From positions 1 to 64,000 of the forward strand of contig CANQMT010000012.1 in assembly GCA_947625055.1 (NCBI GenBank): a DNA stretch of 64,000 nucleotides, given 5' to 3'. The stretch comes from an uncultured Monoglobus sp. GTDB taxonomy: Bacteria; Bacillota; Clostridia; Monoglobales; Monoglobaceae. Position numbers and translations under genes: made by a program. Numbering within the stretch: the stretch's first letter is position 1; each line of letters begins with the position of its first letter. A model generated the notes under the pieces. It did no database searches, was not told the origin of the DNA, and saw only the letters and a program-made list of their open reading frames with translations. Shown one piece after another: positions 1-64,000 of the stretch.

Positions 1-157
1 CTCTCGATGGTCTGTTTGCTATACTCTCTTTATCCTGTATTATATACATTGTCTTTTGTTTTTTGTTTCAACCTTTAAATCTCCTTTCGGTATTATGTAG
101 TTATTTTATATTAATTATTTTTCAAATATTTTATATGGTTATATCGTAAACGGCTGT

Positions 158-1531
158 TTATCCGTCCGGCTGTATGTTAAGGCGGATACGCGTCGTGAAC
201 ATTTCTTTTTCACCGTTGAAACGGAACAATGCGCTTCCGCCGTATTTTTGCGCGGTGTGCGCTATGCTGCGCAGTCCGTATCCCACGCCGGAACGGCCGC
301 TCAGGAAGGCTTCGGCCGGCAGGAACCCGTCCTCGGTCATAAAATACTGAGCGATGCGTACGCCTTTGCAGGAATTGGATATTTCGATCGCGAGAGAATT
401 CATAACGGTACCTATTTTTATGTTGATCCATTTGTCGTCCGGGCATTTGCCGCAGGCTTTGACCGCGTTTTCCATAGCGTTGCCGAACATTACTGTAAGA
501 TCCGACGGCTCGATATTCAGCTCCCCGCATTCCGCCTGCACGTTGCAGCGTATCCCCTCGTCTCTTGCAAGGCTCGTATAGTAGCACAGAAGTCCGTTTA
601 CCGTCATGTTTTTGCAATATACTTCATTATCTGTTTTAACGGTGGCGTCGATCAGATTTGAAAGATAATCCCTTATTTCATTTTTGTGTCCTCTTTCAAA
701 CATATCATTCAGTATGTTGTAATGGTGGCGCAGATCATGGCGCATTCTTCGGGTGTTTTCCATATCGCCGACTATCTTTTCGTATTGCAGATGCATGATC
801 TCAATAGCGCGGCTGTGCTCGTTATCGCGCTTGCGGCGCACCGATTCGCGGAAAATAAGCCAGTATATTAATAATTGGTTCAAAGTCAGGAACAGGAGCA
901 GCGGTATATAAACAAGGGAATGGACAATCTTACCGTATAATGTGTCGCAGTAGATAGTCAGGAATAAATAAACGAGAGTCGATATTATTTCAATAACGAA
1001 TTCGTGCTTCATATTACGCGGATCTATCATTTGTATATACTCTTTCAGAGGGCGAATAACGATCGCCAGAGTCAAAGGCAGCAGCAAAGCGGTCGTGGCG
1101 GCGTACAGCACCAAGAATCTGAAGTTATAAGGATATAACGTGGTGTCGGGAATGTTGGGAAAAAGGAAGGCGTGTAATATATTGACCGTCACAAATTCCG
1201 TTTCAGCATAGAACAGCACAATGAAAAAAACCATAAGTTTTTTGATCGTCGATTCGCGCACAATGCAGATATATGCGATGAAAACAAGAATTATCGCGGC
1301 GGACATGAACGTGTTTGAAAATACGATATGTCTGGGATGCATAACGGGATCGCGCAGCAAAAGCATCGCCGAAAAAATCAGCGCGGTAATTGCCGAAATG
1401 ACCGACAGCCAGATAATTACAGTCTTGCGACGAAATCGCAAAGACTCCTGAGGGAAAGGCAGAAAAATCATCAGGGCGCAGGGAAAAAACTGTATTAAAA
1501 ACCCTATGGAATTCTGGAAAAACGCTGCCAT
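158..1531 (-). CDS. GHKL-family sensor histidine kinase
   Basis: Membrane sensor kinase of the AgrC/LytS-like class, 457 residues. The first ~230 residues are hydrophobic with about six membrane segments (for example residues 40-60, 75-92, 100-120, 137-160, 185-225). A short cytoplasmic dimerisation region follows, with the likely phosphorylated His265 in MRHDLRHHYNIL. The ATP-binding GHKL domain has N-box Asn351 and Asn355 (GNAMENAVKAC) and a G-box GVGYGL near 415-420. The start codon lies behind a clear AAGGAGG. It follows the LytTR regulator by 12 bp, so the two form one leftward operon. No peptide pheromone or AgrB-type protease gene is visible beside it, so its ligand is unknown. Confidence 0.9.
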   Translation of the reverse strand: MAAFFQNSIGFLIQFFPCALMIFLPFPQESLRFRRKTVIIWLSVISAITALIFSAMLLLRDPVMHPRHIVFSNTFMSAAIILVFIAYICIVRESTIKKLMVFFIVLFYAETEFVTVNILHAFLFPNIPDTTLYPYNFRFLVLYAATTALLLPLTLAIVIRPLKEYIQMIDPRNMKHEFVIEIISTLVYLFLTIYCDTLYGKIVHSLVYIPLLLFLTLNQLLIYWLIFRESVRRKRDNEHSRAIEIMHLQYEKIVGDMENTRRMRHDLRHHYNILNDMFERGHKNEIRDYLSNLIDATVKTDNEVYCKNMTVNGLLCYYTSLARDEGIRCNVQAECGELNIEPSDLTVMFGNAMENAVKACGKCPDDKWINIKIGTVMNSLAIEISNSCKGVRIAQYFMTEDGFLPAEAFLSGRSGVGYGLRSIAHTAQKYGGSALFRFNGEKEMFTTRIRLNIQPDG

Positions 1532-1543
1532 GATCTATCCTCC

Positions 1544-2260
1544 TTAAAACCCTTTTCGCTCGGAAAGCCGATCAAACACATAGTTGTCATATGCCGCTCG
1601 GATCGCGGTGCTTTGCCGTATATTGATAGGCAGAGAAAGCCCATCCCTTAACACGCAGATATTGGTTCTCATCTGCGCTATATAATCCATATTGACGATG
1701 ATCCCGCGGTTTATTCTTAAAAAGTTTTTGTCCATTTTTTGCTCTATATCGCTGAATGACATACGGATCTTGAGGCGCCGTCCGTCGGTCAGCAAAATAT
1801 TGACAGAATGATTGTCGCTTTCGACCAGACAGATCTGATCCAGAAATACCGTGTGCCTGTTGGTGCCGGATTTTAGCGTGATGCTGACTCTTTTTTTCGC
1901 GCGGAACTCGGTGAGCCGCTTGAAGGCCTCTATTATTCCGTCGGTCGTCACGGGCTTTATCAAATAGTGCATGGCGTAAAGTGAAAACGCCTCAACGGCG
2001 AAGTCGCGGCTTACCGTAACGAAGACGATCCCGGTGTCGGGCGAGATCGTCCGAAGCTCCGTCGCGATGTCTATCCCGTTCTCTCCGGGCAGATAAATGT
2101 CCAAAAACACAATGTCAAACGGCGGCTGCTGTTTAGCAGACGCAAGCAGAGCAGCGCCGCTGAAATATTTCTCCGCGCTCCGCGTCGGATCCCAGCCTTT
2201 TAACGCGCTTTCAAGCTGTTCCATTTCTCTCAAATCATCGTCACAAACCGCAATACGCAT
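1544..2260 (-). CDS. LytTR-family response regulator
   Basis: Response regulator of 238 residues, partner of the adjacent kinase. The N-terminal receiver domain begins MRIAVCDDD, with acidic pocket residues 7-9, phosphoacceptor Asp54 in VFLDIYLPG and the conserved Lys in YLIKPVT near residue 100. The C-terminal half (about 130-238) is a LytTR DNA-binding domain, recognisable by VESDNHSVNI, LRINRGIIVNMDYI and the closing strand region. The start at 2260 is preferred over an in-frame upstream ATG because AGGAGG sits 7 bases before it and the receiver fold starts there. A promoter lies at 2336-2364. Regulated genes cannot be named from the sequence. Confidence 0.9.
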   Translation of the reverse strand: MRIAVCDDDLREMEQLESALKGWDPTRSAEKYFSGAALLASAKQQPPFDIVFLDIYLPGENGIDIATELRTISPDTGIVFVTVSRDFAVEAFSLYAMHYLIKPVTTDGIIEAFKRLTEFRAKKRVSITLKSGTNRHTVFLDQICLVESDNHSVNILLTDGRRLKIRMSFSDIEQKMDKNFLRINRGIIVNMDYIAQMRTNICVLRDGLSLPINIRQSTAIRAAYDNYVFDRLSERKGF

Positions 2261-2335
2261 CCGTATACCTCCTAAGATCCGGTAAGCTGTGCCGTGTATA
2301 TCGTCAATGTCGGACCGCACAAAAGATACAATATA

Positions 2336-2364
2336 ATTATAACACAGTAGCTTTTTGTTTTCAA
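2336..2364 (-). promoter_or_regulatory. Promoter of the LytTR regulator/kinase operon
   Basis: On the minus strand, TTGAAA (2359-2364), a 17-base spacer, then TATAAT (2336-2341) preceded by an extended TGT. This leaves an untranslated leader of about 70 bases before the regulator start. A single LytTR-like half site (TAAGTTCGG) occurs further upstream, but no second copy at the expected spacing is clear. Confidence 0.75.
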
Positions 2365-2479
2365 CATAATTTTGTCGTCATTTACGCAGTCAAACGTGAG
2401 TTTCACGAAATTCATATATAAGTTGCGGCGGCCTGAGCAGCCGAACTTAATCACGCGGATGAACGCGCCTTAAATGAAA

Positions 2480-2506
2480 TTACCCCCGAACGTCTGTCGG
2501 GGGTAA
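2480..2506 (-). terminator. Terminator of nrdD
   Basis: Perfect 10-bp stem (TTACCCCCGA / TCGGGGGTAA) with a 7-base loop, placed 6 bases past the nrdD stop. The run of T residues on the minus strand is only moderate. Confidence 0.7.
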
Positions 2507-2512
2507 CGGATG

Positions 2513-4876
2513 TTATTTGTCTTCGCTTCTCGGGGGCGCTCCCACATGCATGTGTTTTACGCGGTCGCGCACCTCGGCCTTCTTGGCGTCGTTAAATCTG
2601 TCAAGAGTTCCCGCGAGATAGCCGGTAACGCGCCTTATGCGCTCAATTCCGATCACTTCGCCGTCCTCGCCGGTCTCGACAGCCTTGCGTCCGCAGCCCG
2701 GGCACTCGTCGTTGATTATTCCGGTATAGCCGCAGACGGGGTCGCGGTCAACGGGGTGATTGATGCTGCCGTATCCCACGCCGCATTCCTTCATATATCT
2801 TATAACGCTCTCGAAGGCCTCAAGGTTTGTCGTCGGGTCTCCGTCAAGCTCGATGTACGAGATGTGACCGCCGTTGGTCAGCGCGTGATAGGGAGCCTCA
2901 AGCTCGATCTTTTCATAGGCGCTTATCGGATAGTATACAGGAATGTGGAACGAGTTGGTGTAATATTCTCTGTCCGTAACGCCGGGAATACTTCCGAACA
3001 GCTTTCGGTCGATCTTCACAAATCTGCCCGAAAGGCCCTCGGCGGGAGTCGCGATCAGTGAGAAGTTCATTCCGTATTGCTCGGTCGCCTCGTCCATGCG
3101 CTTTCTCATGTGGCCGACGATCTCAAGACCCAGATTCTGCGAGCGCCTCGACTCGCCATGGTGCTCGCCGGTCAGCGCTTTGAGGCACTCGGCAAGGCCG
3201 ATGAATCCGGCGGTAAGAGTGCCGTGTTTCAATACCTCGCCGACGGTGTCATTCTCCTTGAGCTTGTCGGAGTCGATCCAGATCCCCTGGCCCATGAGGA
3301 AGGGATAGTTCTTAACGGTCTTTGCAGCCTGGACCTTGTACCTCGCCAAAAGCTGATCTATAACCAAATCTATCTTTCTGTCAAGCTCGTCAAAGAACCA
3401 GTCAATGTCGCCCTTGGCCTTGATTGCTATTCTCGGGAGGTTGATCGAGGTGAAGCTCAGATTGCCGCGGCCATAGGTTATCTCTCTTGATTTGTCATAA
3501 GCGTTTGCGACAACTCTCGTCCTGCAGCCCATGTATGTCGCTTCGGTCTCGGGGCGGCCCTCAACGTAATACTGCTTGTTAAAAGGTGCGTCGAGAAAGC
3601 TGAAATTGGGGAACAGGCGCTTTGCCGAAACGCGGCACGCAAGCTTGAACAAATCGTAGTTTTTATCCTCTTTGTTGTAGTTCACGCCTTCTTTTACTTT
3701 AAATATATGTATCGGGAAGATCGGCGTTTCGCCGTTGCCCAGTCCGCGCTCCTCAGCGAGCAGCAGGTTGCGCATGACCATTCTCGCCTCCTCGGAAGTG
3801 TCTGTTCCGTAGTTCAGCGAGCTGAACGGGATCTGCGCGCCCGCGCGGGAGTGCATTGTGTTAAGGTTGTGTATAAGCGCCTCCATAGCCTGGAATGTGG
3901 CGCGGTCTGTCTCTTTCTCGGAGTTTTTCTTAATGAATCGGACAGCGCGTTTCGCGTCCTTCTCGTCCATAAGCGCGCCGAGCTTTGACGTGAGCGCCGC
4001 GATAAACTCGTCGGAATTGACAAGCTTCGGCTCCTCGCCGGTCTCATCTTTAAGCTCTGAAATTATCTTCACCGCGCTGTCCTGCGGCTCGTCGATGCCG
4101 CCCATAAGGTTGAGCGCGGCCGACAGATTCTTGGCAAACTTTTTCTTGTATGTCTTGGCGACGCCCGGAGCCATAGCATAGTCAAAATTGGGGACGCTCT
4201 GACCGCCGTGCTGGTCGTTCTGGTTCGACTGGATAGCTATGCAGCACAGGGCCGAATAGCTGGCGATGTCGTTGGGCTCACGCAGAAAGCCGTGGCCGGT
4301 GGAAAATCCGCCCTTGAACAGCTTTAAAAGATCGATCTGGCAGCAGGTGGTCGTAAGTGTCAGAAAGTCCAGATCATGGATGTGAATGTCGCCGTCCTTG
4401 TGCGCTTTCGCGTGGCGCGGATCAAGAATAAACATGTCATAAAAGCACTTGGCGCCCTCGCTGCCGTAGCGGAGCATCGTGCCCATGGCGGTGTCGCCGT
4501 CAATGTTGGCGTTTTCGCGCTTAACATCGTTGTCCTTGGCCGCCTTGAATGTCAGGTCCTCGTAAACGCGCATGAGCTGAGTGTTCATCTCGCGAACCCT
4601 GCTTCTCTGCGCGCGGTAGAGGATGAATTCCTTCGCGGTTCTTGTATGTCCGTTCTCGACCAGGATCTTCTCGACCGCGTCCTGGATCTCCTCAACGCCG
4701 GGCTTTGATATGCCGAGGCCGTTTTCAACATAATCCACGACCTGATCGGCAAGCTCAAGCGCCGTCTCGTGGTCGCTTCCGCCGAGCGCCTCCGCGGCCT
4801 TGAATATGGCGTTTGAGATCTTTGAAATGTCGAATTCCGCCTCTCTGCCGTCTCTTTTAACTATCGTCTTAATCAT
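2513..4876 (-). CDS. nrdD: Anaerobic (class III) ribonucleoside-triphosphate reductase
   Basis: Reduces ribonucleoside triphosphates to deoxyribonucleotides with a glycyl radical; 787 residues. An ATP-cone occupies residues 1-90 (IKTIVKRDGREAEFDISKI). The glycyl-radical motif RVTGYL puts the radical on about Gly752. Just before it is a zinc cysteine cluster (VCGYTGIINDECPGCG). The start at 4876 has GGGAGG upstream and gives the canonical N terminus; an in-frame codon at 4906 would add ten odd residues and run into an NrdR-like box. The activase gene nrdG, often adjacent, is not in the window: the next gene downstream is an unrelated two-component system. Tandem NrdR-like boxes over the promoter suggest NrdR repression. 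Confidence 0.96.
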   Translation of the reverse strand: MIKTIVKRDGREAEFDISKISNAIFKAAEALGGSDHETALELADQVVDYVENGLGISKPGVEEIQDAVEKILVENGHTRTAKEFILYRAQRSRVREMNTQLMRVYEDLTFKAAKDNDVKRENANIDGDTAMGTMLRYGSEGAKCFYDMFILDPRHAKAHKDGDIHIHDLDFLTLTTTCCQIDLLKLFKGGFSTGHGFLREPNDIASYSALCCIAIQSNQNDQHGGQSVPNFDYAMAPGVAKTYKKKFAKNLSAALNLMGGIDEPQDSAVKIISELKDETGEEPKLVNSDEFIAALTSKLGALMDEKDAKRAVRFIKKNSEKETDRATFQAMEALIHNLNTMHSRAGAQIPFSSLNYGTDTSEEARMVMRNLLLAEERGLGNGETPIFPIHIFKVKEGVNYNKEDKNYDLFKLACRVSAKRLFPNFSFLDAPFNKQYYVEGRPETEATYMGCRTRVVANAYDKSREITYGRGNLSFTSINLPRIAIKAKGDIDWFFDELDRKIDLVIDQLLARYKVQAAKTVKNYPFLMGQGIWIDSDKLKENDTVGEVLKHGTLTAGFIGLAECLKALTGEHHGESRRSQNLGLEIVGHMRKRMDEATEQYGMNFSLIATPAEGLSGRFVKIDRKLFGSIPGVTDREYYTNSFHIPVYYPISAYEKIELEAPYHALTNGGHISYIELDGDPTTNLEAFESVIRYMKECGVGYGSINHPVDRDPVCGYTGIINDECPGCGRKAVETGEDGEVIGIERIRRVTGYLAGTLDRFNDAKKAEVRDRVKHMHVGAPPRSEDK

Positions 4877-4900
4877 CGGAAAACCTCCCATATTATCAAA

Positions 4901-4948
4901 CCACAAGATATAGTGGTTAAATTTGTAAATTTGCGATATATATAGTAT
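4901..4948 (-). promoter_or_regulatory. Tandem NrdR boxes upstream of nrdD
   Basis: Two 16-base sites, CCACAAGATATAGTGG (4901-4916) and GCGATATATATAGTAT (4933-4948), match the NrdR-box pattern (acaCwATATATwGtgt) at 13 and 12 positions. They start 32 bases apart, about three helical turns, the spacing known for cooperative NrdR binding. The distal box covers the -10 element; the proximal one falls just after the likely transcription start. Confidence 0.75.
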
Positions 4949-4971
4949 AGCACGATTTTTTCCTATGTCAA
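4944..4971 (-). promoter_or_regulatory. nrdD promoter
   Basis: Minus-strand TTGACA (4966-4971), 16-base spacer and TATACT (4944-4949) with an extended TGC. The -10 overlaps an NrdR-like box, as expected for a repressed promoter. Confidence 0.8.
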
Positions 4972-5054
4972 GCGTTTTTTTTAATTGAAATATTTTTGTA
5001 ACATTTACATTATTTTCGGGGTTAAAAATTTTAGGATTTTTTGGTTAAAAACTC

Positions 5055-5083
5055 TTGAAAAGGCGGAAAATATATGTTATAAT
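5055..5083 (+). promoter_or_regulatory. ilvE promoter
   Basis: TTGAAA (5055-5060), 17 bases, then extended TGT-TATAAT (5078-5083). The short leader of about 48 bases has no room for a T-box. Confidence 0.75.
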
Positions 5084-5137
5084 TAATTAGTTTAAATTAA
5101 AACATTATATTTTTTATTTCAGAAAGGGTTGATAAAA

Positions 5138-6202
5138 GTGGAGATCACAATAACCAAAACACAAAATCCAAAGAGTAAGCCGAACATGCAGGATCTGCCT
5201 TTCGGAGTGTATTTTTCGGATCATATGTTTGTTATGGACTATGACGAGGGCAAGGGCTGGCATGACCCGAGAATTGTTCCCTACGGCCCGATAGAGCTTG
5301 ACCCGTCCGCCATGGTTTTCCACTACGCACAGGAGGTTTTCGAGGGCCTCAAGGCTTACAAGTCCGCCGACGGACACGTTCGCCTGTTCAGACCCGACAA
5401 GAATTTTAAAAGACTCAACGTTTCAAATGAGCGTCTGGCCATTCCCCCGATCGACGAGGAGCTCTGTCTTGAGGGTCTCAAGCAGCTTGTGGAGCTTGAC
5501 CGCGACTGGATCCCCGAGCAGGAAGGCACATCGCTTTACATCAGACCGTTCATTATCGCCACCGATCCGTTCCTTGGCGTGAGACCGTCCAACTCATATA
5601 AGTTTATGATCATCTGCTCGCCCAGCGGACTTTATTATCCCGAGGGCCTCGCTCCGGTCAAGATCTATGTTGAGGACTCGTATGTGCGCGCCGTACGCGG
5701 CGGCACGGGCTTCACAAAGACCGGCGGCAACTATGCGAGCAGCATTAGGGCGCAGGTAGTCGCGCATGAGAAGGGATATTCGCAGGTTCTCTGGCTGGAC
5801 GGAGTCGAGCAGAAATATATAGAAGAAGTTGGCTCGATGAACATATTCTTTAAGATCAACGGCGAGGTTGTGACGCCCATGCTCAACGGCAGCATATTAA
5901 GCGGCATCACAAGAATGTCAGCGATCGAGCTGCTCAAGAAGTGGGGCGTTCCCGTTTCCGAGAAGAGGATATCCATTCAGGAGGTTGCCGACGCGTATGA
6001 CAACGGAACTCTTGAGGAATGCTTCGGCACGGGTACTGCCGCTATCATCTCTCCGGTCGGCGAGCTTCGCTGGGAAGACAAGGTAATGCATATCAACAAC
6101 AATCAGATCGGTGAGATAACTCAGAGGATCTTTGATACCATAACCGACATCCAGACCGGCAAGGCCGATGACGATATGGGCTGGGTCGTAACCGTTGATT
6201 AA
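5138..6202 (+). CDS. ilvE: Branched-chain amino acid aminotransferase
   Basis: PLP enzyme of fold type IV that interconverts Leu, Ile, Val and their 2-oxo acids with glutamate/2-oxoglutarate; 354 residues. The PLP lysine is about Lys194 in [11 protein letters not shown]. Other family marks are [16 protein letters not shown] and the [10 protein letters not shown] phosphate-binding region; the sequence resembles the ~350-residue group that includes mitochondrial-type enzymes. A GTG start at 5138 is chosen because AGAAAGGG lies 9 bases upstream; a TTG nine bases earlier overlaps that site. It is monocistronic, divergent from nrdD, and ends in a strong terminator. Confidence 0.95.
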
Positions 6203-6220
6203 TTTTCGGCATATTAAAGT

Positions 6221-6255
6221 GCGCCCGCACCGCGAAAACGGCGCGGGCGCCTTTT
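6221..6255 (+). terminator. Terminator of ilvE
   Basis: 8-bp GC stem GCGCCCGC / GCGGGCGC with extra CCG/CGG pairs across the loop, followed by CTTTTC. A second GC-rich inverted repeat (6260-6301) follows immediately and ends close to the malQ ribosome site. Confidence 0.8.
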
Positions 6256-6332
6256 CATGCGGGAAGGGAACCGGGCGCTTGAGCCCTCGGCGCTTTCCCG
6301 CGGTATAAAAATAAAATTAAAGGAGAAAAATT

Positions 6333-7814
6333 ATGGAACGCGGAAGCGGAATTTTGATGCACATTTCATCATTTCCGGGTAAATACGGAATAGGAACAAT
6401 GGGCAGCGAGGCCCATCGTTTTGTTGACTTTTTGCAAAAGAGCGGGCAGAAATACTGGCAGATACTCCCGATCGGCCCGACGGGCTACGGAGACTCGCCA
6501 TATCAGTCGTTCTCAACGTTCGCGGGAAATCCTTATTTTATTGATTTTGACCTGCTGCGCGAGGACGGAGCACTTAATTTTGAGGACTACGCGTATATCG
6601 ACTGGGGAAGCGACCCGGAGAAGGTCGAGTATGAAAAGATATTTAACAACAAATTCAAGGTCCTGAAAATCGCTTATGACCGCGACAAAGCGCGCAAGAA
6701 GGCCGAGATAGACAAGTTCAGGGTCGAAAATTCGTATTGGATCGAAAATTACGCCATGTTTATGGCGCTCAAGTTTGACAGCGGGCTTAAAATGTACCGC
6801 GACTGGGACGATGACATAGTGCGCCGCGAGCCCGACGCCATAGTCAGGGTCTACAACCGCCTTGACGACGAGATCAGCTTCTGGGTCTACGTTCAGTATC
6901 GGTTTTACGAGCAGTGGAGCGGGCTGAAGAGCTACGCGAACAAGCAGGGAATAAAGATAATAGGCGACATACCGATCTATGTCGCCGAGGACAGCGCCGA
7001 CGCGTGGGCGCATAACGAAGTGCTGATGCTTGACCCCGACAGAACGCCGATCAAGGTGGCGGGCTGCCCGCCCGACGGCTACGCGCCGAAGGGCCAGCTT
7101 TGGGGGAACCCGCTGTATAACTGGGATTATCTGGCCGAGACAGGATACGAGTGGTGGATAAAACGCCTGTCGGCCGCTCTTAATATGTACGATATAGTGA
7201 GGATCGACCACTTCCGCGGCTTTGACGCGTTCTACGCGATCGAGTACGGCAAGCCCGACGCGGTCGAGGGCGAATGGCTCAAGGGCCCCGGCAGCGACTT
7301 TTTTAACCGTGTAAAGCAGGAGTTCGGCGAGACGCCGCCGCTTATTGCCGAGGACCTCGGCACCATAACCGATGATGTGCGTGCTCTGCTGAGGTTCAGC
7401 GGAATGCCCGGCATGAAGGTCATGCAGTTTGGCTTCACGCCCGGAGAGGACAGCGATTACCTTCCTCATAATTATCCCAAAAACTCTGTCGCGTATATCG
7501 GAACGCACGACAATGACACGCTCAAAGGCTGGTTTGAGACTCTTCCCGAGCATATGCGCGGGTTCGCGGTCGACTACCTGCGCCTGACGAAAGAGGAAGG
7601 CGTAAACTGGGGCTTTATCAAGTCGCTGCTCGGCAGCGCGGCGGACACCGCTATCATCACAATGCAGGATATACTTGACCTGGGCGCCGGCGCGAGAATG
7701 AACACGCCGTCCACAATGGGCGGTAACTGGACATGGCGGCTCGGAAGCACCGATGCTTTCAGCGACGAGCTCGCCGCCAAGCTGCTCAAGATTGCCAAGA
7801 CGTATTCAAGATAA
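6333..7814 (+). CDS. malQ: 4-alpha-glucanotransferase (amylomaltase)
   Basis: Transfers alpha-1,4-glucan segments during maltodextrin and glycogen metabolism (GH77); 493 residues, normal for the family. The N terminus RGSGILMHISSFPGKYGIG is typical. Catalytic residues are visible: nucleophile Asp292 in RIDHFRG, acid/base Glu340 in IAEDLG and Asp393 in GTHDND. The ATG has AAAGGAG upstream. The stop codon is the first base triplet of a three-copy 21-bp tandem repeat. No other glycogen or maltose genes are adjacent. Confidence 0.96.
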   Translation: MERGSGILMHISSFPGKYGIGTMGSEAHRFVDFLQKSGQKYWQILPIGPTGYGDSPYQSFSTFAGNPYFIDFDLLREDGALNFEDYAYIDWGSDPEKVEYEKIFNNKFKVLKIAYDRDKARKKAEIDKFRVENSYWIENYAMFMALKFDSGLKMYRDWDDDIVRREPDAIVRVYNRLDDEISFWVYVQYRFYEQWSGLKSYANKQGIKIIGDIPIYVAEDSADAWAHNEVLMLDPDRTPIKVAGCPPDGYAPKGQLWGNPLYNWDYLAETGYEWWIKRLSAALNMYDIVRIDHFRGFDAFYAIEYGKPDAVEGEWLKGPGSDFFNRVKQEFGETPPLIAEDLGTITDDVRALLRFSGMPGMKVMQFGFTPGEDSDYLPHNYPKNSVAYIGTHDNDTLKGWFETLPEHMRGFAVDYLRLTKEEGVNWGFIKSLLGSAADTAIITMQDILDLGAGARMNTPSTMGGNWTWRLGSTDAFSDELAAKLLKIAKTYSR

Positions 7815-7874
7815 AACAAAATGTTTGAGAAGTAAAACAAATTTTTCGAGAAGTAAAACAAAATTTTTCAAAAA
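7812..7874 (+). repeat. Three tandem 21-bp repeats at the malQ stop
   Basis: Three contiguous 21-base units starting TAAAACAAA (7812-7832, 7833-7853, 7854-7874). Copies 1 and 2 end in GAGAAG; the third has diverged at its end. The first TAA is the malQ stop, so each unit repeats an in-frame stop. Confidence 0.8.
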
Positions 7875-7889
7875 AATTGAAAATTTCTC

Positions 7890-7918
7890 TTGCATTCCCG
7901 AAAACGGTGTGATATAAT
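7890..7918 (+). promoter_or_regulatory. rpsB-tsf promoter
   Basis: TTGCAT (7890-7895), 17 bases, TATAAT (7913-7918). Transcription would start near 7925. Confidence 0.75.
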
Positions 7919-7924
7919 ACTTTT

Positions 7925-8049
7925 CTGTGTGAAGTCACACAAAAATTAAATACGCACGTCCCGCGATTTTTTCGGTTGTGCCGCGATCCCATGTCGGTTC
8001 CGGAAAAAGCAGACCGGGGCGGAGGTATAACTTTACGGAGGTGTAAATC
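7925..8049 (+). promoter_or_regulatory. Long rpsB leader with 5' hairpin
   Basis: An untranslated leader of about 125 bases. It opens with the inverted repeat TGTGTGA-AG-TCACACA (7926-7941) right at the predicted transcript start, has further GC-rich segments able to pair, and ends with two copies of a CGGAGGT-like ribosome site, of which the second serves rpsB. It may be an autoregulatory ribosomal-protein leader, but I recognise no named family. Confidence 0.4.
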
Positions 8050-8793
8050 ATGGGAGTAGTTCAGATGAAGCAGTTACTGGAGGCAGGCGTTCACTTCGGA
8101 CACCAGACACGCCGCTGGAACCCCAAAATGGCTGAGTACATTTTTACGGAGAGAAACGGCATCTATATCATTGACCTTCAGAAAACTGTGAAGAAAATTG
8201 AGGAAGCGTATTACTTTACGCGCGACATCGCAGCCGAAGGCGGCTCGGTTCTGTTTGTTGGAACCAAGAAGCAGGCTCAGGAAGCGATCAAGGAAGAGGC
8301 CGAGAGAACGGGTATGTTCTATGTCAACGCGAGATGGCTGGGCGGAATGCTCACAAACTTCAAGACCATCAAGCAGAGAATAGGCAGACTGTATCAGCTC
8401 GAGAAGATGACCGAGGACGGCACAATGGACCTTCTGCCCAAGAAAGAGGTCATAAAGCTCAACCTTGAGAAGGAGAGACTTGAGAAGTTCATGGGCGGCA
8501 TCAAGGAAATGAAGGATCTGCCCGCGGCAATTTTTGTTGTTGATCCCCGCAAGGAGAAGAATGCGATCGCCGAAGCTCACAAGCTGGGCATTCCGGTAAT
8601 CGCTATCGTTGACACCAACTGTGACCCCGAGGAAGCGGATTATCCCATTCCCGGCAACGACGACGCTATCCGCGCGGTAAAACTCATCGTCACCACGATC
8701 GGAAACGCGATCTTAGAGGGCAAGCAGGGCGAGCAGCTTGAGGACAATTCCGAGAAGGAAGAGGAAGTAAGCCTCGACATTCTTGACGAGTAA
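8050..8793 (+). CDS. rpsB: 30S ribosomal protein S2
   Basis: Small-subunit ribosomal protein, 247 residues. It shows the signature [15 protein letters not shown] near the N terminus, [25 protein letters not shown], and the [14 protein letters not shown] and [19 protein letters not shown] blocks. A charged acidic tail ends the protein. ACGGAGGTG precedes the ATG. It is followed 35 bp later by tsf in the usual rpsB-tsf operon. Confidence 0.98.
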
Positions 8794-8828
8794 AAATGAT
8801 TTTGAACACAAGAAAGGAAGATATATAA

Positions 8829-9746
8829 ATGGCATTTACAGCAAAAGATGTTAAGGAACTCAGAGAAATGACCGGCTGCGGCATGATGGACTGCAAAAAG
8901 GCTCTTGTTGAGACCGACGGCGACAAGGACGCGGCTGTTGAGTATCTGAGAGAGAAAGGCCTTTCCAAGGCTGCGAAGAAGGCGGGCAGAATTGCCGCCG
9001 AGGGTATCGTTCTGTCGCACATTGACGGCGGCGTGGGCGTTGTTGTCGAGGTCAACTCCGAGACGGACTTCGTCGCGAAGAACGAGGACTTCAGAACCTT
9101 TGTGCTCGATGTTGCGAAGACGATCGCGGCCGAGGCTCCCGCTGACGTTGAAGAGCTCAAGACAAAGACTATCTCGGGCGGCAGCCAGAACGTCGGCGAT
9201 GCTCTGACCGAGAAGATCGCCAAGATCGGCGAGAACATGAACATCAGACGCTTTGAGAGAATTTCGACCGACGGCGTTGTTGTTGACTATATCCACGCCG
9301 GCGGAAAGATCGGCGTTATGGTCGAGGCTCAGGCTCCCGCCTGCGAGCAGGTTACGGAGTGCCTGAAGAACATCGCGATGCAGATCGCGGCCTTAAACCC
9401 CAAGTACCTCTCAAGCGACGAGGTTCCCGAGGATTACAAGCAGCACGAGAAGGAGATCCTTATCGCGCAGGCCAAGAACGATCCGAAGAACGCGAGCAAG
9501 CCCGAGAACATCATCGAGAAGATGATCACAGGCCGTCTCGCAAAGGAGCTCAAAGAGGTTTGTCTGCTTGAGCAGCCCTATGTCAAGGCTGTCAACAAGG
9601 AGTCCGTTGCGGACTACGTTAAGCAGGTATCAAAGGAGATCGGCGCTGACATCAAGATTACCAAGTTTGTACGCTTTGAGACAGGCGAGGGTATTGAGAA
9701 GAAGCAGGACGATTTCGCCGCTGAAGTCGCTTCAATGGTTAAATAA
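8829..9746 (+). CDS. tsf: Elongation factor Ts
   Basis: Guanine-nucleotide exchange factor for EF-Tu, 305 residues. The N-terminal UBA-like module has KELREMTGCGMMDCKKAL and is followed by the classic VEVNSETDFVAKN segment; the C-terminal dimerisation region has the LLEQPYVK motif. AGAAAGGAAG gives the ribosome site. Second gene of the rpsB operon, closed by a strong terminator. Confidence 0.98.
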   Translation: MAFTAKDVKELREMTGCGMMDCKKALVETDGDKDAAVEYLREKGLSKAAKKAGRIAAEGIVLSHIDGGVGVVVEVNSETDFVAKNEDFRTFVLDVAKTIAAEAPADVEELKTKTISGGSQNVGDALTEKIAKIGENMNIRRFERISTDGVVVDYIHAGGKIGVMVEAQAPACEQVTECLKNIAMQIAALNPKYLSSDEVPEDYKQHEKEILIAQAKNDPKNASKPENIIEKMITGRLAKELKEVCLLEQPYVKAVNKESVADYVKQVSKEIGADIKITKFVRFETGEGIEKKQDDFAAEVASMVK

Positions 9747-9757
9747 CACTGAATTTC

Positions 9758-9789
9758 AAAACGCCGCCCGAAAACGGGCGGCGTTTTTT
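9758..9789 (+). terminator. Terminator of rpsB-tsf
   Basis: 10-bp perfect stem ACGCCGCCCG / CGGGCGGCGT with an AAAA loop, followed by six T residues. Confidence 0.95.
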
Positions 9790-9876
9790 GCGCGCGTTAA
9801 AAATTTTTCTCAAAAACCCCTTTTATTTCTTTTTTGGTTGTGCTATAATAGTTTAGGAAATTCAGAGAGGTGTGTT

Positions 9877-10326
9877 ATGGCGGATCTAAAGCGTGTTCAG
9901 ATTTATACAGACGGCGCGTGCAGCGGCAATCCCGGGCCTGGCGGCTACGGAGTTATTCTCAGGTACGGCGGCTATGAGAAAAAACTCAGCGGCGGCGAGG
10001 CCGAGACCACCAATAACCGCATGGAGCTTACCGCGGTTATCGAGGGGCTTCGGGCGCTCAACCAAAAATGCAGAGTCGATATTTACAGCGACTCAAAGTA
10101 TTTTATCGACGCGGTCGATAAGGGCTGGGCGGAGAGCTGGCGCCGAAACGGCTGGATGCGCAACAAAAAGGAAAAGGCGCTGAACCCCGATCTGTGGGAG
10201 ACAGTGCTTGATCTGCTCAAGAAGCATGAGGTCACTCTTCACTGGGTAAAGGGCCACAGCGGCAATCCCGAGAACGAGGAATGTGACCGCATGGCTGTTG
10301 AGCAGTCTAAAAAATTCGCCGAATGA
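9877..10326 (+). CDS. rnhA: Ribonuclease HI
   Basis: Cleaves RNA in RNA-DNA hybrids; 149 residues, the usual size. The four acidic catalytic positions are visible in YTDGACSGNPGPGGYG (Asp12), NRMELTAVIEGL (Glu), IYSDSKYFID (Asp) and ECDRMA (Asp), plus the loop His in WVKGHSGN. The start is the ATG behind AGAGAGGTG; an open frame continues far upstream, but that part overlaps tsf and the terminator. An extended -10 (TGC-TATAAT, 9844-9849) lies upstream without a good -35. Confidence 0.95.
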   Translation: MADLKRVQIYTDGACSGNPGPGGYGVILRYGGYEKKLSGGEAETTNNRMELTAVIEGLRALNQKCRVDIYSDSKYFIDAVDKGWAESWRRNGWMRNKKEKALNPDLWETVLDLLKKHEVTLHWVKGHSGNPENEECDRMAVEQSKKFAE

Positions 10327-10429
10327 TCCTTTGATTTTCCGATATACGTAGATCTACTTTTCATGGGTTGAACGTATGAGCGGCGGGACTTTCCGCCAAA
10401 AATATTTAACGAAAGGTAGGACAGGCATA

Positions 10430-11611
10430 ATGAGAATTTATGTTGACAACGCGGCGACCACGAAGATCAGCGATGAGGTCGCCAAGGAAATGATTTCGTG
10501 TATCAAAGAGATACCCGGAAACCCGTCCAGCATTTACGCCGAGGGACGGGAAGCGAAAAAAGCCGTTGAGACGGCGAGAGAAAAAGTCGCGAAGGCGATC
10601 GGGGCTTCTCCCAGGGAGATATACTTCACGGGCAGCGGCACCGAGGCGGACAACTGGGCGATCAGAAGCACCGCAAAAGCCTACGCGGACAAGGGCAAAC
10701 ACATTATAACGACCGCCGTTGAGCATCACGCGGTCCTGCACACCTGTCAGGATCTTGAAAAGCAGGGCTGGGAAGTGACATATCTGCCTGTAGACAAATA
10801 CGGCAGAGTCGCCGCGGAGGACGTTGAGAGAGCGATCCGCCCCGACACAGTTCTGGTGTCGGTCATGTTCGCCAACAACGAGATAGGAACCATAATGCCG
10901 ATCAGGGAGATCGGCGCGATCTGCCGCGAGCGTAAGGTCATTTTCCACACCGACGCGGTCCAGGCGGTAGGAATGATCGAGATCGACGTGAACGAGCTTA
11001 ACATTGACATGCTGTCGCTGACGGCGCATAAGTTCCACGGCCCGAAGGGAGTGGGCGCGCTGTATGTTCGGCAGGGTGTAAAGCTAACGCCTTTCATTAC
11101 GGGCGGAGCGCAGGAACGCGGAAAACGCGCTGCCACCGAGAATGTTCCGGGCATAGTCGGACTCGGTAAAGCAATTGAACTTGCCACTGCTGATATACAC
11201 GGAAAGCAAAAACAGCTTACAGAACTCAGAGATTATTATATAAAACAGGTGCTTGACAAGGTGCCTTATGCGTGGCTGAACGGCCACCCGAGCGAGCGTC
11301 TTCCGGGCAACACCAACATAAGCTTCAGATTTATCGAGGGTGAGGGCATGCTGCTCCGCCTTGACATGAAGGGAATTTCGGCGTCCAGCGGAAGTGCCTG
11401 CACCTCGGGCTCGCTTGACCCGTCGCATGTGCTGCTCGCGATCGGACTTAAACACGAGGACGCGCACGGCTCGCTGCGCGTGACGTTTGACACGAGCAAC
11501 ACCAAAGAACAGGCCGACGCCATAGCGGACGCGCTCGCGGAGATAGTTCCGCTGCTCCGCAGCATGTCGCCGCTCTATGAGGATTTTGTTAAGAACAATA
11601 AGGAGGATTAA
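10430..11611 (+). CDS. nifS: Cysteine desulfurase (NifS/IscS family)
   Basis: PLP enzyme removing sulfur from cysteine as an enzyme persulfide, 393 residues. N-terminal YVDNAATTKIS, PLP-binding Lys201 in LTAHKFHGPKG and persulfide Cys324 in SGSACTSGSLDPSH are present. The loop around the Cys is short, resembling class I (NifS/IscS). The ATG at 10430 has AGGTAGGA upstream; an earlier in-frame ATG lacks one. It leads iscU and mnmA, so it probably feeds both Fe-S assembly and tRNA 2-thiolation. No Rrf2/IscR regulator gene is adjacent. Confidence 0.95.
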   Translation: MRIYVDNAATTKISDEVAKEMISCIKEIPGNPSSIYAEGREAKKAVETAREKVAKAIGASPREIYFTGSGTEADNWAIRSTAKAYADKGKHIITTAVEHHAVLHTCQDLEKQGWEVTYLPVDKYGRVAAEDVERAIRPDTVLVSVMFANNEIGTIMPIREIGAICRERKVIFHTDAVQAVGMIEIDVNELNIDMLSLTAHKFHGPKGVGALYVRQGVKLTPFITGGAQERGKRAATENVPGIVGLGKAIELATADIHGKQKQLTELRDYYIKQVLDKVPYAWLNGHPSERLPGNTNISFRFIEGEGMLLRLDMKGISASSGSACTSGSLDPSHVLLAIGLKHEDAHGSLRVTFDTSNTKEQADAIADALAEIVPLLRSMSPLYEDFVKNNKED

Positions 11612-11614
11612 TAT

Positions 11615-12073
11615 ATGTACAGTGAAAAAGTAATGGATCATTTTTCAAATCCGCGCAATGTGGGCGAGATCCCTGACGCCAACGCGGTCGGCCAGGTCGG
11701 AAACCCCCAGTGCGGAGACATAATGAAGATATATATGAAGATCAACGACGATACGGGCGTTATCGAGGACGTAAAGTTCAAGACGTTCGGCTGCGGCGCG
11801 GCGATCGCCACGTCCAGCATGGCTACCGAGCTTGTTAAGGGCAAGACGATAGACGAGGCGCTTCAGCTCACCAATCAGGCGGTCGCCGACGCTCTCGACG
11901 GACTGCCGCCTATCAAGATGCACTGCTCGAACCTTGCCGAGGAGGCGGTCCACGCAGCGCTTGCAAATTACTACGAGAGCCGCGGCATGGACGCTTCGGC
12001 GATCCCTCAGTGCAGCGGCTGCTGCTCGTCCTGCACGGTCGCGGACGAGGTCCACGGTGCCGATAATGCCTAA
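11615..12073 (+). CDS. iscU: Iron-sulfur cluster scaffold protein (IscU/NifU N-terminal type)
   Basis: Scaffold on which Fe-S clusters are assembled, 152 residues. The three scaffold cysteines lie in NPQCGD, FKTFGCGAAIATSS and KMHCSNLAE. It begins MYSEKVMDHFSNPRNVG, typical of the clostridial NifU-like group. Beyond the usual end is a cysteine-rich tail, QCSGCCSSCTVADEV (about 137-151), with four extra cysteines. The ribosome site AAGGAGG is inside the nifS 3' end, 3 bp separate the genes, and its last 8 bp overlap mnmA, implying coupled translation. Confidence 0.92.
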   Translation: MYSEKVMDHFSNPRNVGEIPDANAVGQVGNPQCGDIMKIYMKINDDTGVIEDVKFKTFGCGAAIATSSMATELVKGKTIDEALQLTNQAVADALDGLPPIKMHCSNLAEEAVHAALANYYESRGMDASAIPQCSGCCSSCTVADEVHGADNA

Positions 12074-13139
12074 GCGGATCGTAATCGGAATGTCGGGCGG
12101 CGTTGACAGCACTGTTGCCGCCGCCCTTTTAAAGGAGCGCGGTTTTGAGGTGATCGGCGTGACCATGCGACTTTGGGACGGCGAGGAGGAAGGCTCGTGC
12201 TGCTCTCTGTCGTCGGTCGAGGACGCGCGCAGAGCCTGCTATAAGCTCGGGATCGACTACCATGTGCTTGATTTCCGTTCGGATTTTGAGAAAAACGTGG
12301 TGGATTATTTTGTTGACGAGTATAAAAACGCGCGCACCCCGAACCCGTGCATTGCCTGCAACCGCTTTTTAAAGTTCGACGCTATGCTTGAAAAAGCGCG
12401 GCTGCTCGACGCCGATCTTATCGCGACAGGGCACTACGCAAGAGTTGAGCGTGACGAAAAAAGCGGCAGATATATCCTGCGCCGCGCCAAGGCAAAAGAG
12501 AAGGATCAGACCTATGTGCTGTACTCGCTGACCCAGAGCCAGCTCTCAAAAATGTATCTGCCTTTGGGCGATATTGAGAGCAAGGACGAGGTCCGTGGGA
12601 TAGCGCGTCGGCTCGGCTTTGACGTCGCAGATAAGCCCGACAGTCAGGAGATTTGCTTTGTGCCCGACAATGACTACGCCTCGTTTATTGAGCGCTACGG
12701 CGGAGCTAAGTCGGAGCCCGGGGATTTTATTGACTCGCAGGGCAATTTTTTGGGCAGGCACAAGGGTATAATAAATTACACGATTGGCCAGCGCAAGGGC
12801 CTGGGCATAGCATTTGGCAAGCCCATGTTCGTCACGCGCATAAATCCCGAGACCGGAGAGATAACCTTGGGCGAGAAGGGCAGTGAGTTTTCATCCAGCC
12901 TCATCGCCGACAGGCTTAATTTTATTACGTTTGACGCGGCCAATTTTGAACCGTTTGAAGCGCTCGCCAAGGTGCGTTACGCCGCGGTTCCCGCTCCTTG
13001 CAGGGTCGTCCCGACCGACGGCGGATGCGCGTCTGTCGAGTTCGAGACGCCGCAGAGGGCAGTGACGCCGGGTCAGGCGGTGGTTTTCTATGACAAGGAT
13101 TTTGACTGCTGCATAGGCGGCGGCACGATAAAACAATAA
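12066..13139 (+). CDS. mnmA: tRNA-specific 2-thiouridylase
   Basis: Thiolates U34 of Lys, Glu and Gln tRNAs using sulfur passed from cysteine desulfurase; 357 residues. The PP-loop GMSGGVDSTVAA sits at residues 8-19. The catalytic cysteine pair appears as Cys98 in NPCIACNRFLKF and about Cys197 in QEICFVPDNDY, with further family blocks GHYARV and KDQTYVLYSL. The start overlaps the iscU stop by 8 bp; no strong ribosome site of its own is seen, so translation is probably coupled. Confidence 0.95.
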   Translation: MPKRIVIGMSGGVDSTVAAALLKERGFEVIGVTMRLWDGEEEGSCCSLSSVEDARRACYKLGIDYHVLDFRSDFEKNVVDYFVDEYKNARTPNPCIACNRFLKFDAMLEKARLLDADLIATGHYARVERDEKSGRYILRRAKAKEKDQTYVLYSLTQSQLSKMYLPLGDIESKDEVRGIARRLGFDVADKPDSQEICFVPDNDYASFIERYGGAKSEPGDFIDSQGNFLGRHKGIINYTIGQRKGLGIAFGKPMFVTRINPETGEITLGEKGSEFSSSLIADRLNFITFDAANFEPFEALAKVRYAAVPAPCRVVPTDGGCASVEFETPQRAVTPGQAVVFYDKDFDCCIGGGTIKQ

Positions 13140-13175
13140 GAAATATAAGTTAGATGCATAAAGGGAAAAGCGGTA

Positions 13176-15536
13176 ATGAATAATTCTGAATTTTTAAGCT
13201 TGCGCAGAAGCATAATCGAAAATGAGTATAAAAATCTGAATGACAGGCAGAGGCAGGCGGTGTTCACCACTGAGGGGCCTCTGCTCGTTCTGGCGGGCGC
13301 AGGAAGCGGAAAGACCACGGTCATCATTCACAAGATAGCTCATCTTATCAAATACGGAAAGGCGTATAACAGCGAAAATGTTCCGCGTAAATTTTCGGAC
13401 GCCGAGCTTGAGTTCCTCGAATGGTACCGCGACGGCGAGCTTGACGAGCTCAGTCCCGAGCTTGAGGCGTGTCTGTCGGAGGATCCGGTGCGCCCGTACA
13501 ATATACTCGCGATCACCTTTACCAACAAGGCTGCGGGCGAGCTCAAGGCGAGGCTGGCCGCGAGGCTTGGAGAGATCGGGAACGACGTTCACGCGGGCAC
13601 CTTCCATTCGATGTGCGCCCGCATGCTGCGCCGCGACATTGAGAAGATCGGATACGCCAAGGATTTTGTCATTTACGACACGGCCGATCAGTTGACGGTG
13701 ATGAAAGAATGTTTGAAAGAGCTTGAGATAGACGACAAAAAATACGCGCCTCGCACAATGCTGTCGCTGATAAGCGGCGCGAAGGACAAGCTGATCGGCC
13801 CCGCGGAATACAAAGACGGCGTGGGCGCCGACTTTTATCTGCAGACTGTGGCGGATCTTTACAAACTCTACAGCCGCAAGCTCAAGAGCAACAACGCGCT
13901 TGACTTCGACGATCTGATAATGCTCACGGTGCGCCTGTTTGAGGAATGTCCCGAGGTCCTTGAGTATTACCGCGAAAAGTATAAATACATATTGGTCGAT
14001 GAGTATCAGGACACGAACCACGCGCAGTACCGCCTTGTGAGCCTGCTCGCCGAAAAGCACCGAAATCTGTGCGTCGTTGGCGATGACGATCAGAGCATTT
14101 ACAAATTCCGAGGCGCCGATATTAGAAATATTCTCGGCTTTGAGGAAGAGTTCCCCGACGCGGCTGTGATCAAGCTTGAGGAAAACTACCGCTCGACCCA
14201 GCATATTCTCGACGCGGCCAACAGCGTTATCAAAAATAACGACGGAAGAAAGGGGAAAAGGCTCTGGACGTCAAACGGCAGCGGCGAGAAGGTGAGCCTT
14301 CATATCGCAGACAACGAGCACAGTGAGGCGCAGTCGGTCGTGACGAATATTTACAGGCTCGGCGGCAGTCTGAACGACACGGTCGTGCTCTATCGCGTCA
14401 ACGCGCAGTCCCGCGTTATTGAGGATATGCTGCTGAGAAACGCGGTGCCTTATAAGGTCGTTGGCGGCCTCAGGTTCTATGACAGAAAAGAGATCAAGGA
14501 CATCGGCTCGTATTTAAGGCTGATTGCCAATCCCGACGATGACGTTGCGCTGCGCAGGGTCATAAACGAGCCCAAGCGCGGCATCGGCGCGGCTACGGTC
14601 GATAAGCTCGCGGCGATAGGAGCGGTGGAAAATATAAGCATGTTCCGCGTCTGCGAGCGGGCGGACGAGTTTTCGGAGTTCGGCTCAGCGGCGGCGGGGA
14701 AGCTCAAAAAGTTTACCGAGATGATAAACGGGTTCAGGGCTGATCTTGCCGACGGAACGGGGCTTGAGCTTTTGGTGAGGACCGTTATGCGAGCCTCGGG
14801 AATCATCGACGCGCTTGAGAAGGAAAAGACGGTTGAAAACCGCACGAGGCTTGAAAACCTCAACGAGTTTGTCTCGATGGTCCAGGAGGCTGTCAGAGAA
14901 AACGAGGACATAACCTTGAGCGAACTGCTTGAAAACATCTCGCTGATATCGGATATTGACAACTATGACGAGGCGCAGGAGGCGGTCACGCTCATGACTC
15001 TGCACAGCGCCAAGGGGCTTGAGTTCCCGAACGTGTTTTTGATAGGCATGGAAGAGAGCGTTTTCCCGAACTCGCGGGCCTTCGGCGACCCTGAGGAGCT
15101 TGAGGAGGAGCGGCGGCTGTGTTATGTCGGAATAACGCGCGCCAAAAAGCGGCTGTTTTTGTCCGCCGCGAGGCAGAGAACGCTGTTCGGCCAGACCAGA
15201 TACAACATGCCCTCGAGATTTCTCGAGGAAATACCCGAGAATCTGCTCGATAAGACCGAGGACGCGCCGGCGTACGAGAGGGCACAAATCCGCGGCGGAA
15301 GCGCGTCTTCAGGCGGATTCGGCGACAGCGCGTTTCTTAAAAAAGCGCCCGAGCCCGAGATCATCGCGGGCGGCGAGAGCTACAGCCCGGGCGACAGAGT
15401 CGAGCACAGGAAGTTCGGAGTCGGCACGGTCGTGTCCGCTCAGGAAATGGGCAGGGACTGGTTCGTTATCGTGGACTTTGAATCGGTCGGCAGAAAAAAG
15501 ATGATGGCGGCTTACGCCAATTTCCGAAAGCTTTAA
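13176..15536 (+). CDS. pcrA: UvrD/PcrA-type superfamily 1 DNA helicase
   Basis: 3'-5' DNA helicase for repair and replication restart, 786 residues. Walker A AGAGSGKTT is at 40-48, Walker B/II is DEYQDTNHAQY, motif III GDDDQSIYKFRGA, motif IV NYRST and motif V/VI TLHSAKGLEFPNVFL and VGITRAKKRLFL. A charged insert (about 68-104) between motifs I and Ia is present. The C terminus (about 738-786) is the Tudor-like domain known to contact RNA polymerase (GDRVEHRKFGVGTV). The ribosome site is weak (AAGGG). The methyltransferase starts 11 bp after its stop. Confidence 0.95.
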   Translation: MNNSEFLSLRRSIIENEYKNLNDRQRQAVFTTEGPLLVLAGAGSGKTTVIIHKIAHLIKYGKAYNSENVPRKFSDAELEFLEWYRDGELDELSPELEACLSEDPVRPYNILAITFTNKAAGELKARLAARLGEIGNDVHAGTFHSMCARMLRRDIEKIGYAKDFVIYDTADQLTVMKECLKELEIDDKKYAPRTMLSLISGAKDKLIGPAEYKDGVGADFYLQTVADLYKLYSRKLKSNNALDFDDLIMLTVRLFEECPEVLEYYREKYKYILVDEYQDTNHAQYRLVSLLAEKHRNLCVVGDDDQSIYKFRGADIRNILGFEEEFPDAAVIKLEENYRSTQHILDAANSVIKNNDGRKGKRLWTSNGSGEKVSLHIADNEHSEAQSVVTNIYRLGGSLNDTVVLYRVNAQSRVIEDMLLRNAVPYKVVGGLRFYDRKEIKDIGSYLRLIANPDDDVALRRVINEPKRGIGAATVDKLAAIGAVENISMFRVCERADEFSEFGSAAAGKLKKFTEMINGFRADLADGTGLELLVRTVMRASGIIDALEKEKTVENRTRLENLNEFVSMVQEAVRENEDITLSELLENISLISDIDNYDEAQEAVTLMTLHSAKGLEFPNVFLIGMEESVFPNSRAFGDPEELEEERRLCYVGITRAKKRLFLSAARQRTLFGQTRYNMPSRFLEEIPENLLDKTEDAPAYERAQIRGGSASSGGFGDSAFLKKAPEPEIIAGGESYSPGDRVEHRKFGVGTVVSAQEMGRDWFVIVDFESVGRKKMMAAYANFRKL

Positions 15537-15547
15537 GCGGTGATAAT

Positions 15548-16282
15548 ATGTATGACGATTTCGCGAAAATATACGACAGATTTCAAAAGACGGACTATAA
15601 CAAATTTACCGAGTTTTATGAGTCCGTTTTTGATCGCTTGGACGTCACGCCGAAAACCGTGGTCGATCTCGGCTGCGGCTCCGGCGCTGTGACGATCCCG
15701 CTTGCCCGCGCGGGATATGAAGTGACGGGCATCGACATTTCGCCCGACATGCTGGCGGTCGCCCAAAATAAGGCAGACGAGGCGGGGCTTGATATTCTGT
15801 TCCTCAACATGGATATGCGGACGTTCGCGCTTCCCGCGCCGGTTGACTGCGTGATCTCGGCGCTTGACTGCGTGAACTACCTCGAAGGTCTTGAGGACGC
15901 GGAAGCGGCGTTTGAGCGGGTTTATGACAGTCTGCGCGACGGCGGCGTGTTTATATTTGACATAAACTCGGAGTATAAGCTGAGCACCATTTTGGGCAAC
16001 AACACCTTTGTCTATGAGGATGACTCGGCGTTCTGTGTTTGGGAGTGCGGATATTTTCCCGATGATAAGGTCGTGAGCTTTGAGCTGAATTTTTTCATAA
16101 AAGAGCAAAACAGCGGCTACACGAGATACAGCGAATATCAGGAGGAGACGATATTTTCGGCGGACGAGCTTAAAGAACTGCTCTTTGAGTGCGGCTTTTC
16201 CGAGGTTTCGGTTTTTGCGGACCTGACCTTTGACGAGCCCGGCCCCAAAACGGAACGGCTGTTCTTTGTTGCCCGAAAATAG
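15548..16282 (+). CDS. Class I SAM-dependent methyltransferase
   Basis: Methyltransferase of 244 residues with a Rossmann fold. The SAM-binding motif I is VVDLGCGSGAVTIPLA, followed by the acidic ribose-binding residue in GIDISPDM, and motif IV DCVISALDCVNYL. Its substrate cannot be told from sequence; this group is often just called class I SAM methyltransferase. It has GGTGAT as ribosome site and probably shares the pcrA transcript. Confidence 0.85.
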   Translation: MYDDFAKIYDRFQKTDYNKFTEFYESVFDRLDVTPKTVVDLGCGSGAVTIPLARAGYEVTGIDISPDMLAVAQNKADEAGLDILFLNMDMRTFALPAPVDCVISALDCVNYLEGLEDAEAAFERVYDSLRDGGVFIFDINSEYKLSTILGNNTFVYEDDSAFCVWECGYFPDDKVVSFELNFFIKEQNSGYTRYSEYQEETIFSADELKELLFECGFSEVSVFADLTFDEPGPKTERLFFVARK

Positions 16283-16285
16283 GGC

Positions 16286-16314
16286 TTGACACTTCGGATC
16301 AAATTATGTATAAT
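16286..16314 (+). promoter_or_regulatory. tRNA-Arg promoter
   Basis: Exact consensus TTGACA (16286-16291), 17 bases, TATAAT (16309-16314), about 30 bases before the tRNA. It begins 4 bases past the methyltransferase stop. Confidence 0.92.
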
Positions 16315-16343
16315 AACTAATGCGGATTTTTTCGCATTCATAT

Positions 16344-16418
16344 GCCCTCTTAGTTAAGTGGATATAACACGCCCCTCCTAAGGGCGGATCACGCGTTCGA
16401 CTCGCGTAGAGGGTGCCA
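16344..16418 (+). tRNA. tRNA-Arg (anticodon CCT)
   Basis: 75 bases including an encoded CCA. Acceptor arms GCCCTCT / AGAGGGT pair fully with one G-U at the end. The D arm GTTA...TAAC, anticodon stem CGCCC / GGGCG with loop CTCCTAA (anticodon CCT, reading AGG), and T arm ACGCG-TTCGACT-CGCGT are all intact. Discriminator base is G. Confidence 0.96.
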
Positions 16419-16419
16419 A

Positions 16420-16452
16420 CATAGGAAATAGTGATTAGGAAATAGGGAATAC
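16420..16452 (+). repeat. Interspersed repeat fragment after tRNA-Arg
   Basis: Contains AATAGTGATTAGGAAATAGGG, the same motif seen inverted or varied near 36320, 38235, 42570, 49940 and 51497. The stretch from here to the next promoter (16453-16558) is otherwise featureless. Confidence 0.5.
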
Positions 16453-16558
16453 GCGGAGTTAAGGCGGCGAAAAATGTTTCGGTCTGCCCGCGGACGTTTC
16501 TCTGTTCACCGATCACTTTTTCTTTGGCCATTTTTTTGAAAAATTTTCAAAGTTTCTA

Positions 16559-16587
16559 TTGCAATGTTTCAAATCATATTGTATAAT
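16559..16587 (+). promoter_or_regulatory. Promoter of the first CE12-like gene
   Basis: TTGCAA (16559-16564), 17 bases, TATAAT (16582-16587). The ~65-base leader shares TTTGTGC and the AAGGAGGAAAA ribosome site with the leader of the large pectin esterase at 24700. Confidence 0.78.
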
Positions 16588-16658
16588 AAATATGATATGA
16601 TGAATTTGATATTTGTGCTTTTTTGATAAATTTGCGCGTTTTTTAAGGAGGAAAAGAG

Positions 16659-19600
16659 ATGTTTAGAAGACGACTGCTCAGTTTGACGCTTGTTTTGGCT
16701 CTTGTTGTTTCGGCTATGCCCGCGGTTTTTGCCGCGGGAGAAGAAGGCGGAGATGATCTGCAGTTCCCGATAGTTGAAAATTTTGCGGATATGTATAATG
16801 CGGGAACCGGTGTTCCTGCTTATAGCGCGGCCGCTAAAAAGGGTTTTGTCACAAGATATTCCGGCGCTATCATGCCTCCCGGCGAGGAGCGCAGCGTTGC
16901 CGGTACCATGTTCCGAGAAATATCGGCCGACGGCGTCAGCGTTACGGAACCTACTACAGGCAAATATTGCTACCACGATGATGAGTACAATTTTAATCAC
17001 GGCGGACTCATTTACAGAGCCGATGTGCCTCCCGGAGCCTATCACCTTGAAGTTGTGCTCGGGGGCGGCTCCACCCGCGACAACACGTTGGTTCAGCCGA
17101 CCGGAATGGAATACGAAAGGATCAGAAGAACGTCGGCCTGGGATGACGCCGGCAGCGTTACCCGAAACACTTCGGTAATATGGTCGGAAAATAACACTAA
17201 ATGGAGTTATGATTTTGCCACCGGTCAGGATTTTATCGAGATAGAGATAGAGCCAGCAAAGCTTCCGACATCCGCCGATCCTCAGACCGTCACTGTGAAA
17301 TCAATTTCGATAATCCCGATCGCCCCGGCTGACGCCGGAGACAAGGCTACCATATTTATCTTGGGCGGTTCGACCGAGAAATCTTATACCAACGCGTCCT
17401 CGTATTCCTCCTGGGGACAGGTACTTGATTATTATATCGACCCGGACAAAGCCGAAGTGGTGAACTATTCTATGGGCGGCAGAAGCATGAAAAGAAGCTA
17501 TGTCGAGGGCAGATTTAACGATATTCTCTTGACCGGAAAAACGGGCGACTATGTTTTCCTCACGTCGGCGCAGGGCGATGAGGCAGACGGACACAGCAGG
17601 TTTGACAGAGGCCTGAATTACGGCTCGCTGTCACAGAATAACGAGCTTTACAAAAAGTGGCTTGATATGTATATAACCGCGATTAAAGCGAGGGGAATGC
17701 ACCCGATCTTGGTTTCGGCCGTTCCGAGAGGAAACGGATTTTCTCTTGAGGGCGCGGATAAGCCCAACGGATTTAATCCCGACTCTACCGGAATTATGCG
17801 CGAGACCGCGAAGGCTGATCCCGAAGTCGGATATATCGGCGTTTATGAGGGCGTTAAGGACTATGTTGGCAAACTCGGCGAGAATGAGAGCAAATATATA
17901 TTCAGCTCTTACGAGGCCGGAGAGACGCCCGCCGAGAATTCCGCCAACGGCGTTTCCAACTGGGACGGAACGACATATAAGGAGTCCGCGGCCAAGCAGT
18001 TCGCGAGAATAATTATTCAGTATATTTACGACGAGGCGATGTCCGGAACCGATGAGTATACCAGCAAGGAGTTTATGAAGACGCTGCTGTCATACCTAAA
18101 TCCTGAGGCGCAGGAAGCCGCGGAGTTGGGCGACTGGACCGGATTGTTCCCCGAAATGGCTGCCGACGTGAGTCAGGTCGACGTGGCTCCCGGAGCTACC
18201 GCGCTGCCCGAAGAAAATTATTATTACAGAGACAATATTGAAAGGATCCTGCGCGTCGGCGCGATGCACAAGAACAGCGAAAACCTCTTTAAGCCCAACG
18301 ATATAATCACCGTCGGCGAGTTTGCCCGCGGCATGGAAACTGTCTTCGGTTTAAGAGAGGGCACGCTTGGAAGTTATAATCTGACATACGCGCAGCTTCA
18401 GGAGAAATACGGACCCGAGGTTGAGGCCCAAGCGTCGGCGGCAGAGGCTGCCGTTCCCGGCGAGGGTCAGCACCTTGTCACCGTCAGCCAGTCCGAGGGC
18501 GGAACGATAACGATATATAACGACAGTGAATTTGATTATTCCGATGTTGATGTTACCGAGAATATTACGAGCGGTGGACAGATCGCTGATGATTACTTCA
18601 TGACCGTTACGGCCCCGTCGAACGGCTCGGATCAGTCGCTGCCCGAGAGCTTTGTCAGAGGATTTGACAGCTCGGCAAGCTTTGACAACAAAAACATAAC
18701 GGGTAATTATATTGAGATGAGAAATTCAACGCCCGAAAAGCATATCTCATATTTTTCAAAAGCGAAGGGCAAGCTCATTGTTTACGCGCGTTTTGACGAC
18801 AATAAGTACATCGAGCTTACGAATAATGTGAACGGAACCGTTCAAAGCAAATATCTTAATGACACGACAAACGGAAACGGAAAAACGATTTACGGCACCG
18901 TTGAATTTGACGTTGAACAAAACACGGGATATACTCTTTGGTCTCACGGCGGAACGGGAAGACTGTTCGGCCTGAGGTACTATTCGCTCAACTATCCGCA
19001 AAGTACCGAGTCGCTTGTTGTGGATGACAGAGACGAGATCAGAATAACCGCCGTGGCTGATCCGGGCTATTTGAACGGGGAAATATATATCAACGGCGAG
19101 CCCGTGACCAATGAAAAAGAGCACAGAATTTATGTAGATAAAGACATGGAGGTTTCGGCGACCTATATCAAAGAGCCCGAGTTTGTGGACACCGGCGCGA
19201 TCGCGTCAGACGCCGCCCTGACCCGCGAGGCAATGGGCGCAATACTCTATGACGCGTATCTCGCGAAGTTCGGCAAGGACGACGGCGGGGCATGGAACAA
19301 GGTCGATTATATGACGAACAACAACGGCCTGCCCGCTCCCGGCGACGATAATTATGATCAAAACATGATATATGAGGGAACGCCTTACTTCCCGCTTGTC
19401 GGCTGGGGCGCGCTCACGGATAAGGACGATATTTCGCCGGTGCTGTACGGCAAGGTCAAAGAGGCGTATAACTTAGGTCTTATGCGCAGCGAAAAGGGCA
19501 TCGAGCGCGGCGCGGTAAGCTTCGGCACCGAGCTTGAGCCGAAGGTTGAGGTCACGCGCGCCAAGGCCGCGAAGACTTTGCTGTTCGCTTATATCCTCAC

Positions 19601-20894
19601 ACTGCCGATGAAAGCGGAAAGCCAGACGCTTCAGAACCACGCCGCGGAGACTGCCGAGATCAAGGAGCCGAATCCGGATGTTGCGGCTCTGCCATATCGT
19701 TTGGAGACCACACCCACTCCGGAGCCGACTCCGTATATATCGCCGTCGCCGACTCCCGTGGTAACACCGATACCGCTCAAGGGAGAGAAATGGGACTTTA
19801 ACTCGATTCCCTCAGGCACTGATTATAACGAAAGGAACTCAGATATCTTAAACGCAAACGGAAAAAAGCTGACGGTTAATTACAGGACCGTCTCGAACGA
19901 GGGCGCTGTTTCACCTTCGATATCCGAACGGGCGGAGGGAGACAATTATCTGAAATTTACCGATACCGGAACTTCTCAGGACGGCTGGACATATAAGGCG
20001 GATCCCGCAATTGACTCGGATGTTATTGTGATAGAGCAGGATCTTAATATTGACTCGGCAGCGAAAGACAACATTCTGATGAGATTTTGCGATACGACTG
20101 TTGTCGGTCCCGATAACACATATGTCGGTGAGGACACAAATGACGGCAGATCTTTTGAGATAAAGACCGGAGACGGCGGAGTATTGAGGCTTACGGATTA
20201 TTTCTCACAGGGCGGTACCGATGATAATCCCAAGGCATATGATTATGTTATCCCCGAATTTAATTATTCGCCGGGAGCATGGTTCGGTTTGAGAGTCGAG
20301 TATCATAAAAATGATAATGTTGTCAAGGTATATACCAAGAAAAGCGGAGAAGATTATGTTTTAAACAGAGTAATACCTCTCGCGCAGGGAACAACAAAGG
20401 TCAGCGAAGCCGAAATTCCCCGTTTGAAGATGACAAGTGTGTTATGCGCCACAAGGGGCAGCGGCGCCGCGACAATAGGTGTTGATAATATTTATATCGC
20501 GGAGCTCGACACCGACCCGCAAGAGACGGCGACGCCCGAACCCGAGCCGACGGCGACGCCCGGGGCTGAACCGACCGAGACTCCGGAGCCGACGGCGACC
20601 GTGTCTCCGCAGTCAGGATATGACTACGAATTTGTTAAGGCGCAGTTCGGAACGGACGGCGCGCTCGAGCTTGAGGTTAATTATAACGGCACGGAGGCTG
20701 AGCCTAAGGCAAAGCTTATAATCGGAGTGTACAGCGCGGACGACATCCTTGTCGGAGCGAATATATATGACATAACCGGAACACAGATCGGCGGTCTTGA
20801 CTTTAAAAAGCCCGAAAGCGGCATGGTCAAGCTGTTTATCTGGAGCGGTACTGACGGTATTATGCCGCTCAGCGAAGTTAAAACTGTTGAATAA
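16659..20894 (+). CDS. Secreted CE12-like SGNH protein with SLH-like repeats, active site degenerate
   Basis: 1411-residue exported protein. Signal peptide is residues 1-26 (cut after AVFAA). A beta-sandwich (~95-225) leads into an SGNH fold (~228-455) clearly related to rhamnogalacturonan acetylesterases. However, the usual GDS is GGS (Ser238), the oxyanion Asn is Gly306 (SAQGD) and the catalytic His is Thr439 (DGTTY); Asp436 remains. SLH-like repeats lie at ~521-565, ~848-870 and ~928-980, separated by a split InlB-B-like repeat holding a nested domain. After Thr/Pro-rich linkers come a lectin-like beta domain (~1041-1285) and a ~90-residue C-terminal module also found in the two other secreted proteins here. 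It probably binds rather than hydrolyses, on the cell surface. Activity loss is inferred from the alignment to the paralogue at 24700. Confidence 0.85.
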   Translation: MFRRRLLSLTLVLALVVSAMPAVFAAGEEGGDDLQFPIVENFADMYNAGTGVPAYSAAAKKGFVTRYSGAIMPPGEERSVAGTMFREISADGVSVTEPTTGKYCYHDDEYNFNHGGLIYRADVPPGAYHLEVVLGGGSTRDNTLVQPTGMEYERIRRTSAWDDAGSVTRNTSVIWSENNTKWSYDFATGQDFIEIEIEPAKLPTSADPQTVTVKSISIIPIAPADAGDKATIFILGGSTEKSYTNASSYSSWGQVLDYYIDPDKAEVVNYSMGGRSMKRSYVEGRFNDILLTGKTGDYVFLTSAQGDEADGHSRFDRGLNYGSLSQNNELYKKWLDMYITAIKARGMHPILVSAVPRGNGFSLEGADKPNGFNPDSTGIMRETAKADPEVGYIGVYEGVKDYVGKLGENESKYIFSSYEAGETPAENSANGVSNWDGTTYKESAAKQFARIIIQYIYDEAMSGTDEYTSKEFMKTLLSYLNPEAQEAAELGDWTGLFPEMAADVSQVDVAPGATALPEENYYYRDNIERILRVGAMHKNSENLFKPNDIITVGEFARGMETVFGLREGTLGSYNLTYAQLQEKYGPEVEAQASAAEAAVPGEGQHLVTVSQSEGGTITIYNDSEFDYSDVDVTENITSGGQIADDYFMTVTAPSNGSDQSLPESFVRGFDSSASFDNKNITGNYIEMRNSTPEKHISYFSKAKGKLIVYARFDDNKYIELTNNVNGTVQSKYLNDTTNGNGKTIYGTVEFDVEQNTGYTLWSHGGTGRLFGLRYYSLNYPQSTESLVVDDRDEIRITAVADPGYLNGEIYINGEPVTNEKEHRIYVDKDMEVSATYIKEPEFVDTGAIASDAALTREAMGAILYDAYLAKFGKDDGGAWNKVDYMTNNNGLPAPGDDNYDQNMIYEGTPYFPLVGWGALTDKDDISPVLYGKVKEAYNLGLMRSEKGIERGAVSFGTELEPKVEVTRAKAAKTLLFAYILTLPMKAESQTLQNHAAETAEIKEPNPDVAALPYRLETTPTPEPTPYISPSPTPVVTPIPLKGEKWDFNSIPSGTDYNERNSDILNANGKKLTVNYRTVSNEGAVSPSISERAEGDNYLKFTDTGTSQDGWTYKADPAIDSDVIVIEQDLNIDSAAKDNILMRFCDTTVVGPDNTYVGEDTNDGRSFEIKTGDGGVLRLTDYFSQGGTDDNPKAYDYVIPEFNYSPGAWFGLRVEYHKNDNVVKVYTKKSGEDYVLNRVIPLAQGTTKVSEAEIPRLKMTSVLCATRGSGAATIGVDNIYIAELDTDPQETATPEPEPTATPGAEPTETPEPTATVSPQSGYDYEFVKAQFGTDGALELEVNYNGTEAEPKAKLIIGVYSADDILVGANIYDITGTQIGGLDFKKPESGMVKLFIWSGTDGIMPLSEVKTVE

Positions 20895-20906
20895 TCTTTA
20901 ATATTT

Positions 20907-20935
20907 GAGGCGGTCGTTTATCGGCCGCCTCTTTT
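20907..20935 (+). terminator. Terminator of the first CE12-like gene
   Basis: 10-bp stem GAGGCGGTCG / CGGCCGCCTC with one G-U pair, 5-base loop, then TTTT. Confidence 0.85.
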
Positions 20936-21032
20936 GATGAGTTAAACACGAAAAAATTGCTATAGTATATATCTAAAATATAATTAATAACTTCTCTTTT
21001 CTTTGAATATTTATTGAATTCACTCCAAATGA

Positions 21033-21061
21033 TTGACAAAAAATTAAAGCAGTGCTAAAAT
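21033..21061 (+). promoter_or_regulatory. ABC exporter promoter, apparently giving a leaderless mRNA
   Basis: TTGACA (21033-21038), 17 bases, extended TGC-TAAAAT (21056-21061). The ATG of the first exporter gene begins 8 bases past the -10, at the predicted transcription start. Confidence 0.75.
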
Positions 21062-21068
21062 CGTGTTC

Positions 21069-22823
21069 ATGAAAAAGAACAGAAAAACGCCGGGTATTTA
21101 TACCGGTTTGGCAAAGTACGCGAAAGTTTATATTTTTTGGGCCTTAGCGGCAGTAGCCGCGATGGTTTCTTCATCATGGCTTGAGGTAAAAAAGACCGAT
21201 TATCTGCGTCGAATTGTGGACGCGGCTCAGGCGGGAAGCGTCTCCGAGATCCCGAAGATTTTTTTGTTCGCCCTGCTTTCGATAGCGGGAATAATGGCGG
21301 CCGTTTATATGAGCAGCTTCGCGGCGGGCAAATTTTCGACCGGAATAATCCATGACATAAAGCGCGACAGCGCCGAGCGCATTTCAAGGATCCCGATCGA
21401 CTACATGAACTCGGTGCGCAACGGCGAGATGCTTTCAAAAATGAGCTCTGACGCCGACACAGTTCAGTTTTTCATGGAAAACGACTTTATCAGAATGATC
21501 GAGATCCCCTTTACGTTTGTGTTCTATCTAACGTTTCTGGGCGGGATCAACATTCGGCTGCTCATCGCCTCTATATGCACGGCTCCGGTTTTTGTCGCGG
21601 TCGGCGCCTGCTTTTCGATACCGTTCAAGATAGGCTCGAAAAAATACATGCGCTATCTCGGCCTTGTGAGCAACACGGTTTCGGACATGGTGAGCGGCAT
21701 CTCGGTCGTGAAGTCGTATAATATCGAGGACGAACTCGCCGACAAATATGACGCGGGCATACAAAAGGCGACAAACATGGCCATGGGCAATGACAAGATC
21801 CAGTACCGCGGAATTTTCTTTTTCTCGCTTGCAAGACATGTGCCGCTGTGCATATGCCTGATTTACGGCGGGCTGCTGTGCTTCCGCGGCGAGCTGACGC
21901 TGGGTTCGCTGGTCGCGTTCTCGACGCTGATCAATCAGCTTCTGAACCCGATAATCCGCCTGTCTCAGATGTTTTTTAATTTCCGTTCGGCCGCCGCGTC
22001 TTTGGAGCGTCTGTTCTCAATTCTCAAAGAGCCCGCGGAGCGTGAGGGCGGAATTGTGTCAAACGAGCTTCCCGAAAACGTTCCCGCGATAGAGTTTAAA
22101 GACGCGGCTTTTGAGTATGAGCCCGAAAAGCCGGTGCTGACCGATATTAATTTCAGCGTGAAGGTAGGCGAACAAGTCGGTTTCGCGGGTGCCAGCGGCT
22201 GCGGAAAGAGCACGCTGCTCGGCCTTGTCTGCGGATTTTATAAGCCGAAGTCCGGCAGCGTGTCGATCGGCGGGATCGACATAAACGACAGGGAACTCAA
22301 GTCGACGCGTAGCCTGATCTCGTATGTGTCGCAGGAGGCATATCTGTTCCCGGTGTCGATTTATGATAATATCGCGATGGGCAGACCAAATGCGTCAAAG
22401 GAGGATGTTATCGCCGCGGCGAAGGCGGCGTATGCCCATGATTTTATCATGAAGACCGAGAACGGCTATGGTTCGACCGTGGGCGAGAGGGGCTGCCGCC
22501 TGTCGGGCGGTCAGGTGCAGCGTATCTCGATTGCGCGCGCCATATTGAAAGACGCGCCGATACTGCTGCTCGACGAGGCCACGAGCGCGCTTGACGTAAA
22601 AGCCGAGGCAGAGGTGCAAAAGGCGATCGACAATTTAAGCGTCGGACGGACCGTGCTCGTTGTGGCGCACCGCCTTTCGACAATAAAAGACAGCGACCGA
22701 ATAGCGGTCATCGACGGCGGCGTTATCGCAGAGTGCGGAAAACACAGCGAGCTGATCGCGCTCGGCGGCGTTTACGCGAAGCTTAACAACATCATGGGAG
22801 GTGATCCGGGTGAGAGCGCTTGA
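21069..22823 (+). CDS. ABC exporter, fused membrane and ATPase domains (first subunit)
   Basis: 584-residue type IV (exporter) ABC half-transporter: six membrane segments (~20-320) followed by an ATPase domain. Walker A is GASGCGKSTLLG, the signature is LSGGQVQR (Val where Arg is usual), Walker B ILLLDEATSALD with the catalytic Glu, and the switch His is in VVAHRLST. No Shine-Dalgarno lies upstream; the ATG falls about where the promoter predicts transcription to begin, so the mRNA looks leaderless. It overlaps the next gene by 14 bp and probably pairs with it. Substrate is unknown; it lies between two secreted pectin-related genes. Confidence 0.9.
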   Translation: MKKNRKTPGIYTGLAKYAKVYIFWALAAVAAMVSSSWLEVKKTDYLRRIVDAAQAGSVSEIPKIFLFALLSIAGIMAAVYMSSFAAGKFSTGIIHDIKRDSAERISRIPIDYMNSVRNGEMLSKMSSDADTVQFFMENDFIRMIEIPFTFVFYLTFLGGINIRLLIASICTAPVFVAVGACFSIPFKIGSKKYMRYLGLVSNTVSDMVSGISVVKSYNIEDELADKYDAGIQKATNMAMGNDKIQYRGIFFFSLARHVPLCICLIYGGLLCFRGELTLGSLVAFSTLINQLLNPIIRLSQMFFNFRSAAASLERLFSILKEPAEREGGIVSNELPENVPAIEFKDAAFEYEPEKPVLTDINFSVKVGEQVGFAGASGCGKSTLLGLVCGFYKPKSGSVSIGGIDINDRELKSTRSLISYVSQEAYLFPVSIYDNIAMGRPNASKEDVIAAAKAAYAHDFIMKTENGYGSTVGERGCRLSGGQVQRISIARAILKDAPILLLDEATSALDVKAEAEVQKAIDNLSVGRTVLVVAHRLSTIKDSDRIAVIDGGVIAECGKHSELIALGGVYAKLNNIMGGDPGESA

Positions 22824-24534
22824 GGGTTTTAAAATCTGTTTTTCTATAATCAAAACGCGGCGCGGCATGTACTTTTCAATGGTTGTGCTTGAGGTCGCGT
22901 TCATGTATCTGGCGGACGTGTTTTTCGCGCTGCTCAACCGCGGCGTTGTAAACTCGGTCACTAACATGGACTTCGGCTTGTTCAAGGCGTCGCTGTGGTT
23001 CGCCGCTTTTGCGATGACAGCTTATATATTAAACGTCGTTGTCCGTTTTTTCAAAATCAGGGCGATCCGCCGCATTATGCAGGATATACGGTGCAGACTG
23101 TTTCGGCATATGGAATTTTTGTCTGTCGGTTATTATGAAAAAAATCACAGCGCTGACAGTATTTTCAGGCTCAACAGCAATGTTGAGAACATAAAACGCG
23201 CTTTGGCCAACAGTTTTCCGAACATAGTACACGCGATGCTGGGCGGCGCGGCCTCGTGCGCGTTTATCCTGATGCTTGATTTGAGGCTCGGTCTGCTGTC
23301 GCTCGCTACATGCGTTATAACCTTTGTTATCAACATGAAATTCGCGGCGCCCCTGCGCGGTCTGGGAAAGGAGATCCAAAAAGGCGAGTCGGCGCTGCTC
23401 GCGAGACTGTCAGATCTGCTCGCCGGTTTCAGAATAATAAAACTGTTTGACATTGACGGCTCAAGCGTCAGGCGTTACGCCGAGGCCAATGACAGCGTAG
23501 CCGAAAAAAGAATAAGGCGCATCTCAAAAATGGGCGCGCTCGGCAGCATAAGCAACCTGCTTAACTTCATTAATAACTTTGTGCTGATCACCGCGGGCGC
23601 GGTCATGGCGGCTCTCGGCTATTGTGATTTCGGAACGGTGTTCGCGATACTCAGCGTTCAAGGAAACGTCAGCGGAATGCTGCTGACCTTCGGAACCTCG
23701 TGGGGAATGATGCAGGAGAGCATAGCCGCGGCGGAGCTTATAAACGACATATTATCTGAGGAGCAGGAAACGCGCTCGCCGCTTATCGACAGGAACTCCG
23801 ACCTGAGCCCTGAATATATAAGTTTTGAAGATGTGCGGTTTACCTATGACGACAAGCGTGGACGGGTCATCAACGGCCTGACGCTGACGGCTGATGAGGG
23901 AAAGGTAACGGCGCTTGTCGGCCCAAGCGGAGGAGGAAAGAGTACGTTTATCAAACTCCTCTCCGGATTTTACAAGATCGACAGCGGAAAGATATATTTC
24001 CGCGGGAGGAACATAGACGCTTACTCCTTGTCGGAGCTGAGGAGCATGATCTCGTATGTGCCGCAGGACGCGTATCTGTTTGACACGACAGTGCGCGAGA
24101 ACATAAGCTACGGCAGACCCGGCGCGTCAAATGAGGAAATTATCGAGGCGGCGAAGGCCGCGGGCGCGCACGAGTTTATAAGAGAGATGCCGAAGGGTTA
24201 TGACACGCAGGTCGGCGAGCGCGGCGAGAGTCTGTCAGGCGGACAGCGGCAGCGTATCGCGATCGCCCGAGCATTTTTGAAAAACGCGCCGATACTGCTG
24301 CTCGATGAGGCGACAAGCGCGCTTGACACCGAAAACGAGCTGATCGTTCAGAAAAGCATCGACGCGCTGATGAAAAACCGAACGGTCATCGTGGTGGCCC
24401 ACCGCCTGTCAACGATCGAAAAAGCTGACAAAATTTATGTGCTCGAGCGCGGGCGAGTGACTCAATCCGGTACGCATGAAGAACTAAAAAATGTACCGGG
24501 CACCTATGCCGGACTTGTGAAGCTGGCGCATTAA
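22810..24534 (+). CDS. ABC exporter, fused membrane and ATPase domains (second subunit)
   Basis: 574 residues, same architecture as its neighbour: about six membrane helices (~10-300) and a C-terminal ATPase with Walker A GPSGGGKSTFIK, signature LSGGQRQR, Walker B ILLLDEATSALD and switch His in VVAHRLSTI. Both subunits keep the catalytic Glu, so neither ATP site looks degenerate. A GTG start at 22810 is chosen because GGAGGTGAT lies immediately before it; a GTG at 22801 falls inside that site. Translation is likely coupled to the upstream gene. The pair would export a peptide, lipid or drug; the substrate cannot be told. Confidence 0.9.
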   Translation: MRALEGFKICFSIIKTRRGMYFSMVVLEVAFMYLADVFFALLNRGVVNSVTNMDFGLFKASLWFAAFAMTAYILNVVVRFFKIRAIRRIMQDIRCRLFRHMEFLSVGYYEKNHSADSIFRLNSNVENIKRALANSFPNIVHAMLGGAASCAFILMLDLRLGLLSLATCVITFVINMKFAAPLRGLGKEIQKGESALLARLSDLLAGFRIIKLFDIDGSSVRRYAEANDSVAEKRIRRISKMGALGSISNLLNFINNFVLITAGAVMAALGYCDFGTVFAILSVQGNVSGMLLTFGTSWGMMQESIAAAELINDILSEEQETRSPLIDRNSDLSPEYISFEDVRFTYDDKRGRVINGLTLTADEGKVTALVGPSGGGKSTFIKLLSGFYKIDSGKIYFRGRNIDAYSLSELRSMISYVPQDAYLFDTTVRENISYGRPGASNEEIIEAAKAAGAHEFIREMPKGYDTQVGERGESLSGGQRQRIAIARAFLKNAPILLLDEATSALDTENELIVQKSIDALMKNRTVIVVAHRLSTIEKADKIYVLERGRVTQSGTHEELKNVPGTYAGLVKLAH

Positions 24535-24570
24535 AACAGTGGTATTTTTTGGATTCGCCACTGTTTTTTT
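24535..24570 (+). terminator. Terminator of the ABC exporter operon
   Basis: 8-bp stem AACAGTGG / CCACTGTT with a 15-base T-rich loop, then T7. It starts directly after the stop codon. Confidence 0.88.
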
Positions 24571-24605
24571 GTTATCTGGTATCTTTTATTTTTTAAAACT
24601 GGCTA

Positions 24606-24633
24606 TTGATTTTGCATTATACAATGATATAAT
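24606..24633 (+). promoter_or_regulatory. Promoter of the large pectin esterase gene
   Basis: TTGATT (24606-24611), 16 bases, TATAAT (24628-24633). A second TATAAT at 24639 has no well-placed -35. Confidence 0.6.
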
Positions 24634-24699
24634 TAAAGTATAATATTTGTGCCGTTTTAACAAAATTTACCGATGGCGCACGGAAAAGGAGGAAAATAT

Positions 24700-27600
24700 A
24701 TGTTAAAAAGACGATTGCTCAGTTTGATCTTGGCTGTCGCGATGATCGGAACCATGTTCACGGGTCTGACCGTGTTCGCGGCGACCGACGGCGAGGCTCA
24801 GGCAGCGGCGGCAACAACGCTGACGGTTGACCCGACCAAACCGGAGGCGGGCAATAACTTCCAAACTATCAGAGCCGCGGTCGCGAAAGCGAAGGAGCTC
24901 AAACCGTCCGAAACAAATCCGGTTACAATCAACGTTAATCCGGGCAGGTATGAGGAGCAGGTTGAGATCAGCGGCATGAGCTATGTGACCCTTCAGCAGA
25001 CACCCCAAACATCGGGTTATGTTGAGCTTAGTTGGTACTACTGCACGGGTTACGCGGCTGCAAACTGCGATTTGAGCGGCAAGTACAACCCCAACATTGA
25101 CTGGTATGCTCATCCCCCGAAGGATGACAAGGGCAAGGAGTACAAGTTAGGAGAGGCTGTTCCGGCGAACACAAAGCTTACATATACCACGGTTGACGGA
25201 AAGTCCGTTACCGAGACTGTAAGCAGAGCCACCGAGCTCGGCACCACCGGCGGTATGGACAAAATGGCGGCATTGCTCGTTCAAAAAGACGCGTCCAACA
25301 TTACGGTTAAGGATCTGCATATTATTAATAGTGTGCCCGTAATGGTAACACAAGGCCAGAAGGACGCTCATCTGACGCCTTTGTCCAGTTTCCCGAACCT
25401 TCCCGCAAGAGATGTTGCCGCACTGACAGTTTCGGCAGACGGCGAGACAACGACTGAAGCGGTTCCCGAAGTGTTCAAGGGAAAGACCATGACCAAGGAT
25501 TTGTTTGATCAGGAAGTAAAAAAAGGCACGGTATTCTCATCCGGTGAAAGCACTTGGCTGGCTCGCTCCGGCGCGTTCAACGAGAGAGGTCACGCTGTTG
25601 CCTGCTGCGGTGACAAGATAACATTTGACAACATTTATCTCCGCGGCGGTCAGGACTCGCTGTACATCGCCGGCGAAAACAGAATGTATTTCAAAAACAG
25701 TACCATTATCGGCGGAACCGATTATATCTACGGCAGCGCTACGGCGGTGTTTGACACCTGCAAACTGGGCCTTGAAGGTTTCTCCGACAAAAAATACGGC
25801 TCGCCCATAGCGACAGCAAGCACTCCTAAAACGACGCCTTACGGCTATCTGTTCTATAACTGCACACTTTATAATGTTCGCGACAACAACGGCTCAAACA
25901 ACTACGGCGGCTCTTGGAACAGTGACGGACAGGTTACATACTATAATTGTAAACTGGACGATAACAAAAAAGTCGGCAAATCGAATTTCCAGATCGACGC
26001 TAACGGCTGGGGCAGATTTGACGCTCAGCTTGGTCTTCATCGTCTCTATGAATATGGCACGACCAACAACAGCGGCGCGGCTGTTGATCTTTCAAATCGC
26101 GTTGTAAACAAGTCTGTTGAGGAAGGCGGCCCCGGAATGGGCACAGTTCTTGACGAGTGGCAGATACTGGAGTTCAACCCCAGAAACTACTTTGCTAAAA
26201 AGAACGGCGGCTGGGCAGATGATTGGGACCCGATGGGAGTATCTTCAAAATATACAAATGTTGACGCGGCAATAAATGCTGTTGAATTTAACATACCGTC
26301 GAACGAATCGACAGAGATCGACCTCCCCACTCCTCCCGCCAATGTTGAATATAAGTGGGAATCATCATCACCAAACGCGGTCGTAAAGGACAATAAACTC
26401 ATTGTAACGCGTCCCGCCGCAGGTGAACCGAATATCAACAGCGAGATAACTCTTTATGTAAGAGACAAGAGTGATAATGCAATTGGTGATAAAACTACGG
26501 TTCCAATTGAAATTACACCTACCACAAACACAACGGACGTGTTCAACATTCCCGTGAAGATTACATCCTCGCTCACACTCAGAGAAGATAACGACTTCAC
26601 GATCACTATATCAAAGAACGGCGCTCCGATAAAGACTCAGGTCGTTACCATGAAGGCGGGTCAGACAGAGGCGACCGCCACTATCGAGAAAGTTCCCGCC
26701 AGCGCGGATGGTATTGACTACGACGTTAAGATCGTTTCAAAGAGCGATGAACTTACGGTTGTATCTCCTGACAACGGAGAAACGACGATCAAAGGCAAAA
26801 CCGGACAGCCGGTGCAGCTCAATATTTCCGCTCAGATGTTGATTGATGATATGGTTGAACTCGGTAATTCTGTAAACTACAGTTCGAGCGGCGGCGCCAA
26901 GACCGTATACAATTTGATAGACCTCGCCAAGAGTGCGGGCGCGGATGAAAGTGTCGCGACATCGGATCAGATCACTGTTGAGTATGATCTGACGGTTCCC
27001 GCAGAACTTAAACAGGCTTCAAGTTATATTGATTTGATCGCCACTACTCCTGCACAAAACATCACCACACAGGCGGTCAATTCCAGATTTGCTTTCTGGA
27101 GACTTTATAAGGGTTGGAACCAGATAGACATGGCTGACTGCAATACAGGTTTCGGCGGCACAAGCAATACCGATGACCAGTGGCTGAATATTGCCGGCAA
27201 GTTTGACTATAAAACGGTAAGCCATATTACAACTACAATTGATTATAAGAACCAGGTTGTTTCTGCCGCAGCGACGGGATCGGGCGGCAGCCAGTCGGTC
27301 AAGGCGTTTACGTTTAAGTCATTTCCCTCAAACTGTGAAAGAGGAAAATTATTCTTTGCTATGTATCCCGCAGGTTCTGATGTCTGGTCAATCAGTAATG
27401 TCAAGGTTACATATAAAAAGCTTGTAACGGGTGAGCTGCCCGAGACGCCTGACGGAAAGGGCGTATATCCTTTCAATGACGTTGACGGCGGCAATGTTTG
27501 CCATGATGACCAAAGCTTCAAATTCGTTGGCGGAGTTGATGAAAATGTTGCCGCTCTGTTTGCAAGCAAAGACGACAAGACGATTATGGACTCGGCATTC

Positions 27601-30600
27601 ACTGAAAATTATAAGAACTATGTCGGCGGCACAGGCAGTAATGCTACTCACCCCACCATAACTCTTAACGCGCCCGCGGGCAAGTACAGAATTTACTATG
27701 TCGGATATAATCACGGCAATAATATTCAGGCAATAGTTAACGGCAAAACTTATACGGCGGGAGAAGGCAAACAACTCGCGGCAAGAAGTGCTGATTCAAA
27801 TTATGTTCTTAAATATTATGAGATAGATATAGAGATGATGAGCGACAACAGCACAATAACATTTGATTCGACAGAACAGTGGCTGCCCGATACATACTGC
27901 GTTGCAGTTGTAGGAAGTTCCGAGCTCCCCGACGAGCCGGTTGCAACGGAATCTCCCGCGACAGAGGCGCCTGCTACTCAGGCTCCCGCAACGGAATCTC
28001 CCGCAACTGAGCCGCCGGCCACGCCCACGACCGCGCCCACAACTGCGCCCACATCCGGACCCGCCGGTCCCGCGATAGTTAAGGCGTATCTCGACCATAA
28101 GGGCAACACGGTAGCGGTTCTCTCGAACATTGACAGCGGAGTCGCTGTTGCCGCCAAGTATGACGGCGGCGCGCTTGTTGCCGAAAAGCACGAGGATATT
28201 AAGGGCAATACTGTAATATTCAGCGGCATAGAGGCGGATAAGATCATGGTTTGGAAATCTCTTGACAGCGTTGAGCCTGTCTGCGAGGCAAAAGACGTCA
28301 GCCCGGTAGCCCCCGATATAAACGGAGCGGACATAAACTTCGCTGAGCTGGGCTTCGTGCCTGTATATGATGAGGAATCGGGCTTCGGCTTTGTATCAAA
28401 GTCTGACGCTATTATGCCCGAAGCCTACAGAAGACAGGTTGCGGACACAAGTAAAATTACGATCGGTGAAAACGGCGCAAGCGTTACAGAGTCCGACGGA
28501 GAATATCTTTATAATAAAGCCTCCGATGATTACAATAATGGCGGTTTGATTTACAGATATGACACAGGAGCTCCCGGAGCTTATCACCTTGAGGTTGAGG
28601 TCGCGGACAGCACCAACACATGGGTTGCTCCCACCGGAATGGAAGCAGGAAGACTGACAGGAACAAGCACATGGGATAACTGCGGCAACGTTCCCAGAAC
28701 GGTTTCGGCTTCATGGAGCGGCAACGTATGGTCATATGACTTTGCAACAGGCGAGGATTTTGTGGAGATTGAGATCGAGCCTAACAAGCAGCCCACAAAA
28801 GACGCGCCGCAGACAGTCGGAGTTAAGTCGATAAAGATAACGCCTCTCGGCGTAAATCCCGCCGGTGACAAACCCACGATCCATATTTTGGGTGACTCTA
28901 CTCAGAAAACATACTCGTTTAACGAGACTATCAGCTCATGGGGTCAGACGCTCTATCAGTACTTTGACACAAGCAAGGTAAATGTTATTAACTACTCAAT
29001 GGGTGGCAGAGCCATGAAGAGCAACTATAACGAAGGCAGAACCGACGAGCCTTTGATCAGAGGTAAGAAGGGTGACTATGTGTTCATTCACTCGGCTCAC
29101 AATGATGAGACTGTCAGCACTGGAAGATTTGTTCGCGGCGCGTCAGTTGGAAACAATCTTGATGAAAACAATGCCAATTATGACAGATGGCTTGATATGT
29201 ATGTGAAAGCTATTAAGGCGCGCGGCATGATTCCGGTATTGGTAACGGCTATGCCCAGAACCGGCAGTGGAAAGTACAGCGAAAGTTCGGCTAAGCCCAA
29301 CGGCTTTAACCCCGACTCGCCGGGAAGAATGAGAGCGAAAGCGGCATCTGATCCCGAAGTTGGTCTTGTTGAGCTATACGCGGGAGCAAAAGCCTATATC
29401 GACAAGCTTGACGCGAACGAGGTATATTATATTTACAATACTTATGAGGCGGGCGAGACTCCGGCTGACGGAGCGGCGAACGGCAACAGCGGCGACGGAA
29501 CGCATTACCGCGAGGCTGCTGCCAGACAGTGGTGCCGCATAATGCTCCAGAGCATATATGATCAGAGCGTTGCCGGAACAGACACATACACAGACAAGAA
29601 TATCATGGCGGATCTGGTATCCTATATGCCCGTTACGGTTCAGAATGCGGCTAAGAGCGGCGATTGGTCAGCGGTATTCCCGGAGATGGCAAGTGACGTA
29701 AGCGCGGTTGACGTTGTTCCCGGAGCTGAAAAGCAGGCGCAGGATAACTACTATTACAGACCCAACATCGAAAAAGCTCTTCAGATCGGTGCTCTCCATA
29801 AGGACAGCGACAACAACTTTAAGCCCACGCAGACGATCACTGTCGGCGAGTTCGCAAGAGGCATTGAGACAGTATTTGGACTGCCGGCAAATACTCTTAA
29901 TAACTATGTTCTCACTTATGACGAGCTTATGGAAGAGAACGCTCAGCCTATTGAGGCAGCCTCGATTGACGATAATGTTCAGGCTGCTGCGGGAGATTTG
30001 ACCGTGACGGTTGACAAGCCTGAGGGCGGCAGCATAATGCTGTATAATGAGTCTCAGCGTGTTGCGAAAACCGCTGATGTTCCCGCGGGAGTTACAAGCA
30101 AACAGGTGATCTCGGACAATGAGTTCTTTAAATTAACGGCTCCCGAAGAAGCTGTTTCAAAATCACGCAGTGATGCAGTATTCACGGATAACCCCGATAT
30201 ATCGAACAACAGCGTGGAATTCAGAAATTCCGGAACAAAAGAAGTGACGTATGAAGCGAAAGCGACCGGTACTCTTACCGTATATTGTTATTTCCAAGAC
30301 CATAAGAACATTGAGTGTATGGACACGGAGACCGGTGATATTCAGGCGAAACTTATGAATGACGCTCTTGAAAAGGGCGATCAGTCATGGCTGGTAGGAA
30401 CGGTTCACTTTAATGTTGAAGCGGGCAAAACGTATCAGCTCTATGGCAGAGGCGGTACCGCTCAGCTTTTTGGAGTAATGTATGAGGCAGAGTATCCTCA
30501 GAGCGACACATCTCTTGCTGCGAATTCGGGCGATCAGATAAGAATTGTTGCAAGCGCAGACAGCGGTTATGTATTTGGCTCAATTCTTGTAAACGGAAAA

Positions 30601-31236
30601 CAGGCTGCGACTACCAAGGAATATATCATGACCGTGACCGAAAACGCGACGGTATCCGCAACATTCGAAAAAGAACCCGATGTTGTTGATCAGACATTGA
30701 TAGCATCCGATGCGGCGCTGACGCGTGAGGCGATGGGCGCAATCCTCTATGACGCATATCTCGCGGCGTACGGCAAGAATGAGGACGGCTCATGGAACAA
30801 GGTTCCGTACATGAACCAGAACGGCACCGTTCCGTCTCCTGACGACCCGAATTACGACCCGAATATTGATTATACCGGAACGCCATATATCCCGCTTATC
30901 GGATGGGGCAAATTGCCCGATACGGATCAGATCGAAACATCTCTTTACATGAAAGTTAAGGAAGCGTATAATTTAGGTTTGATGAGAGTTGAGGAAGGCG
31001 CGTCGCGCGGCGTTCTCACAAACGGTGATGAAGAGCATAACAACAATCATCTTGAGCCAAAGGTCGAGGTAACAAGGGCCAAGGCTGCCAAGACGCTGGT
31101 GTTCTGCTACATCCTGACTCAGCCCTTAAAGGGCGAGAGCCAGATCATACCCGACAATACCAACAAGGCGGCTGCGACCGTAGCGGACATCATAGCTCCC
31201 AATCCGGACGCTCCCTCAACGCCTTATACAAAATAA
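24700..31236 (+). CDS. Secreted bifunctional pectin methylesterase (CE8) / rhamnogalacturonan acetylesterase (CE12) with SLH-like repeats
   Basis: 2178 residues, among the largest genes here. Signal peptide ~1-28. A CE8 beta-helix (~38-500) has the catalytic Asp pair Asp319 (GGQDSLY) and Asp341 (GGTDYIYG) and a likely Arg439. Beta-sandwich modules follow (~520-905), then a carbohydrate-binding-like domain (~918-1074), a Thr/Pro/Ala linker (~1078-1122) and a terminal-type beta module (~1124-1200). The second half repeats the design of the protein at 16659: CE12 SGNH domain with Ser1400 (GDS), Asn1468 (SAHND), Asp1599 and His1602 (DGTHY) all intact, then SLH-like repeats (~1683-1728, ~2000-2020, ~2081-2145). 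It would remove methyl and acetyl esters from pectin at the cell surface. The ATG at 24700 follows AAAAGGAGG; an upstream in-frame ATG would spoil the signal peptide. Confidence 0.9.
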   Translation: MLKRRLLSLILAVAMIGTMFTGLTVFAATDGEAQAAAATTLTVDPTKPEAGNNFQTIRAAVAKAKELKPSETNPVTINVNPGRYEEQVEISGMSYVTLQQTPQTSGYVELSWYYCTGYAAANCDLSGKYNPNIDWYAHPPKDDKGKEYKLGEAVPANTKLTYTTVDGKSVTETVSRATELGTTGGMDKMAALLVQKDASNITVKDLHIINSVPVMVTQGQKDAHLTPLSSFPNLPARDVAALTVSADGETTTEAVPEVFKGKTMTKDLFDQEVKKGTVFSSGESTWLARSGAFNERGHAVACCGDKITFDNIYLRGGQDSLYIAGENRMYFKNSTIIGGTDYIYGSATAVFDTCKLGLEGFSDKKYGSPIATASTPKTTPYGYLFYNCTLYNVRDNNGSNNYGGSWNSDGQVTYYNCKLDDNKKVGKSNFQIDANGWGRFDAQLGLHRLYEYGTTNNSGAAVDLSNRVVNKSVEEGGPGMGTVLDEWQILEFNPRNYFAKKNGGWADDWDPMGVSSKYTNVDAAINAVEFNIPSNESTEIDLPTPPANVEYKWESSSPNAVVKDNKLIVTRPAAGEPNINSEITLYVRDKSDNAIGDKTTVPIEITPTTNTTDVFNIPVKITSSLTLREDNDFTITISKNGAPIKTQVVTMKAGQTEATATIEKVPASADGIDYDVKIVSKSDELTVVSPDNGETTIKGKTGQPVQLNISAQMLIDDMVELGNSVNYSSSGGAKTVYNLIDLAKSAGADESVATSDQITVEYDLTVPAELKQASSYIDLIATTPAQNITTQAVNSRFAFWRLYKGWNQIDMADCNTGFGGTSNTDDQWLNIAGKFDYKTVSHITTTIDYKNQVVSAAATGSGGSQSVKAFTFKSFPSNCERGKLFFAMYPAGSDVWSISNVKVTYKKLVTGELPETPDGKGVYPFNDVDGGNVCHDDQSFKFVGGVDENVAALFASKDDKTIMDSAFTENYKNYVGGTGSNATHPTITLNAPAGKYRIYYVGYNHGNNIQAIVNGKTYTAGEGKQLAARSADSNYVLKYYEIDIEMMSDNSTITFDSTEQWLPDTYCVAVVGSSELPDEPVATESPATEAPATQAPATESPATEPPATPTTAPTTAPTSGPAGPAIVKAYLDHKGNTVAVLSNIDSGVAVAAKYDGGALVAEKHEDIKGNTVIFSGIEADKIMVWKSLDSVEPVCEAKDVSPVAPDINGADINFAELGFVPVYDEESGFGFVSKSDAIMPEAYRRQVADTSKITIGENGASVTESDGEYLYNKASDDYNNGGLIYRYDTGAPGAYHLEVEVADSTNTWVAPTGMEAGRLTGTSTWDNCGNVPRTVSASWSGNVWSYDFATGEDFVEIEIEPNKQPTKDAPQTVGVKSIKITPLGVNPAGDKPTIHILGDSTQKTYSFNETISSWGQTLYQYFDTSKVNVINYSMGGRAMKSNYNEGRTDEPLIRGKKGDYVFIHSAHNDETVSTGRFVRGASVGNNLDENNANYDRWLDMYVKAIKARGMIPVLVTAMPRTGSGKYSESSAKPNGFNPDSPGRMRAKAASDPEVGLVELYAGAKAYIDKLDANEVYYIYNTYEAGETPADGAANGNSGDGTHYREAAARQWCRIMLQSIYDQSVAGTDTYTDKNIMADLVSYMPVTVQNAAKSGDWSAVFPEMASDVSAVDVVPGAEKQAQDNYYYRPNIEKALQIGALHKDSDNNFKPTQTITVGEFARGIETVFGLPANTLNNYVLTYDELMEENAQPIEAASIDDNVQAAAGDLTVTVDKPEGGSIMLYNESQRVAKTADVPAGVTSKQVISDNEFFKLTAPEEAVSKSRSDAVFTDNPDISNNSVEFRNSGTKEVTYEAKATGTLTVYCYFQDHKNIECMDTETGDIQAKLMNDALEKGDQSWLVGTVHFNVEAGKTYQLYGRGGTAQLFGVMYEAEYPQSDTSLAANSGDQIRIVASADSGYVFGSILVNGKQAATTKEYIMTVTENATVSATFEKEPDVVDQTLIASDAALTREAMGAILYDAYLAAYGKNEDGSWNKVPYMNQNGTVPSPDDPNYDPNIDYTGTPYIPLIGWGKLPDTDQIETSLYMKVKEAYNLGLMRVEEGASRGVLTNGDEEHNNNHLEPKVEVTRAKAAKTLVFCYILTQPLKGESQIIPDNTNKAAATVADIIAPNPDAPSTPYTK

Positions 31237-31282
31237 CACGATTTAATAATTTTAAAAATTATTAATAGATTTCTTCCCAAAA

Positions 31283-31307
31283 AGCGGCGGGCAATTTGCC
31301 CGCCGCT
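31283..31307 (+). terminator. Terminator of the large pectin esterase gene
   Basis: 12-bp perfect stem AGCGGCGGGCAA / TTGCCCGCCGCT with a one-base centre, followed by an AT-rich stretch. Confidence 0.75.
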
Positions 31308-31326
31308 CCGTTTATTATATTAATAA

Positions 31327-31349
31327 AACCCCCGGATAGTCCGGGGGTT
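31327..31349 (-). terminator. Second hairpin, terminator-like on the minus strand
   Basis: 10-bp stem AACCCCCGGA / TCCGGGGGTT with loop TAG. The T-rich tail (TTTTATTA) is on the minus strand, though both flanking genes read rightward. It may block antisense transcription, or be chance. Confidence 0.4.
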
Positions 31350-31399
31350 CAACTTAAACATTAAGAAAAATACGCAAATATTATGAAAAACACTTTGTA

Positions 31400-31428
31400 T
31401 TGACAAAACGGAATAATAGTGTTAAAAT
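31400..31428 (+). promoter_or_regulatory. Promoter of the small membrane protein gene
   Basis: TTGACA (31400-31405), 17 bases, TAAAAT (31423-31428). Confidence 0.82.
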
Positions 31429-31458
31429 ATTCTTATATTGATCTACGGGAGAAGCATT

Positions 31459-31869
31459 ATGAAGAAATACAAGTCAAATTTATATATTTATCTTATAGTC
31501 TGCGGTGTGCTCTATGTGCTGTACAGCACGTTTAAGGGCAACGCGAGCGCCGCGATCCTCGCGGGCTGGTTCAAGGGGATTTACTTTTTCCTCTCGCTTA
31601 TTACTATGGTAGTGGCATATTGGAGGATCGCGAAAAAGAGCGATCAATATATTAAAGAGAATCACCGCGACTTATATGACAGATTTTATAACGTGCTTGT
31701 CACGGGCGAAAAAGAGGTCAAGCGCCCGGTTTATATCGGACTTCAAAGTATGTTTAACACCGACTACCAAAACGACCCGAATCTTAAAACTATCCGCAAA
31801 GAGGCGAAACTCTATGCCGCCTCGCTTGCGATCGTGTTTATTCTGACAATAATGAATGTTATCGCGTAA
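31459..31869 (+). CDS. Small membrane protein of unknown function
   Basis: 136 residues, family not recognised. Three hydrophobic segments are visible: about 8-24 (YLIVCGVLYVLYSTF), 36-55 (GIYFFLSLITMVVAYW) and 115-134 at the C terminus. Between the second and third is a charged loop of about 60 residues with KRPVYIGLQ. The ATG at 31459 is preceded by GGGAGAAG; a TTG seven codons earlier lacks one. It has its own strong promoter and shares a two-way terminator with the convergent ligase gene. Confidence 0.75.
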   Translation: MKKYKSNLYIYLIVCGVLYVLYSTFKGNASAAILAGWFKGIYFFLSLITMVVAYWRIAKKSDQYIKENHRDLYDRFYNVLVTGEKEVKRPVYIGLQSMFNTDYQNDPNLKTIRKEAKLYAASLAIVFILTIMNVIA

Positions 31870-31873
31870 GTGA

Positions 31874-31908
31874 AAGGCTCCCGAAAGCTTCGGGAGCCTT
31901 AATTTTTA
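31874..31908. terminator. Terminator between convergent genes
   Basis: 12-bp perfect stem AAGGCTCCCGAA / TTCGGGAGCCTT with an AGC loop and a T-rich tail on the plus strand. It may serve both directions. Confidence 0.82.
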
Positions 31909-33402
31909 TTGTATTTTAGGCCTGATTATTTTATGTGACGATGTTTTGGGGAACGGCTCGTCCCGAAAGACGACCGCGTTGATCCGCTTGTACATCGGGA
32001 TCCCCGAGTTGATCTCGGCGATCTTCGCCTCGGTTTTTGCTTTTGCGCTTTCCTTTTCAAGGTCGGGGTCAAGGTATATCTCGGCTGTGATCACATCGTC
32101 TTTTCCGTATACCACGATCTCGGAAACCTCGGGAAATCCGTCAAACTTGTTTTCAAGCTCCTCGGCGGAAACATTCTCTCCGTTCGAGAGAATGATAAGG
32201 TTTTTCGCTCTGCCCGTCATAAACAGGAAGTTGTCCTCATCAAGCCGTCCGAGGTCGCCCGTGCGCAGCCAGCCGTCCTCGGTGAAGGCCTCGCGGGTGC
32301 GCTCCTCGTCCTTATAATAGCCTAGCATAACGCTCGTGCCACGCACCTGGATCTCGCCGTCCCGTATTCTCGCTTCGCAGTTGGGAACGACCTTGCCGAG
32401 CGAGTCGGGCTTTGACTCGAATTTTGAGTTGAAGCTTATTCTCGGCGAGCACTCGCTCATGCCGTAGCCCTGAAGCACCTGAATTCCGAACTCCTCAAAA
32501 CCCGTGACTATGTTGGGGTTGAGGTACGCGCCGCCGCTGTAGAGCGTTCTGAGGCAGCCGCCGAACGCGGCCTTTGCGATCTCAGGCTTCGGAACGTCGG
32601 GCTTCTGCTCGGCAGCGCTCTGCACGCTCTTGAGCATCGACGCGAATATCATCGGCACGGCCAGAATAATGTGCGGCTTAAACAAAAGCAGATTGCGGGC
32701 GACCCTCATGATAGAGTCGTTGACACAGAGGCACATTCCGCTGTCCATTCCGAGAAGCACGTCGCAGGTGAAGCAGAACGCGTGGTGGATCGGCAGAACC
32801 GTCATCACTCTGTCGCCGGGCGTTTCGCCCGCGTCAATGCAGGTAGCATTGTTGGCGATGTTCCGCTGTGTCAGCATAACGCCCTTGCTCTTTCCGGTGG
32901 TTCCCGAGGTGAAAAGGATCGCGCTTAACGCGTCGCAGTCTATCTCGTTTTCGGGCGCCTTCCCGGCGTAGGGACTGATGAAGTCCGCGAGCTCGCCGCT
33001 CATGTTGAGCGTAAGGCGGATCTTCGGGCATTTTTCCGCAGCCCCGAGCGCTTTGTCCTTATACGCGTTATCATAGACAAGAACGTTGACGTCGGCACGC
33101 TGCATCATATCGTCAATGCTTTCCGACTCCTTGTCAAGCGGCACGATCACGTTTCCGCTTATTGCGGTTCCCAGAAAGGTTATTATCCATTCATAGCTCG
33201 TGGCGCCGATAACCGCGATATGCGCGGTTGTATCTCCGAAACGGTCGTTTATTGCCGCGCCGAAAGCGTCGCTGTCAGCCTTTGTCTCGTTGAATGACTT
33301 GTCGATTATCTCTTTGCCGCTTTTGTATCTTAAATACGGATTATCGCCGTATTTTTCCGCGGCGGTGTATACCAGATCTTTTATGGAATTAACTCTGTCC
33401 AT
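31906..33402 (-). CDS. Adenylate-forming acyl ligase (ANL superfamily), likely loads the adjacent carrier protein
   Basis: 498-residue AMP-dependent synthetase/ligase. The nucleotide-binding loop is LFTSGTTGKSKGVM (~163-176), then GYGMSECSP, the TGDLG motif in GWLRTGDLGRL, the hinge region GRAKNLIILSNGENVSAEELE and the adenylation Lys (~491) in TSSHKIIRP. It resembles fatty-acyl-CoA ligases as much as NRPS adenylation domains, so the activated acid may be fatty or amino. It is the last gene of a leftward operon, 14 bp after an acyl carrier protein gene, behind GGAGGGATTGG. Loading of that carrier protein is inferred from context. Confidence 0.88.
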   Translation of the reverse strand: MDRVNSIKDLVYTAAEKYGDNPYLRYKSGKEIIDKSFNETKADSDAFGAAINDRFGDTTAHIAVIGATSYEWIITFLGTAISGNVIVPLDKESESIDDMMQRADVNVLVYDNAYKDKALGAAEKCPKIRLTLNMSGELADFISPYAGKAPENEIDCDALSAILFTSGTTGKSKGVMLTQRNIANNATCIDAGETPGDRVMTVLPIHHAFCFTCDVLLGMDSGMCLCVNDSIMRVARNLLLFKPHIILAVPMIFASMLKSVQSAAEQKPDVPKPEIAKAAFGGCLRTLYSGGAYLNPNIVTGFEEFGIQVLQGYGMSECSPRISFNSKFESKPDSLGKVVPNCEARIRDGEIQVRGTSVMLGYYKDEERTREAFTEDGWLRTGDLGRLDEDNFLFMTGRAKNLIILSNGENVSAEELENKFDGFPEVSEIVVYGKDDVITAEIYLDPDLEKESAKAKTEAKIAEINSGIPMYKRINAVVFRDEPFPKTSSHKIIRPKIQ

Positions 33403-33416
33403 ACCAATCCCTCCGC

Positions 33417-33644
33417 TCAGCCTTGCTTTGACTTAACATACTCGGCGACGTCGCCCAGCGTGCGCATGCCCGCCACGTCGCTTTCTTCGACCTCAATGTC
33501 AAACTCGTCCTCAAGGTCGCCGACCGCGCACATGATGTTATAAGAGTTCATTCCGAGGTCGTCGATAAAACGCGACTCCTCAGTGATCTCGCTCGGGTCT
33601 GTTTCGGTGTACTCGCAAATGATTTTTTTGATTTCCTCAAACAT
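33417..33644 (-). CDS. Acyl/peptidyl carrier protein
   Basis: 75-residue free-standing carrier protein. The phosphopantetheine attachment Ser is Ser34 in DLGMNSYNIM; the usual DSL is NSY here. The acidic helix II (EDEFDIEVEESD) and TLGDVAEYVK end are typical. The start at 33644 sits behind AGGAAAGGTGAT. Its neighbours are a condensation-type enzyme and a ligase, not fatty-acid synthesis genes, so it is probably a dedicated carrier and not the housekeeping AcpP. Confidence 0.9.
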   Translation of the reverse strand: MFEEIKKIICEYTETDPSEITEESRFIDDLGMNSYNIMCAVGDLEDEFDIEVEESDVAGMRTLGDVAEYVKSKQG

Positions 33645-33683
33645 AAATATCACCTTTCCTAATATATTTTACGTTTTTATATA

Positions 33684-35075
33684 TTAAACCGTTTCAATTA
33701 TTTCGTTTATCGTTCTTTCGTCGTCCTTGATGACCTCAAAAAGTATTTTGCAGAGGTAGTAGTAGATGTACTCGAGCTGCTCGGGAGTGACCGCGCCCTT
33801 CTGATATTCCCAGAAAAAGTCAAGTCCTTTTGTCTCGGGGTTGTGCATGACCGTCAGATAATACGGCTGTGCAGCAACGCCGTTTGAGACCCATTTTGCC
33901 ATATAGTCGATATCCTTGAGCATGCTGTTGCTTTCGCGCATTGACATCGGCTGATAGGTGAGCGAAACCGAATCATAGCTCTCGCCGGGCTGATTTCCGA
34001 ACCGCTTGGCGATCTCGGTGTTGAGCTTTATCGGGTCGTAGTTGGCGTGGCGGAAGATCTTGTTCTGCATTTCCTGGATCTTTCTCAGCGAGTCGATGTA
34101 CTTCATGCTGTTGCTGAACTGCATACGGAAGGGGAAGAAGTGGATCCTCGTTCCGCCGCTTTTTGTCTCAAGCACGGTCCCACGGCGCGCGACCGTTGTC
34201 TTGACGCTTATGTCCTCGGCGTATCTGTTGAACTTTGAAAGATACGTCCTGAGCGCCGAGAGCAGCAGGCAGACCACGGGAATGTTTTTCTCGCGGCAGT
34301 AGTCAATAATGCGGTTTGAGGGTTCTTCCTCAAGCGAGAATGTGCATATGTCCGCCTCGACCGTGTCGGACGTGACCCTCGCGCTGCGCTTGTCCGGGTC
34401 GTCCGCTGCCCGGCGGGCGGCATCCAGCCTCGCGGGACCGAGAATGTCGGTAAACAGCGGCTCGCGGTTCAAAACGGTTTCTTCCCAGAACTTCGCGTCC
34501 CTCTCCTCGGCGCGGCTGCCGGCGTATTTCAGGTCTTTTTCAAGAGCCTCTATATATGATCGAAGCTCTTTAGGTGGTTCGGTCTCATAAAGGACGCTGC
34601 AGTAGATCTCGATAATATCGCCGATAAAAACTATTATTGCCGACGAGTCCATTATCATATGGTCGACCAGGAAGAACACTCCGTTATAGCCGTTGGGCAT
34701 TTTAAGGAAGTAGACTCTGAACATTTGATCGTCGTATCTCTCAAGCGGCACCGAGGCCAGACGCTTGATCTCCGCTTCCGCGTCCTCCTGGCTCATGCCG
34801 CGCGCGGCAAAATCAAGCAGATCGGGCTCTCTCATCGGTTCGTCGGTAATATATTGAAATACATCGCCGTTTTTGTCTTTGCCGAACCTTATCCGCGCGG
34901 CCTCATAGCGGCCATACGACTTGAAAAACGCGTCACGCAGGGTATCAAAATCCATTTCGCCGTTAAGCAGCACGCATGTACCGATGTTTAGCACCTCGGG
35001 GTGGTTCGCGCAGCTCATTTGGGTGTAAAAGTGCATTTTCTGCGCAGGGGTCAGTGGGTAGGTTTTATCTGGCAT
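33684..35075 (-). CDS. Free-standing NRPS-type condensation domain protein
   Basis: 463 residues related to condensation domains / chloramphenicol acetyltransferase-like acyltransferases. The N terminus YPLTPAQKMHFY matches the C1 motif. The HHxxxDG active site appears as DHMIMDS (138-144): the first His is replaced, but the catalytic second His (139) and the Asp (143) remain. Later blocks include DISVKTTVARRG and DSVSLTYQPM. It should join an acyl group on the carrier protein to an amine or alcohol. Ribosome site AAGGTGAT resembles that of the carrier gene. The hydrolase gene is 23 bp upstream and the carrier protein gene 39 bp downstream. Confidence 0.85.
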   Translation of the reverse strand: MPDKTYPLTPAQKMHFYTQMSCANHPEVLNIGTCVLLNGEMDFDTLRDAFFKSYGRYEAARIRFGKDKNGDVFQYITDEPMREPDLLDFAARGMSQEDAEAEIKRLASVPLERYDDQMFRVYFLKMPNGYNGVFFLVDHMIMDSSAIIVFIGDIIEIYCSVLYETEPPKELRSYIEALEKDLKYAGSRAEERDAKFWEETVLNREPLFTDILGPARLDAARRAADDPDKRSARVTSDTVEADICTFSLEEEPSNRIIDYCREKNIPVVCLLLSALRTYLSKFNRYAEDISVKTTVARRGTVLETKSGGTRIHFFPFRMQFSNSMKYIDSLRKIQEMQNKIFRHANYDPIKLNTEIAKRFGNQPGESYDSVSLTYQPMSMRESNSMLKDIDYMAKWVSNGVAAQPYYLTVMHNPETKGLDFFWEYQKGAVTPEQLEYIYYYLCKILFEVIKDDERTINEIIETV

Positions 35076-35098
35076 AATATCACCTTGCCTTTCAAATA

Positions 35099-36043
35099 TT
35101 ATAAGTTTTCTGTCTCGCGTATAAAGTCGATCATTGTTTTTCTGTAGTTTTGCATATCAATAAAATAGCTCTCGGCGTGAGCCGCGTTCTTTACCATAAG
35201 AAGTTTTTTGTGCGCGGAAGCCGACGCTTCGTATATTTCATGCGCCATATAGGCAGGAACGAAAGTGTCGTTTTCGCCGTGAATAACAAGCAGGGGCAGC
35301 GCGGAGCTTTTCACCGCCGCGGCTGCGTCTGCGTCCTTATATTCGTAGCCCGCGAAAATGCGGCACATAAGGTTCGAGATATTGAGCAGCGGAAAGGCCG
35401 GCAGATGGTACCACGAGTTCAAAACGTGCTTAAACACGTCGTAAGCCGAGGTGAAGCCGCAGTCGGCAATAATTCCTTTGACCGAGGCGGGAAGCTCAAG
35501 CGCGCCCGCCATAAGCACCGTAGCCGCGCCCATCGACACGCCGTACATATATATCTTTCGTTTGCCGCCGAACTTTTTGTCAAGATATTCCGTCCACAGT
35601 TTACAGTCATATCTGTCAAGCGCTCCAAAACCGACATATTTGCCGCCGCTCGCGCCGTGGGCGCGGTCGTCGAGCAGAACAACGTCTATTCCAAGCCCGT
35701 TTAAGTATCGTGTTATGTGGCTGTACTGTCCGCGCGAGTCGGATCGGTAGCCGTTGAATGCCATGACGAGGCATCCGCCGCAGTTTTCGGCGGGATAGTA
35801 ATATCCGGCAAGCTCAGCGCCGTCGAAGCTCGTTATATGAAGATCTTCGCGTTCCGCGGAGTCCAGCCATTCGCGGCTTTCGTTCAGCAGTAGGCGGTGT
35901 TTATCCCACGAGCCGCCCGACATCTTTGTCGCTTTCGCGCTGCTTTCGCTGCGCGGAATGGTGGTCAGGAACAGATAGGCTGAGCCCGCCAAAAAGCCGA
36001 GAATTATTGCAATAATGACGATAGCGATAAATAAAATCAACAT
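35099..36043 (-). CDS. Membrane-anchored alpha/beta hydrolase
   Basis: 314 residues: an N-terminal membrane anchor (~2-27) then an alpha/beta-hydrolase fold of the COG1073-like type. The nucleophile Ser170 lies in YGVSMGAA. The acid is likely the Asp in HGENDTFVP and the base the His in NAAHAESY. DDRAHGASGG is the oxyanion-side block. The start at 36043 is preferred because GGTGA precedes it and the anchor follows at once. First gene of the operon with the condensation enzyme, carrier protein and ligase; it may release or edit the product, which is inference from context only. Confidence 0.85.
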   Translation of the reverse strand: MLILFIAIVIIAIILGFLAGSAYLFLTTIPRSESSAKATKMSGGSWDKHRLLLNESREWLDSAEREDLHITSFDGAELAGYYYPAENCGGCLVMAFNGYRSDSRGQYSHITRYLNGLGIDVVLLDDRAHGASGGKYVGFGALDRYDCKLWTEYLDKKFGGKRKIYMYGVSMGAATVLMAGALELPASVKGIIADCGFTSAYDVFKHVLNSWYHLPAFPLLNISNLMCRIFAGYEYKDADAAAAVKSSALPLLVIHGENDTFVPAYMAHEIYEASASAHKKLLMVKNAAHAESYFIDMQNYRKTMIDFIRETENL

Positions 36044-36118
36044 AATTTCACCACTTGTATAATTTAAAACAATGGCGCTTAAAAACACGATAAGCGACTA
36101 TATGCAAAATCTGTATAT

Positions 36119-36147
36119 ATTATAATCAATCACATATAGTTTGTCAA
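36119..36147 (-). promoter_or_regulatory. Promoter of the hydrolase-condensation-ACP-ligase operon
   Basis: Minus-strand TTGACA (36142-36147), 17 bases, TATAAT (36119-36124): full consensus. Leader of about 70 bases. Confidence 0.88.
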
Positions 36148-36169
36148 TAGAAAATAAGGACAAATCAAA

Positions 36170-36531
36170 AATATGTGATCGGCAATTCAAAATTTAAAAA
36201 ATAGTTTGCAGCAGGCAAATATTTGTATAGCAGGCAAAAGGTTTTTGCATCTTTGCCGCCCATTTGATCGTAGGGGACGACGATCTCGGCGTCCCGTGGC
36301 GGCATGTGGCTTTGGGCAACGTAGTGATTAGTGATTAGGAATTCTCTCACTCTGCGGACAAGCCGCAGACAGCTCCCCCAAGGGGAGATGCAATATAAAA
36401 GCTCCCCCAATTGGGGGAGCCGTAAAAATTTGGCGATTTATGATCTACTCCTCATTCCCTAAGCTAAAGGGCCATGTGCGGAGTCGACTGATAGGGGCCT
36501 AGTTCCTAGTACCTAATCTCTAGTCCCTACG
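36170..36531. repeat. Intergenic mosaic of small repeats and palindromes
   Basis: About 360 bases without a gene. It holds GCAAAAGGTTTTTGC (near 36233-36247), a GTAGTGATTAGTGATTAGG stretch (near 36321), CTCCCCCAAGGGGAG (36373-36387), the perfect 20-bp palindrome 36401-36420 (GCTCCCCCAA / TTGGGGGAGC), and CTAGTCCCTACGTT at the right edge. Related pieces occur at 38095-38270, 42560-42653, 49740-50000 and 51496-51641. Short open frames here are not believable genes. Confidence 0.7.
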
Positions 36532-37872
36532 TTAGTAAAACTCGTCCATGCTGATATTGAGGCCGTATTTTTTGTTGTACTCCTTGAGCCGTTCTTCCTT
36601 CTCGCGCTCAAGTCTGGTATCGGCATGTTCAAACGCCGTGCGCAGCGCGGAGTCCTCGATCGCGTGTTTTTCGGTCATTCTCGCGAGCAGCGAGGTGTGT
36701 ACAGCCTCTTCGTGGACCGCCTGGTACTTGTAGATGAGTTTGAGCATGATCGGCGTTATGATCGTGGTGGCCACAACGACAATAACGATAGGCGCGAAAA
36801 ACTCGGGGACCATAAGCCCGAGCGCCGATCCTTTGCTCGCAACGATAAGCGCAACCTCGCCGCGGGACACCATTCCTATACCGATCTTAGCGGCCTGGAG
36901 ATTGGTGTAGCCGGTAAGCTTCGCGCCCGCGCCGCAGCCGATGATCTTGGACAGGATCGCCACGACGAGCAGAAGCAGAGTGAAGATAAGGATAGCGGGG
37001 CTCATCGAGTTGATCGTGACTTTAAGTCCGACACTCGCGAAGAACACCGGAGAGAGCAGCATAAACGAGACCGTTTCGAACCGCGTGATCATAAACGGAG
37101 TCCTGCGCGTGCCCGACAGGATCAGTCCGGCGACAAACGCGCCCGTTATATCCGAAACTCCGAAAATATGTTCCGCCATATACGACATCAGCAGACAGAA
37201 CGCAAAGGCCAGCACGCTGAAGCGCTGGAGATCCTTGCGGTAGCTGTTCATCCACGGACGCACGAATTTCAGGAACACAAACGCAATAAGTCCGCAGAAA
37301 AGGAAAAACAGGACTATTTTAAGGATGACGACCGGCAGACTTACCGACGGGTCTGCAAAACTGGTGATCACTGTGAGGGCGATAATGCCGAGCACGTCGT
37401 CTATCAGCGCCGCGCCGAGTATCGCGTTGCCCGAATGGGTCGAAAGCTTGCCCATTTCCTTGAGCGTTTCGACCGTGATGCTGACCGAGGTCGCGGTCAG
37501 GATAACGCCAATGAATATGTTCTGAAGCATTGCGTCGGGGCCTTTGTTAAACATGCGCGCCACGGCCCAGCCGCCCAGCAGCGGCACGATAACGCCGAGC
37601 ACGGCGATGATAGTCGAGGCGACGCCGCATTTTTTCAGCTCCTTGATGTCGGTCTCGAGTCCCGCGCTGAACATCAGCACGATAACGCCGATCTCCGACA
37701 CGGTCGAAATAAAATCATTCGCCTGCAGCCAGCCGAGGCCCGCGGGGCCGAGAATAAGTCCCGCCAGCAGCGCGCCGACGACCTGAGGCATTTGAACCTT
37801 GCGGGTCAGCAGTCCCAAAAGCTTGGTGCTGAGCAGTATCAGCGCCAAATCAAGCAAAAAATCATACTCCAT
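36532..37872 (-). CDS. Cation/proton antiporter, CPA2 (Kef/NapA-like) family
   Basis: 446-residue inner-membrane antiporter with about 12-13 hydrophobic segments. Family marks are GLILGPAGLGWL near the N terminus, LMFSAGLE, the paired acidic site in AALIDDVLGIIAL (two Asp in the transport site) and ISDITGAFVAGLILSGT. The C terminus is a ~55-residue charged cytoplasmic tail with no TrkA-N nucleotide-binding domain, so it is more like NapA/KefB cores than full Kef channels. Ion (Na+ or K+) is not assigned. AAGGGAG precedes the start at 37872. Confidence 0.9.
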   Translation of the reverse strand: MEYDFLLDLALILLSTKLLGLLTRKVQMPQVVGALLAGLILGPAGLGWLQANDFISTVSEIGVIVLMFSAGLETDIKELKKCGVASTIIAVLGVIVPLLGGWAVARMFNKGPDAMLQNIFIGVILTATSVSITVETLKEMGKLSTHSGNAILGAALIDDVLGIIALTVITSFADPSVSLPVVILKIVLFFLFCGLIAFVFLKFVRPWMNSYRKDLQRFSVLAFAFCLLMSYMAEHIFGVSDITGAFVAGLILSGTRRTPFMITRFETVSFMLLSPVFFASVGLKVTINSMSPAILIFTLLLLVVAILSKIIGCGAGAKLTGYTNLQAAKIGIGMVSRGEVALIVASKGSALGLMVPEFFAPIVIVVVATTIITPIMLKLIYKYQAVHEEAVHTSLLARMTEKHAIEDSALRTAFEHADTRLEREKEERLKEYNKKYGLNISMDEFY

Positions 37873-37921
37873 ATATAAGTCTCCCTTAGTAAGCAATATA
37901 GGCTTTACTCAAGCCAAATAT

Positions 37922-37950
37922 ATCATACTACTTCACGCGGCGTTTGTCTA
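37922..37950 (-). promoter_or_regulatory. Antiporter promoter
   Basis: Minus-strand TAGACA (37945-37950), 17 bases, TATGAT (37922-37927). Confidence 0.55.
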
Positions 37951-38029
37951 CAAAATTTTTACTCTAAATAGCGGTCAATTTTTAGGATAATTTTATATAA
38001 ATTTACAAATAAGGCGCGCAATATCGTCG

Positions 38030-38270
38030 GTGCTAATATCAAATGGGAAACAGATCGCACCGGTTATTGCGTGGGGACGTCAAGTACGCATACCTGCAAA
38101 AGGTTTTTACTATGAATTGATAGCTCAAAGCCCATATTCCGCCCTTCCAAGCCGCGGACGGCGAAGAAACAAAAACCTTTTGCAAAAATTGCTGCTATCA
38201 ACCTCTCTCAATATCTTCTCTCCCACAGTATAATCCTAATTCCTATTCACTAATCCCTAATCACTACGTT
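38030..38270. repeat. Intergenic repeats between the antiporter and mutS2
   Basis: A 14-bp perfect inverted repeat, TGCAAAAGGTTTTT (38095-38108) and AAAAACCTTTTGCA (38171-38184), encloses 62 bases. Its core also occurs near 36233. At 38235-38270 is CCTATTCACTAATCCCTAATC plus ACTACGTT, the inverse of the motif after the tRNA. No gene is seen in 37951-38332. Confidence 0.65.
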
Positions 38271-38297
38271 GACTAAACTCTTTAATTTGTGTATAAT
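38269..38297 (+). promoter_or_regulatory. mutS2 promoter, -35 at the edge of a repeat
   Basis: TTGACT (38269-38274), 17 bases, TATAAT (38292-38297). The first two bases of the -35 are the end of the interspersed ACTACGTT motif. Confidence 0.75.
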
Positions 38298-38332
38298 ATA
38301 TTACATACTTATATTTTAAGGAGAAAATATAT

Positions 38333-40702
38333 ATGGAGAGCAAAACATTTTCCGTGCTTGAATACAGCAAAATGATACGCAGGCTCGCGGGCCTGGCGCG
38401 CAATGACGACGCCAAAAAGATCGCGGAGGGCCTGACGCCCGCCCGAAATTTCGCCGAGGCGGAGCGAATGCTTGATGAGACCGACGCGGCCGTCACGATG
38501 TCGATAAAATACGGCGCGCCCGAGATCCCGCGGCTCTCGCCGATAGAGGAATCTCTGAAACGCCTCAAGGTCTCGGGCGGCCTCGGCGCTGCCGAACTTT
38601 TGAACATAGCGCGCGTCTTAAAGTGCGCCCGAGAGCTCGGACGCAGGCCTAAGGAGCAGACAGGCGCGCTGTCGGCTTATTTCGATGATCTTAGCAGCTT
38701 TAAGGCGCTTGAAGACGCGATAACCGCGGCCATAATCTCGGAGGATGAGATCGCCGACACTGCCAGTCCGAAGCTTGCGGACATCAGGCGCAAGATAAAA
38801 AACACGGGCGCGAAGATCAAGGACAGTCTTGACAAGATGATCCGCTCCGGCTACTATAAAAAATTCCTGATGGACAGCATCGTAACGATGCGCAACAACC
38901 GGTACGTGGTGCCGGTCAAGGCGGAACACCGCGCCGAGGTGCCCGGCATCGTCCATGACATGTCTTCCTCGGGCAGCACCGTGTTTGTCGAGCCGCAGAG
39001 CGTGGTCAGCGCCAACAATGAGCTGCACGAGCTTGAGATCATGGAAAAGGCCGAGATCGACAGGATCCTTTACGAGCTGTCCGCCGAGGCAGCCGAGATC
39101 TCGGATGAGCTTAAATATAATTACGAAACGATAATGTTCCTTGATTTTGTGTTTGCCAAAGCCTCACTCGCGATCGGGATGAAGGCGATGCGTCCGCGCC
39201 TCAACAGCGAGGGCAAAATCGACATCAAAAAAGGCAGGCACCCGCTTATCGACCCGAGGACCGTGGTGCCGGTCGACGTGCGTCTCGGCGGGGATTTTGA
39301 CGCGCTCATCGTCACCGGTCCCAACACCGGCGGCAAAACAGTCGTGCTCAAGACTATCGGCCTTTTCTGCCTTATGGCTCGGGCAGGACTGCATATCCCC
39401 GCGGGCGACGGTACCGAGATCGCCGTGTTTGACGGGATCTTCGCCGACATCGGCGATGAGCAGAGCATAGAGCAGAGCCTTTCGACTTTTTCGTCGCACA
39501 TGAAGAACATCGTCGATATAATAAAACATATCGGGCCGAATACCCTTGTTCTGTTTGATGAGCTGTGCGCGGGCACCGACCCGGTCGAGGGCGCGGCCCT
39601 CGCGACCGCGATAATCGAGCGCGTGCGCCGCTCCGGAGCCAAGATCGCCGTCACCACCCACTACAGCGAGCTTAAACTTTACGCGCTTGAGACCGAGGGC
39701 GTTATGAACGCCTCATGCGAGTTTGACGTTGAGACTTTGAGCCCGACATATAAGCTGCTTATCGGCGTTCCGGGCAAGAGTAATGCGTTCGCGATCTCGC
39801 AAAAGCTCGGACTGCCGATCGAGATAATCGAGCGCTCGAAGGAAAAGCTGTCGGAGGACACCATTAAATTCGAGGACGCTCTCAGCAGCATCGAGCAGAG
39901 CCGAATTTCGGCCGAAAAGGCGAGAGACGAGCAGGAAAAGGCACGGCGCGAGATCGCCGAGCTCAAGGAAGAGCTCAGGCGCGAGCGCGACAAGCTGAAC
40001 CGCAAAAAAGACAAGATATACGACTCGGCGCGCGAGAAGGCTGACAGGATCATAAAACAGGCTCAGGAGGAGACCGAGCGCATGCTCGGCGAGATAAACA
40101 AGCTCCGCCGCGAGAAACGCGACAAGGAGACTGTCCGCGCGATTGAGGAGGTGCGCAGGGAGCTCAAGCTTAAGGAAAAGAAAAACGTTCCGCCCAAGAG
40201 CAGACAGACGGGCGGCAGAAAAAGCAACGTTAACCTCAACACCTTAAAGCTCGGCGCGAGCGTGCTGATTATGGACTTGAACGACAAAGGAACGGTGCTG
40301 TCGATAAACAAGGAAAACAAGACCGCCGTCGTTCAGGTGGGAATAATGAAGATAACGGCCAAGCTCTCGAACCTCGTTGTCCTCGAGGACGAGCAGGGCG
40401 AGAAGCCCGTGGGCTATGTTCCGCCGCGCCGCCGGCAGACTGTGAGCGCGGAGCGCAGCGGAAAGAGCGAGGTCGATCTGCGCGGCATGACTATCGGCGA
40501 GGCCGAGATCGAGGTCGATAAATTCCTTGACGAGGCCGTGCTGAGCGGTCTGAGCCAGGTGAGCATAATCCACGGCAAGGGCACGGGAGCTCTGCGCGCG
40601 GGTATTCACGAGTATTTAAGGCACCATCCGCACGTCAGAAAATTCCGCCTCGGAAAATTCGGCGAGGGCGACATCGGAGTGACCGTGGTCGAGCTTAAAT
40701 AA
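38333..40702 (+). CDS. mutS2: Endonuclease MutS2
   Basis: 789-residue MutS-like ATPase; in Firmicutes MutS2 acts on recombination intermediates and in ribosome rescue, not in mismatch repair. It lacks the MutS mismatch-reading domain. Walker A TGPNTGGKT is at 328-336, Walker B LVLFDELCAGTDPVEGAAL follows, and a long coiled coil rich in Glu/Lys/Arg runs ~515-620. The C-terminal Smr nuclease domain (~708-789) has VDLRGMTIGEAE and IIHGKGTGALR. AAGGAG precedes the ATG. Confidence 0.96.
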   Translation: MESKTFSVLEYSKMIRRLAGLARNDDAKKIAEGLTPARNFAEAERMLDETDAAVTMSIKYGAPEIPRLSPIEESLKRLKVSGGLGAAELLNIARVLKCARELGRRPKEQTGALSAYFDDLSSFKALEDAITAAIISEDEIADTASPKLADIRRKIKNTGAKIKDSLDKMIRSGYYKKFLMDSIVTMRNNRYVVPVKAEHRAEVPGIVHDMSSSGSTVFVEPQSVVSANNELHELEIMEKAEIDRILYELSAEAAEISDELKYNYETIMFLDFVFAKASLAIGMKAMRPRLNSEGKIDIKKGRHPLIDPRTVVPVDVRLGGDFDALIVTGPNTGGKTVVLKTIGLFCLMARAGLHIPAGDGTEIAVFDGIFADIGDEQSIEQSLSTFSSHMKNIVDIIKHIGPNTLVLFDELCAGTDPVEGAALATAIIERVRRSGAKIAVTTHYSELKLYALETEGVMNASCEFDVETLSPTYKLLIGVPGKSNAFAISQKLGLPIEIIERSKEKLSEDTIKFEDALSSIEQSRISAEKARDEQEKARREIAELKEELRRERDKLNRKKDKIYDSAREKADRIIKQAQEETERMLGEINKLRREKRDKETVRAIEEVRRELKLKEKKNVPPKSRQTGGRKSNVNLNTLKLGASVLIMDLNDKGTVLSINKENKTAVVQVGIMKITAKLSNLVVLEDEQGEKPVGYVPPRRRQTVSAERSGKSEVDLRGMTIGEAEIEVDKFLDEAVLSGLSQVSIIHGKGTGALRAGIHEYLRHHPHVRKFRLGKFGEGDIGVTVVELK

Positions 40703-40731
40703 AAAAACTTTGCAAATTTTAAAAAAATATG

Positions 40732-40760
40732 TTGCAATTTTGGGGATTTGATGTTAGAAT
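40732..40760 (+). promoter_or_regulatory. recJ promoter
   Basis: TTGCAA (40732-40737), 17 bases, TAGAAT (40755-40760). Confidence 0.6.
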
Positions 40761-40812
40761 ATTTAGATAGTTGCTTAATCTGTTAATAAATTGATTTAGG
40801 AGATAAATTGGT

Positions 40813-42516
40813 ATGCTTAAAAAGACGTGGATTCTTAAAGAGTTTGACAAAAACAGAGTTGTGGAGATGTCCAAGACCTTCAAGGTCTCACCGCTGACGG
40901 CGATCATCATGTACAACCGCGGCATACGCGAGGATGAGGATATAAGAAAGTTCCTCGCCCGCGAGCTCAGCGCGTTGCACGATCCGTTCCTGATGAAGGA
41001 CATGGACAAGGCGGTCGAGAGGATCATGAAAGCCGTTGACAACAAAGAGAAGATCACCATATACGGCGACTATGATGTGGACGGTATCACCTCGATCGCG
41101 ATCCTTTACAAGCAGCTCACCAAAATGGGCATTGAGGTCGGATTTTACGTTCCCGACCGCATGGTTGAGGGCTACGGCGTGAACCGCGACGCGCTTGACA
41201 AGATCAAGTCGGACGGCACAAAGCTGATAATCACGGTCGATACCGGAATAACCGCGGTCGAGGAGGCGGAATACGCCAAGTCGATCGGGCTTGACTTCAT
41301 CATTACCGACCACCACGAGTGCAAGGAGAAGATCCCGGACGTATACGCGGCGATCGATCCGAAGCGGAAGGACTGCCCCTATCCGTTCAAGAGCCTCGCA
41401 GGCGTCGGGGTCGTGTTCAAACTCATTCAGGCGCTCGCCCCGAACGAGCCGCTTGAGACGCTTATGGATGAGTACGCCGACCTTATGTGCCTCGGCACAG
41501 TGGCCGATATTTCACCCCTAACGGACGAGAACAGAGTCATCGTTACCGAGGGGCTCAAGAAGTTCAAGACCACCAAAAACGTAGGATTAAAGGCTCTTAT
41601 AGACGTTTCGACCAACGGCAAAGCCATAACCACATCTACAATAGGATACACAATTGCTCCGAGGATCAACGCAAGCGGCCGCCTCGGCTGCGCTTCGACC
41701 AGCGTCGAGCTGTTCCTGACCGACGACAGAGCCAAGGCTGCGGAGCTTGCGGAGTCGCTCTGTCACGAGAACACCCTGCGCCAGCAGACCGAGCAGAAGA
41801 TGTTCAAAGAGGCGCTTGAGTATATCGAGGAGCACCCCGAGATCGAGAACGACGACATTATTGTGATCCCGCACGAAAACTGGCACCACGGCATTGTCGG
41901 CATAGTTTCGTCAAAGATCACCGAGAAATATTACAAGCCATCGATCCTGTTCGCGGTCGACGGCGGCTCGGCGAAAGGCAGCGGAAGAAGCGTCAACGGT
42001 TTTAATCTGTTCGGCGCGCTTGAGGATTCGAGCGATCTGCTCGAAAAGTTCGGCGGCCATGAGCTTGCTGCGGGACTGACGATAAAACCAGAAAACATAG
42101 AGGAGTTCAGAAAAAGGATCAACAACTATGCCAAAGGCGTCACCAAGAACATTAACCGCGTTCCGGAGATCGCGCTTGACGCGCAGATCAAGGTAACTTA
42201 TATCACGATCGAAACGGTCCACGATATAAACCGTTTGCAGCCGTTCGGCGTCAACAATCCGACCCCGGCCTTCTCGGTGCGCAACATCAAGATACACAGG
42301 ATCAGCACCATGAGCGACGGCAAGCACCTTAGAATGACGCTCTATAAGGACGGAAAGTACCTTGACGCCGTGGGCTTCGGAATGGGTGAGTATTATAACA
42401 TGTTCGAGGAAGGCGACTTTATTGATGTGGCTTTCGCCCTCGATATTAACGATTACAAGGGATTTCAGAATGTTCAGCTTATTCTCAAGGACATGAGAAA
42501 AACCGAGTCAAGATAA
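40813..42516 (+). CDS. recJ: Single-stranded-DNA-specific exonuclease RecJ
   Basis: 5'-3' exonuclease for recombination and repair, 567 residues, the compact form. DHH-family metal ligands appear in YGDYDVDGITSIA, TVDTGITA and TDHHECKEKIPD. The DHHA1 part has GSGRSVNGFNLF and GGHELAAGLT, and the OB-type C-terminal region follows. AGGAGATAAATTGGT provides the ribosome site. It stands 110 bp after mutS2, in the same direction, with its own promoter. Confidence 0.95.
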   Translation: MLKKTWILKEFDKNRVVEMSKTFKVSPLTAIIMYNRGIREDEDIRKFLARELSALHDPFLMKDMDKAVERIMKAVDNKEKITIYGDYDVDGITSIAILYKQLTKMGIEVGFYVPDRMVEGYGVNRDALDKIKSDGTKLIITVDTGITAVEEAEYAKSIGLDFIITDHHECKEKIPDVYAAIDPKRKDCPYPFKSLAGVGVVFKLIQALAPNEPLETLMDEYADLMCLGTVADISPLTDENRVIVTEGLKKFKTTKNVGLKALIDVSTNGKAITTSTIGYTIAPRINASGRLGCASTSVELFLTDDRAKAAELAESLCHENTLRQQTEQKMFKEALEYIEEHPEIENDDIIVIPHENWHHGIVGIVSSKITEKYYKPSILFAVDGGSAKGSGRSVNGFNLFGALEDSSDLLEKFGGHELAAGLTIKPENIEEFRKRINNYAKGVTKNINRVPEIALDAQIKVTYITIETVHDINRLQPFGVNNPTPAFSVRNIKIHRISTMSDGKHLRMTLYKDGKYLDAVGFGMGEYYNMFEEGDFIDVAFALDINDYKGFQNVQLILKDMRKTESR

Positions 42517-42557
42517 GATTACGAAGGCGTGAGGAACAGAATGATCCTTGCGCCTTA

Positions 42558-42653
42558 ACAGTAGGGATCAGCAATTAGCGAATAGCGAATAGGCTCTCCC
42601 TCTTGGGGGAGATGGATTTCCGCCGTTAGGCGGAAAGACAGAGGGGGCATCTT
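42558..42653. repeat. Interspersed repeat that ends in the relA ribosome site
   Basis: Contains AGCAATTAGCGAATAGCGAATAGG variants, a CTCTCCC / GGGGGAGA inverted repeat (42594-42611) and TTTCCGCC-GTTA-GGCGGAAA (42617-42636). The trailing GAGGGGG (42641-42647) is 6 bases from the relA ATG, so the repeat appears to supply the Shine-Dalgarno. Confidence 0.65.
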
Positions 42654-44846
42654 ATGAAAGGCAATGAGCTTTCCACTTTAATTGAACTTATCAGAAAATA
42701 TAACAAGACCGGCGACCTTTCCCAGGTGGAAAAGGCTTATCATTATGCCGTCGAGCATCACGAGGGACAAAAGCGCAAGTCGGGCGAGCCGTTTGTCAAC
42801 CACCCGATACAGGTAGCTTCGATCATTGCCGAAATGGAGTTTGATACCGAATCGATCTGCGCCGCGCTTCTCCACGATGTTGTCGAGGACACCGACGCAA
42901 CGCGCGAGGATTTGGTGCGCGAGTTCGGCGAGACGGTGGCTATGCTTGTTGACGGAGTGACAAAGCTGGCCAAGATCCCATATTCTTCAAAAGAGGAGCA
43001 GCAGGTCGAGACGCTGCGAAAGATGTTCTTCGCGATGGCCAAGGACATACGCGTGATAATAATCAAGCTGGCCGACAGGCTGCACAACATGCGGACGCTC
43101 CGCTATATGAAAGAGGACCGCCAGCGCGCGATCTCGCGCGAGACGCTTGAGGTTTACTCGCCTCTGGCGCATCGCTTGGGTATGGCGAAGATAAAAATGG
43201 AACTTGAGGACCTCGCACTGCGCTACATCGACCCGATCGGCTATTATGAGATCGTCGATAATATTGCGCAAAAGCGCGAGGAGCGTGAGAAATACATCAG
43301 CGAGATCATTGATATACTCAACAAAAAGCTTGACGAAATGCAGATAAAAGCCACGGCCTACGGCAGAGCCAAGCATTTTTACAGCATATACAGAAAAATG
43401 TTCATGCAGAACAAGACGATCGATGAGCTCTACGACCTTTTCGCGGTGCGCGTCATCGTTGACACCGTTTCGGACTGCTATGCGGTACTGGGCATGGTGC
43501 ATGAGCTTTTCACGCCGATGCCCGGCAGATTTAAGGACTATATCGCGATGCCGAAGCCGAACATGTACCAGTCGCTGCACTCGACGCTCATCGGTCCCGG
43601 CGGCACGCCGTTTGAGATCCAGATACGCACCTGGGAAATGCACAGGATCGCCGAGAACGGAATCGCGGCGCATTGGAAGTATAAAGAGGGCAAGAGCGGA
43701 ACGGACGATATGGACGAAAAGCTCGAGTGGATCAAAAATCTGCTTGAACTTCAGAAGGAGACCACCAATCCCGACGAATTCATGGAGACGCTCAAGATCG
43801 ACATGTTCAGCGACGAGGTTTTCGTGTTCACGCCAAAGGGCGACGTCAAATCGCTGCCGGTCGGCTCGACCCCGATCGACTTCGCTTATAAGATCCACAG
43901 CGCCGTCGGCAACAAGATGATCGGCGCGAAGGTCAACGGTAAGATCGTGCCGCTTTCGCACGAGCTCCGGAACGGCGATTTTGTCACAATCATCACAAGC
44001 CCAACGCCTCACGGGCCCAACGCGGACTGGCTCAAGATCTGCAAGACCTCCGAGGCGCGCAACAAAATAAACCAGTGGTTCAAAAAAGTGAACCGCGAGG
44101 AGAATATCGAGACAGGAAAGGTGATCCTCGAAAAGGAGCTTTCAAAGAACAATATACCGACGAAATACATTGATGACGGGGAATTTGTCGACCCGCTGCT
44201 CAAGCGCTACGGTTTTAAGGAGATAAAAGATCTTTACGCGGCGCTCGGCTTCGGCAGCGTCAACGCCACAAGATTTTTGAACCGATTTGTCTCCGAGGGC
44301 AAGAGCAAGCAGCTTCTTGAACACGAGGTGACGCCCGCCGAACTCGCCGTTCCGATAAAAGTCAAAACGACCGCAAAATCGGGCACCGGCGGAGTAGCGG
44401 TGGAAGGGATCGACAACTGCATGGTCAGGTTCTCGCATTGCTGCAACCCGGTACCGGGCGACGAGATCGTGGGTTATGTCACCCGCGGCAGAGGTGTCGC
44501 CGTTCACAGGGCCGACTGCCTCAACATCATCAATGCGCGGAACAGCGAGGCGGATCGCAACCGCCTTATATCGGTGCACTGGATAGACAACGCCGAGGTT
44601 CCCTCGTCTTATAAGTCAACTATAACGATCACGGCCTCGGACAGAGTTAATCTGTTGGTGGACATCATGAACAAGATAAACGACAGTAAGGCTCCCGTTA
44701 CCAACGTCAATGCCAGGACAGCCAAAAACGATCTGGCGATCGTCGAGGTGACGGCGGAGATAACCGGCACGAGCCAGCTTGACAGAATAATCAACAGCCT
44801 GAAAAACCTTGACGGCGTAATCTCGGTCAACAGGCGCAGGCATTAA
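42654..44846 (+). CDS. relA: Bifunctional (p)ppGpp synthetase/hydrolase (Rel)
   Basis: Makes and degrades the stringent-response alarmone, 730 residues. The HD hydrolase domain shows KRKSGEPFVNHPIQVA and ALLHDVVEDTDATRED, so hydrolysis is likely active. The synthetase domain has DLFAVRVIVDT, GRFKDYIAMPKPNMYQSLH and EIQIRTWEMHRIAE. A TGS domain (~385-450, FTPKGDVKSLPVGSTPIDFAY), a zinc-finger-like region with HCCNPVPGD and a C-terminal ACT domain (~655-730) follow. The MBL-fold gene starts 11 bp after its stop. Confidence 0.96.
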   Translation: MKGNELSTLIELIRKYNKTGDLSQVEKAYHYAVEHHEGQKRKSGEPFVNHPIQVASIIAEMEFDTESICAALLHDVVEDTDATREDLVREFGETVAMLVDGVTKLAKIPYSSKEEQQVETLRKMFFAMAKDIRVIIIKLADRLHNMRTLRYMKEDRQRAISRETLEVYSPLAHRLGMAKIKMELEDLALRYIDPIGYYEIVDNIAQKREEREKYISEIIDILNKKLDEMQIKATAYGRAKHFYSIYRKMFMQNKTIDELYDLFAVRVIVDTVSDCYAVLGMVHELFTPMPGRFKDYIAMPKPNMYQSLHSTLIGPGGTPFEIQIRTWEMHRIAENGIAAHWKYKEGKSGTDDMDEKLEWIKNLLELQKETTNPDEFMETLKIDMFSDEVFVFTPKGDVKSLPVGSTPIDFAYKIHSAVGNKMIGAKVNGKIVPLSHELRNGDFVTIITSPTPHGPNADWLKICKTSEARNKINQWFKKVNREENIETGKVILEKELSKNNIPTKYIDDGEFVDPLLKRYGFKEIKDLYAALGFGSVNATRFLNRFVSEGKSKQLLEHEVTPAELAVPIKVKTTAKSGTGGVAVEGIDNCMVRFSHCCNPVPGDEIVGYVTRGRGVAVHRADCLNIINARNSEADRNRLISVHWIDNAEVPSSYKSTITITASDRVNLLVDIMNKINDSKAPVTNVNARTAKNDLAIVEVTAEITGTSQLDRIINSLKNLDGVISVNRRRH

Positions 44847-44857
44847 GGAGCAACAGC

Positions 44858-45490
44858 ATGAGAGAAATTAAAATTAAGCGTCTGGTCCTCGGCCCGGTTG
44901 GAACCAACTGCTATGTTTTCTGCGACACCGAACGCGGAAAGGCAGCGGTCATCGACCCGGCCGCCGATCCGGAGCTGATCGCGAAAACCGCGAAGAATGA
45001 AGGCTGCGGGATCGAGCTGATACTGCTCACTCACGGACATTATGACCACATCGGCGGCCTTGAGGAACTCAGGCGAATATACCCGGGCGCCGTTGTTTGG
45101 TCGCACATAAACGGAGTTGAGGTCCTGGGCGACCCAGACAAGAACTGCGGAGCGGACATCGCAGGTATACGCAAGAGCTTTAAACCCGACGAGACGGCGG
45201 CAGACGGTGATGTTATCCCGTTCGGAGAGAGCGGATTTGAAGTGATCCACACACCGGGTCACACGATCGACAGCGTGTGTTATGTGTTCGGAGGCATGGT
45301 TTTTTGCGGCGATACGGTGTTTTTCGGGAGCGTCGGCAGAACGGATCTGCCGACCGGAAACGCGGAGCAGGAGATAGAGTCGATCAAAAACAAGCTGCTT
45401 GTTATGCCTGACAGCACCGATCTCTACCCCGGCCACGGCGAGGCGACCACGATCGGATACGAGAGAAGAAATAATTTTTATTTGAGATAA
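44858..45490 (+). CDS. MBL-fold metal hydrolase (glyoxalase II-like)
   Basis: 210-residue metallo-beta-lactamase-fold protein. The metal site is THGHYDHIGG, with further ligands in HTPGHTIDSVCY, CGDTVF and YPGHGEATT. It resembles the small glyoxalase II-like hydrolases common in Firmicutes; substrate unknown. AAGGAG precedes the ATG. It lies between relA and hemZ in one transcript. Confidence 0.88.
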   Translation: MREIKIKRLVLGPVGTNCYVFCDTERGKAAVIDPAADPELIAKTAKNEGCGIELILLTHGHYDHIGGLEELRRIYPGAVVWSHINGVEVLGDPDKNCGADIAGIRKSFKPDETAADGDVIPFGESGFEVIHTPGHTIDSVCYVFGGMVFCGDTVFFGSVGRTDLPTGNAEQEIESIKNKLLVMPDSTDLYPGHGEATTIGYERRNNFYLR

Positions 45491-45491
45491 A

Positions 45492-46703
45492 ATGAATAAT
45501 AATCCTTGGGGAAAACTGACCGGGATCCGTCCGGCGAAGATCGCCACTAAGCTTCTGGATCGCGGCATGAATGATGAACAGGTCATAGACTATTTTGTGA
45601 CCGAGTGCGGAACCGAACACGACAAGGCTGCCCTCGCGCTTGAGTGCGCGAAGGCGCTTATTCCCGCGCGCGAAAATATGTACGAAAACGGCGTCAGCCT
45701 CTACATAGGCATACCGTTCTGCCCGAGCCGCTGTCTTTACTGCTCGTTCGTGACCAACGGCACAAAGCAGGCGGCGAAGCTCATGCCGGACTACGTTGAG
45801 GCCCTGAAAAAAGAGATCACCTATACCGCAGACATAGTGAGGCGCAACAAAAAGCTTATCGAGACCGTATATATCGGCGGCGGAACACCTACATCACTGT
45901 CAAGCGAATTGCTTGACGGTATGCTTTCCTGCCTCGAAAGCGAATTTGATCTATGTAAAGTTAAAGAGTTTACAGTTGAGGCGGGACGTCCGGATACTAT
46001 AGACGCGCAAAAACTCGAGACGCTCAAGGCGCACGGCGTTGACCGGATAAGCATAAACCCGCAGTCGATGAACGACGAGACCCTGCGCGTTATCGGCCGC
46101 GCCCATTCCGCGCAGGACATCCGCAGCGCGATGGCGCTCGCCCGCGGCATTGGTTTTGACAATATCAACATGGACGTTATCGCGGGTCTTCCGGGCGAGA
46201 GCCTTGAGATGTTTAAATATACGCTTGAGGAGGTCGAGAAGTTAGGGCCGAGCGACGTTACGGTGCACACGATGAGCGTCAAGCGCTCGTCGCGCCTTAA
46301 TGAGTATCTGAGCGAATACGACCTGACAGACGGCGCGACCGCGGCGAAAATGGTCGATTTCGCGCGAGAATTTCTCGGCGTAAACGGCAAGCGGCCTTAT
46401 TATATGTACCGCCAGAAGAATCAGCTCGGCAACCTTGAGAACGTCGGCTATTCAAAGCCGGGCTTCGAGTCGCTTTACAACCTCTATATCATGGAGGAGA
46501 TCCAGACGATAATTTCGCTCGGCTGCGGCGGCGTGACCAAGACAGTCGACCGCGCGACTGACCGCATTGAGCGTATATTCAACGTCAAGGAGCCGAAAGA
46601 CTACATACTGCGCCTCGACGAGATGCTGCACCGCAAGGACGTTCTGACGGGCGCGGAGCCCGACTTCCGCCACAGGATTTCCGAGTTCAGGCGCGAGCTT
46701 TAA
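45492..46703 (+). CDS. hemZ: Coproporphyrinogen dehydrogenase-like radical SAM protein HemZ
   Basis: 403-residue radical SAM enzyme. The cluster motif is CPSRCLYCSF (Cys at CxxxCxxC), followed by YIGGGTPTSLSSE, EFTVEAGRPDTI and GFDNINMDVIAGLPGE, as in HemZ. The N terminus starts directly with WGKLTGIRPAKIA; HemZ proteins I know have roughly 80-100 more residues before this, so this copy may lack that part. The ATG is one base after the MBL gene stop, without a strong ribosome site. No other haem genes are nearby, so the haem role is uncertain. Confidence 0.85.
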   Translation: MNNNPWGKLTGIRPAKIATKLLDRGMNDEQVIDYFVTECGTEHDKAALALECAKALIPARENMYENGVSLYIGIPFCPSRCLYCSFVTNGTKQAAKLMPDYVEALKKEITYTADIVRRNKKLIETVYIGGGTPTSLSSELLDGMLSCLESEFDLCKVKEFTVEAGRPDTIDAQKLETLKAHGVDRISINPQSMNDETLRVIGRAHSAQDIRSAMALARGIGFDNINMDVIAGLPGESLEMFKYTLEEVEKLGPSDVTVHTMSVKRSSRLNEYLSEYDLTDGATAAKMVDFAREFLGVNGKRPYYMYRQKNQLGNLENVGYSKPGFESLYNLYIMEEIQTIISLGCGGVTKTVDRATDRIERIFNVKEPKDYILRLDEMLHRKDVLTGAEPDFRHRISEFRREL

Positions 46704-46704
46704 G

Positions 46705-47022
46705 TCAGATGATAATGAGCTTTTCGGCGATCAGAGCCGGCTCGATCCCCGCGAGGAGCAGGGTCGTGACAAGCTCAAGGCACGGATAGATGTTCTCGCG
46801 CTTTGCCGTCCAGCGCACCTTGAATTCCTGCGGCAGCACCGCCGCGCCGCCCCGCGTGAAAAACCCGCGCTGGACGCAGTACACAAATCCGTCGTCTCCT
46901 ATGCTTGACGCGGTGACGCTCGACTTTTGCGACAGTCCGCAGGTGATCAGCGGCAGTCCCTCGCAGCCGACGTCAGCGCCGCGTTCCGCGTCCACGATCA
47001 CATTGTCGAATATTTTTATCAT
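46705..47022 (-). CDS. Hypothetical protein
   Basis: 105 residues, not recognised. It begins MIKIFDNVIVDAERG and ends with a hydrophobic, helix-like stretch LELVTTLLLAGIEPALIAEKL. It has three cysteines and no signal peptide or membrane segment. It is convergent with hemZ, with one base between the stops. The upstream site GGGGGCGG is a modest ribosome site. Two ATGGGATAAT copies 13 bases apart lie upstream on the minus strand. It could still be a chance frame. Confidence 0.55.
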   Translation of the reverse strand: MIKIFDNVIVDAERGADVGCEGLPLITCGLSQKSSVTASSIGDDGFVYCVQRGFFTRGGAAVLPQEFKVRWTAKRENIYPCLELVTTLLLAGIEPALIAEKLIII

Positions 47023-47215
47023 CCGTCCGCCCCCTGTTTTTATTTATTCTGCGACAGGATATTGATTAAATATAATAAATTATCCCATGAGATATTATCC
47101 CATGTATTCAAACTAAAATACCGAGATTTATATGTTAATTTATGGTTTGATATTATTTGAATTTTATATATTTTATTTTAATTTTAACATTCTTAAATAA
47201 AATCAAAACTTTTTG

Positions 47216-47244
47216 TTGACAAACAACTATCCCTGCGCTATAAT
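47216..47244 (+). promoter_or_regulatory. Promoter of a candidate small RNA
   Basis: Exact TTGACA (47216-47221), 17 bases, TATAAT (47239-47244). Confidence 0.88.
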
Positions 47245-47250
47245 CAAACA

Positions 47251-47360
47251 GACGGATTTCGGGCCGCAACGGTGCGGCGCGGGAATTATATCCGACAAAA
47301 AACAATAATGATTGTCCGATGACGCACAATGGGGTGTGGCTTTGTTTGCCGCACTTTTTT
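47251..47360 (+). ncRNA. Candidate small RNA or attenuated leader upstream of nfnA
   Basis: About 110 bases from a consensus promoter to an intrinsic terminator, with no convincing open frame. Predicted pairings: CGGAT with ATCCG enclosing GCCGCA-ACGG-TGCGGC; then ACAAT-AATG-ATTGT; then the terminator stem. A second promoter (47393-47422) lies between it and nfnA, so it could be a separate RNA. It does not match the SRP RNA, T-box, purine or fluoride-riboswitch patterns I know. Confidence 0.5.
47334..47360 (+). terminator. Terminator of the candidate small RNA
   Basis: 7-bp stem GTGTGGC / GCCGCAC with one G-U, TTTGTTT loop and T6. A perfect 16-base palindrome GGAATTTTAAAATTCC follows at 47365-47380. 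Confidence 0.75.
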
Positions 47361-47392
47361 GTTTGGAATTTTAAAATTCCGCAGTTTAACAG

Positions 47393-47422
47393 TTGCAAAC
47401 ACAAGCGGTGTTATGATATAAT
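47393..47422 (+). promoter_or_regulatory. nfnA-nfnB promoter
   Basis: TTGCAA (47393-47398), 18 bases, extended TGA-TATAAT (47417-47422). Confidence 0.65.
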
Positions 47423-47474
47423 TTAGGAGAAAGAGCGCGTAAAGCGCGGCACATAATTTTTGGAGGTGTGGTAA

Positions 47475-48320
47475 TTGTTTAAAATTGTAAAGAAGCAAGT
47501 GCTTAATCCCACCGTCTCGCTGATCGAGGTCGAGGCCCCCTATATCGCAAAAAAGGCGGAGCCGGGCCAGTTCATCATCCTCAGGATCGACGAGAAAGGC
47601 GAGAGAGTTCCCTTCACTGTAGCGGATTTTGACAGGGAAAAAGGCACAATAACTGTAATTTTCCAGATCGTTGGTCAGACGACTCAGCGCCTCAGCGAGC
47701 TAAACGAAGGCGACTTTATTCAGGATTTCGTCGGCCCTCTGGGCGTCGCGTCCAAGTTTGACGGCGTTAAAAAGGTCGCTGTGATAGGCGGCGGCCTCGG
47801 TACCGCGATCGCGTATCCCCAGGCGAAAAAGCTCCACTCAATGGGGGTCGAGGTCGATATGATCAACGGTTTCCGCAATAAGGATCTTATAATAATTGAG
47901 GATCTCTGCGCTGCGGCATGCGACAATCTTTACACCATGACCGATGACGGCTCTAACGGAAACAAAGGCTTCGTGACCGCGAAGCTTGAGGAACTTATCA
48001 AGGTCGGCAGAGGATATGACATGGTTATCGCTATCGGCCCGCTTGTTATGATGAAGGCTGTGTGCGACCTTACTAAAAAATATGATATAAAGACCATAGT
48101 GAGCATGAACCCGATAATGATCGACGGCACCGGAATGTGCGGCGGCTGCCGCGTTACCGTGGGCGGCGAGACTAAATTCGCCTGCGTTGACGGCCCCGAC
48201 TTTGACGGCCACCTCGTTGACTTTGACAGTGCGATCGCGCGTTCGAGAATGTTCAAAAAGCAGGAGGCGGAGTCGAGCGAGGCGCACAAGTGCAGATTGG
48301 AGGGATTGAAGAATGCCTAA
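47475..48320 (+). CDS. nfnA: NfnA-type FAD/NAD-binding and 2Fe-2S subunit of ferredoxin:NADP oxidoreductase
   Basis: 281 residues of the ferredoxin-reductase-like family that includes the dihydroorotate dehydrogenase electron-transfer subunit. FAD contacts are in GQFIILRI and ERVPFTVADFD; the NAD region is VIGGGLGTAIAYPQAK. A cysteine cluster MCGGCRVTVGG ... KFACVDGPDFDGH binds 2Fe-2S. A TTG start behind GGAGGTG is the only well-placed one. Paired with the next gene it should form NfnAB, which bifurcates electrons from NADPH to ferredoxin and NAD; the older name is sulfide dehydrogenase / glutamate synthase beta-like pair. Confidence 0.88.
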   Translation: MFKIVKKQVLNPTVSLIEVEAPYIAKKAEPGQFIILRIDEKGERVPFTVADFDREKGTITVIFQIVGQTTQRLSELNEGDFIQDFVGPLGVASKFDGVKKVAVIGGGLGTAIAYPQAKKLHSMGVEVDMINGFRNKDLIIIEDLCAAACDNLYTMTDDGSNGNKGFVTAKLEELIKVGRGYDMVIAIGPLVMMKAVCDLTKKYDIKTIVSMNPIMIDGTGMCGGCRVTVGGETKFACVDGPDFDGHLVDFDSAIARSRMFKKQEAESSEAHKCRLEGLKNA

Positions 48321-49707
48321 CATGTCTTTAAATAAAGTTCCAATGCCCGAACAGGACCCGAATGTGAGAAACAAAAACTTTAAAGAGGTCACTTTGGGCT
48401 ACACCGAGGAAATGGCGATCGAGGAAGCCAAGCGCTGCCTTAGCTGCAAACATAAGCCGTGCATGCAGGGCTGCCCGGTTATGGTGAAGATACCCGAGTT
48501 TATTGCTCTCGTCGCCGAGGGCAAGTTTAAAGAAGCGTATGAAAAGATCGCTGAGACAAGCTCGCTGCCCGCTATCTGCGGCAGAGTCTGTCCGCAGGAG
48601 ACACAGTGCGAGAAGTATTGCGTACGCGGCATAAAGGGCGAGCCGGTGGCTATCGGACGTCTCGAGCGGTTCGTTGCCGACTGGTATATGAAAAACACAG
48701 AGGAAAAACCCGAAAAGCCCGAGGGCAATGGTAAGAAAGTGGCTGTTGTCGGCGCCGGTCCGTCGGGCCTCACTTGCGCGGGCGACCTCGCAAAGATGGG
48801 CTATAAGGTCACGGTCTTTGAGGCCTTCCACACTCCGGGAGGAGTGCTGGTTTACGGTATTCCCGAGTTCCGTCTGCCCAAGGACATAGTCGCTAAAGAG
48901 GTTGACAAGCTCCGCGATCTGGGAGTTGAGATCATGACCGACATGGTCATCGGCAAGGTTCTTTCGGTCGATGAGCTTTTAAATGAGGAGGGCTTCGACG
49001 CGGTGTTCATCGGCACCGGCGCGGGCCTGCCGAGCTTTATGAGGATAGAGGGCGAGTCGCTGAACGGAGTATATTCCGCCAACGAGTTCCTGACCCGAAT
49101 AAATCTTATGAAGGCTTATAAATTCCCGGACTATGACACTCCGGTATATGTCGGCAAAAACGTTGTCGTGGTCGGCGGCGGAAATGTTGCCATGGACGCG
49201 GCGCGCTCGGCCAAACGCATGGGCGCTGAGAACGTTTACATAGTTTACCGCCGCAGCGAGGAGGAGATGCCCGCCAGAGCGGAGGAGATCCACCACGCGA
49301 AGCAGGAGGATATAGAGTTTAAGCTGCTCAACAATCCCGTTAAGATCAACGGTGATGACGAGGGCTGGGTAAAGAGTGTAACATGTATAAAAATGGAGCT
49401 CGGCGAGCCCGACGCTTCCGGCAGACGCAGACCCGTTCCGGTCGAAGGCAGCGAGTTCGACATTGACGCGGACGTTGTTGTCATTGCGATCGGCCAGACG
49501 CCCAACCCGCTTATCAAGAACACCACCCCCGACCTTGAGACCAACAGCCGCGGCTGCATAGTTGCCAAAGAAAGCACCGGCGCGACAAGCAAAAAGGCTG
49601 TTTACGCGGGCGGCGATGTTGTGACGGGCGCAGCGACGGTCATCCTCGCGATGGGAGCCGGAAAAACCGCCGCAGCTTCAATTGATGAGTATTTAAAAAA
49701 CGCGTAA
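48313..49707 (+). CDS. nfnB: NfnB-type NADPH-binding subunit (glutamate synthase small-subunit-like)
   Basis: 464 residues. N-terminal Fe-S cysteines lie in CLSCKHKPCMQGCPV and ICGRVCPQETQCEKYC. Two dinucleotide-binding sites follow: GAGPSGLTCAGDLA (FAD) and VVVGGGNVAMDAARSA (NADPH), with the closing GGDVVTGAATVILAMGAGK. It is often annotated gltA, but no large glutamate-synthase gene is present, and its partner is NfnA, so NfnB is the better call. It overlaps nfnA by 8 bp with GGAGG upstream. NADPH from gdhA-linked metabolism could be its partner pool. Confidence 0.88.
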   Translation: MPNMSLNKVPMPEQDPNVRNKNFKEVTLGYTEEMAIEEAKRCLSCKHKPCMQGCPVMVKIPEFIALVAEGKFKEAYEKIAETSSLPAICGRVCPQETQCEKYCVRGIKGEPVAIGRLERFVADWYMKNTEEKPEKPEGNGKKVAVVGAGPSGLTCAGDLAKMGYKVTVFEAFHTPGGVLVYGIPEFRLPKDIVAKEVDKLRDLGVEIMTDMVIGKVLSVDELLNEEGFDAVFIGTGAGLPSFMRIEGESLNGVYSANEFLTRINLMKAYKFPDYDTPVYVGKNVVVVGGGNVAMDAARSAKRMGAENVYIVYRRSEEEMPARAEEIHHAKQEDIEFKLLNNPVKINGDDEGWVKSVTCIKMELGEPDASGRRRPVPVEGSEFDIDADVVVIAIGQTPNPLIKNTTPDLETNSRGCIVAKESTGATSKKAVYAGGDVVTGAATVILAMGAGKTAAASIDEYLKNA

Positions 49708-51445
<1,738 letters not shown>

Positions 51446-51470
51446 TTAACGCAAAATCCTATATAAAAAA

Positions 51471-51495
51471 GCGCTCCCCCACGGGAGCGCTTTTT
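51471..51495 (+). terminator. Terminator of gdhA
   Basis: 8-bp stem GCGCTCCC / GGGAGCGC, CCAC loop, preceded by A6 and followed by T5. Confidence 0.93.
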
Positions 51496-51641
51496 CCTAT
51501 TCGCTAATCGCTAATAAATATGTTAACCCCTCTCTGTCTTTCCGCCGATATCGGAAATCTAACTCTCCCAAAGGGCGAGCCGGATTCTGCCTCTCCCCTT
51601 GGGGAGAGGTGCCTGCGAAGCAGGCGGAGAGGGGTTATTAA
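51496..51641. repeat. Interspersed repeat after gdhA
   Basis: CCTATTCGCTAATCGCTAATAA opens the block, then AACCCCTCTCTGTCTTTCCG, CCTCTCCCC-TT-GGGGAGAGG (51590-51609) and GCCTGC-GAA-GCAGGC (51611-51625), closing GGAGAGGGGTTA. It mirrors the relA repeat and abuts the flavodoxin-protein stop codon. Confidence 0.65.
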
Positions 51642-52265
51642 TTATCTTATAAAATTTGTATATTCCTTAGGTTCGGGGTCGGGGCGGCTTACGCCGTTTT
51701 GTTTCGCGGCGTCGATCGCTTTTATCAGCCACGCCATGTTGCGGCCTAGCAATCTCATTGTCTGAACGCCTTCCTTGTCCTCAAGAACTTGCTCGGGCGC
51801 GCTGCCGTGGACCATGTTCCAGTAGTTTGAGCTGACGATAGGCATTTGATTGATAGTAAAATATTTGTTGATCTGGTCAAGGGCCGCCGACGCGCCGCCT
51901 CTGCGGCAGCTTGCAACAGCCGCGCCGGGCTTGTATGTAAGATTTTTTCCTGCGGAGTAGAACAGACGGTCCATGAACGACTTTACTGCGCCCGAGGAAG
52001 CCGCGTAGTGAACGGGCGTGCCGACGATTATTCCGTCGGCCTCGGAGCATTTGGCCGCCGTCTCGTTGACCGGATCGGCGTCGAATTGACACTTGCCGAG
52101 TTTTCCGCACGCTCCGCAGCCGATGCAGCCGACAATGGGCTTCGCGCCGACCCAGATAATCTCGGTATCTATCCCGTTTTTGTTAAGCTCCTCGGCGGCG
52201 ATGCTGAGAGCGGTGTATGTGCAGCCCTTAGGATGCGGGCTGCCGTTGATAAGTAGTACCTTCAC
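51642..52265 (-). CDS. Flavodoxin-fold NAD(P)H-dependent FMN reductase family protein
   Basis: 207 residues. It begins KVLLINGSPHPKGCTYTA, the FMN-phosphate loop of the NADPH-dependent FMN reductase family, and has GTPVHYAASSGAVKSFMDR, the second FMN contact. A cysteine group GCIGCGACGKLGKC (~46-59) resembles iron-sulfur flavoproteins. Probable redox flavoprotein; substrate unknown. It uses a GTG start behind AAAGGATGA, with a promoter at 52298-52326. Confidence 0.85.
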   Translation of the reverse strand: MKVLLINGSPHPKGCTYTALSIAAEELNKNGIDTEIIWVGAKPIVGCIGCGACGKLGKCQFDADPVNETAAKCSEADGIIVGTPVHYAASSGAVKSFMDRLFYSAGKNLTYKPGAAVASCRRGGASAALDQINKYFTINQMPIVSSNYWNMVHGSAPEQVLEDKEGVQTMRLLGRNMAWLIKAIDAAKQNGVSRPDPEPKEYTNFIR

Positions 52266-52297
52266 TTAAATCATCCTTTCATATTTTGGTTATTAAT

Positions 52298-52326
52298 ATT
52301 ATATACGCAATTAATAAATTAGTCAA
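52298..52326 (-). promoter_or_regulatory. Promoter of the flavodoxin-family gene
   Basis: Minus-strand TTGACT (52321-52326), 17 bases, TATAAT (52298-52303). Confidence 0.75.
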
Positions 52327-52373
52327 CATGTATATTAATAACTTTATAGGCAAAAATATATACGGTGATCAGT

Positions 52374-53873
52374 GTGATTAGCTCAAATATTTCCGAGAAC
52401 AAAAATAAAATTCGGGAAATGTTCAGACCGGACAGTAATATGGATTTTAATATGCGCGAGTTTCGGGTCGCTTTAGGGGATGAAAGCGCGGAGGCTTTTT
52501 TGATATATTATGACGGCATGACAAACCAGACATATTTGAACCGCGACATAATGAGATCGCTCCTCACTGCAGCAGTTCATGACGCGGACGGACGCGGCAG
52601 ACAGGCTGTCGTGACAGAGCGCATATTGTCCGTGGCTCCGCTTTCGATCATTAACGATTATTCCGAGGTGGGGCGTAAGGTCTCGTTCGGCGACTGCGCC
52701 GTGTTCGTTGACGGCTGCGGCTGCTGCTTTTCCGCCGATGTGAAAGGCTGGGACACACGCGGAGTAGACGCGCCGACTCAGGAAGTAAGCCTCGCCGGGC
52801 CGCAGGAGGCTTTCGCAGAATCGATAATGACAAATATCGCGCTGGTCAGAAAGATCCTGCGCACACCCGAGACGACCGCAGTGAACATTCCTGTCGGCAA
52901 CAGCAACAAAATACCGTGCGCCGTGATGTACATTAACAATATAGCAAATCATGAGATCGTGGACGAGGTCGTGCGCCGTCTTAAAGGAATAGACACGGAT
53001 TATATTTTTTCATCAAGCGACGTGGAAATGATGATCGAGGACTCGACATACTTTCCTATGACGCGCACGCTTAAAACCGAGCGCCCCGACAGAGTCGCGG
53101 CGATGCTCGCCGACGGCAAGGTCGCGGTGATCGTTCAGGGAAGCCCGTTCGCTCTCATTCTGCCGACCACAACGATGGATCTGATCGAGGCAACCGAGGA
53201 TAACTACGTGCGAGTCCCCGAGGCAAATCTGATGAGGTTGGTCCGTTTGTTCGGAATGGCAGTCTCGGTCCTGCTGCCGTCGCTGTTTATCGCGGTGATG
53301 CTCTATCATCAGGAAGTGATACCGACCGATCTGCTTATAGCGATCTCCGCGACCCGTGAAAAAGTGCCGTTTCCGCTGATCGCGGAACTGCTGCTCATGG
53401 AGCTCGCGTTTGAACTGATAAAGGAAGCGTCGGTCAGAGTGCCGAACCCGATCGGAAGCACGCTCGGAATTATCGGCGGCCTTATTTTGGGTCAGGCCGC
53501 TGTTGAGGCCAGCATTGTGAGCCCGCTTCTCATAATAATCGTGTCGATAGGCGGGATCGGCGCGTTTTCGACTCCCACGCTCTCGCTGTCGCGCTCATTG
53601 AGCGTGCTCAAATTTATATATATTTTTGCCGCTTATTTTTTCGGCGTTTTGGGGCTGACGGCCGCGGTACTCGTTACGCTGAGTCTGCTCTCGCAGACGA
53701 CAACGTTCGGAGTGCCGTTTCTCAGCCGCTATAAGTCGGGCGGGGAAACATCCGAATCAGTGCTTGTAAAGCCGATCTGGAAAAAAGAAAAGCGGCCGCC
53801 CGAGCTTATGCCGCGGAAGGAAATAAAACAGCCAAAAATAAGCCGCAAGTGGAAATATGATGAAAACGAGTGA
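52374..53873 (+). CDS. gerA: Spore germination receptor A subunit (GerA family)
   Basis: 499-residue GerAA/GerBA/GerKA-type subunit of a nutrient germinant receptor in the spore inner membrane. The N-terminal soluble half (~1-270) is followed by several membrane segments (~275-450), with the family blocks RVPNPIGSTLGIIGGLILGQAAV and LPSLFIAVMLYHQEVIPTDLL, and a basic tail. The GTG at 52374 follows GGTGAT by four bases; a GTG nine bases earlier overlaps no ribosome site. The GerB-GerC fusion overlaps its 3' end by 17 bp. Expression is expected in the forespore, but I could not see a convincing sigma-G promoter. Confidence 0.9.
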   Translation: MISSNISENKNKIREMFRPDSNMDFNMREFRVALGDESAEAFLIYYDGMTNQTYLNRDIMRSLLTAAVHDADGRGRQAVVTERILSVAPLSIINDYSEVGRKVSFGDCAVFVDGCGCCFSADVKGWDTRGVDAPTQEVSLAGPQEAFAESIMTNIALVRKILRTPETTAVNIPVGNSNKIPCAVMYINNIANHEIVDEVVRRLKGIDTDYIFSSSDVEMMIEDSTYFPMTRTLKTERPDRVAAMLADGKVAVIVQGSPFALILPTTTMDLIEATEDNYVRVPEANLMRLVRLFGMAVSVLLPSLFIAVMLYHQEVIPTDLLIAISATREKVPFPLIAELLLMELAFELIKEASVRVPNPIGSTLGIIGGLILGQAAVEASIVSPLLIIIVSIGGIGAFSTPTLSLSRSLSVLKFIYIFAAYFFGVLGLTAAVLVTLSLLSQTTTFGVPFLSRYKSGGETSESVLVKPIWKKEKRPPELMPRKEIKQPKISRKWKYDENE

Positions 53874-55833
53874 TAAAAATATGAGCAAAATAAATTTTAA
53901 TTTATGCTGTCTTATAATAAACAGCATGATAGTCAAACTGTTTCTGGGCGGCTCCGCAGCCATTCTGCGCGAAAACGGTTCCGCGGCATGTCTCGTAATG
54001 GTCCTGAGCGCTGTGATTTTCGCCTTGATATGCGTTATCGCGCGGGCGGTCGGAAAGTCTGTCATAAAGATAATAGACGGAGAAAAGACCCAAAATATCG
54101 TTTCCGCGCTCTTGGCGGCATATTTTATCTGCGCGTCCGTCTATTTTGTCTATACATTCTCCGATGCGCTTTGCGGTCTGCCCTATATCGGAATTTCGCG
54201 TTTTTCGGTAATTGCTCTTATCCTGATATCGGTTTTTATCATTGCGCGCGGAGGAAAGGGGCCGTTGTTTGGGCTCTGCGGTCTGTGCGTTCCGGTGACG
54301 GTCGCGGGCCTTGCGGCGATAATACTGAACGCCTCGGGACGCTGCGATTTATTAAGAGCCGTGCCCGCGCTTGGCAGCGGCGCGGGAACAATTATTATCT
54401 CGGCCTTTAAAAATATTTTTTCGTTTTCCGAGATCCTGCTTCCGCTCTCGTATATGTTTGCTTTCGCCGAGGAACGTGGAAGCAAGGGCATTTTTCCTTC
54501 AATACTTATCGCTCTCGCGCTTTACACGGCGTATTTCGTCGTGCTCATGCTCTCCGTTCCGATGATCCCGGTCGCAGCAACCGACGGCGCGGATCTGACG
54601 CGGAGTATCGCAAGGTTTTCGGGAATGAACCGTCTGAACATGAGGCCGGATGCCGTTTATATAATAATTTCCGCCGCGTCCGCAATATTGTATCTTTCTG
54701 CGGCCGTGATAATAATAGGCAAACTGCTGAATAATATCGGAGCGCCAAAAAAATTTGCGTCAAAAAAGGCCGCGGTCCTGATCGCCGCGGTGTTGTCGGT
54801 GTTTTTGCTGAGCGGTTGCGGGGGCAAACGGGAGGTCGAAAACACGGCATATATTATAGCCGTGGGCATCGACGCATCGGACGAGGGCGGATATGATTTT
54901 ACGCTGCAATTTTCAAATCCTTTAAAGAGCGGTTCCGATACGGACGCTTCAGCGCCCGAGGAGGACGGAAATAATGAAGAAAAAGAGGAAGAGAAGCCGA
55001 CAAACAACCTAAGCTTGAGGGCGCCAAATATATTCGAGGCGGTCGAAGATTCAAAATCGTATCTCGGAAAGTCGCCCACACTCTCGCACCTTAAATTAAT
55101 AGTATTTTCGCGCGAAGTCCTGAAAAGCGGCGCGGCGGCGGAAATATGCGGCGGCTTTCTCGGCGCGGACGAGGTCAGGCCTGAAACAAAACTGTGCGCT
55201 GCGGAGTCGGCGAAGGAGTATTTGACTGAGGCAAAGCCCTCGCTTGAGGAAAGCACCGCCAGATATTATGAGCTGCTTTTTTCAAAACGATCTGCAACAG
55301 GCGGGCTTGAGACAAATCTGACCGACTTTTTCTCACGCGCCGCGGATGGCGGCACGGGCGCAGTCATGCCAATTGTTGCCAAAGACGGAATATGCGGCGG
55401 AATGGTGTTCAGCGGACCGTACCCGGCGGTGAGTTTGAGCTGCGACGAATGCAGACTTGTAAATCTTGCGCTCGGAAAAACGGATGAGGAACTTTTTTTC
55501 ACCACGGAAGGCGGAGCCTCATATTCGGCGGAAAGCAAAAGCCGCGGCTTTAAGACCGAAGCCTCGGATCATGAAATACGCGGAACTGCGGAGCTTTCTT
55601 TCAGTGTTTCCGCGAAAGGATCAAATGATGATCTCGCAGAGTGCGAGAACGATCTTGAACAAAAACTTCGCGCTGTCTTTGATAAAATTTACGCAGGCGG
55701 GGCCGATATTTTTGAATTCAAGAAACGTTCAAGGCTTGAGTTTACAACCGAAAAACAGTATCAGGAATACCAAAACAGCCGCCCGGAGATCAAGCTGAAA
55801 AAATTTTTTATAAAATTTATTCCCAAAATTTGA
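53857..55833 (+). CDS. Fused spore germination receptor: GerB permease plus GerC lipoprotein
   Basis: 658 residues in one frame. Residues ~10-320 are a GerAB-like APC permease with about nine to ten helices. The last helix reads as a complete lipoprotein signal: KK at 303-304, a hydrophobic run, then LLSGC with Cys321. Directly after it come GerAC-type sequences (ENTAYIIAVGIDASDEGGY at ~328, LSLRAPNIFEAVEDSKSYLG and SHLKLIVFSREVL) to residue 658. GerB and GerC are normally separate genes; no stop or usable start is found at the junction (nucleotides ~54745-54820). With gerA this single gene completes the three-part receptor. Confidence 0.88.
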   Translation: MMKTSDKNMSKINFNLCCLIINSMIVKLFLGGSAAILRENGSAACLVMVLSAVIFALICVIARAVGKSVIKIIDGEKTQNIVSALLAAYFICASVYFVYTFSDALCGLPYIGISRFSVIALILISVFIIARGGKGPLFGLCGLCVPVTVAGLAAIILNASGRCDLLRAVPALGSGAGTIIISAFKNIFSFSEILLPLSYMFAFAEERGSKGIFPSILIALALYTAYFVVLMLSVPMIPVAATDGADLTRSIARFSGMNRLNMRPDAVYIIISAASAILYLSAAVIIIGKLLNNIGAPKKFASKKAAVLIAAVLSVFLLSGCGGKREVENTAYIIAVGIDASDEGGYDFTLQFSNPLKSGSDTDASAPEEDGNNEEKEEEKPTNNLSLRAPNIFEAVEDSKSYLGKSPTLSHLKLIVFSREVLKSGAAAEICGGFLGADEVRPETKLCAAESAKEYLTEAKPSLEESTARYYELLFSKRSATGGLETNLTDFFSRAADGGTGAVMPIVAKDGICGGMVFSGPYPAVSLSCDECRLVNLALGKTDEELFFTTEGGASYSAESKSRGFKTEASDHEIRGTAELSFSVSAKGSNDDLAECENDLEQKLRAVFDKIYAGGADIFEFKKRSRLEFTTEKQYQEYQNSRPEIKLKKFFIKFIPKI

Positions 55834-55858
55834 CAAAATATTTTTTATGTGATATAAT
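55830..55858 (+). promoter_or_regulatory. Promoter of the AbrB/SpoVT-like gene
   Basis: TTGACA (55830-55835), 17 bases, TATAAT (55853-55858), exact consensus. The TGA stop of the Ger fusion lies inside the -35 element. Confidence 0.88.
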
Positions 55859-55902
55859 ACTTTTGCAAAAAAATATTATATTATTTTAGGAGGTATTTTA
55901 AA

Positions 55903-56187
55903 ATGAGAAAAGAAATCAGCAGAGAAATGGATATAACCGGAAGAATAGTTATACCCAAGGAGATCAGGACCGCCCTCAGGTTGGGCAAAAACGAAAATCC
56001 CGACAAACCGAATATGGAGACAGGGACCGTTAAGGTCGATATGTACGTCGAAGACGACAAGCTGATAATCAAGCGCAAAAATCCGTCGTGCGTTTTTTGC
56101 GGGACCGAGGATGATCTTGCCGTAAGCTACAGAAACGGACACATCTGTAAATACTGTCTCAATGAGATCAAAAAGCTTGAGAAATAG
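55903..56187 (+). CDS. AbrB/SpoVT-type transcription regulator with zinc-ribbon tail
   Basis: 94 residues. The N-terminal swapped-hairpin DNA-binding domain reads MDITGRIVIPKEIRTALRL, near the AbrB/MazE/SpoVT consensus. A C-terminal CVFCGTEDDL ... ICKYCLNEI gives two CxxC pairs, likely a zinc ribbon, as in some clostridial AbrB-like proteins. TAGGAGG precedes the ATG. It follows the ger genes but has its own vegetative-type promoter; sporulation or transition-state control is inferred from family. Confidence 0.88.
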   Translation: MRKEISREMDITGRIVIPKEIRTALRLGKNENPDKPNMETGTVKVDMYVEDDKLIIKRKNPSCVFCGTEDDLAVSYRNGHICKYCLNEIKKLEK

Positions 56188-56319
56188 ATCTTCGGTTTGT
56201 GCGAGGTAAAAACAGTTTCTTTGCCGTTCGGACGCGGCATAACGGAAACGGATGATCATATCGGGGATGTTTTAGTTCTTGCTTTATTACAGATATATAA
56301 AAACACTTTTTAGACAGAC

Positions 56320-56352
56320 TGAACGGATAGAGAAAACTTCTCTATCCGTTCA
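56320..56352. terminator. Hairpin between the AbrB-like gene and the pectate lyase
   Basis: 15-bp perfect stem TGAACGGATAGAGAA / TTCTCTATCCGTTCA with an AAC loop, between convergent genes. T runs on both sides are imperfect. Nothing else is seen in 56188-56388. Confidence 0.7.
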
Positions 56353-56388
56353 AGTTTGCGAAAAATTATTTTATAATTATTTCATGAA

Positions 56389-59300
56389 TTATTTCATGTT
56401 GGTGTAAGGCGCGAGAGTTCCGTTTGACCAGAGGAAGAATCTTACATCTGTATAATCCTTGTCAAATGTCATATCGCTGACGGTGTAATCCGAGTCGGAC
56501 ATTGGGATCTCGGCGGTCTTTGCGTCTGCCAAAACTCCGTTTTCATACGCGGCGGCTATAAACAGAGCGCCGCCCTGCTCGCCGGCGTTCTTTATTGTCG
56601 CGATGACTGTTCTGCCGTCCATGACCGGCCCGCTCACATAATAGACACTGTCGCTTGAAAACTCTTTTTCAAGCCTCATGTTGGCGAAGTATGTGGGGTC
56701 GGCGGTCTTTACCAGTCGAATCGAGCGGAGGGTCGTATCTCTGCCTTCAATGCTGCCGATAGTCGTCGTGCCGAGAATCGTGCCGTCCTTCTTTGAGGCG
56801 GTCATTGTGATAAACTCGTCGGTCCCGGCCTTTGAATAGTCTATCTTTGTGTCAAAGTGTACCCATCCGCTGCCGCCTATCTGATCGTATGTTATAAACG
56901 GATTGGCTCGGTCGTCAAGGGCGGGACCCTTGTTGATCTGATTGTTCGCGTTGTTGATTATCTCGGCAAACACATTATCGCCGTTCTGCCAGTTTCCGGC
57001 CTTGTTCTCGAAATAAACCCTAAAGCTGCGCGCGACGTCTTTGTCAACATAAACGTCGAAGTTAAAGTCCACAACTCCGTCGTTATAAGGTTCCGTGAGC
57101 TCCCGATACACGTTGAACGTCTCAACATAGAGCGCGGCCTTGCCGTCCTTATAAACAACGTCGTTGGTGCTCAGCGCCCCGTTCTCGGTGGAAGCTCCGT
57201 CCTTCCATACGTCGTACTGTTCGGCGATATACGGTTCGACTGTGGGCGCGGGAGTGGCGGTAGGCTCGGGCGTGGGCAGTCCCGCGAAGTTGGACTTGTT
57301 GTCAAGCTTCAGATCGCTGAAGCTCGCCATTGAGTAATACGCTTTGGGCGACGCGTCAGTCGGACCTTGATATGAGTCGATCGCGACGCCGACATACATC
57401 GTTTCGGGCAAGCCCTTGATATTCATGATATAGGGCTGTCTGATATTGTCGGTATAGCTCTCGCCTCCGTTTGAAACCGAGAACACGAGGTTGTCGCCGT
57501 CGCGCTGGATCCTGAGATAGTTCGGAAGCTCGTGCGCCTCGCCGGGCAGCCAGTTGTAGCCCTTTTTGTTGCCGTCGTTATACTCGCCGAGCACGTTCGC
57601 CGAGATTACGCCGCCGTTTTTATCCTTAAAGAATATGCCTGTCTTCATATCAGTCGAGTTGGTCTCGTCGGGGTCGGTAGCAAGAGCGCCGCCCTTGGTG
57701 GTCCTTGCGACGATCCTGGGATTTCTGCCAAGTTTTATCCAGCCGTCAACCAGAGCCGCCGATACCGAGTTGGCGTCCAGAGTGCTGCGTACCATAAGTC
57801 CCATAACGGGGCCGTTCTCGTTGTCCATCATGTCCTGCATTTTGAATGAGATATCAAAATTGCCCGTTACCTGCTTATACATAAAGTTGCAATTGTCGCT
57901 CTTGCCGCCTATTTTTCCGCTGCCGCCGATCGTGTATATTCCGTTTTCGTCAACCGAGACCGCGCCGTTTCCGTATCCCGGCGAGCCGATATTTGCCATT
58001 TGCCAGCCCTCCGGAGCGTTGGTTCCGTTAACATATACGATTGAAGTGGTGCTGCGCGTGCTCTCGCCTGCGTCGTTGTACGCCATGCATGACAGATAGT
58101 GCTCGCCGATCTCAAGAGAGATAGTGTCGTCGATAGACGAGGCCCCGTCATATGTCTGGATCTTATTCGGGCCGTCCCACAATTCCATTTTGGTGATTGC
58201 AGTGCTTCCTACCGGCGAAGCCTGCGCTTTATAAGCCACGGTCTGCGTGTCGTTTATAACAGTCCACCTTCCGTTGTTGACGGTTGTGTCACCCACCTTA
58301 CCGCTTACCGAAGCGATGGCAGGGGATGTGACAACGATCTCGGGATTGGTCGGCAGCGTCGCACTCTGTTCCGCCGTCCAATCGTTCACATACGCCTCGA
58401 CCCATGTGTAGCCCGCGTTTGCGCCGCTTTGTATAATGTCCTCATCCTTTGCGTTTCCCATGCCGTTTGCGGTCTTCCAATCCGCGGGGATCTCAAAGGG
58501 GTTTTCAACAGTGTCAAATCCGCTGATGCCGCCGACCTCGTCAGAATTGTTGATTATTCTGCCTGTCCTGTTTTTCGCGTCGGCGATTATTCTCGCGTCG
58601 GTCGCGTCACGTTTGGGCAGCGTGGCTCCGATGCCGGGAAGTATAGCGTCCTTTACCTCGGCGGACGGAATAACCTTGCTGACGTTCAGATCGGGATAAA
58701 GCGCGTCGCCAAGCGAGAACGGCTCGCTCATTCTCTCGACCTGATTTGCGGCATTATTGACGGCTTTGCCCAGCCAGTTATCGGCGGTTACGTCGGGATA
58801 GCCGTCAACATAGTTGTTTTCCATATAAAATTGGCTCTTGTATGTAACGCCGTCAACTGTTTTTGCCAGATCCTTAAAATCATAAATTCTCGGCTTTCTG
58901 TCCTCGCGGGTGCTGGGGCCGAAGCTGTAATAATTGTTCGCGTAGTTGATCTTTGAGGGATTGAGCACCTGATTGTGCGGCGAGGTAGGCTCGCCGCCGT
59001 AGGCAGAGTTGGTAACTCCCCAGTTGTAGACCATGTTGTTCTGAATATCGGTCTTTTGCAGAGCGCGGTCAAGTCTGGGCGAGCGGCTGTCGTGGTGGGC
59101 GAACAGATTTCTGTAATATGTCGCGTTAGTTCCGCCTAAGATTCCGCCGTAGCCGTGCGCGCCCTTAAAGTGGCCCGAAAGCCTCATGCTTTCCGCTGTT
59201 ATCGTGTCCTGAACGGTGAGGCGCTGTCCCTGCTTGTAGGTGGCGTTCTCGGCGTTTCCGGCGTAGAGCGTCAGGCCTTCGTCAACGAACCAGCTCGTTG

Positions 59301-59889
59301 AGCAGTGGTCAATGATAACGTCCTGGTTCCACTGGCCGCCTATTCCGTCGGGCTCGCCGCCGTTCTTGTTGGTGGGACGGACGCGCATATAGCGGATAAT
59401 AACGTTCTTTCTGCCGTTGCCTATCCTCAGATCGCCGCCCGTCAGAGTAATGCCGTCGCCGGGAGCAGTCTGGCCGAGCAGAGTGATATTGTTTCGGTTG
59501 ATATAGAGCGTGTCGGGCACTTCGATAATGCCGCCCACGTCAAAAACAACGATCCTGCCGACTGTCTCGGAATCATCGCCGGTCGTCACGCCGTCGCCGA
59601 CCGCGTCGGCTAAGCTGCCGGGTCCGTCCGCGTCAAGGCTCGTAACATGGTAGACCTCAACCGTGCCGCCGGCGTCAAGAGCGCCTCTGGCACCTTTTGT
59701 GTACTTTCCGCCGCCCTCCGCGCCCGGGAACGCGGGCAGGGGATCAGGGACCGCCGTAGGAGACGGCTCGGGGGAAGCGGGAGCCTCGGTAGTATCCGGA
59801 GCAGCCTCGCCCTCGGCGATAGCCGGAGATACCCACAAAACCGAAATTGCCATACATAATACCAAAAACAATGATAAGGTTTTTTTCAT
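56389..59889 (-). CDS. Secreted multidomain pectate lyase (PL1-like)
   Basis: 1166 residues. Signal peptide ~1-25, then a Pro/Thr-rich spacer (~30-50). The lyase domain (~52-510) starts PAFPGAEGGGKYTKG, has the calcium-side block IIDHCSTSWFVDEG (~192-205) and the arginine segment DSRSPRLDR (267-275), as in pectate lyase family 1. An Ig/Big-like linker (~518-625), a concanavalin-like domain (~626-893) and a TPEPTATPAPTVEP linker lead to another beta domain (~910-1070). The last ~90 residues (SDSVYYVSGPVMDG to FFLWSNGTLAPYTN) are the C-terminal module shared with the secreted proteins at 16659 and 24700. No SLH repeat is visible, so it may be released. GGGAGGTAATGAA precedes the ATG. Confidence 0.88.
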   Translation of the reverse strand: MKKTLSLFLVLCMAISVLWVSPAIAEGEAAPDTTEAPASPEPSPTAVPDPLPAFPGAEGGGKYTKGARGALDAGGTVEVYHVTSLDADGPGSLADAVGDGVTTGDDSETVGRIVVFDVGGIIEVPDTLYINRNNITLLGQTAPGDGITLTGGDLRIGNGRKNVIIRYMRVRPTNKNGGEPDGIGGQWNQDVIIDHCSTSWFVDEGLTLYAGNAENATYKQGQRLTVQDTITAESMRLSGHFKGAHGYGGILGGTNATYYRNLFAHHDSRSPRLDRALQKTDIQNNMVYNWGVTNSAYGGEPTSPHNQVLNPSKINYANNYYSFGPSTREDRKPRIYDFKDLAKTVDGVTYKSQFYMENNYVDGYPDVTADNWLGKAVNNAANQVERMSEPFSLGDALYPDLNVSKVIPSAEVKDAILPGIGATLPKRDATDARIIADAKNRTGRIINNSDEVGGISGFDTVENPFEIPADWKTANGMGNAKDEDIIQSGANAGYTWVEAYVNDWTAEQSATLPTNPEIVVTSPAIASVSGKVGDTTVNNGRWTVINDTQTVAYKAQASPVGSTAITKMELWDGPNKIQTYDGASSIDDTISLEIGEHYLSCMAYNDAGESTRSTTSIVYVNGTNAPEGWQMANIGSPGYGNGAVSVDENGIYTIGGSGKIGGKSDNCNFMYKQVTGNFDISFKMQDMMDNENGPVMGLMVRSTLDANSVSAALVDGWIKLGRNPRIVARTTKGGALATDPDETNSTDMKTGIFFKDKNGGVISANVLGEYNDGNKKGYNWLPGEAHELPNYLRIQRDGDNLVFSVSNGGESYTDNIRQPYIMNIKGLPETMYVGVAIDSYQGPTDASPKAYYSMASFSDLKLDNKSNFAGLPTPEPTATPAPTVEPYIAEQYDVWKDGASTENGALSTNDVVYKDGKAALYVETFNVYRELTEPYNDGVVDFNFDVYVDKDVARSFRVYFENKAGNWQNGDNVFAEIINNANNQINKGPALDDRANPFITYDQIGGSGWVHFDTKIDYSKAGTDEFITMTASKKDGTILGTTTIGSIEGRDTTLRSIRLVKTADPTYFANMRLEKEFSSDSVYYVSGPVMDGRTVIATIKNAGEQGGALFIAAAYENGVLADAKTAEIPMSDSDYTVSDMTFDKDYTDVRFFLWSNGTLAPYTNMK

Positions 59890-59950
59890 TTCATTACCTC
59901 CCGTATATTCATCTCATTGCCTTAATATATTAATGAAATTTATTTTTTTC

Positions 59951-59979
59951 ATTTTAGCATATTTTCTCAAAAATTTCAA
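59951..59979 (-). promoter_or_regulatory. Pectate lyase promoter
   Basis: Minus-strand TTGAAA (59974-59979), 17 bases, extended TGC-TAAAAT (59951-59956). Leader about 55 bases. Confidence 0.72.
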
Positions 59980-60034
59980 CAGATAAAATCAAATTTATTG
60001 TAAGTCTTTTAAGCTAAGTTTGGGCAATAAACAG

Positions 60035-60063
60035 TTGACAAGCAAGACGTGATATTTTATAAT
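60035..60063 (+). promoter_or_regulatory. purL promoter
   Basis: Exact TTGACA (60035-60040), 17 bases, TATAAT (60058-60063). The ~75-base leader has only a weak hairpin CGCT-GCGCA-AGCG followed by TGTTTTT; no purine riboswitch core is seen. Confidence 0.88.
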
Positions 60064-60145
60064 ATTTTTATGAATGACCGCTGCGCAAGCGTGTTTTTAA
60101 TTCGTAAATTATACTAAAAATAAATACAGATTAGGAGCTTTTGTT

Positions 60146-63100
60146 ATGAGCATTAAGAGATTATTCGTTGAAAAGAAAAAAGGCTTTGACATTGAGGCGC
60201 GTGCGCTCCGCGACGATTTCGTTCAAAATCTCGCGCTTGGCGGGCTTAATTCCGTTCGCGTGATCAACCGATATGATATTGACGGCTTGAGCGACAGCGA
60301 GCTTGAGACGGTGCTTCCGGTGGTTTTCGCCGAGCCTCAGGTAGATAACGTGTATTTTGAGACGCTTGATATTCCCGCGGGCGATAAATATTTCGCGTCG
60401 GAATATCTGCCCGGACAGTTCGATCAAAGAGCTGACAGCGCGGCGCAGTGCGCCCAGATCATGACGGGCGGCGAAAAGCCGATCGTCAGAACGGCGAAGA
60501 TAGTTATCCTCTCGGGCGAGATAAGCGAAGAGGAGCTGCTTGCTGCGAGAAATTATTACATAAACCCGGTTGAGTCGCGCCCGGCTTCCATGGATAAGCC
60601 CGAAACTTTAAATGACAGGCTCGAGGATCCCGCGGACGTTAAAACTATAGACGGTTTTATCACAATGTCGGATGAGGAGCTTGTCAATATGATAAGCGAG
60701 CTCGGCCTCGCTATGGATGAGGACGATATTAAGTTCTGCCGCGCGTATTTCCGCGACGACGAAAAGCGCGATCCGTCGCTGACCGAGATAAGGATGATCG
60801 ACACCTATTGGTCGGATCACTGCCGCCATACCACATTCGCGACCAAGCTCAATAACGTTAAGATAAAAAACGAGTTTATAAAGAGCGTGTACGGCGATTA
60901 TCTTGAGTCGAGAAAATTCGTGTACGGCGACAGGCTTGACAAAAAGAGCATATGCCTTATGGACGTTGCCACGATCGCGGTCAAGGAGCTTAAAAAGCGC
61001 GGCGTGCTCACGGCGCTTGACGAGAGCGAGGAGATCAACGCCTGCTCGATCGAGGTCGAGGTAAAAATGACCGACGGCACATCCGAGGATTATTTGGTAA
61101 TGTTCAAAAACGAGACCCATAACCACCCAACCGAGATCGAGCCGTTCGGCGGAGCGGCAACCTGTCTCGGCGGCGCTATCCGCGATCCGCTGTCCGGACG
61201 CTCATACGTTTATCAGGCGATGCGCGTAACCGGAGCGGGCGACCCGAGAAAGACGCTCAAAGAGACCTTGCCCGGCAAGCTTTCGCAGCGCAAGCTGGTT
61301 CTCGGCGCGGCCGAGGGTTACAGCTCATACGGAAACCAGATAGGCCTCGCCACCGGCGTGGTCAACGAGATATACGACGAGGGATATGTCGCAAAGCGCA
61401 TGGAGATCGGCGCGGTTATCGCTGCCGCCCCGAAAAAAAACGTTATACGCGAGGTTCCGGAGCCCGGCGACGTGGTCATCCTGCTCGGCGGAATGACGGG
61501 CCGCGACGGCTGCGGCGGAGCGACGGGCTCGTCCAAAGCTCACGACAGCTCTTCTCTTGAAACCTGCGGCGCCGAGGTCCAGAAGGGCAACCCGCCGGTT
61601 GAGAGAAAGCTTCAGAGGCTGTTCCGCAAGAGCGAGGTGACGACCATGATCCGCCGCTGCAACGATTTCGGAGCGGGCGGCGTGTCGGTCGCGATCGGCG
61701 AGCTTGCCGACGGACTTGAGATCGACCTTGACAAGGTTCCCAAAAAGTATGAGGGCCTTGACGGAACCGAGCTCGCGATCTCGGAGTCACAGGAGCGCAT
61801 GGCGGTCGTTGTGCGCGAAAAGGACGCCGAAAAATTCATTGCCGAGGCCGACAAGGAAAACCTTGACGCGGTCGTTGTGGCTGTTGTGACCGAGAGTCCG
61901 CGTCTTGTTATGAATTGGCGCGGCAAGACGATATGCGACATTTCAAGGGCGTTCTTAAACACCAACGGAGCCGAGAAAAACGCCGACGTCACGGTTACGG
62001 CCGACGATTTCGGACTTGAAAAATACGAATTTAACGCAAAAGGAGATACATATAAAGAAAAGATCATGTCGCTTGTGAGTGATCTTAACGTCTGTTCGCA
62101 GAAAGGCTTGGCTGAGCGCTTTGACAGCACTATCGGCGGAGCTTCGGTGTTCATGCCTTTCGGCGGAAAATATCAGCTCACGCCCCAGCAAAGCATGGTC
62201 GCGAAAATTCCGGTCCTCGGAAGAGGAAGGGAGAGCGAGACCGCAACGGTCATGGCATACGGCTATGATCCGAAGGTTTCGGAGGCCAATCCGTTTGCGG
62301 GCGCGGTACACGCCGTGGTTGAGTCGGTGACAAAGGCTGTGTGCGCCGGAGCAGATTATAAGGACATTTATCTTACGTTCCAGGAATACTTTGAGCGCCT
62401 CGGAACCGATCCGGAGCGCTGGGGCAAGCCGCTCGCGGCGCTGCTCGGCGGTTATTACGCGCAGGAGAAGCTGGGCCTCGCGGCGATCGGTGGCAAGGAC
62501 TCGATGTCGGGCTCGTTCAACGATATTGACGTGCCGCCCACGCTTGTTTCGTTCGCGGTCGCGCCCCTTGACTCAAACAAGGCGGTGTCCTGCGAATTTA
62601 AAGGCGCCGACAACATGGTGTTCCTCGTGCGCCCGAAATATGATGAAAACAATCTGCCCGATTTTGAGAGCTTAAAACAGCTTTACGGAATGATCAACAT
62701 AATGATCTCAGATCCGAACAGCGTTATCAGAAGCGCGTATGCCGTGGGCCGCGGCGGAGCAATGGAGGCCGTGATCAAGGCGGCTATGGGCAATAAGCTC
62801 GGCTTCGCGTTCACTCACTGCGGAAGCGAAGAGGATCTGTTCCGCGCGATGAGCGGAGGCATTATACTTGAGGTCGAGGGCAACAACGCGACCGGCTATC
62901 TGGGCGGCAGCGTTGACACGATAAAGCTCGGCAGGACCACCGACGACGGCATTATCAGAATAGGCGGCGAGAAGATCGATATCGACGAGATAATAACGGC
63001 GTGGAAAAAGCCGCTTGAAGGCGTTTATCCCACTAATGCGAAATATGACGACGTGGGTATGAAGGCGTTCTCGTGGGGCGAAAGAAACACAAAGGCGCCC

Positions 63101-63913
63101 GCGATAAAGACGGCGAAGCCGAAGGTATTCATTCCCGCGTTTCCCGGTACCAACTGCGAGTATGACTCCGCAAGAGTTTTCGAGCAGGCGGGGGCTGAGA
63201 CCGATGTGCGGATATTCAGAAATCTGAAGCAGTCGCATGTTGAGGAGTCGATCGACAGATTTGTGAAGTCGGTCAACGAGGCGCAGATAATCATGATCCC
63301 CGGCGGTTTCAGCGGCGGCGATGAGCCCGACGGCTCCGGAAAGTTCATCAAGGCCGCCTTTGAGAACGAGAAGCTGCGCGAGGCGGTCATGGAGCTTTTA
63401 AACAAGCGCGACGGACTTATCCTTGGCATATGCAACGGATTTCAGGCTTTGGTCAAGCTCGGTCTCGTGCCTTACGGCGAGATAAGAAAGGTTGACGACA
63501 CCTGCCCGACGCTAACTTATAACACGGTCGGCAGACACGTTTCGCAGATCGTTTCGACGCGTATTTCATCTGTAAAATCGCCGTGGCTCGCGGGAGTAGA
63601 GCTTGGAGATATACATCAGGTGGCCGTGTCCCACGGCGAGGGCCGCTTTGTGGCGAGCTCCGAGGTCATAGCCGAAATGGAAAAGAACGGACAGATCGCC
63701 ACGCAGTATGTTGATCTGTCGGGCGAGCCGACTTATGAGATGCCTTATAACCCCAACGGCTCATATTACGCGATCGAGGGAATTACCAGCCCCGACGGCA
63801 GAGTTTTCGGCAAAATGGGCCATTCGGAGCGCATAGGCAAAAACGTGTTTAAAAACATCACGGGAAACATAGACCAGAAGATATTTGAAAGCGGAGTTAA
63901 GTATTTTAAATAG
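60146..63913 (+). CDS. purL: Phosphoribosylformylglycinamidine synthase, single-chain
   Basis: Converts FGAR, glutamine and ATP to FGAM in purine synthesis; 1255 residues in one chain carrying synthase and glutaminase parts. The synthase core has DTYWSDHCRHTTFATK, KNETHNHPTEIEPFGGAATC and GGKDSMSGSF. The glutaminase domain starts near residue 990 (FIPAFPGTNCEYDSA) with nucleophile Cys1096 in GICNGFQALV and the late His/Glu in VSHGEGRF. This differs from the three-piece PurLQS common in bacilli. AGGAGC lies before the ATG. The next gene starts 10 bp after its stop. Confidence 0.96.
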   Translation: MSIKRLFVEKKKGFDIEARALRDDFVQNLALGGLNSVRVINRYDIDGLSDSELETVLPVVFAEPQVDNVYFETLDIPAGDKYFASEYLPGQFDQRADSAAQCAQIMTGGEKPIVRTAKIVILSGEISEEELLAARNYYINPVESRPASMDKPETLNDRLEDPADVKTIDGFITMSDEELVNMISELGLAMDEDDIKFCRAYFRDDEKRDPSLTEIRMIDTYWSDHCRHTTFATKLNNVKIKNEFIKSVYGDYLESRKFVYGDRLDKKSICLMDVATIAVKELKKRGVLTALDESEEINACSIEVEVKMTDGTSEDYLVMFKNETHNHPTEIEPFGGAATCLGGAIRDPLSGRSYVYQAMRVTGAGDPRKTLKETLPGKLSQRKLVLGAAEGYSSYGNQIGLATGVVNEIYDEGYVAKRMEIGAVIAAAPKKNVIREVPEPGDVVILLGGMTGRDGCGGATGSSKAHDSSSLETCGAEVQKGNPPVERKLQRLFRKSEVTTMIRRCNDFGAGGVSVAIGELADGLEIDLDKVPKKYEGLDGTELAISESQERMAVVVREKDAEKFIAEADKENLDAVVVAVVTESPRLVMNWRGKTICDISRAFLNTNGAEKNADVTVTADDFGLEKYEFNAKGDTYKEKIMSLVSDLNVCSQKGLAERFDSTIGGASVFMPFGGKYQLTPQQSMVAKIPVLGRGRESETATVMAYGYDPKVSEANPFAGAVHAVVESVTKAVCAGADYKDIYLTFQEYFERLGTDPERWGKPLAALLGGYYAQEKLGLAAIGGKDSMSGSFNDIDVPPTLVSFAVAPLDSNKAVSCEFKGADNMVFLVRPKYDENNLPDFESLKQLYGMINIMISDPNSVIRSAYAVGRGGAMEAVIKAAMGNKLGFAFTHCGSEEDLFRAMSGGIILEVEGNNATGYLGGSVDTIKLGRTTDDGIIRIGGEKIDIDEIITAWKKPLEGVYPTNAKYDDVGMKAFSWGERNTKAPAIKTAKPKVFIPAFPGTNCEYDSARVFEQAGAETDVRIFRNLKQSHVEESIDRFVKSVNEAQIIMIPGGFSGGDEPDGSGKFIKAAFENEKLREAVMELLNKRDGLILGICNGFQALVKLGLVPYGEIRKVDDTCPTLTYNTVGRHVSQIVSTRISSVKSPWLAGVELGDIHQVAVSHGEGRFVASSEVIAEMEKNGQIATQYVDLSGEPTYEMPYNPNGSYYAIEGITSPDGRVFGKMGHSERIGKNVFKNITGNIDQKIFESGVKYFK

Positions 63914-63923
63914 GAGAATTATC

Positions 63924-64000
63924 ATGTCATACAAAGATGCCGCCGAATATGTAAATTCAAAAATTGACCGCGCGCCCGACGTCGCCGTGGTGCTCGGCAC
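63924..64000 (+). CDS. Purine-nucleoside phosphorylase, 5' end only
   Basis: Only the first ~25 codons are in the window: MSYKDAAEYVNSKI then RAPDVAVVLGT, which matches the N terminus of trimeric purine-nucleoside phosphorylases (a YL..K...P.IAIILGSG pattern). TAGGAGA, overlapping the purL stop, is the ribosome site. Placement after purL suggests a purine synthesis/salvage operon. The window ends inside the gene. Confidence 0.65.
   Translation, partial: MSYKDAAEYVNSKIDRAPDVAVVLG

Follow-up and report, generated by a model that had tools for sequence, protein, structure and literature searches.

In an uncultured Monoglobus species, the GerB permease and the GerC subunit of a GerA-type germinant receptor are encoded by one uninterrupted frame of 658 codons (positions 53857-55833, plus strand, of the window, that is, the whole stretch of 64,000 nucleotides that we analysed), and a lipobox lies inside the predicted chain. 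We propose, with a probability of about 0.6, that the product is a natural precursor of two receptor subunits that would be lipidated by Lgt at Cys321 and cut by LspA between residues 320 and 321, to yield GerB and a lipid-anchored GerC in a 1:1 ratio.

The fused gene and its neighbours

The gerA subunit gene (52365-53873, plus strand; 502 aa; Pfam PF03323, E 4e-146) comes first, as it does in relatives, and its 3' end overlaps the start of the fused gerB-gerC gene by 17 nt. An alternative start, the ATG at 53881 (residue 9), is close to the start in most genus-mates, and the true start may be this codon rather than 53857. A by-eye look for a sigma-G promoter upstream of gerA gave no clear site. 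The permease part (residues 14-293; 53896-54735, plus strand) comprises eight predicted transmembrane (TM) helices of the LeuT/APC fold, as indicated by the Spore_permease profile PF03845, by the AlphaFold2 model and by structural matches to AdiC, ApcT and LeuT. PF03845 matches residues 16-295 with an E-value of 2e-4 and 20.8 bits, just under the curated cut-off of 23.4, and scores 69 bits (L096) and 38 bits (L034) in fused relatives, both above this cut-off. The internal lipoprotein signal helix that follows (residues 303-320; 54763-54816, plus strand) opens on K303-K304, has a core of the same length as in split GerC, and ends in the lipobox Leu-Ser-Gly-Cys (residues 318-321; 54808-54819, plus strand), with the predicted cut between nucleotides 54816 and 54817. 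From Cys321 onwards extends the GerC domain, the predicted mature lipoprotein of 338 aa (54817-55833, plus strand), which is matched by Spore_GerAC_N PF25198 (residues 324-508, E 8e-27) and by the NCBIfam profile Ger(x)C TIGR02887 (residues 307-632, E 2.5e-27, under its whole-protein cut-off), and is related to the solved GerBC 3n54 (E 9e-7). A second cysteine of this domain, residue 447 (55195-55197), is invariant in all 20 fused chains of the family. Both the open reading frame and the profile matches agree with the initial annotation, which had described an uninterrupted frame joining an APC-type GerB to a GerC-like domain, and its two lysines, hydrophobic core and LSGC with Cys321 are likewise found. 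An adjacent GerA subunit, a GerB permease domain and a GerC domain, as expected of a GerA-type receptor, are all present, but not as three separate genes, given that gerB and gerC form one frame in 20 genomes of the family.

Two further genes lie next to the receptor operon. Right after gerBC, positions 55903-56187 (plus strand) encode a protein of 94 aa, possibly a regulator, whose N-terminus is AbrB/MazE-like and whose C-terminus carries CxxC-CxxC, and on the minus strand (56389-59889) lies the gene for a secreted protein of 1166 aa that has no Pfam match at E 1e-3 and that, judged by eye, could be a pectate-lyase-like enzyme.

Distribution in the Monoglobaceae and beyond

Monoglobus and its relatives are anaerobic bacteria, mainly from the animal gut. 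Among 38 genomes of the family that we surveyed, 34 have one GerC each above the cut-off, and this GerC is fused to GerB in all 11 hit-bearing genomes of the genus Monoglobus as well as in nine genomes of three sister genera (five of five in g6, the one in g7, Candidatus Roslinia, and three of three in g8), whereas the two genes are split in genera g2, g3, g4, g5 and g9. The 20 fused chains, which share 24-64% identity, include those of the closed 2.76-Mb genome G008, from the same genus as the window, and of an isolate in g8, Ructibacterium gallinarum DSM 107454, a species placed in the GTDB family Monoglobaceae by its describers (PMC8269260). In the genome of the window and in the other fused genomes of the family, the fused gene is the only GerC-like gene detected. 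A search for the same fusion in related genomes, the check that the initial annotation had proposed, thus returns it from all 20 hit-bearing genomes of four genera: far from being peculiar to one genome, the design is fixed in these genera, and comparable fusions evolved on at least two other occasions.

Could all these fusions nevertheless stem from a single event? On the GerA tree, the gerB-gerC fusion must have been gained three times or more, so that a single shared origin is rejected. In G040, a member of another family of the same order, a frame of 799 codons in the order gerBC-gerA encodes the full set of ten GerB helices and, after them, a signal with LTGC. The class survey (216 genomes) contains, among the matches listed, one further fused frame, of 751 codons and also with LTGC, in G224 of family f41. 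All 13 genomes of the genus of G224, closed genomes included, have one fused frame with a ten-helix GerB (739-763 aa; L114:3169-5424, L129-L140) next to several ordinary split receptors, the other GerC genes numbering two to eight. At the phylum level, no further fusion was detected among 299 genomes searched with the Monoglobaceae profile, although the threshold of E 1e-25 would miss divergent ones. The number of helices before the signal is even in all three lineages, eight in the Monoglobaceae and ten in the others, which gives the orientation needed for export by the signal. Furthermore, three independent fusions imply that GerB and GerC are close, correctly oriented partners.

Origin of the junction helix and loss of TM9-TM10

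Is the junction helix a remnant of the permease or of the lipoprotein? The TIGR02887 profile, which spans 371 positions and includes the signal peptide, begins within this helix, at residue 307 in the window (profile position 4) and at residue 311 in R. gallinarum (profile position 2), and the matches to the GerB profiles stop at the join or close to it. By these profile matches, the junction helix is derived from the GerC lipoprotein signal and occupies the TM9 position of GerB; the earlier view of residues 303-321 as the last permease helix therefore has to be revised as regards origin, and a true GerB TM9 is rejected. In R. gallinarum, TIGR00912 can be stretched across the junction helix, to position 330 of 357, so this segment fits both roles.

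In the alignment, the fused Monoglobaceae GerB ends after TM8, and its own TM9 and TM10, which follow TM8 in a ten-helix GerB, are absent. Among the split GerB proteins of the family, those of g9, g4 and g5 have ten helices (358-392 codons), those of g3 end after TM8 (299-300 codons), and those of g2 end after TM9 and are without TM10 (304 codons; L045:4288-5202, L112:3351-4265), apparently a truncation separate from that in g3. The fused Monoglobaceae form one clade in the GerA tree (support 100/97), with g3 as the sister group, although at a support of 82/77 that is not strong. Since the split GerB of this probable sister is already without TM9 and TM10, the loss of these helices probably preceded the fusion. 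The split GerC frame of g3 has a peculiarity of its own (L102:3950-4050, L103; also L041 and L042): no ATG, GTG or TTG precedes the signal peptide, and there is an apparent ATT start behind a good ribosome site (AAGGGGGTGA) that overlaps the stop codon of gerB; alternatively, there may be a +1 frameshift at CAT-TAA.

An AlphaFold2 model of the fused chain (18 sequences, pLDDT 78) consists of eight helices, a helix at 298-317 and the GerC domain. With Z-scores of 21-23.5, it aligns to residues 346 of AdiC, 339 of ApcT and 398 of LeuT, which correspond to the end of TM9, whereas a control, the ten-helix split GerB of a relative, aligns through TM10 (AdiC 386, ApcT 368, LeuT 432). The helices after TM7 fall at 264-293 and 298-317 in the fused model versus 264-295, 300-321 and 324-366 in the split control, so the spacing after TM8 is alike. 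With a pLDDT of 52-59 over 301-320, the model no more than suggests that the TM9 slot is filled by the 303-320 helix. TM1, 3, 6 and 8, the helices that form the germinant pocket in GerAB (PMC8617281), are all present in the fused Monoglobaceae GerB, and, according to a modelling study, TM9-TM10 are of minor importance to the remainder of the GerAB fold (PMC8038838).

Selection on the internal lipobox

The lipobox L-[ASC]-[GS]-C is present in all 20 chains of the family, with zero entropy at Leu318 (position -3) and Cys321 (+1), Gly or Ser at position 320 (-1; 0.4 bit), and Ala, Ser or Cys at position 319 (-2), where Cys (7 of 20 chains) is outside the textbook lipobox and is found in split GerC too. 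The mean entropy of the hydrophobic core (305-317) is 2.1 bits, compared with 2.0 for the permease. The lipobox codons differ synonymously (four Leu codons, two Cys codons), so the constraint acts on the protein. From the last charge to the Cys there are 13-19 residues in the fused chains and 13-17 in split GerC, with a median of 16 in both (p 0.16). A lipobox with invariant Leu and Cys, a drifting core and an uncharged stretch of unchanged length together indicate that this part of the chain is still a lipoprotein signal and was not turned into an ordinary TM helix. In the three lineages combined, all 34 fused chains keep L/F-x-[GS]-C, Phe being at -3 in one f41 chain. Thus, the invariant Cys after an n-region and an h-region that characterizes lipoproteins is found in 20 of 20 family chains and 34 of 34 overall, but the signal is not at the N-terminus, Cys321 lying well inside a chain of 658 residues.

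Fate of the fused chain

While a lipoprotein signal is embedded in the membrane, Lgt modifies the Cys of its lipobox, after which Lsp cleaves directly in front of this lipidated residue (PMC8048626). Under the precursor hypothesis, the first eight GerB helices would insert in the membrane and end in the cytosol; the GerC signal would insert inside-to-outside in the place of TM9 and take GerC across; Lgt would add diacylglycerol to Cys321, and LspA would then cut between Gly320 and Cys321. GerB would retain the spent signal as its last helix, and the released, lipid-anchored GerC would stay beside it at a fixed 1:1 ratio, both presumably assembling with GerA. This scenario is favoured because the lipobox is present in all 20 fused chains of the family, the signal has the length seen in split GerC, LspA is present (PF01252; E 1e-39 in G000, also in four relatives, i.e. 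five of five genomes tested) and the two independent fusions keep the lipobox. The initial annotation had left the choice between cutting by signal peptidase II, with release of a lipidated GerC, and a whole chain at 1:1; conservation now renders lipidation at Cys321 very probable and favours the cut, somewhat less firmly, while the notion that the design ties GerB to GerC is borne out by a conserved fusion with a functional-looking internal lipobox. We would give even odds to the full picture: a polytopic chain is cut internally by signal peptidase II, and the used signal, rather than being degraded, stays on to form helix nine of a LeuT-fold sensor devoid of its own last two helices. Several observations speak against cutting or lipidation: the Cys at -2 departs from the textbook lipobox, the helix, if packed as TM9, would still need access to the active sites of Lgt and LspA, and the model is of low confidence in just this segment. 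In favour of lipidation, normal germination of B. subtilis in response to nutrients depends on Lgt/GerF; on the other side, GerKC of this bacterium tolerates losing its lipid site, which makes lipidation dispensable in some cases (PMC11841064).

The main rival, which we regard as possible although unlikely, is a chain that stays whole but is lipidated at Cys321, so that the helix would serve as TM9 and tether, the lipid as a second anchor, and the 1:1 ratio would be that of one protein. Conservation for the sake of Lgt alone would leave much the same lipobox as conservation for cutting, and attachment of the helix that the model places in the TM9 slot would restore a ninth helix with no cut at all; however, Leu at -3 and a small residue at -1, both fixed, belong to the textbook form of a cleavable lipobox (PMC8048626), LspA is there, and the hydrophobic core still has signal-peptide length. 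A whole and unlipidated chain, with the helix as a mere membrane anchor and the Cys as a relic, appears very improbable: a ninth helix alone would anchor GerC, and the tolerance of GerKC fits such a state, yet a relic would drift, whereas Cys321 and Leu318 are invariant at 24-64% identity next to a varying core, and the independent fusions retain the Cys as well. Decay of the locus in a lineage that has ceased to sporulate, or else an assembly error, for either of which the permease score just under the Pfam cut-off might be adduced, is hardly credible: the same frame in 19 other genomes of the family, including the isolate and closed ones, excludes a slip, a lost stop or a frameshift in this assembly, and decay is rejected given the conserved frame, amino-acid-level selection at the junction, and SASP and SpoVAC/SpoVAEB genes in five of five genomes tested, which make a germination role of the fused receptor plausible. 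Additional production of GerC from an internal start codon is the least credible proposal and is rejected as a conserved mechanism, since an in-frame ATG, GTG or TTG between positions -34 and -12, counted from the Cys, is missing in 9 of the 20 family chains, including that of the window, and the in-frame ATGs near the signal in some chains (-19 in G008, -16 in G024) are without an evident ribosome site.

Implications

The fused chains would be natural substrates with which to ask whether a lipobox inside a polytopic protein can be used by Lgt and LspA, a question that bears on the prediction and counting of lipoproteins. They also offer covalent evidence on the GerB:GerC stoichiometry, namely 1:1, for a class of receptors whose oligomeric state, pentamer or hexamer, is debated, and show that TM9-TM10 of the LeuT fold are not indispensable to a germinant sensor.

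Comparison with known systems

In the part of the open-licence literature that we searched, we found no published description of a GerB-GerC fusion or of an internal lipobox; the parts are known, and what we have not found described is their arrangement: the internal lipobox, the signal in place of two lost LeuT-fold helices, and the recurrence. The receptor resembles GerAA-GerAB-GerAC of B. subtilis in its three families, in having gerA first, in the APC/LeuT-fold B subunit with a pocket of TM1/3/6/8 and in the lipobox of C, but differs in that B and C share one frame, B is without its own TM9-TM10, and the signal of C is internal. As in lipoproteins processed by Lgt and LspA, a positive n-region and an uncharged stretch of about 16 residues precede L-x-[GS]-C; unlike in these, the signal follows eight (or ten) membrane helices and is not N-terminal. 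A polytopic protein fused to an exported partner, with an internal signal that is cut, is also known in the cytochrome b-c1 precursor FbcH of Bradyrhizobium; there, however, the cut is made by signal peptidase I, no lipid is involved and, unlike in GerBC, the cytochrome b part keeps its helices. Finally, the best fold matches of the fused model include y+LAT and LAT1, and a parallel between GerAB/GerAC and heteromeric amino-acid transporters has been drawn (PMC8617281): in SLC7 with 4F2hc, too, a LeuT-fold permease is paired with an extracellular, single-anchor partner, but as two disulfide-linked chains with no lipobox.
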